The notes under the pieces were generated by a model. That model searched no databases. It was given only the letters and a program-made list of their open reading frames with translations, and was not told the origin of the DNA. 39,592 bases of DNA from Flavobacteriales bacterium. Lineage in GTDB: Bacteria > Bacteroidota > Bacteroidia > NS11-12g > UBA955. A program made the position numbers and the translations under genes. Shown here one piece after another: positions 1 to 39,592 of the stretch. The number at the start of each line of letters is the position of its first letter. Position 1 is the stretch's first letter. The DNA lies in contig CANKVN010000012.1 of the NCBI GenBank assembly GCA_947487055.1, forward strand, positions 1 to 39,592, written 5' to 3'.

Positions 1-1422
1 GCAGTGAGCATTGTTTACAGTTTCTTCCGCACCCGGCATTCCGCTTTGGCCGACTACTATATCCCGGACCGCTACAAAGAAGGATACGGCATCAGCAAAA
101 TAGGCATTGATTACGCATCACAAAACGGCTATAAATTAATCATTGCACTGGATTGCGGCATTCGCTCCAACGATCTGGTTGATTATGCCAATTCACTGGG
201 CGTGGATTTTATCATTTGTGATCACCACTTACCCGGAGAAAAAATCCCCAATGCAGCTGCTGTTCTTAATCCAAAAAGAAAGGACTGCGAATATCCATAC
301 AAAGAACTTTCAGGCGCAGGAATTGGTTTTAAACTCATTCAAGCATACGCAGAAAAGCATGGATTGCCGCTGGAATCCATCATGGAATATATTGATCTGG
401 TGGCCGTGAGTATTGCCAGTGACCTGGTGGATATTCGGGGTGAAAACCGCACCCTGGCTTATTATGGTCTTAAAAGAATCAACGAGAGCCCATCGCTGGG
501 AATTCAGGCATTGCTGGAAGGCTATCAGCCTAAGGCATCGCTGACTATTTCAGACATTGTCTTCGGAATCGGACCCAGGATCAACGCGGCAGGTCGCATT
601 TCAGACGCCAAAGCCGCAGTTGCCGTTCTCATAGAAAAGGATTTCAACACTGCCCGCAAACTGGCCCGTGTGCTGCAAGAGCGGAATCACGAACGCAAAG
701 AACTGGACAACGACATTACCCGTGAAGCCATCTCTCTTGTTGAAAATAGCAATGTGCTGCTTGCCAAAAAAAGTACTGTATTGTTTGGAAATCAGTGGCA
801 CAAGGGTGTAATAGGCATCGTTGCAAGCCGTTTGGTTGAGCAATTTTACAAACCCACCATCGTTTTCTCCGAAAATGATGGCATGCTTACAGGATCAGCA
901 CGCAGTGTGAAAGATTTTGACATTCACGAAGCCATAGGCAATTGCGGAGACCTGGTAGAACAGTATGGCGGACATAAATATGCTGCCGGGTTGTCCATTA
1001 AATCTGAAAATTTCGAGGCTTTTGCAGCTCGATTCGAAGATATTGTTATCAATAACCTGAGCGAAAACTCCACAGTTCCAGAAATTGAATATGATTTGGA
1101 GATTGGGTTTGAAGCAATCAATCCAAAAATGCTGAATATTGTCAATCAAATGGCTCCTTTTGGCCCTGGCAATATGGTTCCTGTTTTTCGGACCAACAAT
1201 TTGTTTTGCAATGGAAATGTACGTGTTCTCAAAGACAAACACCTGAAATTAACCATGTATCAAAAGGGTTCCGGCTACGACAGCATTGGCTTCGGCATGA
1301 GCCATTACCTTCCATATGTTAGCAACAACCGCCATTTCAATGCCTGTTATTTCATTGAAGAAAACACCTTCAACGGCAGAACCAACCTGCAATTGAAGTT
1401 AAAAGACATAAAAGCAGAATAA
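1..1422 (+). CDS. recJ: Single-stranded-DNA-specific exonuclease RecJ (5'-truncated by window edge)
   Basis: RecJ degrades single-stranded DNA 5' to 3' in recombination (RecFOR route), base excision and mismatch repair in the cytoplasm. The reading frame is open from base 1, so the first metal-binding motif (DxDG) lies outside the window. What remains shows the ALDCG motif near base 150, the DHH signature (ICDHH near bases 217-231), and the DHHA1 motif GGHKYAAG near bases 966-990, followed by the C-terminal OB-like domain. The visible 473 residues lack roughly the first 80-100 residues of a normal protein of about 570. It is followed after 2 bases by terC, which suggests cotranscription. I see no damage in the part present. 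The family assignment is firm because the motifs occur in the right order and spacing. Confidence 0.95.
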   Translation, partial: AVSIVYSFFRTRHSALADYYIPDRYKEGYGISKIGIDYASQNGYKLIIALDCGIRSNDLVDYANSLGVDFIICDHHLPGEKIPNAAAVLNPKRKDCEYPYKELSGAGIGFKLIQAYAEKHGLPLESIMEYIDLVAVSIASDLVDIRGENRTLAYYGLKRINESPSLGIQALLEGYQPKASLTISDIVFGIGPRINAAGRISDAKAAVAVLIEKDFNTARKLARVLQERNHERKELDNDITREAISLVENSNVLLAKKSTVLFGNQWHKGVIGIVASRLVEQFYKPTIVFSENDGMLTGSARSVKDFDIHEAIGNCGDLVEQYGGHKYAAGLSIKSENFEAFAARFEDIVINNLSENSTVPEIEYDLEIGFEAINPKMLNIVNQMAPFGPGNMVPVFRTNNLFCNGNVRVLKDKHLKLTMYQKGSGYDSIGFGMSHYLPYVSNNRHFNACYFIEENTFNGRTNLQLKLKDIKAE

Positions 1423-1424
1423 TA

Positions 1425-2186
1425 ATGAACGCAGAAATTTTATTGTCCATTTTCACCCTGGTGCTTTTGGAAGCGGTACTGGGTATTGATAATGTGATTT
1501 TCATTTCCATTCTGGCTTCTAAATTACCCAAGGAAAAGCAACGAAAAGCCCGCAGGATTGGCCTTGTTTTGGCCGGAGTGCTGCGACTGGCCTTACTGGG
1601 AATCATATCCTTGATTATGCAGCTGGGAGAACCTTTGATTACCCTGCTTGGGAAGGGTTTCACCGGCAAAGACCTAATCCTGCTTGCAGGTGGCTTGTTT
1701 CTGATATACAAAAGTGTTTCGGAAATTTACCACAAGACCGAGGGTGAATCAGGAGACATTTCTTCCAAGATTAAAATTCATGATTTTTCCGCTGTGGTTG
1801 TTCAAATCCTCATTATGGATTTGGTTTTTTCTGTTGATTCAATCATCACCGCGGTAGGCATGGTAAAGGAACTTTGGGTGATGTACATCGCCGTTGTGCT
1901 ATCGGTAGCCATGATGCTCTTTGCTGCCGGACCTATCAGCAGTTTTGTCAATAAACATCCCGCGTTCAAGATGCTTGCATTGGCATTTTTGATACTGATT
2001 GGTTTCTCGCTAATTGCCGAAGGATGGGGATTGGAGATCCCTAAAGGCTATATCTATTTTGCCATGGCATTTTCCTTCCTGGTTGATTTGCTGCAAATGC
2101 GCATGAATAAGCGCCATCAGCCTCCTGCAGAGTTGCGTGAGCACTACAAAAAGGGTGAAGAAAACTTGCCCAAGGATATGATTTAG
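1425..2186 (+). CDS. TerC-family integral membrane protein
   Basis: 253-residue polytopic membrane protein of the TerC/YkoY/Alx family. Members are linked to tellurite resistance and, in better-studied cases, to manganese export. About seven hydrophobic segments are visible. The conserved acidic membrane motifs are present: GIDN at residues 20-23 (Asp22) and MDLVFSVDS at 131-139 (Asp132 and Asp138), the residues expected to line the metal path. The ATG lies 2 bases after the recJ stop, so translation is probably coupled. The length is normal for the short TerC form without CBS or CorC domains. The substrate cannot be read from sequence. Metal ion export is an inference from the family. Confidence 0.9.
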   Translation: MNAEILLSIFTLVLLEAVLGIDNVIFISILASKLPKEKQRKARRIGLVLAGVLRLALLGIISLIMQLGEPLITLLGKGFTGKDLILLAGGLFLIYKSVSEIYHKTEGESGDISSKIKIHDFSAVVVQILIMDLVFSVDSIITAVGMVKELWVMYIAVVLSVAMMLFAAGPISSFVNKHPAFKMLALAFLILIGFSLIAEGWGLEIPKGYIYFAMAFSFLVDLLQMRMNKRHQPPAELREHYKKGEENLPKDMI

Positions 2187-2206
2187 AAAATTCTTAACTT
2201 GCGCTG

Positions 2207-3469
2207 ATGCAGCGTCGCCATTTTCTTTCAGGCTCTTTGTCCATAGCGGGTTCCGCACTTTTACCTTTCAATGGACATTCCAATGATTTACCTGTTCCTC
2301 CGGCACTGCCCGATGGCGAAAACAATGAAGCCTACTGGAATTTGGTGAGGCAGCAATTTGAAAGTCCACAGGACCTTATCAACCTGGAAAACGGTTACTT
2401 CAGCCACCAGCCGTTAACCACAATGCAATTTCATCAATCAGCGGAACACCATATAAACACCCAGACCAGCCTTTTCATGCGCAGGGATCAGCAGCATGCA
2501 ATCGAGGAAGCAAGAACATCCCTGGCAACGCTTTTGGGTTGCAACGCAGAAGAACTGGCGCTGATGAGAAACACCACGGAGGCATTAAATACAGTCATCA
2601 TGGGTTTTCCATGGAAAAAAGGCGATGAAGTGGTGCTTGGAAACCAAGACTATGGAAGCATGACCGAGGCATTTCAACAAGCCGCTGCCCGCTTTGGGAT
2701 TGTGCTGCATTATGCGGCAGTGCCCCTGCATCCCCAAAACGATGAAGAAGTTGTGAACGCCTACCTGAAACTATGCAATAAAAAAACACGGATGGTGCAC
2801 CTCACCCATCTGATTAACCTCACAGGGCAGGTTATTCCGGTAGCTAAAATTGCCGCCGAAGCCAAAAAGCGAAATATTCTGGTGGCGGTGGATTCAGCCC
2901 ATGCAGTTGCCCATTTGCAGTTCACCATTCCCCAGCTCGGGGCAGATTTTGTAGGAGCAAGCCTTCACAAATGGCTGTGTAATCCACTGGGGGCAGGCTT
3001 CCTGTGGATGCGCAAGGAGCATATTTCCACCATTTGGCCACTGATGGGTGATACATCCCAACCAAGGGAAAATATCCGCAGGTTTGAGCATTCAGGAACC
3101 CGGCCCATCCAAACCTTACAGACCATACCGCAAGCCATTGTATTTCACAACAAAATTGGCAGTGCACTTAAAGAACAACGGCTGCGTTATTTGATGCAAT
3201 ACTGGGTTGCTAAAGTGGCAAACATTCCTAAAATCAAGGTGCTAACACCCTGGCAAGATTCAGCACGATGTTGCGCCATTGCCAACATCGCGGTAGATGG
3301 ATACACGCCTGCCGAACTGGCAGAAACCCTGTTTAAGCAATACAAAATCTTTACCGTTGCAATTCAGCACCCCATTGTAAACGGAATTAGGGTAACGCCA
3401 CACTTAAGCACAAAACCGGAGGACCTGGACGCGCTGGTAAATGCCATAAGAAAAATTACGCAAGGGTAG
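2207..3469 (+). CDS. Class V PLP-dependent aminotransferase / isopenicillin-N-epimerase-like, Tat-exported
   Basis: 420-residue fold-type I PLP enzyme of the aminotransferase class V group (NifS, isopenicillin N epimerase, kynureninase-like). Lys255 in the segment GASLHKW is the expected Schiff-base lysine. Asp229 and His232 in VDSAH fit the pyridine-nitrogen contact and ring-stacking positions. The N-terminus MQRRHFLSGSLSIAG followed by a hydrophobic stretch and a Gly/Ser-rich region is a twin-arginine signal, so the folded, PLP-loaded enzyme is probably exported to the periplasm. The ATG at 2207 preserves this signal. It lies 20 bases after terC. The substrate is unknown. It is not an IscS/SufS desulfurase: no persulfide-loop cysteine is seen at the usual place. 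Confidence 0.85.
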   Translation: MQRRHFLSGSLSIAGSALLPFNGHSNDLPVPPALPDGENNEAYWNLVRQQFESPQDLINLENGYFSHQPLTTMQFHQSAEHHINTQTSLFMRRDQQHAIEEARTSLATLLGCNAEELALMRNTTEALNTVIMGFPWKKGDEVVLGNQDYGSMTEAFQQAAARFGIVLHYAAVPLHPQNDEEVVNAYLKLCNKKTRMVHLTHLINLTGQVIPVAKIAAEAKKRNILVAVDSAHAVAHLQFTIPQLGADFVGASLHKWLCNPLGAGFLWMRKEHISTIWPLMGDTSQPRENIRRFEHSGTRPIQTLQTIPQAIVFHNKIGSALKEQRLRYLMQYWVAKVANIPKIKVLTPWQDSARCCAIANIAVDGYTPAELAETLFKQYKIFTVAIQHPIVNGIRVTPHLSTKPEDLDALVNAIRKITQG

Positions 3470-3521
3470 CTGACTTTACTCATCAAATTCTAACAGAATT
3501 TACTTCTCTTTTGTGCAACAA

Positions 3522-4328
3522 ATGAAGATTGCACAAAAAACCATTGCCATTACAGGCGCTGGCAACGGCATTGGCAGGGCACTTGCTTTAGCCTTGCTGC
3601 AAAAAGGAGCGCGGGTTGCTGCCATTGATATTAGCGAACAAGGCTTGCAGCAAACCGAAAAAGAAGCCGGAGCCCTCTCCGCACAACTCTCCTGCCACGC
3701 CATGGATATTACCAACAAACAACAAATTCCGGGATTGATTGAAGCCATTTTACACCGGCATGGCTGTATAGACGGTCTCATCAACAATGCTGGCGTAATC
3801 CAACCCTTTGTCACCATCAAAGAACTTGAGGAAAACGATATAAACCGGGTGATGAATATCAATTTTTTTGCCGTTGTTTACCTGATTAAAGGTTTTTTAC
3901 CCCATTTGCTTCAACGACCCGAAGCCCATATAGTTAACATCTCCAGCATGGGCGGATTTCTGCCGGTACCGGGCCAAAGTATATATGGAGCCTCCAAAGC
4001 TGCTGTGAAATTATTAACCGAAGGATTACGATCGGAGTTATTGAACACCGGAGTGCGGGTTACTGTGGTATTTCCCGGCGCTGTTGATACAGAAATTACG
4101 AAAAACTCAGGGGTGCAACCACCCAAAATGTCCGAAAAAGAATTTAAAAAATACAAGAGCTTGTCAGCGGACACTGCGGCATCCATCATATTGTGCGGTA
4201 TGGAAAAAAACGCTTTTCGGGTTCTGGTAGGCAGCGATGCGAAATTCATGGATTTTCTCTACCGGTTATGGCCAAAAATGGCGGCCAACTATATCCAGCG
4301 GAGTATGCAATCGCTGCTTAATCGCTGA
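3522..4328 (+). CDS. Short-chain dehydrogenase/reductase (SDR)
   Basis: 268-residue classical SDR, an NAD(P)H-dependent oxidoreductase of unknown substrate. It has the nucleotide-binding TGAGNGIG at residues 11-18, NNAG at 88-91, the catalytic Ser in NISSMGG (about 141-142), and YGASK at 155-159 (Tyr155, Lys159). The C-terminal 20-30 residues are hydrophobic and basic (DFLYRLWPKMAANYIQ), which may give a peripheral membrane contact. A GTG at 3513 is in frame, but the ATG at 3522 is preferred because it starts directly at the first beta strand and an imperfect -7 box (TTTTG ending at 3513) lies just before it. It follows the aminotransferase after 52 bases and may have its own promoter. Confidence 0.9.
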   Translation: MKIAQKTIAITGAGNGIGRALALALLQKGARVAAIDISEQGLQQTEKEAGALSAQLSCHAMDITNKQQIPGLIEAILHRHGCIDGLINNAGVIQPFVTIKELEENDINRVMNINFFAVVYLIKGFLPHLLQRPEAHIVNISSMGGFLPVPGQSIYGASKAAVKLLTEGLRSELLNTGVRVTVVFPGAVDTEITKNSGVQPPKMSEKEFKKYKSLSADTAASIILCGMEKNAFRVLVGSDAKFMDFLYRLWPKMAANYIQRSMQSLLNR

Positions 4329-4392
4329 GCCAGTGCATAGCATTTGGTAATTTGGTGTATTTTTACGCCGAAAACTTCAAATTTACTTAGCC

Positions 4393-4539
4393 ATGGCCAA
4401 ATGCAAACAATGCGATTATCCCTATGCCACAGGGAGAAAATGCCCCAATTGCGGTTCCACAAATCCTTCCGGCGCCTCTTCTTTAGGCGGAATTGTTGTT
4501 ATTTTACTGATTATCTACTTTATCAGTAAATGTAAATAA
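4393..4539 (+). CDS. 48-residue zinc-ribbon membrane microprotein
   Basis: A very short gene below the usual 60-residue annotation cut-off. From the ATG at 4393 it encodes 48 residues. Cys4-x2-Cys7, nine residues, then Cys17-x2-Cys20 form a zinc ribbon (KCKQCDYPYATGRKCPNCGS). A Ser/Gly linker follows, then one hydrophobic helix at about residues 31-44 (GGIVVILLIIYFI), ending SKCK. The predicted topology is a soluble zinc knuckle tethered to the inner membrane. Arguments for a real gene are four correctly spaced cysteines, a clean membrane helix, an in-frame stop at 4537, and placement in the gap between the SDR gene and the convergent glycosyltransferase. Its function is unknown. Similar zinc-ribbon/helix miniproteins exist, but I cannot name a family with certainty. 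Confidence 0.75.
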   Translation: MAKCKQCDYPYATGRKCPNCGSTNPSGASSLGGIVVILLIIYFISKCK

Positions 4540-4548
4540 CCGTGTGAA

Positions 4549-6024
4549 TTAAGGTTTTTTTTCGGTTTTCAGGAACACCCTTACATCATAATTGGTGTCT
4601 GAAGCGGGAAAATAAGCCAACTCGCTATATTGGGTGAGCTGTTTTATATCTCCCAGGGTCATGGGGGCATCCCTGCGGGCATGAAAATTATCCCACAAAA
4701 CCACGGTGCTGTCGGGCATCCAATCCTTACCGGGCCTTTTATCGATGCTCCACGCATAAAAAGTAGCAGCATCCTCCGGCTTAGCCCATGGATCGATGGC
4801 CAGCTTTGCGTTTAGCCAAGGCAATTGATGAACCAGTACTTTCGATTGTAGGCCATGCTGCTTTATGTAATCAAGCGCTAAATCGATTTGCGGCTCGCCT
4901 GGGAATGCCGCTACAGAAGGTTTATTTTTCCATGGAAATGGGGTTTCACTTCCCTGATATGCTCCGGGGAGCATCACCCCGATACCTGCAATAACCAACA
5001 AGCGTTTCACCCATTTAATATCCAATGAAACCAGCTTATCTATCGCATATTGGGCCAAAAGTGCTGCAAGCGGAGCTGCCAGTACAAATACCCTAAGCAA
5101 ACCATGAGAACCAAAGGCTCCTTTGTACCACATCCAGGAATGGGCCAAAAAAAAGCCCAGAAACATAGGAGCAACCAGCCAAAAACAAAAGCGGCTTTTC
5201 TCTTCCGGTGTTTTGTTTCGGAATAAATAAACAATGTGCGCAGCAAGTAATGCCAAAGCCAGCCCACTCAAAAAAGTGATCCAAATCCCCCAAATCTGCC
5301 TTTGTGAATGCAGGTAATGAAAGAAATCACCATGGCCTATGGCAAAGCGTTGCTCTACTTCTGCCCTGAAATATGGATTATGGGTCAAAATCCAGGAATA
5401 ATCTCCGGATACAACAGCCCCAACAACAGCAATGAGCACCAAGCCAAAAAACAACCACAGCATGGATTTCCAGCGGGTTCTTATTCCAAGAAACAGCAAT
5501 GCTGCTACCCATAAAATAATTCCTTCAGACCTAAAAAAAGGGAAAAAAGAAACCAAAACCGCGGCAGCCGTGAACCGCTGTGCTGAAAATAAATAAAGCG
5601 ACAAACTGAGTGCAAATGCTGTTAATGGCTCTGTGAGACCACTGATGGTGTTGCCAAAGACGATGGGTTGAAACAAGAAAAAAAACGATGCCAGCCATGG
5701 CAACCTAAAATTGAGCCTTCTCGCGGTCAAATACAAAAGCCAGGCGGCACCCAACGTACAAGCAAGATTTAAGATATAAATCCCCGCTATCCCAAATTGC
5801 GCAAATGGTGACGCAACAAGGGTAAAAACAGGCTTTCCCCATTGATCCAAATAAAGTTCAGGATGCTTGGGGGCAAAACGCGCAAACAAATAATGATTCC
5901 AGCTGTCTTGCCCACCTGCCGGCCACGCTGCTTTAAACCAAAATAACAGCTGTAAAATTAAGGCTACCAGCAAGGTCGCAGCTGCTGCTGCACTGTTTTT
6001 AATGTTGCGCCTTGCCAGTTTCAT
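4549..6024 (-). CDS. Polytopic membrane glycosyltransferase-like protein (GT-C / PMT-like)
   Basis: 491 residues with about ten to twelve hydrophobic segments and an early periplasmic loop GGQDSWNHYLFARFA. An acidic residue in the first loop after helix 1 is typical of GT-C transferases that take sugar from a polyprenyl-phosphate donor (ArnT/PMT/GT39-like). The C-terminal 110 residues are soluble (ALDYIKQHGLQSKVLVHQ and onward), as in many GT-C proteins. The start is set at the ATG at 6024, because the frame extends only four codons further to a TTG at 6036 and the basic MKLARRNIKN fits a membrane-protein N-terminus. It stands alone on the minus strand after leucine dehydrogenase. The transferase role is an inference from architecture. 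Sugar and acceptor are unknown. Confidence 0.65.
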   Translation of the reverse strand: MKLARRNIKNSAAAAATLLVALILQLLFWFKAAWPAGGQDSWNHYLFARFAPKHPELYLDQWGKPVFTLVASPFAQFGIAGIYILNLACTLGAAWLLYLTARRLNFRLPWLASFFFLFQPIVFGNTISGLTEPLTAFALSLSLYLFSAQRFTAAAVLVSFFPFFRSEGIILWVAALLFLGIRTRWKSMLWLFFGLVLIAVVGAVVSGDYSWILTHNPYFRAEVEQRFAIGHGDFFHYLHSQRQIWGIWITFLSGLALALLAAHIVYLFRNKTPEEKSRFCFWLVAPMFLGFFLAHSWMWYKGAFGSHGLLRVFVLAAPLAALLAQYAIDKLVSLDIKWVKRLLVIAGIGVMLPGAYQGSETPFPWKNKPSVAAFPGEPQIDLALDYIKQHGLQSKVLVHQLPWLNAKLAIDPWAKPEDAATFYAWSIDKRPGKDWMPDSTVVLWDNFHARRDAPMTLGDIKQLTQYSELAYFPASDTNYDVRVFLKTEKKP

Positions 6025-6094
6025 TTTCACTTGCAATTACTGCAATTTGGATGGAAATAACACATATCACCTATGGATACAAGCATAAATAAGT

Positions 6095-6113
6095 ATAGAT
6101 TTTAAAAATCTAT
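6095..6113. repeat. Perfect 19-bp AT-rich palindrome (9+1+9)
   Basis: ATAGATTTT, one A, then AAAATCTAT: two perfect nine-base arms around a single central base. It lies in the 135-base gap between the leucine dehydrogenase stop and the glycosyltransferase start, both on the minus strand. The symmetry could serve as an operator for a dimeric regulator or as a weak AT-only terminator. There is no GC-rich stem and no T-run specific to the minus strand. Confidence 0.4.
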
Positions 6114-6159
6114 GATTCTTACAAATTACACCAGCCTAAGAAACTGGCTTTGGGAAAAA

Positions 6160-7260
6160 TCAGAAGGTGCTGTGCACGTGCATCATGTCATTGATGCGCT
6201 TTTCAGCCAGTTTAATCGCGGCTTGCTGATTGTTTACCTGCTGTGCATCGGCCAGGGAATAAATATCCAAAATGGTTTTATAAATATTCTCTGCCTGTGC
6301 CATGGCCTGTTCGCGCACATAGCCGTTGTATTCGCTGTAAACGTTAATCAAACCACCTGCATTGATCACAAAATCAGGGGCATATACAATGCCTTTTGCT
6401 TTCAGCATATCGCCATGTACCTTCTCGTCTTCCAGTTGGTTGTTTGCGGCACCTGCAACCACCTGACATTTTAAACGGGGGATGGTATTTCCATTAAGGA
6501 TTGCACCCAAGGCGCAAGGAGCGAAAACATCAACATCCAGTTCGTACATATCGTCTCCGCTTACGGGTATAGCACCCATGGCAGCGGCCTCAATCAGTGC
6601 TTGTTCGTTGATATCTGCAACATAAATGGAAGCACCTTCTTTTTTCAGGTGTTCCAAAAGGTGCATACCTACTTTACCAATACCTTGTACGGCAACACTT
6701 TTACCACTTAGGCTATCGCTACCCCATGCTTTTTTAGCAGAAGCTTTGATACCCATATAGGTTCCAAATGCGGTAACTGGAGAAGGATCGCCGCCGCCGC
6801 CCATCATTTCGGGCAAGCCAACAACGTGGTCCGTTTCCATGTTTACATATTCCATGTCGCGTGTGGTTGTTCCCACATCTTCGGCAGTGATGTATTTGCC
6901 ATTAAGATTTTCAACAAACCGTCCGAATTTGCGCATCAGCGCTTCGCTCTTTGCGGTTTTGGCATCACCAATAATTACCGCTTTTGCACCTCCCAGATTC
7001 AATCCGGCAACAGAAGCCTTGTAGGTCATTCCCCTGCTTAAGCGGAGTGCATCACGGACCGCATCTTTTTCATTGGCATAAGACCACATGCGGGTTCCGC
7101 CCAATCCTGGACCAAGCACCGTGTTGTGGATTGCAATGATAGCCTTGAGGCCGGTAGCATTATCCTGGCAAAAAACGATTTGTTCGTGATTGGTGGATTC
7201 AAGCCCTGCAAAAAGATCAAAGACCGTAGCGGGGGTACTCATGGTTTGGATATCAGCCAT
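6160..7260 (-). CDS. ldh: Leucine dehydrogenase (Glu/Leu/Phe/Val dehydrogenase family)
   Basis: 366-residue NAD-dependent amino-acid dehydrogenase that converts branched-chain amino acids to 2-oxoacids plus ammonia, feeding branched fatty-acid synthesis or nitrogen release. The substrate site shows GPGLGGTRMW (about 50-59), Lys81 in MTYKASVAGL, and the catalytic Lys93 in LGGAKAVI. The GGGDPSPVTAFG segment and the dinucleotide fold SVAVQGIGKVGMHLLE are typical of the Leu/Phe/Val branch rather than glutamate dehydrogenase. The length fits leucine dehydrogenase. It has its own TATCTTTG promoter box 14 bases before the ATG. A paralogue, gdhA, lies about 3 kb upstream on the same strand. Leu versus Val preference cannot be settled by eye. 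Confidence 0.9.
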   Translation of the reverse strand: MADIQTMSTPATVFDLFAGLESTNHEQIVFCQDNATGLKAIIAIHNTVLGPGLGGTRMWSYANEKDAVRDALRLSRGMTYKASVAGLNLGGAKAVIIGDAKTAKSEALMRKFGRFVENLNGKYITAEDVGTTTRDMEYVNMETDHVVGLPEMMGGGGDPSPVTAFGTYMGIKASAKKAWGSDSLSGKSVAVQGIGKVGMHLLEHLKKEGASIYVADINEQALIEAAAMGAIPVSGDDMYELDVDVFAPCALGAILNGNTIPRLKCQVVAGAANNQLEDEKVHGDMLKAKGIVYAPDFVINAGGLINVYSEYNGYVREQAMAQAENIYKTILDIYSLADAQQVNNQQAAIKLAEKRINDMMHVHSTF

Positions 7261-7274
7261 TTTATAAAAGTTTA

Positions 7275-7282
7275 CAAAGATA
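7275..7282 (-). promoter_or_regulatory. Bacteroidota -7 box (TATCTTTG) for leucine dehydrogenase
   Basis: An exact TAnnTTTG match on the minus strand, 14 bases before the leucine dehydrogenase ATG and inside the 56-base gap after metH. No clear TTTG -33 element is seen 19 bases further upstream. Confidence 0.6.
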
Positions 7283-7316
7283 CTATGATTCTAATTAAAA
7301 ACGATATTTTTAAGCG

Positions 7317-8333
7317 TTATTGTAATGTCAATTCCGGAACACTCCTGGGTGGATATTTGGCTGCCACGTCTGCAATGGCCCTGATATGCTCAGGTGTAGT
7401 GCCGCAACAGCCACCAATTACATTAATCCAACCTGCTTTGCACCAGCCTTCCAGCACCGAGGCCATTCCTTCAGGGGTATCGTCATATTCGCCAAATTCA
7501 TTAGGCAGTCCGGCATTGGGATAACAACTTACATTAATCCATGATACGCGGCTCAATTCCTCCACATAAGGACGCATTTGATCGGCTCCCAAGGCACAGT
7601 TAAATCCTACAGACAATAAATTGCCATGCGACACAGAATTCCAAAACGCCTCCGGGGTTTGGCCACTAAGCGTTCTTCCGGAATTATCGGTGATGGTTCC
7701 ACTCACCATTACCGGAATATTTGTACCCATCTCTTCTTTCAGTTCATTGATGTCAAACAACGCAGCCTTACAATTCAAGGTATCAAAAACGGTTTCCACA
7801 AGCAGCAAATCGCAACCGGCTTCAATCAGCGCCTGGGCTTGCTCACGGTACGTTTTCCGCAAGTCATCAAAATTTACTGCCCTGTATCCCGGATTATTGA
7901 CATCCGGACTCAGACTTGCAGTGCGGTTGGTCGGACCAATTGAACCCGCAACAAACCTTGGCCTGGAAGGATCTTTCTGCGTGTATTCATCAGCAGCTTG
8001 CCTGGCAAGCCTGGTGGCTTCTACATTCAGTTCCCAAACCAGATTTTCCATGTGGTAATCCGCCATAGAAACAACATTTGCACTAAAGGTATTGGTTTCC
8101 AAAATATCGGCTCCCGCCTCCAAAAAGGCCCTGTGGATGTCCAAAATTATCTGTGGCTGTGTCAATACCAGCAAATCGTTATTCCCTTTGAGGGAGTGTG
8201 CAAAATCTTTAAAACGCGCTCCGCGATAGTCTTCCTCGCTAAGCTTGTGTTTTTGTATCATGGTGCCCATGGCGCCATCTATGATAAGAATACGCTGCTG
8301 CAGCAATTCTTCAATGTTGGTTTTTTTACTCAT
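7317..8333 (-). CDS. metH: Methionine synthase, homocysteine S-methyltransferase subunit (split MetH)
   Basis: 338 residues covering only the N-terminal homocysteine-binding barrel of cobalamin-dependent methionine synthase. It opens with [12 protein letters not shown]. The zinc ligands are Cys246 (GFNCALG) and Cys309/Cys310 ([10 protein letters not shown]). Full MetH is about 1,200 residues, with folate, cobalamin and reactivation domains. None of these follow here: the frame stops cleanly and leucine dehydrogenase comes next. Several Bacteroidota carry MetH as two genes, so this is probably a natural split with the partner elsewhere, not a truncation. The start overlaps the end of the upstream hypothetical gene by 8 bases, so the two are translationally coupled. 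Confidence 0.9.
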
Positions 8334-9222
8334 AACTAAATGGTTTTAAATAATGATGCATCACCCTGAATGTTTGGTTTAGATAATCGACCGACTTCAT
8401 AGCATTGTTCGGTTTGAGAAGGCTGCTCACCTCATTTTCACTAAAATGCAAACCTGCTTTGCTAAACAGCATCAATGGAGATAACGATTTATTTTCTTTT
8501 TGGTTTTTGATATAGAAGAATTTGGCCATTGGTTCGCTTAGGTTAACACCGTGGCTGCTGTTGGGCAATACAGGCTCACCCCAGAAAACCACCTGGCAAT
8601 TTTGGTCATACAAATTCTGAATCGCATCAATGTTGTAAATACTCTCATTTTTCTTTGAGAACAATTGCTTAAAGGCATTTTCGGCAAGGCGGTAGTCGCT
8701 GGTGGTATCGGCTGGTATGAAAAATACGCAAGCCTTATGCTTAAAGGCAAAATACAGGTTTCTGTTTTTTGCTTTCACATAGGTATAATCAGGCCTTTCG
8801 GTTGGTTTTTCAATCAAATTTGCAGGAATCATATCCATGGTAAATTTCTTCAGCTTTTCATCGGAGGTTACGGTTAATGCCGCATACCATCCCATATCAT
8901 CTGCAAAGAGCACCAGGTCAGACATGAGGTAAACACCGGGCTGTCCGGCATCTTTCACGTTGTGAAAAACCGGAAACTTCATCATTGTGCGGTAAAGGCT
9001 ATCATAATAAGGCGGCCTTGTATCTGCCGATTTACGGGCCACTTCATCAACTTCTTTGGTCTGAAAATGGTAAAACCATTTGGCATTTTTGGGCACAATC
9101 AGGGGCAGGTTGCTGCGGGCGTGCACCCCATACGTCATGTACACCGCAACAATGGCTGATGTGACGAGTACTATAATCGATAGGGTAATTGCCCTGCGGC
9201 GAAACCCTTTGTCTTTATCCAT
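8326..9222 (-). CDS. Unknown membrane-anchored protein upstream of metH
   Basis: 298 residues, not recognised. A basic start ([11 protein letters not shown]) precedes one hydrophobic helix at about residues 12-32, then a roughly 265-residue soluble domain likely to be periplasmic. The soluble part has alternating beta-type segments ([52 protein letters not shown]). Only one cysteine pair is visible and there is no repeat or catalytic signature I can name. The 3' end overlaps the start of metH by 8 bases, so the two are one transcript. A TTCCTTTG box sits 9 bases before the ATG. The coupling to metH may be structural rather than functional. Confidence 0.8.
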
Positions 9223-9231
9223 GAATTACTG

Positions 9232-9239
9232 CAAAGGAA
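9232..9239 (-). promoter_or_regulatory. Probable -7 box (TTCCTTTG) for the unknown gene / metH operon
   Basis: Matches TAnnTTTG except at the second base, 9 bases before the ATG at 9222. A TTTT run lies 19 bases upstream in the -33 position and overlaps the terminator hairpin at 9266-9292. Confidence 0.45.
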
Positions 9240-9260
9240 CAACAGGCATAACGCATAAAA

Positions 9261-9292
9261 AAGAAAAAGGCTGCACAAAGGCAGCCTTTTTT
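9261..9292 (-). terminator. Intrinsic terminator after the cysteine-rich gene
   Basis: Nine-base perfect stem AAAGGCTGC (9266-9274) / GCAGCCTTT (9281-9289) with a six-base loop and T-rich runs on both strands. It lies 25 bases after the stop of the minus-strand gene at 9317 and just before the next minus-strand promoter, so it insulates the two units. Confidence 0.85.
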
Positions 9293-9316
9293 ATTTCACA
9301 AATTTGAATTCGTTTC

Positions 9317-9688
9317 TTAGGATTTCTTGCAGCAAGGCTTTGCACAAGATTTTTTCTCGCCGGTGGTGGTAGAAGTCTCATGACCTTTGCAAGAGGAAGC
9401 TTCTCCCTTTTGCTTGCAGCAAGATTTTTTCTCTGCAGCAGCTGATGCCTCGCCAGTTTTGGCTTTGCAGCAAGATTTTGCAGTACCTGAACCCTGGCAG
9501 GATTTGGCTGAGCCAGCACACTGTTTCTTTTCTCCTGAGCTTGAAGCAGTTATGGCTGTTGGAGTGTTTTTCTCTGCAGCAATTTGATCAGGCGTTTTAT
9601 CTGCAGCAGCAGCTGAAGCCGAAGTTTGCGCTTGTGCACCAAAAGCGAACCCGATTGCGCAGATGGCGAATACAATTATCTTTTTCAT
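9317..9688 (-). CDS. Secreted cysteine-rich KSCC-repeat protein
   Basis: 123 residues. A clear Sec signal (MKKIIVFAICAIGFAFGAQA, cleavage after residue 20) is followed by an Ala/Ser/Thr-rich linker to about residue 52. A Lys/Cys-rich C-terminal half follows, with ten cysteines between residues 57 and 120: Cys57, 64, 73, 74, 90, 91, 100, 115, 119, 120. Most sit in repeated KSC or KSCCK motifs, with one His (103). Composition and spacing suggest soft-metal binding (copper, zinc, cadmium) or a disulfide-linked periplasmic peptide. No family is recognised and the function is inferred only from composition. It has its own TAACTTTG promoter and a strong terminator, so it is a single-gene unit between psd and the metH operon. 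Low complexity could hide weak homology. Confidence 0.75.
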   Translation of the reverse strand: MKKIIVFAICAIGFAFGAQAQTSASAAAADKTPDQIAAEKNTPTAITASSSGEKKQCAGSAKSCQGSGTAKSCCKAKTGEASAAAEKKSCCKQKGEASSCKGHETSTTTGEKKSCAKPCCKKS

Positions 9689-9717
9689 TTTTGTTAGTTT
9701 ATTTATTGTTACTATAA

Positions 9718-9725
9718 CAAAGTTA
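9718..9725 (-). promoter_or_regulatory. -7 box (TAACTTTG) for the cysteine-rich gene
   Basis: An exact TAnnTTTG match on the minus strand, 29 bases before the ATG at 9688 and 7 bases after the psd stop. A TTG about 22 bases upstream, inside the end of psd, may be the -33 element. Confidence 0.6.
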
Positions 9726-9732
9726 ATGCCAT

Positions 9733-10386
9733 TTAGCTGAAAAAAGCAACTATACTTTCTCCTCCTTTGGTTTTTTGGCCCAAGGTTACATTTACTTTAC
9801 AATCCACAGGCAAAAACAAGTCAATCCTGCTTCCGAATTTAATGAAGCCATATTCCTCTCCCTGTTTTGCAGCATCGCCTTCTTTTGCATAGCAAACGAT
9901 ACGCCGGGCAAGGGCCCCTGCGATTTGCCTAAAAAGCACCTGTCCTTTGGCATTTTCCACAACTACGGTAGTCCTTTCATTCTCAGTACTGCTTTTAGGA
10001 TGCCATGCAACCAAATATTTTCCTGGAAAATATTTTTGGTACAACACCTTGCCAGTAATTGGATAGCGGTTTACGTGCACATTCAACGGGGACATAAATA
10101 TGCTTATTTGCTTGCGTTTCCCTTTGAAGTATTCAGGCTCTTCCACATCTTCAATCACCACCACTTTACCGTCGGCAGGCGCTATGATATGATTCTCATC
10201 AACGGGCGTATGACGCACAGGGTTGCGGAAAAACTGAATGACAAGAAAATAGAAAACCAAAGAGACCAGGAGGACTCCATTGGTAAGCCAGCCATCTCCC
10301 AGCCATTCATAGAGGCCAAAATTCAAACCACCCAAAATCAGGGTAGACAATAGGATGATTTTAAAACCTTCTCTGTGCAGCAACAT
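9733..10386 (-). CDS. psd: Phosphatidylserine decarboxylase, short archaeal-type
   Basis: 217-residue proenzyme that decarboxylates phosphatidylserine to phosphatidylethanolamine at the inner membrane. Two N-terminal hydrophobic segments (about 9-27 and 35-52) anchor it. Conserved blocks are IIAPADGKVVVIED (67-80), the MSPLNVHVNRYPITG region (98-112), and the self-cleavage site KFGSRID, with Gly185/Ser186 giving the alpha-subunit pyruvoyl group. The length fits the short PSD-A class, in which the LGST motif is replaced by FGSR. It starts 12 bases after gdhA stops and probably shares that transcript, although the two functions are unrelated. No pssA is visible in the window. Confidence 0.93.
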   Translation of the reverse strand: MLLHREGFKIILLSTLILGGLNFGLYEWLGDGWLTNGVLLVSLVFYFLVIQFFRNPVRHTPVDENHIIAPADGKVVVIEDVEEPEYFKGKRKQISIFMSPLNVHVNRYPITGKVLYQKYFPGKYLVAWHPKSSTENERTTVVVENAKGQVLFRQIAGALARRIVCYAKEGDAAKQGEEYGFIKFGSRIDLFLPVDCKVNVTLGQKTKGGESIVAFFS

Positions 10387-10398
10387 GTATTTTAAGAA

Positions 10399-11673
10399 TT
10401 AGAAAGAACCGCGCAATTTCAAGGTGCTGGCCACTTTATCAATGGCAACGATATATGCAGCAATGCGCATGTTTACTTTATATTTTCCTGAAGCAGCGTA
10501 AACATTGTCGAACGCCATTTTCATTACCCTATCCGCACGGCGGTGTACGCGCTCTTCTGTCCAGTAGTAACCCAAGCGGTTTTGTACCCATTCGAAATAA
10601 CTTACGGTAACACCACCGGCATTGGCAAGGATATCCGGTACTACCAATATCCCTTTGCTGTTCAGGATTGGATCTGCATCGGCCGTTGTTGGTCCATTTG
10701 CGCCTTCCACAATCAGTTTGGCTTTTATATCAGCGGCATTTTCAGCCGTAATTTGATCTTCCATGGCAGCAGGAACAAGCACATCGCAGGGCAAGGTCAG
10801 CAAATCAGAATTGCTCACTTTTTCACCGGCAGTAAAGCCTTCCAGGCTGCGTGTTGGGCTGTTTGCCACGAATGCAATGGCAGCTTCAACATCGATACCT
10901 TCAGGGTTGTAATACCCACCACTAATATCTGAGATACCCACTATTTTCACGCCCAGCTTGGAAATCAGCTTGGCAGAAATACTGCCCACGTTTCCAAATC
11001 CCTGAACCACGCAGGTAGCTTCTGTTGATTTGATACCCAATTTAGCCAAAGCGCTTCTGGTACTGACCATCACGCCACGACCGGTCGCTTCTACACGGCC
11101 CTGACTACCGCCAAGAACGAGGGGTTTTCCGGTAACCACACCCCAACTGTTCTGACCACGGATTTTGCTAAATTCATCAAGTATCCAGGCCATTTCCTGT
11201 TGGCCGGTTCCCATATCCGGAGCTGGAATATCTTTATCTTCTCCAAAAACATCTTTCATGGACAAGGTGTAACCCCTGGTCAATCGCTCCAACTCGCCTT
11301 TGCTCATGCTGCGTGGATCGCACTTGATACCACCTTTGGCACCACCATAAGGAATATTCACCACGGCGCACTTCCAGGTCATCCAGGCCGCCAGGGCCTT
11401 TACTTCGTCCAGATGCACATCCATGCTATAGCGGATTCCGCCTTTACTTGGTCCCAAATGAACACTATGTACCACACGATAGCCTTCAAAAACCTTGATG
11501 GTTCCATCGTCCATGGTAACGGGAATATTCACCATAACCACTTTATCCGGTGCTTTTAGCACACTGGCAAAATGGTCATCTAAACCAAGGATGTTAACTG
11601 CTTCATTGAAGCGACTCATCATGCTCTCCAAGGGATTGTATTGGGGAGCGCCTTTACTGCTTATATCGGTCAT
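10399..11673 (-). CDS. gdhA: Glutamate dehydrogenase
   Basis: 424-residue hexameric-type glutamate dehydrogenase that interconverts glutamate with 2-oxoglutarate plus ammonia. The substrate site has LGPSKGGIRY (73-82), Lys101 in MTWKCAVVNIPYG, and the catalytic Lys113 in GGAKGGIKCDP. The proton-relay Asp is in DIPAPDMGT. The Rossmann motif is VVQGFGNVGS. The size (about 420) matches the NAD-type short bacterial/archaeal GDH rather than the 450-residue E. coli NADP enzyme. The coenzyme preference is inferred. It has its own TAAATTTG promoter box and psd follows. It is a distant paralogue of the leucine dehydrogenase at 6160-7260, and both lie on the same strand. Confidence 0.93.
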   Translation of the reverse strand: MTDISSKGAPQYNPLESMMSRFNEAVNILGLDDHFASVLKAPDKVVMVNIPVTMDDGTIKVFEGYRVVHSVHLGPSKGGIRYSMDVHLDEVKALAAWMTWKCAVVNIPYGGAKGGIKCDPRSMSKGELERLTRGYTLSMKDVFGEDKDIPAPDMGTGQQEMAWILDEFSKIRGQNSWGVVTGKPLVLGGSQGRVEATGRGVMVSTRSALAKLGIKSTEATCVVQGFGNVGSISAKLISKLGVKIVGISDISGGYYNPEGIDVEAAIAFVANSPTRSLEGFTAGEKVSNSDLLTLPCDVLVPAAMEDQITAENAADIKAKLIVEGANGPTTADADPILNSKGILVVPDILANAGGVTVSYFEWVQNRLGYYWTEERVHRRADRVMKMAFDNVYAASGKYKVNMRIAAYIVAIDKVASTLKLRGSF

Positions 11674-11702
11674 TCCTATAAATTATCTAACTTTAGCGGG
11701 GG

Positions 11703-11710
11703 CAAATTTA
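11703..11710 (-). promoter_or_regulatory. -7 box (TAAATTTG) for gdhA-psd
   Basis: An exact TAnnTTTG match on the minus strand, 29 bases before the gdhA ATG. A TTTT run lies about 17 bases upstream as a possible -33 element. Confidence 0.6.
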
Positions 11711-11784
11711 ACCCTAGCATTCAGCTAAAAACCTAATTTGGAATAAAATTATTAACAGCCGGCGAAATTGTCCAAACCAATTAA

Positions 11785-12744
11785 CTAATCGGGTTGCAGC
11801 TCGGATTTTTTAATGGCAAAAGAAAATACGCTGCCGGCACCTTCAGTACTCATTACTTCTATCTGTTCCCCATGCGCATCCACAATATGCTTGCAGATAC
11901 TCAACCCCAAGCCGCTGCCACCACTTTCGCGGCTTCGGCTCTTGTCTGCCCTGAAAAAGCGCTCAAACACACGCGGAAGAGCCTCTTTAGCAATTCCAAT
12001 TCCATTGTCTGCCACCTCCACAATCACCTTACCCCCGGTGTCGCTTAGCCTTATTTTTGTATATCCGCCCTCCTTACCATAGCGGATGCTGTTAAAAACC
12101 AGATTGGTGAGCACCTGTCTAATCCTGAATTTATCAGCCAAAACCAAAAATTCGCCGCTGCCGGCGTATTCATAAAGGGTAATTTTCTTTTCTTTTGCTT
12201 GTATCTCCAGGCTTTCCAGTACCTCATCGGCAAGTTCCTTGATGTTGAACTCTTCAGGTTCCAGGCGCAAAAATCCACTTTCATATTTGGTAATCGTATC
12301 CAAATCGCTCACAATCTGCACCAATCGCTGTGTGTTTTTTACCGCTTTATCCAAAAACAACCGCATGGTTTCGGCATCTATATCCGGATCGTCTACCACA
12401 TTCTCCAGATAACCCTGGATACTAAATATGGGCGTTTTTAGCTCGTGAGCTACATTTCCGATATAATCTCTTCTGTATCCTTCAAGTTTTTTGAGGTGTT
12501 CCATTTCCTCTTTGCGTGACTCAAACAGGGTTTTCAATGCCGCTTCTAAATCACCGGCCTGCTGAAAATCCTCGTGCTGCTGATCCTCTTTTTCCGAAGC
12601 AATAAGCTTGGACAATGACAACAATATTTTCTTTTCCCGCCTGCGCCAAAGCAAACTCACAGCCACAAAGCCCGACACAATGGCAAACAACACAATCCCC
12701 CAGAAAAAGCCTGATTGATAAAGGTATACTGACGTTGTTTGCAC
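11785..12744 (-). CDS. PhoR-like sensor histidine kinase
   Basis: 319-residue membrane sensor kinase. One membrane helix (about 13-32) with almost no periplasmic part leads into a linker and then HisKA, with phospho-acceptor His100 in NVAHELKTP. The HATPase domain shows the N box (QVLTNLVFNSIRYG), G1 (VADNGIGI), the F box (FERFFRADKSRSR) and G2 (GSGLGLSICKHIV). It resembles the C-terminal part of PhoR/WalK kinases. No response regulator is adjacent, so its partner is unlinked, at least in this window. The start is a GTG; no in-frame ATG lies before the membrane helix. A TATATTTG box ends only 4 bases before the GTG, implying a leaderless or nearly leaderless mRNA. Confidence 0.9.
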   Translation of the reverse strand: MQTTSVYLYQSGFFWGIVLFAIVSGFVAVSLLWRRREKKILLSLSKLIASEKEDQQHEDFQQAGDLEAALKTLFESRKEEMEHLKKLEGYRRDYIGNVAHELKTPIFSIQGYLENVVDDPDIDAETMRLFLDKAVKNTQRLVQIVSDLDTITKYESGFLRLEPEEFNIKELADEVLESLEIQAKEKKITLYEYAGSGEFLVLADKFRIRQVLTNLVFNSIRYGKEGGYTKIRLSDTGGKVIVEVADNGIGIAKEALPRVFERFFRADKSRSRESGGSGLGLSICKHIVDAHGEQIEVMSTEGAGSVFSFAIKKSELQPD

Positions 12745-12748
12745 GATG

Positions 12749-12756
12749 CAAATATA
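12749..12756 (-). promoter_or_regulatory. -7 box (TATATTTG) abutting the histidine kinase start
   Basis: An exact TAnnTTTG match on the minus strand, separated from the GTG start at 12744 by only 4 bases. Transcription would start at or next to the start codon. Confidence 0.6.
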
Positions 12757-12848
12757 AAGGTGTAACCGTATGCCTTTGTTATCCCATTATTAAACCAAGT
12801 CACTTTGCAAGATATTCACGCATCCCCAATGTAATGTAAATATTTGAG

Positions 12849-12865
12849 GTTAAACGGCGTTAAAC
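12849..12865. repeat. Direct repeat GTTAAAC with 10-bp period
   Basis: GTTAAAC at 12849-12855 and again at 12859-12865, one helical turn apart, in the divergent gap between the histidine kinase and pcrA. The same 19 bases also read as an imperfect dyad (GGTTnAACGnCGTTnAACC). A third TTAAACC sits near 12790. It could be an operator for an OmpR-type regulator, whose sites are often direct repeats of 10-11 bp period. Confidence 0.35.
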
Positions 12866-12975
12866 CATCTATACCGGCAACCGCCAATTAAGGATTTTTG
12901 TTGGATTCAGTTAAATTCCAAAAACTGGATGGCAGGTTGTGCAAAAATGTTTTACAGAAGCCATTCACCTTGGAT

Positions 12976-12983
12976 TAATTTTG
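12976..12983 (+). promoter_or_regulatory. -7 box (TAATTTTG) for pcrA
   Basis: An exact TAnnTTTG match ending 9 bases before the pcrA ATG at 12993. A TTTA lies 21 bases upstream as a possible -33 element. It supports the ATG at 12993 over the in-frame GTG at 12939, which would lie upstream of the promoter. Confidence 0.6.
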
Positions 12984-12992
12984 TGGTTCTGC

Positions 12993-15314
12993 ATGCACTG
13001 GCCCGATCAAAATCAAGAAGAACAAGAGCACCTTCCACCCTACCTGGAAAAGCTGAATGAACCTCAACAGCAGGCTGTGCTTCGCTCGGATGGACCTGTA
13101 ATGATTATTGCCGGTGCCGGTTCGGGCAAAACCCGCGTATTGACCTACCGGATTGCGCACCTGCTTCACAAAGGGGTAGAACCTTTCAGCATATTGTCTC
13201 TCACCTTCACCAACAAAGCAGCCAAGGAAATGCGCAACCGCATTGAATCTTTGGTTGGCGCCGCGGCAAAAAGCCTTTGGATGGGGACTTTTCACAGCGT
13301 ATTTGCAAGAATTCTCCGGCAAGAAGCTGAGCGCTTGGGCTATCCATCCAACTTCACCATATACGATACCGAAGACAGCAAAAGCCTGATTAAAACAATC
13401 CTCAAGGAATTGAACCTGGACGACAAGGTTTATAAACCGGGAATGGTTTTAGGAAGAATCAGCATGGCGAAGAACAACCTGATAACCTCCCGCACCTATC
13501 GCGACAATGAGGAGCTGGTTCAACAAGACAAGAACGCCAACAGGTCTAAGTTTGCCGATGTTTTTGCAGCGTACACTGCCCGCTGCTTCGCCTCAGGCGC
13601 TATGGATTTTGACGACATCTTGCTGAACACCTTTGCCTTACTGGATAAACACCCGGATGTTTGCCATAAATGGCAGCACCGTTTCAGGTATGTGATGGTG
13701 GATGAGTATCAGGATACGAATCTGGTCCAGTATATGATAACCAAGCGCATTGCAGCGGTTCATCAAAATATTTGCGTGGTGGGTGACGATGCACAAAGCA
13801 TCTATGCGTTTAGGGGGGCCAATATTCAGAACATACTCAATTTCAACCGGGATTATCCGGATGTTTATACCATAAAACTCGAGCAAAACTATCGCAGCAC
13901 ACGCAACATTGTGAATGCGGCATCGAGCATCATTAAAAACAACCGTAAACAACTCGAAAAATCGGTTTGGACAGCCAATGAAACCGGAGATAAAATCAAG
14001 GTTATCAGGGCGGTGACTGACAGTGATGAGGCACGGTTTGTGGCACAAAACATCATTGAAGATAAAAACCAATACCATGTGCCCAATAAGGCATTTGCCA
14101 TTTTATACAGAACCAACAGCCAAAGCAGAACCTTTGAAGAGTCGCTTAGGCGTCTGGGAATAGATTACCGCATTTATGGCGGCACCAGTTTCTACCAGCG
14201 AAAAGAAGTAAAAGACCTTCTGTCATACTTGCGTTTAACCATCAACCCCAACGATGAAGAGGCGCTGAAACGCATCATCAATTACCCGGCCCGTGGAATT
14301 GGCGATACCACAGTAAATCGCTTGCTTTTTCTGGCTTCGGAACACAAGGTTACTGTTTGGGATATCGTATCCAACGCGCGCCACTACCCTGAACTGGGAT
14401 CTGGAGCAGGAAAGGTAGAAAATTTCGCCATGATGCTGAAAAGCTTTATGGGTATGACCTCCACACACAATGCTTTTGACCTCGCAACACATGTTGCCAA
14501 ACAAACCAGTTTGATGAAAACACTTTATGAGGATAAAACCGTGGAAGGGGTTAGCCGCTACGAGAATATCGTGGAATTATTGAACGGTATACAGGAGTTT
14601 ACGGAAGACGATCAAAGCGAAAAAGAAAAGACCTTACCCAATTTCCTGGAGGAGGTTGCGTTATACACCGACGACCAAAAAAACAAAGACCCTGACCGCG
14701 ATTGTGTAAACATGATGACCATACACAGCAGTAAAGGCCTTGAGTTTCCTCATGTATACATTGTGGGCATGGAAGAGAATTTGTTCCCTTCTCAGATGGC
14801 CCTAAGCTCGCGTGCAGAACTGGAGGAAGAGCGCAGGTTGTTTTATGTTGCCGTAACCCGTGCCGAAAAGAAACTCACCTTGTGTTATGCCACCAGCCGA
14901 TTCAGGTACGGAAGCCTTACTCCATGCGAGCCAAGCCGGTTTATTGACGAGATAGACAAGGAATTCCTGGACATGAGTTTGGCCGGCATGAAAAAAGAAA
15001 ACCCAATCAATGCGTTGTTTGCTGAGCGTGAATTTGGACAAAGCGGTATAAAAACTACCAAAGTCAGCACTTTACTTGGAAACCCGTTTAAACAGAACAC
15101 CCCAATACCTGCAGCCGATCCCAATTTTGTTGAAGGCGACCTTACGGGATTAAAAACCGGGGATCATGTCCAGCACCAACGATTTGGCAAAGGCGTTGTT
15201 ACCGCTATGGATGGAGATGCCGATAGCCTGAAAGCAACCGTAAATTTTGAAGGTTTGGGTGAAAAGAAACTGGTTTTGAAATTTGCCAAAATGCGCATAC
15301 TTGGCGATGCTTAA
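12993..15314 (+). CDS. pcrA: ATP-dependent 3'-5' DNA helicase PcrA/UvrD
   Basis: 773-residue superfamily 1A helicase that unwinds DNA in nucleotide-excision and mismatch repair and clears blocked forks. Motifs in order: Q motif LNEPQQQAV, Walker A GAGSGKT (residues 41-47), TFTNKAAKEM, DFDDIL, Walker B VDEYQDTN, GDDAQSIYAFRGA, LEQNYRST, TIHSSKGLEF, and VAVTRAEKKL. The C-terminal KTGDHVQHQRFGKGVV segment is the Tudor-like RNA-polymerase/UvrB-binding module typical of PcrA and UvrD. The start was moved to the ATG at 12993 because 18 upstream codons carry the promoter box and no family similarity. Its stop shares the TTAA at 15311-15314 with the convergent outer-membrane-protein gene. Confidence 0.95.
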   Translation: MHWPDQNQEEQEHLPPYLEKLNEPQQQAVLRSDGPVMIIAGAGSGKTRVLTYRIAHLLHKGVEPFSILSLTFTNKAAKEMRNRIESLVGAAAKSLWMGTFHSVFARILRQEAERLGYPSNFTIYDTEDSKSLIKTILKELNLDDKVYKPGMVLGRISMAKNNLITSRTYRDNEELVQQDKNANRSKFADVFAAYTARCFASGAMDFDDILLNTFALLDKHPDVCHKWQHRFRYVMVDEYQDTNLVQYMITKRIAAVHQNICVVGDDAQSIYAFRGANIQNILNFNRDYPDVYTIKLEQNYRSTRNIVNAASSIIKNNRKQLEKSVWTANETGDKIKVIRAVTDSDEARFVAQNIIEDKNQYHVPNKAFAILYRTNSQSRTFEESLRRLGIDYRIYGGTSFYQRKEVKDLLSYLRLTINPNDEEALKRIINYPARGIGDTTVNRLLFLASEHKVTVWDIVSNARHYPELGSGAGKVENFAMMLKSFMGMTSTHNAFDLATHVAKQTSLMKTLYEDKTVEGVSRYENIVELLNGIQEFTEDDQSEKEKTLPNFLEEVALYTDDQKNKDPDRDCVNMMTIHSSKGLEFPHVYIVGMEENLFPSQMALSSRAELEEERRLFYVAVTRAEKKLTLCYATSRFRYGSLTPCEPSRFIDEIDKEFLDMSLAGMKKENPINALFAEREFGQSGIKTTKVSTLLGNPFKQNTPIPAADPNFVEGDLTGLKTGDHVQHQRFGKGVVTAMDGDADSLKATVNFEGLGEKKLVLKFAKMRILGDA

Positions 15315-16747
15315 TGAATAGAAGTAGGATCTATTGGTGCTGCATCTCCCTGTTTCCCTGAACCCTTGGTATTAGTCCTGCTAGACATTCTGCCGAAAGT
15401 GAGGTTAATGCCCATCCTGAGTGCAGCCCCGCGGGCAATACCCGGCATTAAAGGTGCCAGGAAATTTTCAGCAACCAAATAACCTTGCACAGGTCCGGCA
15501 TTGATGGCAGCAGCAAAACCGGGGTTTAACCAGGCCCTGCCATAAAACGTATTGGTTAGGTTAATGCTGAATATTTTCACAGGCCTCCAATACAATCCCA
15601 GTGTTAATCCACCATAAAAACGGCGGTTATAAACATCACCATAAAACAAGGCATTCAATTTCAGGTTTTCGGCCAACCGGTAGTTCACCCCTACAAACAA
15701 CTCTGTGCTGAGCGAGCTCCTAAACGTCCGGTTAACGGTATCCACACCAAACAGGTTTAGCAATGAATCTGCCAGCTGGGAGAAGTATTTTTCAGGAACA
15801 AATTGTGAATCATTGGATTGAATCGGAATTCCATCAAAAACAAACGTCGCCGAGGGGTTGGAAGACACAATGCTACGGGCATTTTGCTTCCAGTTGATAT
15901 ATCCCAAATCATTGAGCCCCACCGATAGGTTTATCTTAGGGGTTGCAACATAGGAAGCACCCAAGTTTAACCCAATGCCATTGTTTCGGATGCCGGTAAA
16001 CAATTTTCTTACATCCGGATTGCTAAGGCTGCCATTGGCATCAATAATCGGCCCCAGCGAACTCGCGGTATTCAATTCCAGGTTGCTGCTGATTTCGTAA
16101 GCATAGTCTTCTGGACGGGTTCTCACTTTTAAAGATGCTTCTTTAAGCTCAATCAGACTCAAACCCTTGAGAAAATTAACTTTGGCCGCCAGGGTTAGTT
16201 TTTGTGTTGGCGAAAAGGCATAACCTATGCCATGTTCGCGATAATGCATGGCATCAGCGCTAAACCTAAAATCGAAGGTTTCACCAAGGTTGGGGCCTCC
16301 ATTTCCATCAATAATAAAGCGAAACAAATCCTTGGGGTAACCCAATTTTATACTTGCTTTTTCTGTAATATTGGCAGAAAAGAAGTGCTTTTTGTACTTA
16401 AACCCAAAATTCAACCAGGTTTGGTCTGCCTTTACACTAACATAGTTTTGTTTGCTAAAAACATCAAGCAGCTTGTTTAGGTTCAGTACACTGGTATCTG
16501 CATTTTTTAAAAACAATGCGTTGTTAACTGCATTGAGGTTAAAACCTGTATTGGTAACCTGAAGTCCGAAGCTGCTTGCGGCAGGGAAGCCCAAAAACCA
16601 TTTACTGTCTGGTAACAAAGCCGGATTTAGCGATTGCCGCTGTGGCAAACTCTCCATGTGATACAGGCTGAAATTTTGCTGCGCAAAAATCCGCGAAGTG
16701 CCAAACAGCAGGAGCGCTAAAAAGATGGTATTTTTAAAACGTAGCAT
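15311..16747 (-). CDS. DUF5723-type outer-membrane beta-barrel protein
   Basis: 478 residues with a Sec signal (MLRFKNTIFLALLLFGTSRIFAQ) and no lipobox. The mature protein is a string of short alternating amphipathic strands with many Gly/Asn turns, and it carries an early NPALLPDSKWFLGFP motif. Both resemble the DUF5723 family and the PorV/FadL-like barrels of Bacteroidota. It probably sits in the outer membrane; its substrate is unknown. The start is the ATG at 16747, because an in-frame ATG eight codons upstream would add residues in front of a normal signal peptide. Its start overlaps the lipoprotein gene by 14 bases, so the two are coupled. The C-terminus is not the conserved T9SS sorting domain. 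Confidence 0.75.
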   Translation of the reverse strand: MLRFKNTIFLALLLFGTSRIFAQQNFSLYHMESLPQRQSLNPALLPDSKWFLGFPAASSFGLQVTNTGFNLNAVNNALFLKNADTSVLNLNKLLDVFSKQNYVSVKADQTWLNFGFKYKKHFFSANITEKASIKLGYPKDLFRFIIDGNGGPNLGETFDFRFSADAMHYREHGIGYAFSPTQKLTLAAKVNFLKGLSLIELKEASLKVRTRPEDYAYEISSNLELNTASSLGPIIDANGSLSNPDVRKLFTGIRNNGIGLNLGASYVATPKINLSVGLNDLGYINWKQNARSIVSSNPSATFVFDGIPIQSNDSQFVPEKYFSQLADSLLNLFGVDTVNRTFRSSLSTELFVGVNYRLAENLKLNALFYGDVYNRRFYGGLTLGLYWRPVKIFSINLTNTFYGRAWLNPGFAAAINAGPVQGYLVAENFLAPLMPGIARGAALRMGINLTFGRMSSRTNTKGSGKQGDAAPIDPTSIH

Positions 16748-18341
16748 CGGCAGATAATTTAATTTCAGCACCCAATTTGATTTTTATTTTTTGACTGGCG
16801 GTAATCTTCACCGGTATGGCGTTTCCACCAAAATTAGACGTGGGTATCCAGGCCTTGATTCTCACTTTTTTGGCATTAAGGATATTTTTAATCCTGGGTT
16901 TTTCCAGCACAAGCTCCCATTGATCTTTCGACGAGGCAATCACATTTCCTCCGGCATCCACATCTGCCTGTTTTAGCGCATACCGAAATGGTTGAATTAA
17001 TGAATCCAGCGTTTGGAAAGAAGCATCCATAAAATACAGCTGAATAGCGGCACCCAAAGGAATTCCGTTCTCTGCTTGCATTTTCAATTTAATCATTTCT
17101 ACATATTCTGCCTCTTTGCCTAACCCCAGGTTCACATCAGTCGTATCTTCCAGAACCAGGTTTTTGGTACTCACAAAAAGCGGCAATTCTACCGATACGG
17201 TTAATCCCAGTGTGCTTTCGTCCCACAAATAAGATTTCCCCAAACCAGCATTGGCAGAAACGGTATATAACAAGCTGTTGGGCTCCTGTTTCATTAAGAT
17301 TGCTACATTGCTGCCCGATGCCTGCGTTATGTAAACAGAATCTTTTGCGGTAGAAACCACCGGGCCAGATACAGCACCCGAAAAGCTTCCTGTTGAAGGA
17401 TACGCTGAAATATTGGCAGGTGCAGCGGCATTATAAGACAGTGCCAACTGGGAAATTGAATATTGATAAGAAAAACCTGCACTGTTTTGGAACAACAATT
17501 TCACCCGGGCATCTTCAAACTGAATATTGCCATTTAGGATATTGTTGGTAAACAGGGATAAATCCAGTGAATCCTTAACCGCCAGCAGATTGAATGAACC
17601 CAGCAAACCATATATTTTTCTGAATTTCAAACCTTGTGTATTGGCATTTAACTGAACCTGATCGCCACCGCTAACAGCACCACTTTTGGTTAATTGTAAG
17701 CTGGCCTTCATCCTCAATTGGTTGAAACCCAAATTCCCCTCGCTGAGCGATAGGTTTTCCAGCGAACCGACCTGATGGTTTAAGTTCCGGGTGATTACAC
17801 CTCCTGTGCTCCAGGTGGTTTCAAGGGTTATGGGAATTCCGTCAACTTTCAAATCAGGGTATTCGATTACCAATTTTCCTTGATGACTGGTATTGATTTC
17901 TGCACTTAACAAAAACCCACCCGCTTTCAGCAGGATTGAATCCAGTGAAACTCCTGTGCCGGGATTAAAATTGAAAACAAAATCCCTAACCGCATTAACA
18001 GTACCCGATGTATTCAGGGTATTTGCTTCCGCAGTGGTTAGCGCAAGAAGGCCATTAAACGATTGATCATTTAAGGCAAACAACTCATCCCCCCTTTTGG
18101 AGAAGTGCCGCGCCTCGTAAACAATTACCGGAGATTGATCCGGCATGTTGCTCAATAAATCTGAACTAACCAAATCAACAGCGTCTTTCAGCGTTAGATC
18201 TGCATTAACCAAGGGAGCTGCATAACTTCCATTCCATTGAGCGCCATGAAGCTTTTTCCATTTGGACAAGGGGTCTTTGTTGCACGACAAGAGTAGCAGC
18301 ACAGATAAGCAGCTGTAGCTTAGTATATTTCGGATATGCAT
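16734..18341 (-). CDS. Large predicted lipoprotein, partner of the outer-membrane protein
   Basis: 535 residues. The N-terminus MHIRNILSYSCLSVLLLLSCNK is a lipoprotein signal with lipobox LLSC, followed by Asn-Lys-Asp, so the mature protein starts at a lipidated Cys and probably goes to the outer membrane. The rest is beta-rich with repeated short strand segments and no enzymatic motif I can name. The frame stays open upstream to 18758, but that extension is antisense to rpsP and has no signal, so the ATG at 18341 is used. It overlaps the downstream barrel gene by 14 bases. The pairing of a lipoprotein with a DUF5723-like barrel suggests a surface complex. This is an inference from gene order only. 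Confidence 0.8.
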   Translation of the reverse strand: MHIRNILSYSCLSVLLLLSCNKDPLSKWKKLHGAQWNGSYAAPLVNADLTLKDAVDLVSSDLLSNMPDQSPVIVYEARHFSKRGDELFALNDQSFNGLLALTTAEANTLNTSGTVNAVRDFVFNFNPGTGVSLDSILLKAGGFLLSAEINTSHQGKLVIEYPDLKVDGIPITLETTWSTGGVITRNLNHQVGSLENLSLSEGNLGFNQLRMKASLQLTKSGAVSGGDQVQLNANTQGLKFRKIYGLLGSFNLLAVKDSLDLSLFTNNILNGNIQFEDARVKLLFQNSAGFSYQYSISQLALSYNAAAPANISAYPSTGSFSGAVSGPVVSTAKDSVYITQASGSNVAILMKQEPNSLLYTVSANAGLGKSYLWDESTLGLTVSVELPLFVSTKNLVLEDTTDVNLGLGKEAEYVEMIKLKMQAENGIPLGAAIQLYFMDASFQTLDSLIQPFRYALKQADVDAGGNVIASSKDQWELVLEKPRIKNILNAKKVRIKAWIPTSNFGGNAIPVKITASQKIKIKLGAEIKLSADATF

Positions 18342-18491
18342 TTTGGCGAAGAGATTTATAGTTGTATTACAATGTAGCAGAACGCAATCAATTTGACTAA
18401 CTTGCGGACCATAGTACAAGATACACCAAATAGTGCAAAGACCACCAAACAATAAGAAAATAATTGCAATTACTTGGTTTTTAGCATAAAA

Positions 18492-18499
18492 TACATTTA
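18492..18499 (+). promoter_or_regulatory. Possible -7 box (TACATTTA) for the rpsP operon
   Basis: Seven of eight positions fit the TAnnTTTG pattern. A TTGG lies 14 bases upstream, shorter than the usual spacing. It would give a leader of roughly 45-50 bases before the rpsP ATG. Confidence 0.35.
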
Positions 18500-18508
18500 T
18501 TTCGCGGC

Positions 18509-18534
18509 CCCGGTTTGTAGGAGACCCGGGTTTT
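18509..18534 (+). promoter_or_regulatory. GC hairpin plus TTTT in the rpsP leader (possible attenuator)
   Basis: CCCGG (18509-18513) pairs perfectly with CCGGG (18526-18530) around a 12-base loop that contains AGGAG, followed by TTTTAAATT. It resembles a weak intrinsic terminator inside the leader of a ribosomal-protein operon. The five-base stem and four T residues make this tentative. Confidence 0.3.
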
Positions 18535-18552
18535 AAATTAAGACAAAGACAA

Positions 18553-19260
18553 ATGGCAACTAAAATCAGATTGCAAAGACATGGCCGGAAGAAACGTGCT
18601 TTCTTCCACATTGTGGTGGCGGATTCGCGTGCTCCTAGGGATGGCCGTTTTATCGATAAAATCGGTACATACAACCCTATCACCAATCCTGCAACGATCG
18701 ACATTAACCTGGACAAAGCCGTACAATGGATGGCTAACGGTGCCCAGCCTTCAGACACAGCGCGCGCTATTTTGAGCTACAAAGGCGTTCTTTACAAGCA
18801 TCACCTTCAGGTTGGTGTTAGAAAAGGATCCATAACCCAAGAGCAGGCGGACGCTAAATTTGCAGAGTGGGTTGTAACCAAAGGCGAGAAAATTGCTGAA
18901 AAACGCAGCAACCTTGAAAAAGCAAGCAGCAGCAAAAAAGATGAAGCCCGCAAAGCTGAAGAGAAAAAGCGTGAAAGCATTGCTGCCCGCGTTTTATCAA
19001 AGCAAAATAGCGAACTGGCTGCTGAGGTAGAAAACACCGAAGTAGCTGCAGAGGAAACTGTTGCTGTTGAGGAAACTCCTGCTGTTGAGGAAACTCCTGC
19101 CGCTGAAGAAACTCCTGCTGCTGAGGAAACCCCTGCCGCTGAGGAAACCCCTGCCGCTGAAGAAACTCCTGCTGCTGAGGAAACCCCTGCCTCTGAGGAA
19201 ACTCCTGCTGCTGAAGAGCCCGCTGCCGACGCTCCGGCCGATGGCGAAACTGCCGAATAA
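18553..19260 (+). CDS. rpsP: 30S ribosomal protein S16 with long acidic repeat tail
   Basis: 235 residues. The first 80 or so are canonical S16 ([21 protein letters not shown], then [21 protein letters not shown]), needed for 30S assembly. Normal S16 is 80-90 residues. Bacteroidota versions are often longer, but here about 150 extra residues follow: a Lys/Glu/Ala helix-like part (about 85-160), then nine tandem copies of EETPAA or close variants (residues 167-220), ending in an Asp/Glu-rich tip. The tail is strongly acidic and proline-rich, so it is probably extended and solvent-exposed. This is the first gene of the rpsP-rimM-trmD operon. The same repeat keeps other frames open and could mislead annotation of rimM. 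Confidence 0.95.
19051..19212 (+). repeat. Nine tandem 18-bp repeats inside rpsP
   Basis: Nine in-register copies of an 18-base unit (type GAGGAAACTCCTGCTGCT), each encoding Glu-Glu-Thr-Pro-Ala-Ala or a close variant. Units 4-6 and 7-9 resemble each other as 54-bp blocks (unit 4 equals unit 7; unit 5 differs from unit 8 by one base), which points to a recent duplication of three units. Copy-number change would lengthen or shorten the S16 tail by six residues without shifting the frame. Confidence 0.9.
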
Positions 19261-19267
19261 TATTGCC

Positions 19268-19771
19268 ATGATTCCGCCACTGACCCCCATTGGTCGGATT
19301 GCCGGAAAACATGGTTTTCGGGGTGAACTGAACATCATTCTCGAGAGAGATGATGCCCAAACCCGGATAAAAAAAGGGAACTACCTATTCATCGAACTGG
19401 ATGGAAAAGGGGTTCCCTTTCTTATTGAACAAGTTTCTCAAGGCGGCCAAATAATAAAGCTGGCCGATATTGATTCTGAAACAGCAGCAACAGCCTATTT
19501 GGGCCTTCCCGTTTCAATCCCTGCAGGTTCCATAAAAAAGGCTAAACCAGGCCCTTTTCAGGGAATTATTGGATTTATGCTTCATGACAGCACTTCCCAT
19601 TACCGCGGAATAATAAAAGAAGTTCAGGAATTCCCCCAGGGAATGATGATGATTACCGAACAAGAGGGTAAAACATTGTTGATACCAGCCGTAGAAGATT
19701 GGATTAAAGGTATTGATGAACAAAAAAAGACCATCATGGTGCAACTTCCCGAAGGACTAACCGAAATTTAA
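19268..19771 (+). CDS. rimM: Ribosome maturation factor RimM
   Basis: 167 residues. RimM binds S19 and assists maturation of the 30S head. It starts with the conserved block [18 protein letters not shown], has the PRC-barrel half after about residue 95 ([10 protein letters not shown]), and ends with the typical [28 protein letters not shown]. The ATG at 19268 lies 7 bases after the rpsP stop. An ATG at 19241 inside rpsP is a possible alternative and would add nine residues. The frame is open much further upstream only because of the rpsP repeats, and that part is not coding. It sits in the conserved order rpsP-rimM-trmD. Confidence 0.93.
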
Positions 19772-19779
19772 CATTTAGA

Positions 19780-20481
19780 ATGCTGCGCATTGATATTATA
19801 TCTGCTGTACCCGCACTGCTGGAAAGTCCATTGAGCAACAGCATACCCAAGCGGGCGATGGACAAAAAGCTGGCAGAAATCCACATTCACAACCTGCATG
19901 ACTTTGGCATAGGCAAATACCGTCAGATTGATGATTATCCATTTGGAGGTGGTGCCGGTATGGTGTTGATGGCTGAACCGCTTTCCACCATTATCGAAAA
20001 CCTGTTGTCCGAAAGATCCTACGACGAGATTATTTACACCAGTCCGGATGGAGAACACCTCAACCAAGGCATGGCCAACCAACTTTCCCTGACAAACAAC
20101 CTGATAATTATTTGCGGCCACTACAAAGGCATTGATCAACGAATCAGGGATAAGTACGTCACCAAAGAAATTTCACTGGGGGATTTCGTATTAAGCGGAG
20201 GCGAAATCGCTGCCATTGCCATTGCAGATGCATTAATCCGTCTGCTTCCCGGCGTACTTGGCAATGAGGAAAGCGCGCTTACCGACAGCTTTCAGGATGA
20301 CTTGCTCGCCCCACCACTTTATACACGTCCGGAAACTTTCAATGGCATGCATGTTCCTGATGTTTTACTGAGTGGTGATCATCAAAAAATTGCATCCTGG
20401 AGATTGGAACAATCCCTGGAAAGAACAAAAAAACTTAGACCAGACCTATACCATAACATTGATCCTGAAGAAAATCCCTGA
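19780..20481 (+). CDS. trmD: tRNA (guanine-37-N1)-methyltransferase TrmD
   Basis: 233 residues. TrmD uses S-adenosylmethionine to methylate G37 of tRNAs, which prevents +1 frameshifting. The SPOUT knot regions are clear: [19 protein letters not shown] (around residue 50), [35 protein letters not shown], and the C-terminal domain with [15 protein letters not shown] and [14 protein letters not shown]. It starts 8 bases after rimM. The usual fourth gene of this operon, rplS, is absent; an exonuclease gene follows after 2 bases. Confidence 0.96.
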
Positions 20482-20483
20482 TA

Positions 20484-21251
20484 ATGAAACTTATCTTAAA
20501 ACGTCCACTGGTAATTTTTGACTTAGAAACGACCGGAATTAATACAGCGGCAGACCGCATTGTAGAAATATGCATGATTAAAGTATTTCCGGAAGGACAA
20601 GAAGAAATGCGCACCTACCGAATCAACCCGGAAATGCCCATCCCCCCGCAAGCTACTGCTGTTCATGGCATATCGGATGAAGATGTGGCAGACAAACCCA
20701 CCTTTAAATCCTTGGCAAATGAGTTAAACAACTTCCTAAAGGAATGCGATTTTGGCGGTTTTAACAGCAATAAATTTGATTTTCCGATGCTGGTTGAAGA
20801 ATTTTACCGCACAGGAATTGAGTTTGAAGTAGAAAAGCGCCGGTTTATTGATGCGCAGCGTATTTTCCATTTTAAAGAGCCAAGAAACCTAAAAGCCGCC
20901 TACAAATTTTATTGCGACATGGATTTGGAGAATGCACACAGTGCAGAGGCCGACACCATGGCCACCTGGGCGGTTTTGAAAGCCCAGATTGAGCGCTACG
21001 AGGATTTACCCAATGAGATAGACGGACTGCACCGCATGAGCGGCCAGAATAACTTGGCTGACCTTGCTGGCAGGTTCATTAAAAACGAACAAGAAGAAAT
21101 CTTGTTTAATTTTGGAAAACACAAAGGTAAAACCGTAAAACAAGTGCTTAAAGATGAACCCGGTTATTACAAATGGATGATGGATGGAGACTTCGCACAA
21201 CAAACTAAAAATGTACTCACCCGCATTCGGTTGAGCATGCGCAACGAATGA
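20484..21251 (+). CDS. DnaQ-like 3'-5' exonuclease (DEDDh) with ExoX-type C-terminal motif
   Basis: 255 residues. The exonuclease fold has Asp13 and Glu15 in IFDLETTG (Exo I), Asp99 in FNSNKFDFPML (Exo II), and His152/Asp157 in HSAEADTM (Exo III), so it is DEDDh. After a linker, residues about 205-250 carry FNFGKHKGKTVKQVLKDEP and YYKWMMDGDF, the small C-terminal module also found in exodeoxyribonuclease X and DnaQ-like proteins. It probably trims single-stranded 3' ends in repair or acts as stand-alone proofreading; an RNase T-like RNA role is possible given the trmD neighbour. The stop overlaps the next start by 4 bases (ATGA). Confidence 0.88.
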   Translation: MKLILKRPLVIFDLETTGINTAADRIVEICMIKVFPEGQEEMRTYRINPEMPIPPQATAVHGISDEDVADKPTFKSLANELNNFLKECDFGGFNSNKFDFPMLVEEFYRTGIEFEVEKRRFIDAQRIFHFKEPRNLKAAYKFYCDMDLENAHSAEADTMATWAVLKAQIERYEDLPNEIDGLHRMSGQNNLADLAGRFIKNEQEEILFNFGKHKGKTVKQVLKDEPGYYKWMMDGDFAQQTKNVLTRIRLSMRNE

Positions 21252-21973
21252 AATCCAACGCGGCCACATTTAAATCCTGGATCCTTTACCAAGACGACAA
21301 TTACCTTGTCGTTAATAAGCCGCCGTATGTTCCATCGCTGCACGAACGTGGCAAGTTCACCAGTGTTCCGCTGATTGAACTGGCCAGGGAATTCAACCCT
21401 GATGCCACACTTTGCCACAGGCTGGATAGGGAAACCAGTGGTGCAGTAATCATTGCGCTCAACGCAGAAGCCTACCGCCACATGAGCATTCAATTTGAAG
21501 ACCGGCAGGTAGAAAAAATCTACCATGCTGTAGTTGAAGGGCAGGTTCGTTTTGAAGATCATTTGGTGGATTTGCCTATCAATTCCGACCATCCCGGCAG
21601 GGTAAGAATAGACAAAAAGGCAGGGAAACCATCGGCCACTTTTTTCAAAACCATAGCGTTGTTCAGGCATTTCTCTTTGCTTGAATGTCAGCCGGTTACA
21701 GGCCGGCTGCACCAAATAAGGGTTCACCTGGAATCCCAGAACACCCACATCATTTCCGACGAACTTTATGGAGGCAAAATACACCTGTTGTCTGAAATCA
21801 AAAGAAAACACAAAGGCGAAGACAGCCCGGTAATGAAACGGTTTGCCTTGCATGCCGCATTTATTGCTTTCCGAAAACCCGATGGTGAAGTGGTTGGAAT
21901 TGAAGCCCCCTACCCCAAAGACTTTGAAGTATTGTTAAAAATACTGAACAAATATGACCGCTTCGAGGGTTAG
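21248..21973 (+). CDS. RluA-family pseudouridine synthase
   Basis: 241 residues. It isomerises uridine to pseudouridine in rRNA or tRNA. It has ILYQDDNYLVVNKPP at the start of the catalytic fold, the catalytic motif CHRLDRETSG with Asp60, a KIYHAVVEG strand and the LLECQPVTGRLHQIRVHL element typical of RluA/RluC/RluD. There is no N-terminal S4 domain, so it is the short form like RluA or TruC. The target cannot be told. The ATG overlaps the exonuclease stop by 4 bases. Its last 20 bases overlap the cytochrome c peroxidase start. Confidence 0.9.
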   Translation: MKSNAATFKSWILYQDDNYLVVNKPPYVPSLHERGKFTSVPLIELAREFNPDATLCHRLDRETSGAVIIALNAEAYRHMSIQFEDRQVEKIYHAVVEGQVRFEDHLVDLPINSDHPGRVRIDKKAGKPSATFFKTIALFRHFSLLECQPVTGRLHQIRVHLESQNTHIISDELYGGKIHLLSEIKRKHKGEDSPVMKRFALHAAFIAFRKPDGEVVGIEAPYPKDFEVLLKILNKYDRFEG

Positions 21974-22913
21974 TAGAAGTAAATACCTTTTGGTAACCGC
22001 CATTGTCTTGCTGGTTACCATGTTGTCTGCAACAGATCCAACTGAAGATTTATCAGAGGCGGAAATGGGCCGAATCCTGTTTTTCGACAAGCGTTTTTCC
22101 TTGAACAACAGCATCAGCTGTGCGGATTGCCATATTCCCCAATTTGCTTTTTCTGACACAACAGCCCTTTCTAAAGGATTTGCAGGAAAATCAACCACAC
22201 GCAACGCTCCTCCCCTCACCAATCTTGGAGGAAGGCCTTATTTTTTCTGGGATGGCAGGGCAGCTACATTAGAAGAACAGGCATTGCAACCCATACAACA
22301 TCCTGCAGAAATGGGGATGAACATCGAGGAGCTCAACAAACGGCTGCAGGCCAATCCGCAATACGTAAATTGGTTTAAAAAACAATACCAACAGTTACCC
22401 AATGCCCAGCTTGCAGCCAAAGCGATTGCTGCCTTTGAAAGAACCCTGGAAACCGGGAATGCTCCGTTTGATTTGTTTATGGATGGAGATTCCGGAGCCA
22501 TTAGCATTTCGGCAATGCGGGGCCGGGATATTTTCATGGAAAAAGGAAAATGTTTTGATTGTCATTTCTCCCCGGATTTCACTGCCGACGAGTTTAAAAA
22601 CATCGGATTATTTAATGGGAAAAACCTAAACGACAGCGGCAGGTATAGCGTAACCGGAAATCCAACAGATATTGGCAAATTCAGGGTACCTGGCCTGCGC
22701 AACGTAGCGATTACAGCGCCATACATGCACAATGGAATGTTCAAGTCGCTGGAAGCTGTAATTGAGTTTTATAACAATCCCTCTCAAAAATTCCCCGATG
22801 CCATCAACAGGGATTCCACCCTGAATAAACCCTTGAATCTGTCAACCCGGGAAAAATCAGATCTACTGGCATTTTTGCAAACGCTAACATCTACCTCAGC
22901 CAAGACCAAATGA
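21954..22913 (+). CDS. Di-heme cytochrome c peroxidase (MauG/CcpA family)
   Basis: 319 residues. A hydrophobic signal or anchor spans residues 11-26. Two c-type heme sites follow: CADCH at 56-60 and CFDCH at 200-204. Between them lie the conserved NAPPLTNLGGRPYFFWDGR segment and the HPAEMGM motif, and after them FRVPGLRNVAITAPYMHNG, which carries the Met/His ligand region. The layout is that of bacterial cytochrome c peroxidase, which reduces hydrogen peroxide in the periplasm. The start overlaps the pseudouridine synthase gene by 20 bases, so it is locked into the translation operon, an unusual place for a heme peroxidase. The 3' end overlaps the next gene by 4 bases. Confidence 0.92.
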   Translation: MTASRVSRSKYLLVTAIVLLVTMLSATDPTEDLSEAEMGRILFFDKRFSLNNSISCADCHIPQFAFSDTTALSKGFAGKSTTRNAPPLTNLGGRPYFFWDGRAATLEEQALQPIQHPAEMGMNIEELNKRLQANPQYVNWFKKQYQQLPNAQLAAKAIAAFERTLETGNAPFDLFMDGDSGAISISAMRGRDIFMEKGKCFDCHFSPDFTADEFKNIGLFNGKNLNDSGRYSVTGNPTDIGKFRVPGLRNVAITAPYMHNGMFKSLEAVIEFYNNPSQKFPDAINRDSTLNKPLNLSTREKSDLLAFLQTLTSTSAKTK

Positions 22914-23404
22914 ACCCGCAAGAAATCCCGACGAACAACATAGATGCCATTAAGCCAAAGGATGTTGCGCTGCTGGTGCAAAAGCTAAGATATTTAAAAA
23001 AACGGTCTCCGAAAAATCTCGATACACAGTTTGAGGAAGCCCATGAAGCAGTATTTAACGAAACGGATTGCTTGACCTGCGCCAATTGCTGCAAAACCAC
23101 CTCTCCCATGTTGTTTGAAAAAGACATTGAGCGGCTGGCAAAACACCTTCACCTAAAGCCCGGGAACTTTATCGCGCAATATGCATATTTGGATACTGAC
23201 GGAATTTATGCATTGAAGCAAACCCCTTGTCCATTTTTGGGAGCAGACAATTATTGCCAGGTATATGATCATAGGCCAAAGGCATGCAGGGAATACCCGC
23301 ACACCAATATGCGGAAGATGCACACCTTGCTAAGCCTCGCAGAAAAAAACCTATTGATTTGCCCGGCAGTTTCGGCCATCGTAAACAAGATTGAAAATCC
23401 TTAA
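22910..23404 (+). CDS. YkgJ-family cysteine-cluster protein
   Basis: 164 residues. It has the YkgJ (CxxCxxCC-type) signature CLTCANCCKTTSP near residue 55. A further cluster follows as TPCPFLGADNYCQVYDHRPKACREYPH near 100-125. Together these make about eight cysteines that probably bind zinc or an iron-sulfur cluster. Family members are cytoplasmic and poorly characterised; some flank flagellin or lysine N-methylases. It overlaps the peroxidase stop by ATGA and ends the seven-gene operon. The N-terminal 45 residues are a Lys-rich helix. A link to redox maturation of the adjacent peroxidase is only an inference from coupling. Confidence 0.85.
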   Translation: MNPQEIPTNNIDAIKPKDVALLVQKLRYLKKRSPKNLDTQFEEAHEAVFNETDCLTCANCCKTTSPMLFEKDIERLAKHLHLKPGNFIAQYAYLDTDGIYALKQTPCPFLGADNYCQVYDHRPKACREYPHTNMRKMHTLLSLAEKNLLICPAVSAIVNKIENP

Positions 23405-23444
23405 AACTGGGGATATTCCATTCACCAAAGCCTAATCCCTGTCG

Positions 23445-23452
23445 TATATTTG
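23445..23452 (+). promoter_or_regulatory. -7 box (TATATTTG) for lepA
   Basis: An exact TAnnTTTG match ending 10 bases before the lepA ATG, in a 58-base gap after the ykgJ-like gene. The -33 region reads TTCA at the right spacing. The leader would be only a few bases long. Confidence 0.65.
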
Positions 23453-23462
23453 CAATTCGATT

Positions 23463-25253
23463 ATGAAAAACATCCGCAACTTCTGCATTATAGCGCATAT
23501 TGACCATGGGAAAAGCACCCTGGCAGACCGGTTGCTGGAGTATACCGGCACCGTAGACAAACGCCATTTGCAGGCCCAGACCCTAGACGATATGGATTTG
23601 GAAAGGGAACGCGGAATTACCATTAAAAGCCACGCCATTCAGATGAATTACAAACTGGATGGGGAGGATTATATTTTAAACTTAATTGACACCCCCGGAC
23701 ACGTAGATTTCAGCTATGAAGTAAGCCGCAGTATCGCTGCCTGCGAAGGCGCATTGCTGATTGTGGATGCCAGTCAGGGTATTGAAGCCCAAACCATAAG
23801 CAACTTGTTTATGGCACTTGAACATGGATTGGAGATTATCCCGGTTCTGAATAAAATAGACCTTCCGGGTGCCATGCCTGAAGAGGTGAAAGATGAGATT
23901 GTGGATTTGCTCGGCTGCAAGCGGGAAGAGATTATTCCTGCCAGCGGAAAAACTGGACATGGTGTTTACGACATTCTCAAGGCTATTATTGACCGCGTCC
24001 CATCACCAAAAGGCAATCCGGAAGCTCCATTGAAGGCACTGATCTTCGATTCGGTATTCAATTCATTTCGCGGTATCATTGCCTACTATCGTGTTATCGA
24101 TGGCAGCATCAAAACTGGCCAGCACGTGAAATTCATGAATACCGGCCACGATTATCATGCTGATGAAATTGGTGTACTGAAACTGGATTTGCTGCCAAAA
24201 AAAGAAATTAAAGCAGGCGATGTGGGCTACATCATTTCGGGCATAAAAGATGCCAAGGAAGTAAAAGTCGGTGATACCATTTCTGATTTTGAAAATCCCA
24301 CCACCGAAACCATTAACGGGTTTGAAGATGTGAAACCCATGGTATTTGCGGGCATTTACCCTGTAGATACCGAAGATTACGAAGAACTGCGCGAAAGCAT
24401 GCACAAACTGCAATTGAACGATGCCAGCATTGTTTTTGAGCCGGAAAGCTCCGCTGCACTGGGTTTTGGCTTCCGATGCGGATTCCTGGGAATGCTTCAC
24501 CTGGAAATTATACAGGAACGCTTGGAACGTGAGTTTGGGATGACCGTAATTACGACAGTACCAAACGTTAGCTATATTGCTTACGACAACAAGGGTGAAA
24601 AAATCCTGGTTAACAACCCCAGCGATTTGCCCCCACCTGAAAAAATAGACTACGTAGAAGAACCGTATATCACCGCTTCTGTCATCACAAAATCGGAATA
24701 TGTTGGATCGGTAATGGGCTTGTGTCTTGATAAACGGGGTATTTTGAAAAATCAGGTTTACATAACTTCCGACCGGGTAGAAATGGTTTTCGAAATGCCG
24801 CTGGCAGAAATTGTATTTGATTTTTATGACCGCCTAAAAACCATCAGCCGCGGCTACGCCAGCTTTGATTACCACCCTTTGGGGTACCAGGAAAGCAAAC
24901 TGGTAAAAATGGACATCATGCTCAACGGCAAACAGGTTGATGCTTTGAGTGCTGTTATCCACCGAGACAACGCCTACGATCTTGGTAAAAAAATCTGTAA
25001 AAAACTGAAAGAACTTATCCCAAAACAACAGTTTGAAATAGCGATTCAGGCTGCAGTAGGTGCCAAGATTATTTCCAGGGAAAACATATCAGCGATGCGC
25101 AAAGACGTTACTGCAAAATGTTATGGTGGTGATATCAGCCGTAAACGCAAACTGCTCGAAAAACAAAAAGCAGGTAAAAAGCGCATGCGTCAGGTGGGTA
25201 ATGTGGAAATACCACAAAGCGCCTTTATGGCCGTATTGAAACTGAACGATTAA
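23463..25253 (+). CDS. lepA: Elongation factor 4 (LepA)
   Basis: 596-residue ribosome-associated GTPase that helps initiation/back-translocation and 30S biogenesis. The G domain has [10 protein letters not shown] (residues 10-19), DTPGHVD and NKIDLP. Domains II and III follow, and then the LepA-specific C-terminal domain, ending in the conserved [20 protein letters not shown] and [19 protein letters not shown]. The length is normal. It has its own near-leaderless promoter and is followed 29 bases later by a small lipoprotein gene with its own promoter. Confidence 0.98.
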
Positions 25254-25270
25254 CAGAAACCCTTTCCGGT

Positions 25271-25278
25271 TATCTTTG
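25271..25278 (+). promoter_or_regulatory. -7 box (TATCTTTG) abutting the small lipoprotein start
   Basis: An exact TAnnTTTG match, followed by only 4 bases before the ATG at 25283. The predicted transcript would begin at or beside the start codon. Confidence 0.6.
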
Positions 25279-25282
25279 ACAC

Positions 25283-25642
25283 ATGATTCTGAAAAAACCC
25301 ATTATACTTATATCCGCTAGCCTTCTCTTTTTTTCCAGCGCCTGTAAAAAAACGAATACTGCTGCAACGGAAAAAATCACAGCCAAAATAGTTTGTGGGG
25401 ATTGTACCTGGGTTTTACAAAATGGATCCAAGGCATTGGTGAACAACAAGCCAAAAGGCAAGTACAATGAATCTTTGGAAATATCGGCAAAAAAGGGAGA
25501 TACCATTTTGTTCTTCGGGTACAATTACAGCACTACAGAAAACATGGATGGCTACTTACTTAAAGGCACCACAGAACTTAAGCATGGTGTAACGCATTGC
25601 GGTGGAAACCCCACTTTTTTCATGGAATATATCATTCCCTGA
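25283..25642 (+). CDS. Small predicted lipoprotein of unknown function
   Basis: 119 residues. MILKKPIILISASLLFFSSACKK is a lipoprotein signal with lipobox SSAC (lipidated Cys21). The mature part of about 98 residues has a beta-rich character. It contains VCGDCTWVLQNGSKALVNN, an SLEISAKKGDTILFFGYNY strand pair and a later THCGGN, giving three cysteines that might form one disulfide. No family is recognised. It stands alone between lepA and dprA with its own promoter box immediately before the ATG and probably sits in the periplasm or outer membrane. Confidence 0.75.
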   Translation: MILKKPIILISASLLFFSSACKKTNTAATEKITAKIVCGDCTWVLQNGSKALVNNKPKGKYNESLEISAKKGDTILFFGYNYSTTENMDGYLLKGTTELKHGVTHCGGNPTFFMEYIIP

Positions 25643-25748
25643 TTGATTTAAACAACGTGTTTCCAACTTTTTTAGATTGGAATAAGTAGATTTTTATAAA
25701 CATTAATTGAAATTTCAATGGTATTTTTTTATCATTGTTATTTATTAA

Positions 25749-26867
25749 TTGTTAAATATTTTGTCAGATTCTGAATTGTTTTATTTGTTGTCATTAAGTC
25801 AAATCCCCGGTATTGGTCCCATTTCGGGCAAAATACTCATTAGCCATTGTGGCAGCGCAGAGGCCGTTTTCAAAGAAAAACGCCGTCTTTTGGAGAAAAT
25901 TCCGGGCATTGGTAGTATAGGTGCTCAAGCCATTAAACAGGAAAATGGGGCACTCGCTGCGGAAAAGGAATTAACATTTATCGAAAAACAAGGCGTAAGG
26001 GCACTTCCTTATACCTCAACAGATTATCCTATCCGCCTGAAGCAAATTCTGGATAGCCCGCTAGTATTGTTCATCAGGGGCAATACAGCCCTGAACCCAC
26101 TGAGAACAGCTGCCATAGTAGGAACAAGAAAAAATACCGCTACAGGTGCCCAAATAACCAAGAACATTGTTGCGGATTTGAAACCGCATGCCTGTCACAT
26201 CATCAGTGGCCTTGCTTTTGGAATAGACATTATTGCGCACAAAACTGCATTGGATGAACAGATTCCAACGGTGGCCGTGGTTGCACATGGGCTGGACTTG
26301 GTCTATCCTTTGCGCCATAAAGCTGTTGCCGATCGAATGCTGGAAAACGGTGGCGCTGTTGTTAGTGAATTGTTTAGCGGCACAACCCTTCACCCGGATT
26401 TGTTTCCGCGCAGAAACCGCATAGTAGCGGGGATGAGCGATGCTGTAATTGTTATTGAAAGCATGGTGCGTGGCGGCAGTATGATTACCGCCCAGATTGC
26501 CCATAGCTATGACCGCGATGTATTTGCAGTTCCGGGAAAGCCCGGTGACAAAATGAGTGAAGGTTGCAATTTCCTCATCAAGCACCTGAAGGCCGGTATG
26601 TGCGAAAACGCTGCAGATATTGCCCGTGGAATGAACTGGGATATGGATATTGGTGTGCGTAAAAACAGGCAAACCACCATGTTTTTTAACCTTACTCCTG
26701 AGGAAAAACTTATTGCAGACAACCTGCGAAAAAAACAATCGCACATAGATGAGCTGTTGCTCGCCACAGGTCTACCCATGAGCAGGCTCTCTCTGCTCCT
26801 GCTGGAATTGGAAATGAAGCAAATGGTGCTGTCCTTACCCGGAAAAGTCTATAAGCTTGCCGGTTAA
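25749..26867 (+). CDS. dprA: DNA processing protein DprA (Smf)
   Basis: 372 residues. DprA loads RecA on incoming single-stranded DNA during transformation. An N-terminal SAM/HhH-like part has SQIPGIGPISGKIL and LLEKIPGIGSIGAQ. The extended Rossmann core follows with AIVGTRKNTATGAQ, SGLAFGIDIIAHKTAL, FPRRNRIVAGMSDAVIVIE and GSMITA. A C-terminal winged helix ends at KVYKLAG. No ATG is available in frame near the start. A stop codon at 25746 limits the gene to a TTG at 25749 or the second TTG at 25761, so initiation is non-ATG. It ends 5 bases before the convergent yidC stop. The 106-base upstream gap is very AT-rich. Confidence 0.95.
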   Translation: MLNILSDSELFYLLSLSQIPGIGPISGKILISHCGSAEAVFKEKRRLLEKIPGIGSIGAQAIKQENGALAAEKELTFIEKQGVRALPYTSTDYPIRLKQILDSPLVLFIRGNTALNPLRTAAIVGTRKNTATGAQITKNIVADLKPHACHIISGLAFGIDIIAHKTALDEQIPTVAVVAHGLDLVYPLRHKAVADRMLENGGAVVSELFSGTTLHPDLFPRRNRIVAGMSDAVIVIESMVRGGSMITAQIAHSYDRDVFAVPGKPGDKMSEGCNFLIKHLKAGMCENAADIARGMNWDMDIGVRKNRQTTMFFNLTPEEKLIADNLRKKQSHIDELLLATGLPMSRLSLLLLELEMKQMVLSLPGKVYKLAG

Positions 26868-26872
26868 ATACA

Positions 26873-28717
26873 TTATTTCTTGCCGGGCTTGCGCGAAGCA
26901 GCGTTGGTTTTTTGCTGCTGAGCCTTCATAACATCTTCCAAACGCTTGGAGAAGTTGCTCTTTTTAACCGGTTTTTTTCTGGCTTCTGCAATCTGGGCAT
27001 GCAGTTTCTGATCATCCACCAAACGGCGGATAGCAAACTGCTGACCGAATGTAACCATGTTGCTTACGAAGTAATACCAGGTCAAACCGCTTGGATAATC
27101 GTTCAATACACCAAGGAAAATTACCGGCATGAAATATCCAATCCACTTCATCTGTCCTGTAACACCGGAAATTTGATTGTTCAGGTGCGTGTATATCAAG
27201 GTTGAAATGGTCATGAGCAAGGTAAACAAGCTGATATGATCACCATAGCCGGGGATGTGAAATCCAAGGTCCAGGATACTGTCAAATGTGCTTAAATCAT
27301 GGCTCCACAGAAAGGTCTTCTGTCTGAGTTCAAACAATACAGGGAAAAACTGAAACAAAGCGAACAAAATGGGCATCTGCAGGAGCATTGGAACACAACC
27401 GCTCATTGGATTAACACCCGCTTTTTTATACAAAGCCAGGTTTTCAACCTGAATTTTTTGCATATCGTTGCCGTACTTCTCTTTAATCTGCTCTATTTCA
27501 GGCTTCAGAATGCGCATCTTAGCTGTTGAGATATAGCTTTTGTATACCAATGGCAAAAGAATGAACTTGATAATCAGCGTAAGCAAAAGAATCAAAATAC
27601 CCATGCTTCCAATCTTGCCATCCAGGAAATTAAATATTGGCAATACCATCCAGCGGTTCACCCAACCAAAAACGCCCCAACCCATGGGAATCATGCGTTG
27701 AAGTTCGTGGTCTTTAAAACCAGGATTAACCGCTTGCAGTGTTTTGTAGCTGTTTGGGCCAAAGAAAAAGGCCATATTCCACGTTTTTTCGGGCTCCTTA
27801 TTATAAGGTAAGAAGAGCTCCGAACGCATATCCTTAACATAATCAGGTTCCTTGGTTTGATCCCATGCAAGGTTACTTCCGTTGGCGAAACCATCTTTAT
27901 TGATTAAGGTAGCGTTGAAATATTGCTGTTTATAGGCCACCCATTGCACTTTGTTTGGCAATTTATCCACCTTTTCGGGGCTGCTCGCCGACATCAATTC
28001 GGGGTGCTCGCCGGGAACCTTATAAGCAATGGTGCTGTGCTGGCTCTCGAACTGCATGGATTTTTCCTGCTTGTGCAGCATGGCTTTCCAAACCAGTTTG
28101 AAATCATTGTTGCGCTGAAACTCCTGGTCCAGTCCAACTACCTTAACCGAATAATTAACAAGGTAATCCTGGGCGGAAAGCGTATAAACCTGCTCTATGT
28201 ACCCACCAGAACCATTCTCCAACCGAAAAGCAATGCTGTTATCGGTTTTGCTTGACACTTTCCAATTAAATTTATCGGTTCTTAGAACATCGTTTTTGGT
28301 GGTGATTTCGTAATAAAATTCCTGATGCTTTTTATCCAGCAAAATCAATGCAGTTGAATCTGCACGTTGGTATTGGTTTAATTTAACCTGCACAGGGCGG
28401 CCACCCATGCTGGAGAAAGTAACAGCAACGGACTGGTTGGCCAGGGTATACTCGGCAGCATCTCCACCAAATTGGGGCGCAAAACCTCCATAAACCTTGT
28501 TGAGCAAGGAACTGTCTTTTGCAGCTACTTCAGACACTTTTGTATCCGCTGTATCCGTGGAGGTTGTTTTTGTTTTAGCAGCAGCCTCTACTTTTGCGAT
28601 GCTGTCATCGTACCTGCGCTGCACTGCCAATTCTTGCTCAGAAGGAGCGGCCCACCAATAGTATCCCACCAGGATGAGAAAAATGAGGGAAAAGCCAATT
28701 ATCGTATTACGGTCCAT
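26873..28717 (-). CDS. yidC: Membrane protein insertase YidC
   Basis: 614 residues. YidC inserts and folds inner-membrane proteins, alone or with Sec. There is one N-terminal helix (about 5-23), then a large periplasmic beta-sandwich domain (to about 350). The conserved insertase core follows from about residue 370, with LPLVYKSYISTAKMRILKPE, NPMSGCVPMLLQMPILFALF and the YFMPVIFLGVLNDYPSGLTWYYF helix. It ends in a basic tail rich in Lys/Gln, a usual ribosome contact. Rnp A and rpmH, its frequent neighbours elsewhere, are not here. An imperfect TAATTTCG box lies 9 bases before the ATG, in the divergent gap shared with atpD. Confidence 0.97.
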   Translation of the reverse strand: MDRNTIIGFSLIFLILVGYYWWAAPSEQELAVQRRYDDSIAKVEAAAKTKTTSTDTADTKVSEVAAKDSSLLNKVYGGFAPQFGGDAAEYTLANQSVAVTFSSMGGRPVQVKLNQYQRADSTALILLDKKHQEFYYEITTKNDVLRTDKFNWKVSSKTDNSIAFRLENGSGGYIEQVYTLSAQDYLVNYSVKVVGLDQEFQRNNDFKLVWKAMLHKQEKSMQFESQHSTIAYKVPGEHPELMSASSPEKVDKLPNKVQWVAYKQQYFNATLINKDGFANGSNLAWDQTKEPDYVKDMRSELFLPYNKEPEKTWNMAFFFGPNSYKTLQAVNPGFKDHELQRMIPMGWGVFGWVNRWMVLPIFNFLDGKIGSMGILILLLTLIIKFILLPLVYKSYISTAKMRILKPEIEQIKEKYGNDMQKIQVENLALYKKAGVNPMSGCVPMLLQMPILFALFQFFPVLFELRQKTFLWSHDLSTFDSILDLGFHIPGYGDHISLFTLLMTISTLIYTHLNNQISGVTGQMKWIGYFMPVIFLGVLNDYPSGLTWYYFVSNMVTFGQQFAIRRLVDDQKLHAQIAEARKKPVKKSNFSKRLEDVMKAQQQKTNAASRKPGKK

Positions 28718-28726
28718 TTTACAGGG

Positions 28727-28734
28727 CGAAATTA
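28727..28734 (-). promoter_or_regulatory. Possible -7 box (TAATTTCG) for yidC
   Basis: Seven of eight positions match TAnnTTTG on the minus strand, 9 bases before the yidC ATG. No good -33 element is visible. Confidence 0.4.
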
Positions 28735-28845
28735 AGGATTATCGGCGGATTAAACACACGAAAAATGGCGGAAAGACTATCCTTATATATAAGACGAAAT
28801 TTCTGGGCAAAAAAATACAAATTCCGATAGCAAAGGCCATAATAA

Positions 28846-30383
<1,538 letters not shown>

Positions 30384-30384
<1 letters not shown>

Positions 30385-30614
30385 TGAATGTAGAAATCCT
30401 CACTCCAGACAAAGCCTTGTTTAATGGCGAAGCGGATATGGTAACCTTACCGGGCATCAATGGTAGTTTTCAGATTTTAAAAAATCACGCACCATTAATT
30501 GCAAACCTAAACAAAGGTACCATTCGTATTCACGCAGGCAGCAACAAACAATCTTTTGACGTTAGTGGCGGCCTGGTGGAGGTATTAAAGAACAAAGTAA
30601 TCGTTTTGGTATAA
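30384..30614 (+). CDS. atpC: F1F0 ATP synthase subunit epsilon (short form)
   Basis: 76 residues, against about 130-140 in most bacteria. Only the N-terminal beta-sandwich is present (MNVEILTPDKALFNGEADMV, then TLPGINGSFQILKNHAPLI). The two C-terminal helices that mediate ATPase inhibition are missing. The frame ends cleanly with VLKNKVIVLV and a terminator follows, so this is the short epsilon common in Bacteroidota rather than a broken gene. The consequence is that helix-extension inhibition of hydrolysis is not available. The ATG overlaps the atpD stop (TAATG). Confidence 0.93.
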
Positions 30615-30631
30615 CCTTAATTATTGATATT

Positions 30632-30667
30632 CAACAAAAAGCCGGCTTGTCCGGCTTTTTTGTTGAT
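30632..30667 (+). terminator. Intrinsic terminator after atpC
   Basis: CAACAAAAAGCCGG / CCGGCTTTTTTGTTG around a CTTGT loop: a 14-base stem with one bulged T, whose GC core is followed by a T-run. It starts about 18 bases after the atpC stop. Confidence 0.9.
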
Positions 30668-30850
30668 GTAAAAAATGCAACAGGATATTTTATTTTTGTT
30701 TAACAATATCATAAAGAAAGCAAACAAATGTCATTTTTTAGACACCCTAAAACCCACTATAACCAATACAGCAAAGGGTTTAAGCTAAAAACGCATCTAT
30801 CAAATGGTTTTTGTGTTTAACTTATAAAACAAGTTTATTCAACAAATAAC

Positions 30851-30881
30851 TTGAACATTAACATTGTTTTGTTGAACTTTG
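30851..30881 (+). promoter_or_regulatory. Promoter of the ECF sigma gene (TTGA - 19 - GAACTTTG)
   Basis: A -33-like TTGA at 30851-30854, a spacing of exactly 19 bases, and a -7 box GAACTTTG at 30874-30881 (one mismatch to TAnnTTTG), 12 bases before the ATG at 30894. The hexamer TTGAAC is repeated at 30851 and 30872, so the sequence could also be bound by a regulator or by the sigma factor itself. The 280-base gap after atpC otherwise holds the terminator and AT-rich sequence without genes. Confidence 0.5.
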
Positions 30882-30893
30882 CCTTATAACACT

Positions 30894-31433
30894 ATGACAA
30901 AACAATCGTCTGACTTCAACGCATTGATGGTTCACGAGCTGCAGCCCCTGAGGAATTACGCGCTTTCATTGACCCACAACATGGACGACACCAAGGATTT
31001 GGTGCAAGAAACGTTGTTGAAGGCGTATCGTTATAAAGAGAAATTTGCTGAAGGGACAAACCTTCGTGGCTGGTTGTATACCATTATGAAGAACAGCTTC
31101 ATCAACAACTACCGCCGAGACAGCAAAAGGAATACCTTTCTGGATTCTACGGACAACACCTATTTCATCGATCTTCCCTCCCACCGCATCGACAACGACG
31201 CTGAATTAACCTTCATTCGTAAAGACTTGGAAAAGGCCATCGATAAGCTTCCTCTGGAATTGAAAATAACCTTTACCTTAAACGCTGAGGGATACAAATA
31301 CCACGAGATTGCAGAAGAGTTAAACATTCCCATTGGAACCGTTAAAACGCGCATATTTGTGGCACGCCGCGTATTGAGAGAGCAATTGGCTCAATATGGA
31401 AGAGAATTTGGCCTTACCAGCATGAATGCATAA
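30894..31433 (+). CDS. ECF-type RNA polymerase sigma factor
   Basis: 179 residues. Region 2 spans about residues 15-80 (DDTKDLVQETLLKAYRYKEKF, then LRGWLYTIMKNSFINNYRR). Region 4 is at about 115-170 (ELKITFTLNAEGYKYHEIAEEL, IPIGTVKTRIFVARRVLREQL). There is no region 3 and no anti-sigma gene next to it. Related sigma factors in Bacteroidota often sit beside carotenoid genes (crtB/crtI), which fits the lycopene cyclase that follows after a terminator. The ATG at 30894 is chosen; a TTG five codons upstream overlaps the -7 box. Control of carotenoid genes by light or stress is an inference. Confidence 0.93.
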   Translation: MTKQSSDFNALMVHELQPLRNYALSLTHNMDDTKDLVQETLLKAYRYKEKFAEGTNLRGWLYTIMKNSFINNYRRDSKRNTFLDSTDNTYFIDLPSHRIDNDAELTFIRKDLEKAIDKLPLELKITFTLNAEGYKYHEIAEELNIPIGTVKTRIFVARRVLREQLAQYGREFGLTSMNA

Positions 31434-31452
31434 GGTAAATAACCGAACTTTG

Positions 31453-31483
31453 AAGGCATCTATCCAAGGATGCCTTTTTTTTT
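31453..31483 (+). terminator. Intrinsic terminator between the sigma gene and the lycopene cyclase
   Basis: Stem AAGGCATC (31453-31460) / GATGCCTT (31469-31476) with an eight-base loop, followed by nine T residues. The T-run ends 5 bases before the lycopene cyclase ATG, leaving no room for a normal promoter after it. Confidence 0.88.
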
Positions 31484-31488
31484 AACCC

Positions 31489-32217
31489 ATGAGCAAGAGT
31501 ACCTATTTCTGGATTGACCTGATTACCATTGCAGGACCGCTTTTTTTGTCATTTGACAAGAAGGTTGCATTTTATAAAAGCTGGCGCTATTTCTTCTCTG
31601 CAGCGCTCATCAGTTCGGGGGTTTATTTGCTTTGGGATATTATTTTCACCGCCCTGGGGGTTTGGAAATTCAATCCGGAATTTGTGAGCGGTTTTTACCT
31701 GATTAACCTCCCTTGGGAGGAAATTTTCTTTTTCATTTCGGTACCGTATGCCTGCCTTTTCATTTATGCTTGCCTGAGGCATTATTTACCCCAACTGGAA
31801 CACAGGAATTTCGGACGCATTGTATCCTTATTGCTGCTTATGCTATGCATTTTCGTAACCATCAACCATTACAACAAACTCTACACCGCTGTTACTGCAA
31901 TTTTACTGGCATTTACCCTGTTAAACCAGCTACTGGTTACGCGTGGCCGATACATGACCCACCTCTACATTGCATGGTTCGTTAGTATTATTCCCATGAT
32001 GATCGTTAATGGCCTCTTAACCGGATTGCCAGTATTGATTTATGACAACAGCCAAAATTTGGGCATACGTATACCATCTTTGCTTAGCGGCATGCAATAC
32101 GGAATACCGGTAGAGGATTTTTTCTACAACCTGCTGTATATGTTGTGGATGATCTGGATTTATGAGGCCAGAAAAAACCGTAAAGCCATTCACCTGTTCA
32201 CCCCGGAAGAGGCCTAA
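31489..32217 (+). CDS. Lycopene cyclase, fused CrtYc-CrtYd type
   Basis: 242-residue membrane protein with two lycopene-cyclase domains in tandem and about six to seven helices. Each repeat carries its signature acidic motif: PWEE at 75-78 (followed by IFFF) and PVED at 207-210 (followed by FFYN). In Gram-positive bacteria the halves are separate subunits. The fused form is usual in Bacteroidota and fungi. It would cyclise the ends of lycopene to beta-ionone rings. The start MSKSTYFWIDLITIAGPLFL lines up with the family N-terminus. No crtI, crtB or crtZ is in the window, so precursor genes are elsewhere. It sits immediately behind a terminator and 6 bases before the convergent mlaD stop. Confidence 0.88.
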   Translation: MSKSTYFWIDLITIAGPLFLSFDKKVAFYKSWRYFFSAALISSGVYLLWDIIFTALGVWKFNPEFVSGFYLINLPWEEIFFFISVPYACLFIYACLRHYLPQLEHRNFGRIVSLLLLMLCIFVTINHYNKLYTAVTAILLAFTLLNQLLVTRGRYMTHLYIAWFVSIIPMMIVNGLLTGLPVLIYDNSQNLGIRIPSLLSGMQYGIPVEDFFYNLLYMLWMIWIYEARKNRKAIHLFTPEEA

Positions 32218-32223
32218 ACCTCG

Positions 32224-33216
32224 TTATTTGGTGCCGTAAGCAGAATCTTGGAGCTGAGCCTTTTCACTGGCCTTTTTTGCCCGTTTACGCTGTCCCTTTC
32301 CCCATGGCAAAGGCAGATACTTTTCGGGATAACGGTTAATATCACGGGTTAGCACCTGCAGGTTTTTGGTTGTTTTAACCAAATTATCATAGAGCACCTG
32401 ATCGGTAGCCAGCTTACCCAGCGAGCCATTGCCCTGTTCTATGTTTTTAGTGATAACGGACAAGGAGGCAACTGTTGATTCCAGAGACTGCCCGATTTTA
32501 TCGAGTTGAACACTATCAAGCTTTGCCGTGGTGCGTTGCAGATTGCCCAGGCTGCTTTCAATCTTTTTGTTGTATTGCTCCAAATTGGAAGCAAAGCGGC
32601 CTGTGTTATCTAAGGTACTGGTTAATCCCGGCCTTGCGGCAGCTACTGCAGACTGAATTTCTAAAACTGTTCTGTTTAGCGAAGCCAAAACCACCGGAAG
32701 CTCGTCGAAAGCCTGAGCAACGCTTTGTCTGGCTATAAGGGAATTGAGGTGCGTGAGCAAAGAATCTGCTCCGGAGGCTATCGGGGCAATTTTTTCATTC
32801 ACCATCGCCATCACATCCTGCGAGTACATAGGCAATAGCGTATCTCCATCTTCGGCAAGTACTTTGGAATTCCCAAGCACCAGTTTCATGCTGGTTGCAC
32901 CAAGTATTGACGCTTCTATTTTAATTCTTGAATTTTCAGGAATTTTGATATCGTTATATATATCAATGCCCGCGACCACTTTACCGGAAGCAGGATCCAT
33001 CACCATACTTCTTAACTGGCCTACCCTATAACCATTATACATTACAGCGGTATTTTCTGCCAAACCCTGGGTACTATCATATAAAATCACAAATTCCCGA
33101 GCTCCACCAATGGGATTATCGCGACCCACCATATAATTATAACCCAGAATAAGCACTGTAATGGCTACAGCAGCTAAACTTCCTACCTTGGTTTCCTTAG
33201 ATACGCCTTTAAACAC
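32224..33216 (-). CDS. mlaD: MlaD-family (MCE domain) lipid transport protein
   Basis: 330 residues. One N-terminal membrane helix (about 11-29, with VGSLAAVAITVLILGYNYM) is followed by a single MCE domain at about 36-120 (YDSTQGLAENTAVMYNGYRVGQL, IPENSRIKIEASILGATSMKLVLG). A long region with heptad character (about 140-295) follows, then a basic Lys/Arg tail. MCE proteins form hexameric rings that carry phospholipids between inner and outer membrane with an MlaFE transporter. No mlaE or mlaF is in the window. It follows the amidase gene after 35 bases on the same strand, an arrangement I recall as common in Bacteroidota. Symbol by family only. Confidence 0.88.
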   Translation of the reverse strand: MFKGVSKETKVGSLAAVAITVLILGYNYMVGRDNPIGGAREFVILYDSTQGLAENTAVMYNGYRVGQLRSMVMDPASGKVVAGIDIYNDIKIPENSRIKIEASILGATSMKLVLGNSKVLAEDGDTLLPMYSQDVMAMVNEKIAPIASGADSLLTHLNSLIARQSVAQAFDELPVVLASLNRTVLEIQSAVAAARPGLTSTLDNTGRFASNLEQYNKKIESSLGNLQRTTAKLDSVQLDKIGQSLESTVASLSVITKNIEQGNGSLGKLATDQVLYDNLVKTTKNLQVLTRDINRYPEKYLPLPWGKGQRKRAKKASEKAQLQDSAYGTK

Positions 33217-33251
33217 AGTTTGTAGATTTTTTCAAAGATACTGCAAATTCA

Positions 33252-34106
33252 TTATCGCTGCACAGCACTGCTGTCATCCGTGCGTTTACTGCTTTCTCCA
33301 CCTTTGGAAGCAAATGCTTTTTCCAGGTCCTTTTTATATTGCCTAACAGCACGAAAAATCCCTTTTGCAATGGTTTTCTGCCCTTCTTCTGACTTCAAAA
33401 AACCACGATCACCGGTATTGGTCAAAAAACCTGTTTCCACCAGTACAGATGGCATTGCGGCTTGCCACAACACCAAAAATCCAGCTTGTTTAACACCACG
33501 GCTTTTAATCCTGGATATTTTGTTTGTTTGGGCTTCCACCAAGGAACTGAATTTTAGGCTTTGCTGTAAAAAAGCATTTTGAACCAGGGTAAAGATGATG
33601 TGCCCTTCGGGTGAATTGGGATCAAAACCACCATACCGGTCGTTGGTTTTATAATTGCTTTCAAACTTAATTGCCGCATTCTCGCGCTTGGCTACATCCA
33701 GGTTCCCCTGGGTTTTGTGCAGCCCCATAAAATAGGTTTCAGAACCGGCAGCGGTTGTGTTGACGTTGCTGTTGCAATGAATGGAAATAAATAAATCGGC
33801 TTTAATCCTGTTGGCCATATTGGGGCGTTCCCAAAGCTCAACGAATTTATCCGTATTTCGGGTAAACACCACATTCACATCTTCCAGGCTGTCGGAAATC
33901 AATTTGCCTAATTTCAGGGAAACAGCAAGGGTAACGGCTTTTTCCCAAATTTCGTTTGCCCCGTTGCAACCAGGATCCAGACCGCCATGCCCGGGATCAA
34001 TGACAATGGTTTTTAATTGCTTGGCGGGCATGCGGTTTATTGGTTTAGCCGAAGGCAAAACCAGAAAAAACAGGGCCAAAAGAAAACTGAATATTACAAT
34101 ACGCAT
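33252..34106 (-). CDS. N-acetylmuramoyl-L-alanine amidase (AmiC type)
   Basis: 284 residues. A signal peptide or anchor at 3-20 (IVIFSFLLALFFLVLPSA) precedes the Amidase_3 domain from about residue 33. The zinc ligands are His40 (DPGHGG), Glu55 (EIWEKAV) and His110 (ISIHCNSN), and the catalytic Glu224 lies in VLVETGFLTN. It cuts the amide bond between N-acetylmuramic acid and the stem peptide, which separates daughter cells. No SPOR or AMIN domain is seen. Position 124 onward has the usual Bacteroidota insertion before the second histidine-to-Glu region. It is the first gene of the amidase-mlaD unit and divergent from lptD across 107 bases. Confidence 0.95.
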   Translation of the reverse strand: MRIVIFSFLLALFFLVLPSAKPINRMPAKQLKTIVIDPGHGGLDPGCNGANEIWEKAVTLAVSLKLGKLISDSLEDVNVVFTRNTDKFVELWERPNMANRIKADLFISIHCNSNVNTTAAGSETYFMGLHKTQGNLDVAKRENAAIKFESNYKTNDRYGGFDPNSPEGHIIFTLVQNAFLQQSLKFSSLVEAQTNKISRIKSRGVKQAGFLVLWQAAMPSVLVETGFLTNTGDRGFLKSEEGQKTIAKGIFRAVRQYKKDLEKAFASKGGESSKRTDDSSAVQR

Positions 34107-34213
34107 AAGGGTCAGCAGGTTATTGGTTCATAAACCTTGCCAAAATTTTGAATGTTTCGTAAAAACACCTTCATATTGGCAAAGTTTTTGACGAATTTCG
34201 CGGTATCAGCTGC

Positions 34214-36805
34214 ATGCTTACAACCTTTCAAGAAAAACTTTTTAAACTACCATTGTGGAAGGTGCTGGGATTATACATTTTATTAACCCTCAACATCAAT
34301 AGCAGCAAGGCTTTTGGACAGGTGTCGAATTCCGCTGACACTCCTAAAATCACCATTAAAAGACCCAAGGGTGATTTGGACAAACCCATCACCTACCAGG
34401 CGGCCGACTCTATTTGGTTTGATTTGAAAAGAAATAAAGTCTTTTTATATAAAACTGCAGGTATTGTATACGGCGATATGGACCTGACTGCTCATTTTAT
34501 TGAAATCGACCTCAACAAAAAAGAAATTTTCGCCAAAGGAGGCCCTGATAGTTTGGGCAAATACAGCAATTTACCCGTGCTTAAAGACGGTGGGGACACC
34601 TATAAAGCAGACAGTATCAGGTATAACAGCAACAGCAAGAAAGGCAGGGTTTACGGGCTGCGCCTCACCCAGGATGAAATTGTAATTCAATTAAACAAAG
34701 TACTGAAACAGGATGACGGAAGTTTTATCGGCCAAAGTGGAAAAATAACGACCTGCAACGAAGACCATCCGCACTTTTACTTCAACGCCAACCGCATCAA
34801 GGTTATTCCAAACAACAAAGCCTTGTTCGGGGCTGCGAATCTGGTGGTTGAGGATGTTCCAACACCTTTGGCTGTTCCGTTTGGCATTGCCCCACTCAAA
34901 AAAGGACAACGGAATGGGATTTTGTTTCCCGGCTATGGTTATAACCAGTTCAATAAAAGTTTCTACCTGCAAAATTTTGGTTATTACCTGGGTTTGGGCG
35001 AACATGCAGACCTTACGCTAACCACAGATGCCTATTTAAATGGCGATTTGCGTTTGGGCATAGCTTCCAACCTGATTAAACGGTATTATTACCGCAGCAA
35101 TTTCAGTTTGGGTGCGAGCTGGTTTGGCAATGGCATTGAGCGCAGCAGCCCTGATTTCAAAAGAAATTTAGACCTTAATTTACTAGGAAGCTTTGCAGTA
35201 GATCCAAAGCGCCTTCCCGGCATGACCTTAAACGGAAATATCAACATACAAACCGGCAATTTTAACCGGTTCAATTCGCGGGACATCAATAGCATCAACA
35301 ACCAACAGTTTCAAAGTTCAATCAATTTTGGCAAGACATTTTTCCGTAATAAAGTAAATTTCACAGCCGCTGCGCGTCACTCCCAAAACACCGCAAACAG
35401 GGATTTTAGGCTTGAGTTGCCCACGATGAACATCGGTGTTTCCTCACTCACCCCTTTTGCAGGGAAAAATAGCAGTGGAAGCAAATGGTATGAGCAATTG
35501 CGGTTGAGCTACAACATGCAATTCAGCAATGTTATCAATACCAAAGACAGCATACTTTTTAGCCGCGATTACAAAAAGGCATTGCAAAAAACACAAACCG
35601 GGGTGAGTCACAGCCTGCCCATCAATACCAACATAAAGCTGCTGAATGGCATTGTGAATATGACTCCTGCAATAAACTACCGCGAAACCTGGTATTTCAA
35701 GTCGACTGAAAAATCAATGGACACCAACGGGAAAATCATCAACACGGAAAAGGACGGTTTTTACCGCCTCAACAACTGGGATTTCAACACCGGGTTCACC
35801 ACCAACATTTACGGTACATTTCAGCGGCCCGATGCCAGAAAAGTAAAAGCACTTAGGCATACCATTACCCCAACCATCAACATTGGCTATCAGCCAAAAA
35901 TAAATGCAGCATTACAAGGTTGGGAACAGAACTACACCGATACTGCCGGCAAAATCATCCGTTACAACCGGTTTGAAAAAGGCATTTATGGTGGCGGACA
36001 AAGTCAGGCTGAAAGCGGCTATGTGGGCCTGGGCATCAACAACAACCTTCAGGGCAAAAAAGTGGTAAGCAGAGACAGCAATGGCAAAGAAAAACTGGAG
36101 AAATTCAACCTCATTGACCAACTAAGCTTTACTGGCCGCTACAACCTGGCCGCGACCAAATTTAAGTGGTCGGATATTCAGGCAAATTTCAACACCACTT
36201 TACTCAAAACGATAAATATAACTGCACGCTCTGCTTTCAGTTTGTATCAGCGGGATTCTTTGCTTAAAAACGTGCAATATTACCTGTTGCAGGATAAAAA
36301 AGCACCTCTGCGCATGCGCAATGCGGGCCTTAGCCTTAGCACAAGAATCAATCCGGCGATGTTTAAAGGAAAAAGCGACGGCGCTGCCGTAAAACCCAAA
36401 GGCAATGAAGAAGACCCGGAGAAGAAGGATGTGAACAACCGCCCCGATGATTATTTCCATTTCGATATCCCCTGGAACATAGCACTCACTTATATCTTTG
36501 ATTATAACGCTGAGGCAATCCAAAAAGCAAATCGTATTGGCACAAACCGCGTCAACATTAGCGGTGACATCAGCCTTACACCTGAATGGAAGATAGGCTA
36601 CACCACAGGTTACGATTTACACGACAAAGAATTTGCCTCAAGCCAGTTTAGTGTTAGCCGAAACCTGCACTGCTGGCAAATCGACTTTAACTGGGTTCCA
36701 TCCGGCTTTGCCAAACAATGGACCTTCAGCATCCGTCCAAAATCCGGCATGTTGCAAGATTTAAAACTGAACAAACGGACCTTCTTTAATCCGGTGATGT
36801 TTTAA
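34214..36805 (+). CDS. lptD: LPS-assembly outer-membrane protein LptD-like
   Basis: 863 residues. The N-terminal helix (about 15-36, LGLYILLTLNINSSKAFGQ) is a signal peptide. The OstA/LptA-like domain follows at about 60-200 (DSIWFDLKRNKVFLYKTAGIVYGD, then KKEIFAKGGPDSLGKY) and then a long beta-barrel of alternating strands to the C-terminus. I recognise the Bacteroidota LptD form by the ADSIRYN and GRVYGLRLTQDE segments, which resemble LptD rather than plain LptA. It inserts lipopolysaccharide into the outer leaflet. The two cysteines (TCNEDH near 180 and HCW near 840) are far apart, which fits a possible long-range disulfide as in LptD. It lies divergent from amidase-mlaD, forming an envelope-biogenesis cluster. 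Confidence 0.88.
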   Translation: MLTTFQEKLFKLPLWKVLGLYILLTLNINSSKAFGQVSNSADTPKITIKRPKGDLDKPITYQAADSIWFDLKRNKVFLYKTAGIVYGDMDLTAHFIEIDLNKKEIFAKGGPDSLGKYSNLPVLKDGGDTYKADSIRYNSNSKKGRVYGLRLTQDEIVIQLNKVLKQDDGSFIGQSGKITTCNEDHPHFYFNANRIKVIPNNKALFGAANLVVEDVPTPLAVPFGIAPLKKGQRNGILFPGYGYNQFNKSFYLQNFGYYLGLGEHADLTLTTDAYLNGDLRLGIASNLIKRYYYRSNFSLGASWFGNGIERSSPDFKRNLDLNLLGSFAVDPKRLPGMTLNGNINIQTGNFNRFNSRDINSINNQQFQSSINFGKTFFRNKVNFTAAARHSQNTANRDFRLELPTMNIGVSSLTPFAGKNSSGSKWYEQLRLSYNMQFSNVINTKDSILFSRDYKKALQKTQTGVSHSLPINTNIKLLNGIVNMTPAINYRETWYFKSTEKSMDTNGKIINTEKDGFYRLNNWDFNTGFTTNIYGTFQRPDARKVKALRHTITPTINIGYQPKINAALQGWEQNYTDTAGKIIRYNRFEKGIYGGGQSQAESGYVGLGINNNLQGKKVVSRDSNGKEKLEKFNLIDQLSFTGRYNLAATKFKWSDIQANFNTTLLKTINITARSAFSLYQRDSLLKNVQYYLLQDKKAPLRMRNAGLSLSTRINPAMFKGKSDGAAVKPKGNEEDPEKKDVNNRPDDYFHFDIPWNIALTYIFDYNAEAIQKANRIGTNRVNISGDISLTPEWKIGYTTGYDLHDKEFASSQFSVSRNLHCWQIDFNWVPSGFAKQWTFSIRPKSGMLQDLKLNKRTFFNPVMF

Positions 36806-36836
36806 ACCTTTTTATGCCATTCTTGTTATTAAAAGT

Positions 36837-37304
36837 ATGACTCTATCTATAGGCCAAAACGCTCCCAACTTCACGTTATTCAACGACCAGAAAAAAGAAG
36901 TATCCCTTTCCGATTTTTCGGGCAAAAACGTGGTATTATTGTTTGTTCCACAAGCTTTTACCGGTGTTTGCACTGCTGAATTTTGCCAAATGCGCGACAG
37001 CTTGCACGACTACCAGAATATGAATGCGGAAATCCTCGGTGTTTCTGTTGATTCTGTCTTCACCTTGGAAAAATGGAAAAAAGATGAAGGATTTAATTTC
37101 AATCTTCTCTCCGATTTTAATAAAGATGTTTCCCGCGCCTACGGCAGCCTTTATGAAGAGTGGATTTTTGGCATGAAAGGTGTTTCCAAGCGCAGCGCTT
37201 TTGTTATCGATAAGGATGGCATTATTCGCTACGCCGAAGTACTGGAAAATCCCGGTGACATGCCCAACCTGGAAGCGGTGAAAGAAACGGTTGCATCACT
37301 TTGA
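36837..37304 (+). CDS. Peroxiredoxin (BCP/AhpE-like)
   Basis: 155 residues with a thioredoxin fold. It reduces hydroperoxides through the peroxidatic Cys45 in the motif FTGVC (Pro-x3-Thr-x2-Cys pattern: PQAFTGVC). A second cysteine, Cys50, gives the CxxxxC pattern of bacterioferritin-comigratory-protein/PrxQ enzymes, although the flanking TGVCTAEFCQMRDSL resembles AhpE. There is no signal peptide, so it is cytoplasmic. It follows lptD after 31 bases on the same strand, perhaps on the same transcript. A typical thioredoxin-dependent recycling route is inferred. Confidence 0.92.
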   Translation: MTLSIGQNAPNFTLFNDQKKEVSLSDFSGKNVVLLFVPQAFTGVCTAEFCQMRDSLHDYQNMNAEILGVSVDSVFTLEKWKKDEGFNFNLLSDFNKDVSRAYGSLYEEWIFGMKGVSKRSAFVIDKDGIIRYAEVLENPGDMPNLEAVKETVASL

Positions 37305-37399
37305 CTCCGTTTAGCCGGAATTTCCCACACACCGAAATCATAAAATATTAATCGTTATCTCAAATTTTTGGGATAGACCTCTCGTTGTATTAAATTGCG

Positions 37400-38488
37400 A
37401 TGATGCGCTATTTGATTCTCTGTATTTTCTTAAAGGTTGCAACTGCTGTAAATGCTCAGACGTACAATATTCCTGAAGAAATCAGAACCCGATACTATTA
37501 CCAGCCAGGGGATAGCATAATCCCGGCGGAGAAACCATTGCCATCGCTGACTAAGGTTTTAAAAGACTGGAAGCATCTTACACCAGACAGCATCCGGGTT
37601 GAACCCACCGAAGGATACGACACCATCCTGGCCTTGTATCATTTCGATTTTAAAGCAAAACATGGCGGATTCTTTTTTCTGCCAACAGAAGTGAGCAATG
37701 CCGCCTACCGCAAATTCGTGCAAGCAAATCGCAATCCTGCCTATACGCCCGATACCAATTGCTGGATTGGACCCAAACATTTCAACGAACCCTTTTCGCA
37801 TTATTATTATCAGCATCCTGCCTATGATAATTATCCGGTTTGTGGAGTTTCATACAATCAAGCAAAAGAATATTGCCAGTGGCTACAGGACAGTTTAAAC
37901 CAAATCTTAAAAAAGAAAAATATTCCTCAACGTGTAGCGGTGGATTTGCCAAGTTCGGACGAGTGGATTCATATTTATTACTATGCAGTAAAGCAACATG
38001 AACAAAAAAACAAACTTAAACTAGCCAAACCCACCTACCTTCAATTTGCCTCACCGGGTAATCAAAACAAGGTGATTTCAGGCCCTTGGTTCAGTGCCAG
38101 ACTCGCACCCATTAAACCTTCACCTTTAGACTATTATGTTTTTACAGCAGAAATAAATGGTATAGCACCGATTGGAGGTGTTTTCCATATTATGGGCAAT
38201 GTTGCCGAGTGGACCCGCAGTAAGGCAATAAACCATTTATTTAACCATAAAGAATACATTTATACAATTTCTGGTCGGCTGGTTCCAAATGTATATGAAA
38301 CACATAGCACGAGCACGCTGGATAAGTTTGTAAGGGGTGAAAAGCTCAAAGACCTGATGGTAATCAAAGGAGGCTCGTGGGGGGATGACCCCTACTTCCT
38401 GCAGCCTGGTGCCCTTTATTTTCAAAATAAAGATAAAGGACAGAACAACATTGGCTTCAGACCAATTATCAGGGTGGTAAAACCTTAA
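37400..38488 (+). CDS. Secreted SUMF1/FGE-fold protein without catalytic cysteines
   Basis: 362 residues. The signal peptide MMRYLILCIFLKVATAVNAQ lacks a proper lipobox. The formylglycine-generating-enzyme (SUMF1) fold follows: FFFLPTEVSNAAYRKFV, PVCGVSYNQAKEYCQWLQ, DLPSSDEWIH, FHIMGNVAEWTRS, VIKGGSWGDDP and GFRPIIRVV at the end. True FGEs carry a cysteine pair between GGSW and GFR. Here that stretch (DPYFLQPGALYFQNKDKG) has no cysteine, so it is not expected to oxidise sulfatases. Bacteroidota use such inactive folds in gliding and type IX secretion (GldJ/GldK), but the gene is not near gld genes. A TTTG and a TTAAATTG lie 19 bases apart just before the start. The stop shares TTAA at 38485-38488 with lysA. 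Confidence 0.82.
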   Translation: MMRYLILCIFLKVATAVNAQTYNIPEEIRTRYYYQPGDSIIPAEKPLPSLTKVLKDWKHLTPDSIRVEPTEGYDTILALYHFDFKAKHGGFFFLPTEVSNAAYRKFVQANRNPAYTPDTNCWIGPKHFNEPFSHYYYQHPAYDNYPVCGVSYNQAKEYCQWLQDSLNQILKKKNIPQRVAVDLPSSDEWIHIYYYAVKQHEQKNKLKLAKPTYLQFASPGNQNKVISGPWFSARLAPIKPSPLDYYVFTAEINGIAPIGGVFHIMGNVAEWTRSKAINHLFNHKEYIYTISGRLVPNVYETHSTSTLDKFVRGEKLKDLMVIKGGSWGDDPYFLQPGALYFQNKDKGQNNIGFRPIIRVVKP

Positions 38489-39592
38489 ATAACTTCCACT
38501 TCGTTGCGGATCAAATCCTCGAAAGTTTCTCTTTGGCGGATAAGTTTGGCCACGCCATCAATCACCAGCACTTCTGCGGGCCTAAAACGCGCATTATAAT
38601 TATTGCTCATGGTAAATCCATAGGCTCCGGCATTGTAAATGGCCAAAATATCGCCTTCTCGAACTTCGGCAATCTTGCGGTCGTAGCCCAGGGTATCTGT
38701 TTCGCAAATGTAGCCTACCACAGAATATAGCCTTGGCAAACCCTCTGGATTGCTCACGTTCTCTATGCGATGATAGGCATCGTAAAACATAGGCCTGATT
38801 AAATGGTTCTGACCGCTGTCTACGCCAATAAATACCGTGCTGGTGGTTTGCTTAATCACATTGGCTTTTACGAGCAAATAACCGGATTCACTCACAATAA
38901 ATTTACCTGGCTCGAACCATAGCTCCAATTCCCTGCCATAGCTTTTGCAGAATGCCTTAAAGGCTTCTGATATGCGCGCTCCTGTATCTTCAATGTCGGT
39001 AACAAAATCACCCTCTTTGTAAGGAACTTTAAATCCGCTGCCAAAATCCATAAACTCCAGATCCGGAAAGTCTGCAGCAGCCTCAAACAAAAGTTCTGCA
39101 CCTCGCAAAAACACATCTGCATCCAAAATATCGCTGCCCGTGTGCATGTGCAATCCATTTATCTGCATTTTATGGCTTTGCACCACGCGCAACACATGGC
39201 GCATCTGGTATATGCTGATGCCGAATTTAGAATCAATATGGCCAACAGAAATATGGCTGTGCCCTCCGGCCATGATGTGCGGATTGAGGCGAATACAGCA
39301 TTTTATGGTGCCCCCGTAATGGTGACCGAATTGCTCCAGGATGCTGATGTTATCAATATTAATGTGAACACCTAGTGCAACGGCTGCTTCGATCTCAGAA
39401 AAATCAACACAATTTGGGGTAAACATGATTTGTTCAGGGGAAAAACCTGCCCTCAAACCTAGATGCACTTCCTGGATGCTAACCGCATCAAGGCCGGCTC
39501 CCTCCTGTTTCAACAAGCGAAGCACATTCACATTGTTCAACGCCTTCAGCGCGTAATGAAGGCTAACTTTCACGCCCGAAAAGGCATTTTTT
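38485..39592 (-). CDS. lysA: Diaminopimelate decarboxylase (5'-truncated by window edge)
   Basis: Last step of lysine synthesis: meso-diaminopimelate to lysine plus carbon dioxide, PLP-dependent. The reading frame is still open at base 39592, so the N-terminus lies outside the window. The first visible residues KNAFSGVKVSLHYALKALNN include the PLP lysine (codon at 39544-39546) in YALKA, as in fold-type III decarboxylases. Further signatures are GLHMHTGSDI (the HxGS phosphate-binding site), FEPGKFIV and VVGYICETDTLGYD (Cys-Glu pair of the partner active site), plus AGAYGFTMSNNYNARFRP at the end. About 368 of roughly 400 residues are present. Close relatives are arginine and ornithine decarboxylases of the same fold, but the motifs favour LysA. 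Confidence 0.9.
   Translation of the reverse strand, partial: KNAFSGVKVSLHYALKALNNVNVLRLLKQEGAGLDAVSIQEVHLGLRAGFSPEQIMFTPNCVDFSEIEAAVALGVHINIDNISILEQFGHHYGGTIKCCIRLNPHIMAGGHSHISVGHIDSKFGISIYQMRHVLRVVQSHKMQINGLHMHTGSDILDADVFLRGAELLFEAAADFPDLEFMDFGSGFKVPYKEGDFVTDIEDTGARISEAFKAFCKSYGRELELWFEPGKFIVSESGYLLVKANVIKQTTSTVFIGVDSGQNHLIRPMFYDAYHRIENVSNPEGLPRLYSVVGYICETDTLGYDRKIAEVREGDILAIYNAGAYGFTMSNNYNARFRPAEVLVIDGVAKLIRQRETFEDLIRNEVEVI

Follow-up and report, generated by a model that had tools for sequence, protein, structure and literature searches.

A conserved family of secreted, lysine- and cysteine-rich CC-doublet proteins in Bacteroidota, often encoded beside psd

The window analysed here is the whole of a 39,592-nucleotide stretch of contig CANKVN010000012.1, from a Flavobacteriales bacterium whose genome is a 2.34-Mb MAG, 95% complete. 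On its minus strand, a gene for a small secreted protein rich in Lys and Cys, which we call the CC-doublet protein, follows the gene for phosphatidylserine decarboxylase (psd). The features of the locus are given below.

7317-8333, minus strand: stand-alone homocysteine S-methyltransferase gene (Pfam name)
8326-9222, minus strand: gene for a DUF4836-like protein, the downstream neighbour (PF16120, 22.3 bits, below the cut-off of 27)
9264-9291, minus strand: intrinsic terminator, an 11-bp stem followed by a T tract
9317-9688, minus strand: CC-doublet protein gene, an ORF of 123 aa plus stop
9329-9520, minus strand: Cys/Lys region, residues 57-120, with ten Cys and three CC doublets, each in KxCCK
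9521-9625, minus strand: Ala/Ser/Thr-rich linker, residues 22-56, weakly conserved in alignments
9626-9688, minus strand: Sec-type signal peptide, about residues 1-21, MKKIIVFAICAIGFAFGAQAQ, read from the sequence
9718-9725, minus strand: promoter -7 box TAACTTTG (TAnnTTTG), conserved among homologues
9747-9749, minus strand: TTG, a possible -33 element 21 nt upstream of the box
9733-10386, minus strand: psd, 44 nt upstream of the CC-doublet gene (PF02666, E 3.2e-48), assigned also by the linkage described below

Two different Glu/Leu/Phe/Val dehydrogenase genes, at 10399-11673 and 6160-7260 (both minus strand), bracket the block that holds psd and the CC-doublet gene. Within it, the DUF4836-like gene overlaps the start of the homocysteine S-methyltransferase gene.

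The CC-doublet gene reads from 9688 to 9317, and the opposite (plus) reading is broken by six stops. Its product gave one match in its own genome. Besides Cys 10, which lies inside the signal, cysteines occupy positions 57, 64, 73, 74, 90, 91, 100, 115, 119 and 120, so that the mature protein carries ten Cys per 64 residues, with KxCCK at 71, 88 and 117. The first-pass annotation had described a signal peptide, an Ala/Ser/Thr linker, ten cysteines in about 65 residues and repeated KSC(C)K motifs, and the ORF bears out this layout. Signal peptides were called by eye for this protein, and by eye together with a crude script rule for the homologues. The chance of at least ten Cys in 102 residues is about 1e-8 at an assumed Cys background of 0.8% (our own figure); conservation of the protein is the better argument. 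A simple pattern for a lipobox, with its Cys at +1, matched 0 of 80 psd-linked members, and a lipoprotein identity was thus ruled out. In AlphaFold2 (a single model, with an 18-row alignment as input) the mean pLDDT was 45.9; the best-scored part was the N-terminal helix 4-26, that is, the signal, and no helix of four or more residues appeared within the mature part. The protein is predicted to be intrinsically disordered after the signal helix.

The sequence TAACTTTG fits TAnnTTTG, which we take to be the Bacteroidetes -7 promoter consensus. A TAnnTTTG box lay no more than 60 nt from the ATG in 53 of 80 homologues, compared with a mean of 5.0 and a maximum of 9 in dinucleotide shuffles and with 1 on the opposite strand. 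TTG stood at a spacing of 18-22 nt from the box in 23 of these 53, against 0.11 by chance. Within the class sample alone, 18 of 37 members had the box. On the other side of the gene, a hairpin and T tract were present in 67 of 80 homologues but in only 1 of 80 mononucleotide shuffles; among the seven genus members, the matcher found no terminator-like hairpin for L027 and L029. As the box and terminator recur in most homologues, the CC-doublet gene normally seems to be transcribed as a separate unit. The promoter box and the terminator noticed in the first-pass annotation thus correspond to TAACTTTG and the hairpin at 9291-9264, both of them recurrent.

Homologues were present in 7 of 7 genomes searched in the genus, the source genome included. 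In an alignment of these seven, Cys (0.93) and Lys (0.94) were the most conserved residues, compared with 0.48 for Ala and 0.35 for Thr, and the spacers drifted. Values of dN/dS were 0.07-0.41 in the 17 of 21 pairs that could be computed, with dS partly saturated and the calculation failing for four pairs; these values indicate that the gene is under purifying selection. The proposal in the first-pass annotation had been made to depend on conservation of the Cys positions in close relatives. That comparison left it standing, as the positions were kept across the genus save for single changes: L028 lacks C57 and C120, L027 lacks C119, and L030 has one displaced Cys and one additional Cys.

A single-sequence search of 70 genomes of the GTDB family to which the source genome belongs gave 19 matches at E of 0.01 or below, including all seven from its own genus. 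A profile built from an 18-sequence alignment (A1) matched 62 of the 70, some through the signal peptide only, a figure that overcounts by at least four (G005, G059, G060 and G068). Loci were then taken from 57 profile matches, the window and one locus from the psd search (L117), making 59, of which 46 hold psd. Of the 57 picked by profile, 13 were without psd, and 11 of these 13 (L075, L097-L103, L106, L111 and L114) showed no Lys/Cys protein at the match; these eleven look like signal-peptide or chance matches. In the other two, L041 and L109, the CC-doublet gene was present and psd was not in view. The L041 gene (5951-6421, genome G033) follows a gene that by eye resembles a membrane insertase (621 aa) and keeps its downstream neighbours.

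By the script rule, 43 of the 46 loci that hold psd have the CC-doublet gene no more than 350 nt beyond it. The remaining three were read by eye: in L090 the gene directly follows psd, and in L104 and L105 one ORF lies between. This extra ORF of 207 aa (L104 4228-4851, L105 4216-4839) was seen in two genomes of one genus. Two of the 46 loci (L095 and L096) come from another family of the order. Every own-family locus that shows psd (44 of 44) has a homologue following it, and 42 of these loci were selected by the CC-doublet profile; as the family loci were mostly selected in this way, the counts show synteny and not frequency. A DUF4836-like gene followed the CC-doublet gene in 16 of 18 and 14 of 27 own-family loci, about two thirds overall. 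The order dehydrogenase, psd, CC-doublet gene, DUF4836-like gene and homocysteine methyltransferase is common but not general.

For an unbiased test of the linkage, psd was searched in 158 genomes of the class, giving 155 matches, 152 of them outside the own family. The DNA downstream of psd was read for 127 of these 152 genomes, the 25 omitted being mainly those with the weakest psd scores, and linkage was counted over the 126 loci with at least 400 nt downstream of psd. The rule called for a Sec-exported, Lys/Cys-rich ORF no more than 350 nt after psd; Cys and Lys were required and CC was not. Such an ORF followed psd in 37 of 126 loci and in 19 of 53 families, starting 18-160 nt past psd; the linkage is not universal, being absent in 89 of the 126. 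The same rule gave 2 matches in 126 antisense regions and 4 in 126 regions further downstream, and two of these four (L144 and L168) are real members one gene away from psd. In ten linked loci with enough upstream DNA (one of them, L123, could not be read), the other neighbour of psd varied, with an ELFV dehydrogenase, class-III and class-I/II aminotransferases, a transketolase and a phosphoribosyltransferase among them (Pfam, one example each). Therefore, psd and the CC-doublet gene are kept as a pair while their surroundings change. In the unlinked loci L118 and L132, psd follows a cdsA-like gene (Pfam for L118 alone). On a psd tree (FastTree, 171 rows, with the two one-gene-away loci scored as linked), the linked state was clustered, requiring 22 changes compared with a mean of 57 after shuffling; the resolution is too poor to tell gain from loss, and the tree labels tag L095 and L096 as f1 where they belong to f2.

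This linkage would be expected if the protein had a role tied to psd, binding the anionic phospholipids PS and PG outside the inner membrane, with its production matched to PE synthesis. The persistence of the pair in the class despite the changing other neighbour fits that idea, as does a net charge of +4 to +14 in 68 of 70 non-redundant psd-linked members (negative in the other two). It would, however, explain the linkage and leave the Cys code aside; the CC-doublet gene also has its own promoter and terminator, and many genomes carry it away from psd. We regard a role of this kind as improbable.

Copies elsewhere were sought with a wider profile, A2, of 44 sequences. Up to 78 of 158 class genomes matched at E of 1e-3 or below, a count in which weak matches were not all checked and for which at most 31 candidates were scored per genome, so that copies may be missed. 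Of 28 loci read that were not directly after psd, 25 held Lys/Cys proteins by a rule that does require CC, mainly as single genes in varied surroundings, and three (L278, L292 and L293) held none by that rule. Sampling across the phylum gave matches at E of 1e-5 or below in 4 of 148 genomes; of the 24 rows listed, 23 were from the own class and most had no match, and the one match outside the class (L296) was to a protein with one CC. The CC-doublet protein is a conserved family found in many Bacteroidota, often beside psd.

The spacing of cysteines in this family follows a strict rule. CC occurred in every one of the 70 non-redundant psd-linked members, with 146 doublets compared with 70.6 expected from shuffles. 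The same members contained no CxC (68.5 expected) and no CxxC (65.0 expected). When shuffling left the CC units intact, the expectations were 28.7 for CxC (minimum 15) and 25.2 for CxxC (minimum 14), still against none observed. Spacings from CxxxC to Cx5C occurred at 0.25-0.38 of expectation, CxxxC itself 16 times against 63.5 expected. The full set of 80 psd-linked members held 559 Cys and 172 CC, with no CCC, CxC or CxxC. Among the 25 copies away from psd there was again no CxC, and three CxxC occurred in two members (L265 and L286), so the rule is slightly looser there. The doublets should not be read as independent of one another, as members share repeat units and ancestry.

Lys commonly flanked the doublets: of the 146, 110 have it at -2 and 103 have it at +1. 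Strict KxCCK was found in 48 of 80 members and in 36 of 41 from the own family; CxGH was found in 15 of the same 41 and in 1 of the 39 others. Lys makes up 20.4% and Cys 7.9% of the mature regions of the 70 members, in which large hydrophobic residues are few. The mature Cys count ranged from 3 to 13 across the 80 members, and spacing was variable. Separately, a CQGHAQA-type repeat, a thiol/His unit different from KxCCK, is expanded in L090 (1103-1762) relative to L091 (3671-4078), which have 15 and 9 Cys, respectively, from the MKK start.

Database searches agreed with the first-pass annotation in naming no family for this protein. Pfam gave no match up to E of 10, DUF2282 included, and neither the PDB sequence search nor PADLOC gave one; NCBIfam returned only far sub-threshold hits with unrelated names (Asr/EbpS). 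Known defence proteins and homologues of solved structures were set aside on the PADLOC and PDB results, respectively. In the literature, as far as the partial texts extend, no paper naming the family was found. Low complexity perhaps hides these proteins from Pfam and NCBIfam. When Pfam was run on 18 family members, a Conotoxin match appeared in one (E 0.0031) and a defensin propeptide match in two (E 0.038 or worse); these and the Asr/EbpS hits are most likely composition artefacts.

The same matches bear on whether the protein could be a cationic antimicrobial or thionin-like disulfide peptide. The KSCCK string also occurs in plant thionins, basic peptides like the CC-doublet protein, which the available part of PMC8279376 describes as plant-only and as having three or four disulfide bridges. 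Thionins, however, have fixed Cys spacing and a fold, whereas here the Cys count runs from 3 to 13, the spacing varies, no fold is predicted and large hydrophobic residues are few. The chromosomal place of the gene is also fixed across the GTDB family, with no immunity gene seen. This explanation is very improbable.

Metallothioneins resemble the CC-doublet protein more closely in composition. Both are short, Cys/Lys-rich chains of low order with almost no aromatic residues; metallothioneins are unfolded without metal, and those of vertebrates contain a KKSCC stretch. The CC-doublet protein differs in being Sec-exported, in lacking CxC and in having Cys units that are isolated and not clustered. 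Metallothionein homology was not recognisable in Pfam or PDB, nor in NCBIfam beyond the sub-threshold hits, and identity as a classic metallothionein was ruled out, CxC being absent from the 80 psd-linked and 25 other members. Copper storage proteins (Csp) share the idea of multi-thiol storage. They are folded four-helix bundles with CxxxC, unlike the CC-doublet protein, which has no predicted fold (pLDDT 45.9) and is depleted in CxxxC.

Another group to be weighed is that of RiPP metallophores modified by MNIO enzymes. As described in the consulted portion of PMC12452194, the precursors of bufferins and of HvfA/oxazolins are likewise small, Sec-exported Cys proteins, and bufferins chelate copper. 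The CC-doublet protein has the same general plan of a Sec signal (by eye and the crude script rule) and a mature part containing Cys. It differs in its repeats, with CC doublets and no EGKCG in its sequence, in giving no DUF2282 match, and in that MNIO (PF05114) had no match in its own 95%-complete genome. MNIO was found in 15 of 158 class genomes, and G173 alone among the 37 psd-linked ones had it. Identity as an MNIO RiPP or bufferin was rejected on the absence of MNIO from the own genome, and a modified metallophore of this kind is extremely improbable. The CC-doublet protein fitted no known family that was tried.

We also examined the machinery for disulfide formation. DsbA (PF01323), DsbB (PF02600) and VKOR (PF07884) had no match in the own genome; absence of these families from a 95%-complete MAG does not prove a reducing periplasm. 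In the class survey, DsbB was found in 0 of 158 genomes and VKOR in 8 of 158. The psd-linked gene occurred in 0 of 8 genomes with VKOR compared with 37 of 119 without, a difference that was not significant (Fisher p 0.10).

These results enter into two further explanations based on thiols. In one, the doublets would form intermolecular disulfides and so build a cationic network on the outer membrane or peptidoglycan. Avoidance of CxC and CxxC, which close easily within one chain, would suit such an envelope cross-linker, as would CC units spaced along a long cationic chain, and linkage to a phospholipid-synthesis gene suggests a role in the envelope. Cross-linking needs an oxidant, however, and the own genome had no match to DsbA, DsbB or VKOR; some members, moreover, carry only 3-4 Cys. 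We consider it rather unlikely.

In the other, Lys-activated thiol pairs would act as a redox or electrophile buffer, absorbing envelope oxidants, aldehydes or reactive sulfur, with metal binding incidental. The Lys residues that flank CC may lower the thiol pKa, the predicted disorder would leave thiols exposed, and the lack of a DsbA, DsbB or VKOR match for enzymatic thiol oxidation is in keeping with this idea. On the other hand, CxxC, the usual redox motif, is absent from all 80 psd-linked members, and no reductase was seen beside the gene when loci were read by eye. Redox or electrophile buffering is doubtful by itself but ranks close to metal-ion buffering.

The reading we prefer, with a probability of roughly 0.4, is that the CC-doublet protein is a secreted, disordered and cationic metal-ion sponge in which the CC doublets are separate chelating sites. 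In broader terms, its probable mode of action is that of a secreted buffer for thiol chemistry or metal. After Sec export it would be retained in the periplasm or released from the cell. Each CC, usually flanked by Lys and set apart from the next Cys unit, would separately chelate transition or soft metal ions, and single Cys, together with the CxGH histidines of the own family, may supply extra ligands in some members. Capacity would rise with repeat number, and a folded cluster protein would not be involved. The variable Cys count (3-13, and 15 in L090 compared with 9 in L091) suits a chelator and not a fold. We infer that the thiols are reduced, that the ligand is a metal ion and that the role is one of buffering.

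Of the two functions suggested in the first-pass annotation, a disulfide-rich peptide has become less likely, given the variable spacing, the absence of a predicted fold and the lack of DsbA, DsbB and VKOR matches. A soft-metal buffer is still the leading idea, but the absence of CxC and CxxC is unlike a classic Zn/Cd/Cu metallothionein. In addition, no evident metal gene was seen among the neighbours at linked or unlinked loci, most neighbours being judged without an annotation tool, and the conserved neighbour is a lipid enzyme; both points count against a metal sponge.

Proteins in which CC has been linked to metal include HspA and Hpn of Helicobacter pylori, His-rich cytosolic proteins that have no KxCCK repeat and for which no homology is claimed. 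Their likeness to the CC-doublet protein lies in CC itself, which the introduction of PMC8028610 names, for H. pylori proteins, as a site of very efficient Ni binding; it states that CC binds Ni(II) very efficiently via 2S,N donors and more stably than Zn(II). In the results of PMC8028610, CC coordinates Ni(II) in a square-planar (S,N,S) mode, for which the amide pK is estimated at a low 5.3, and tends toward thiolate-bridged species that become negligible at micromolar concentrations. The same paper reports that Zn, Cd and Pb are bound by CC peptides, though better by CxC and CxxC; that the purely thiolate NiL complex, too, is best formed with CxxC, and that other spacings also reach the (S,N,S) Ni mode; and that two-Cys peptides follow the overall order Ni<Zn<Pb<Cd. 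On these spacing data, CC does not clearly stand out as the strongest binder of any one of the four metals, and Cu was outside the set tested (PMC8028610). As the family is without the spacings that bind Zn, Cd and Pb best, the data argue against the zinc or cadmium version of the first-pass proposal. The CC code does not suggest Zn or Cd as the metal; Ni(II) and Cu are tentative candidates, and a thiol role that involves no metal may also apply.

A more specific form of the metal-ion sponge, which seems quite unlikely, would be a widespread, metallothionein-like family of Bacteroidota that uses CC only, is tuned to Ni(II) or Cu, operates where the periplasm has no recognised Dsb/VKOR oxidation and is held beside psd for envelope protection. 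KxCCK units strung singly along a disordered, cationic chain, with CxC and CxxC forbidden, would be adapted to metal ions, such as these two, that adopt square-planar S,N,S coordination. Adjacency to psd would be kept because metal/thiol protection of the envelope would match phospholipid synthesis. This form is weakened because CxxC is favourable for Ni too, according to the same parts of PMC8028610.

If the CC-doublet protein does bind metal, as the metal-ion sponge reading proposes, it would buffer metal through free thiols after Sec export, without being modified post-translationally. To our knowledge, unmodified buffers of this sort have hardly been described. The strictness of the Cys rule offers a sharp and testable lead on the thiol chemistry of an envelope without matches to the usual disulfide machinery, and the psd linkage provides a handle for locating and deleting the CC-doublet gene in culturable, free-living Bacteroidota.
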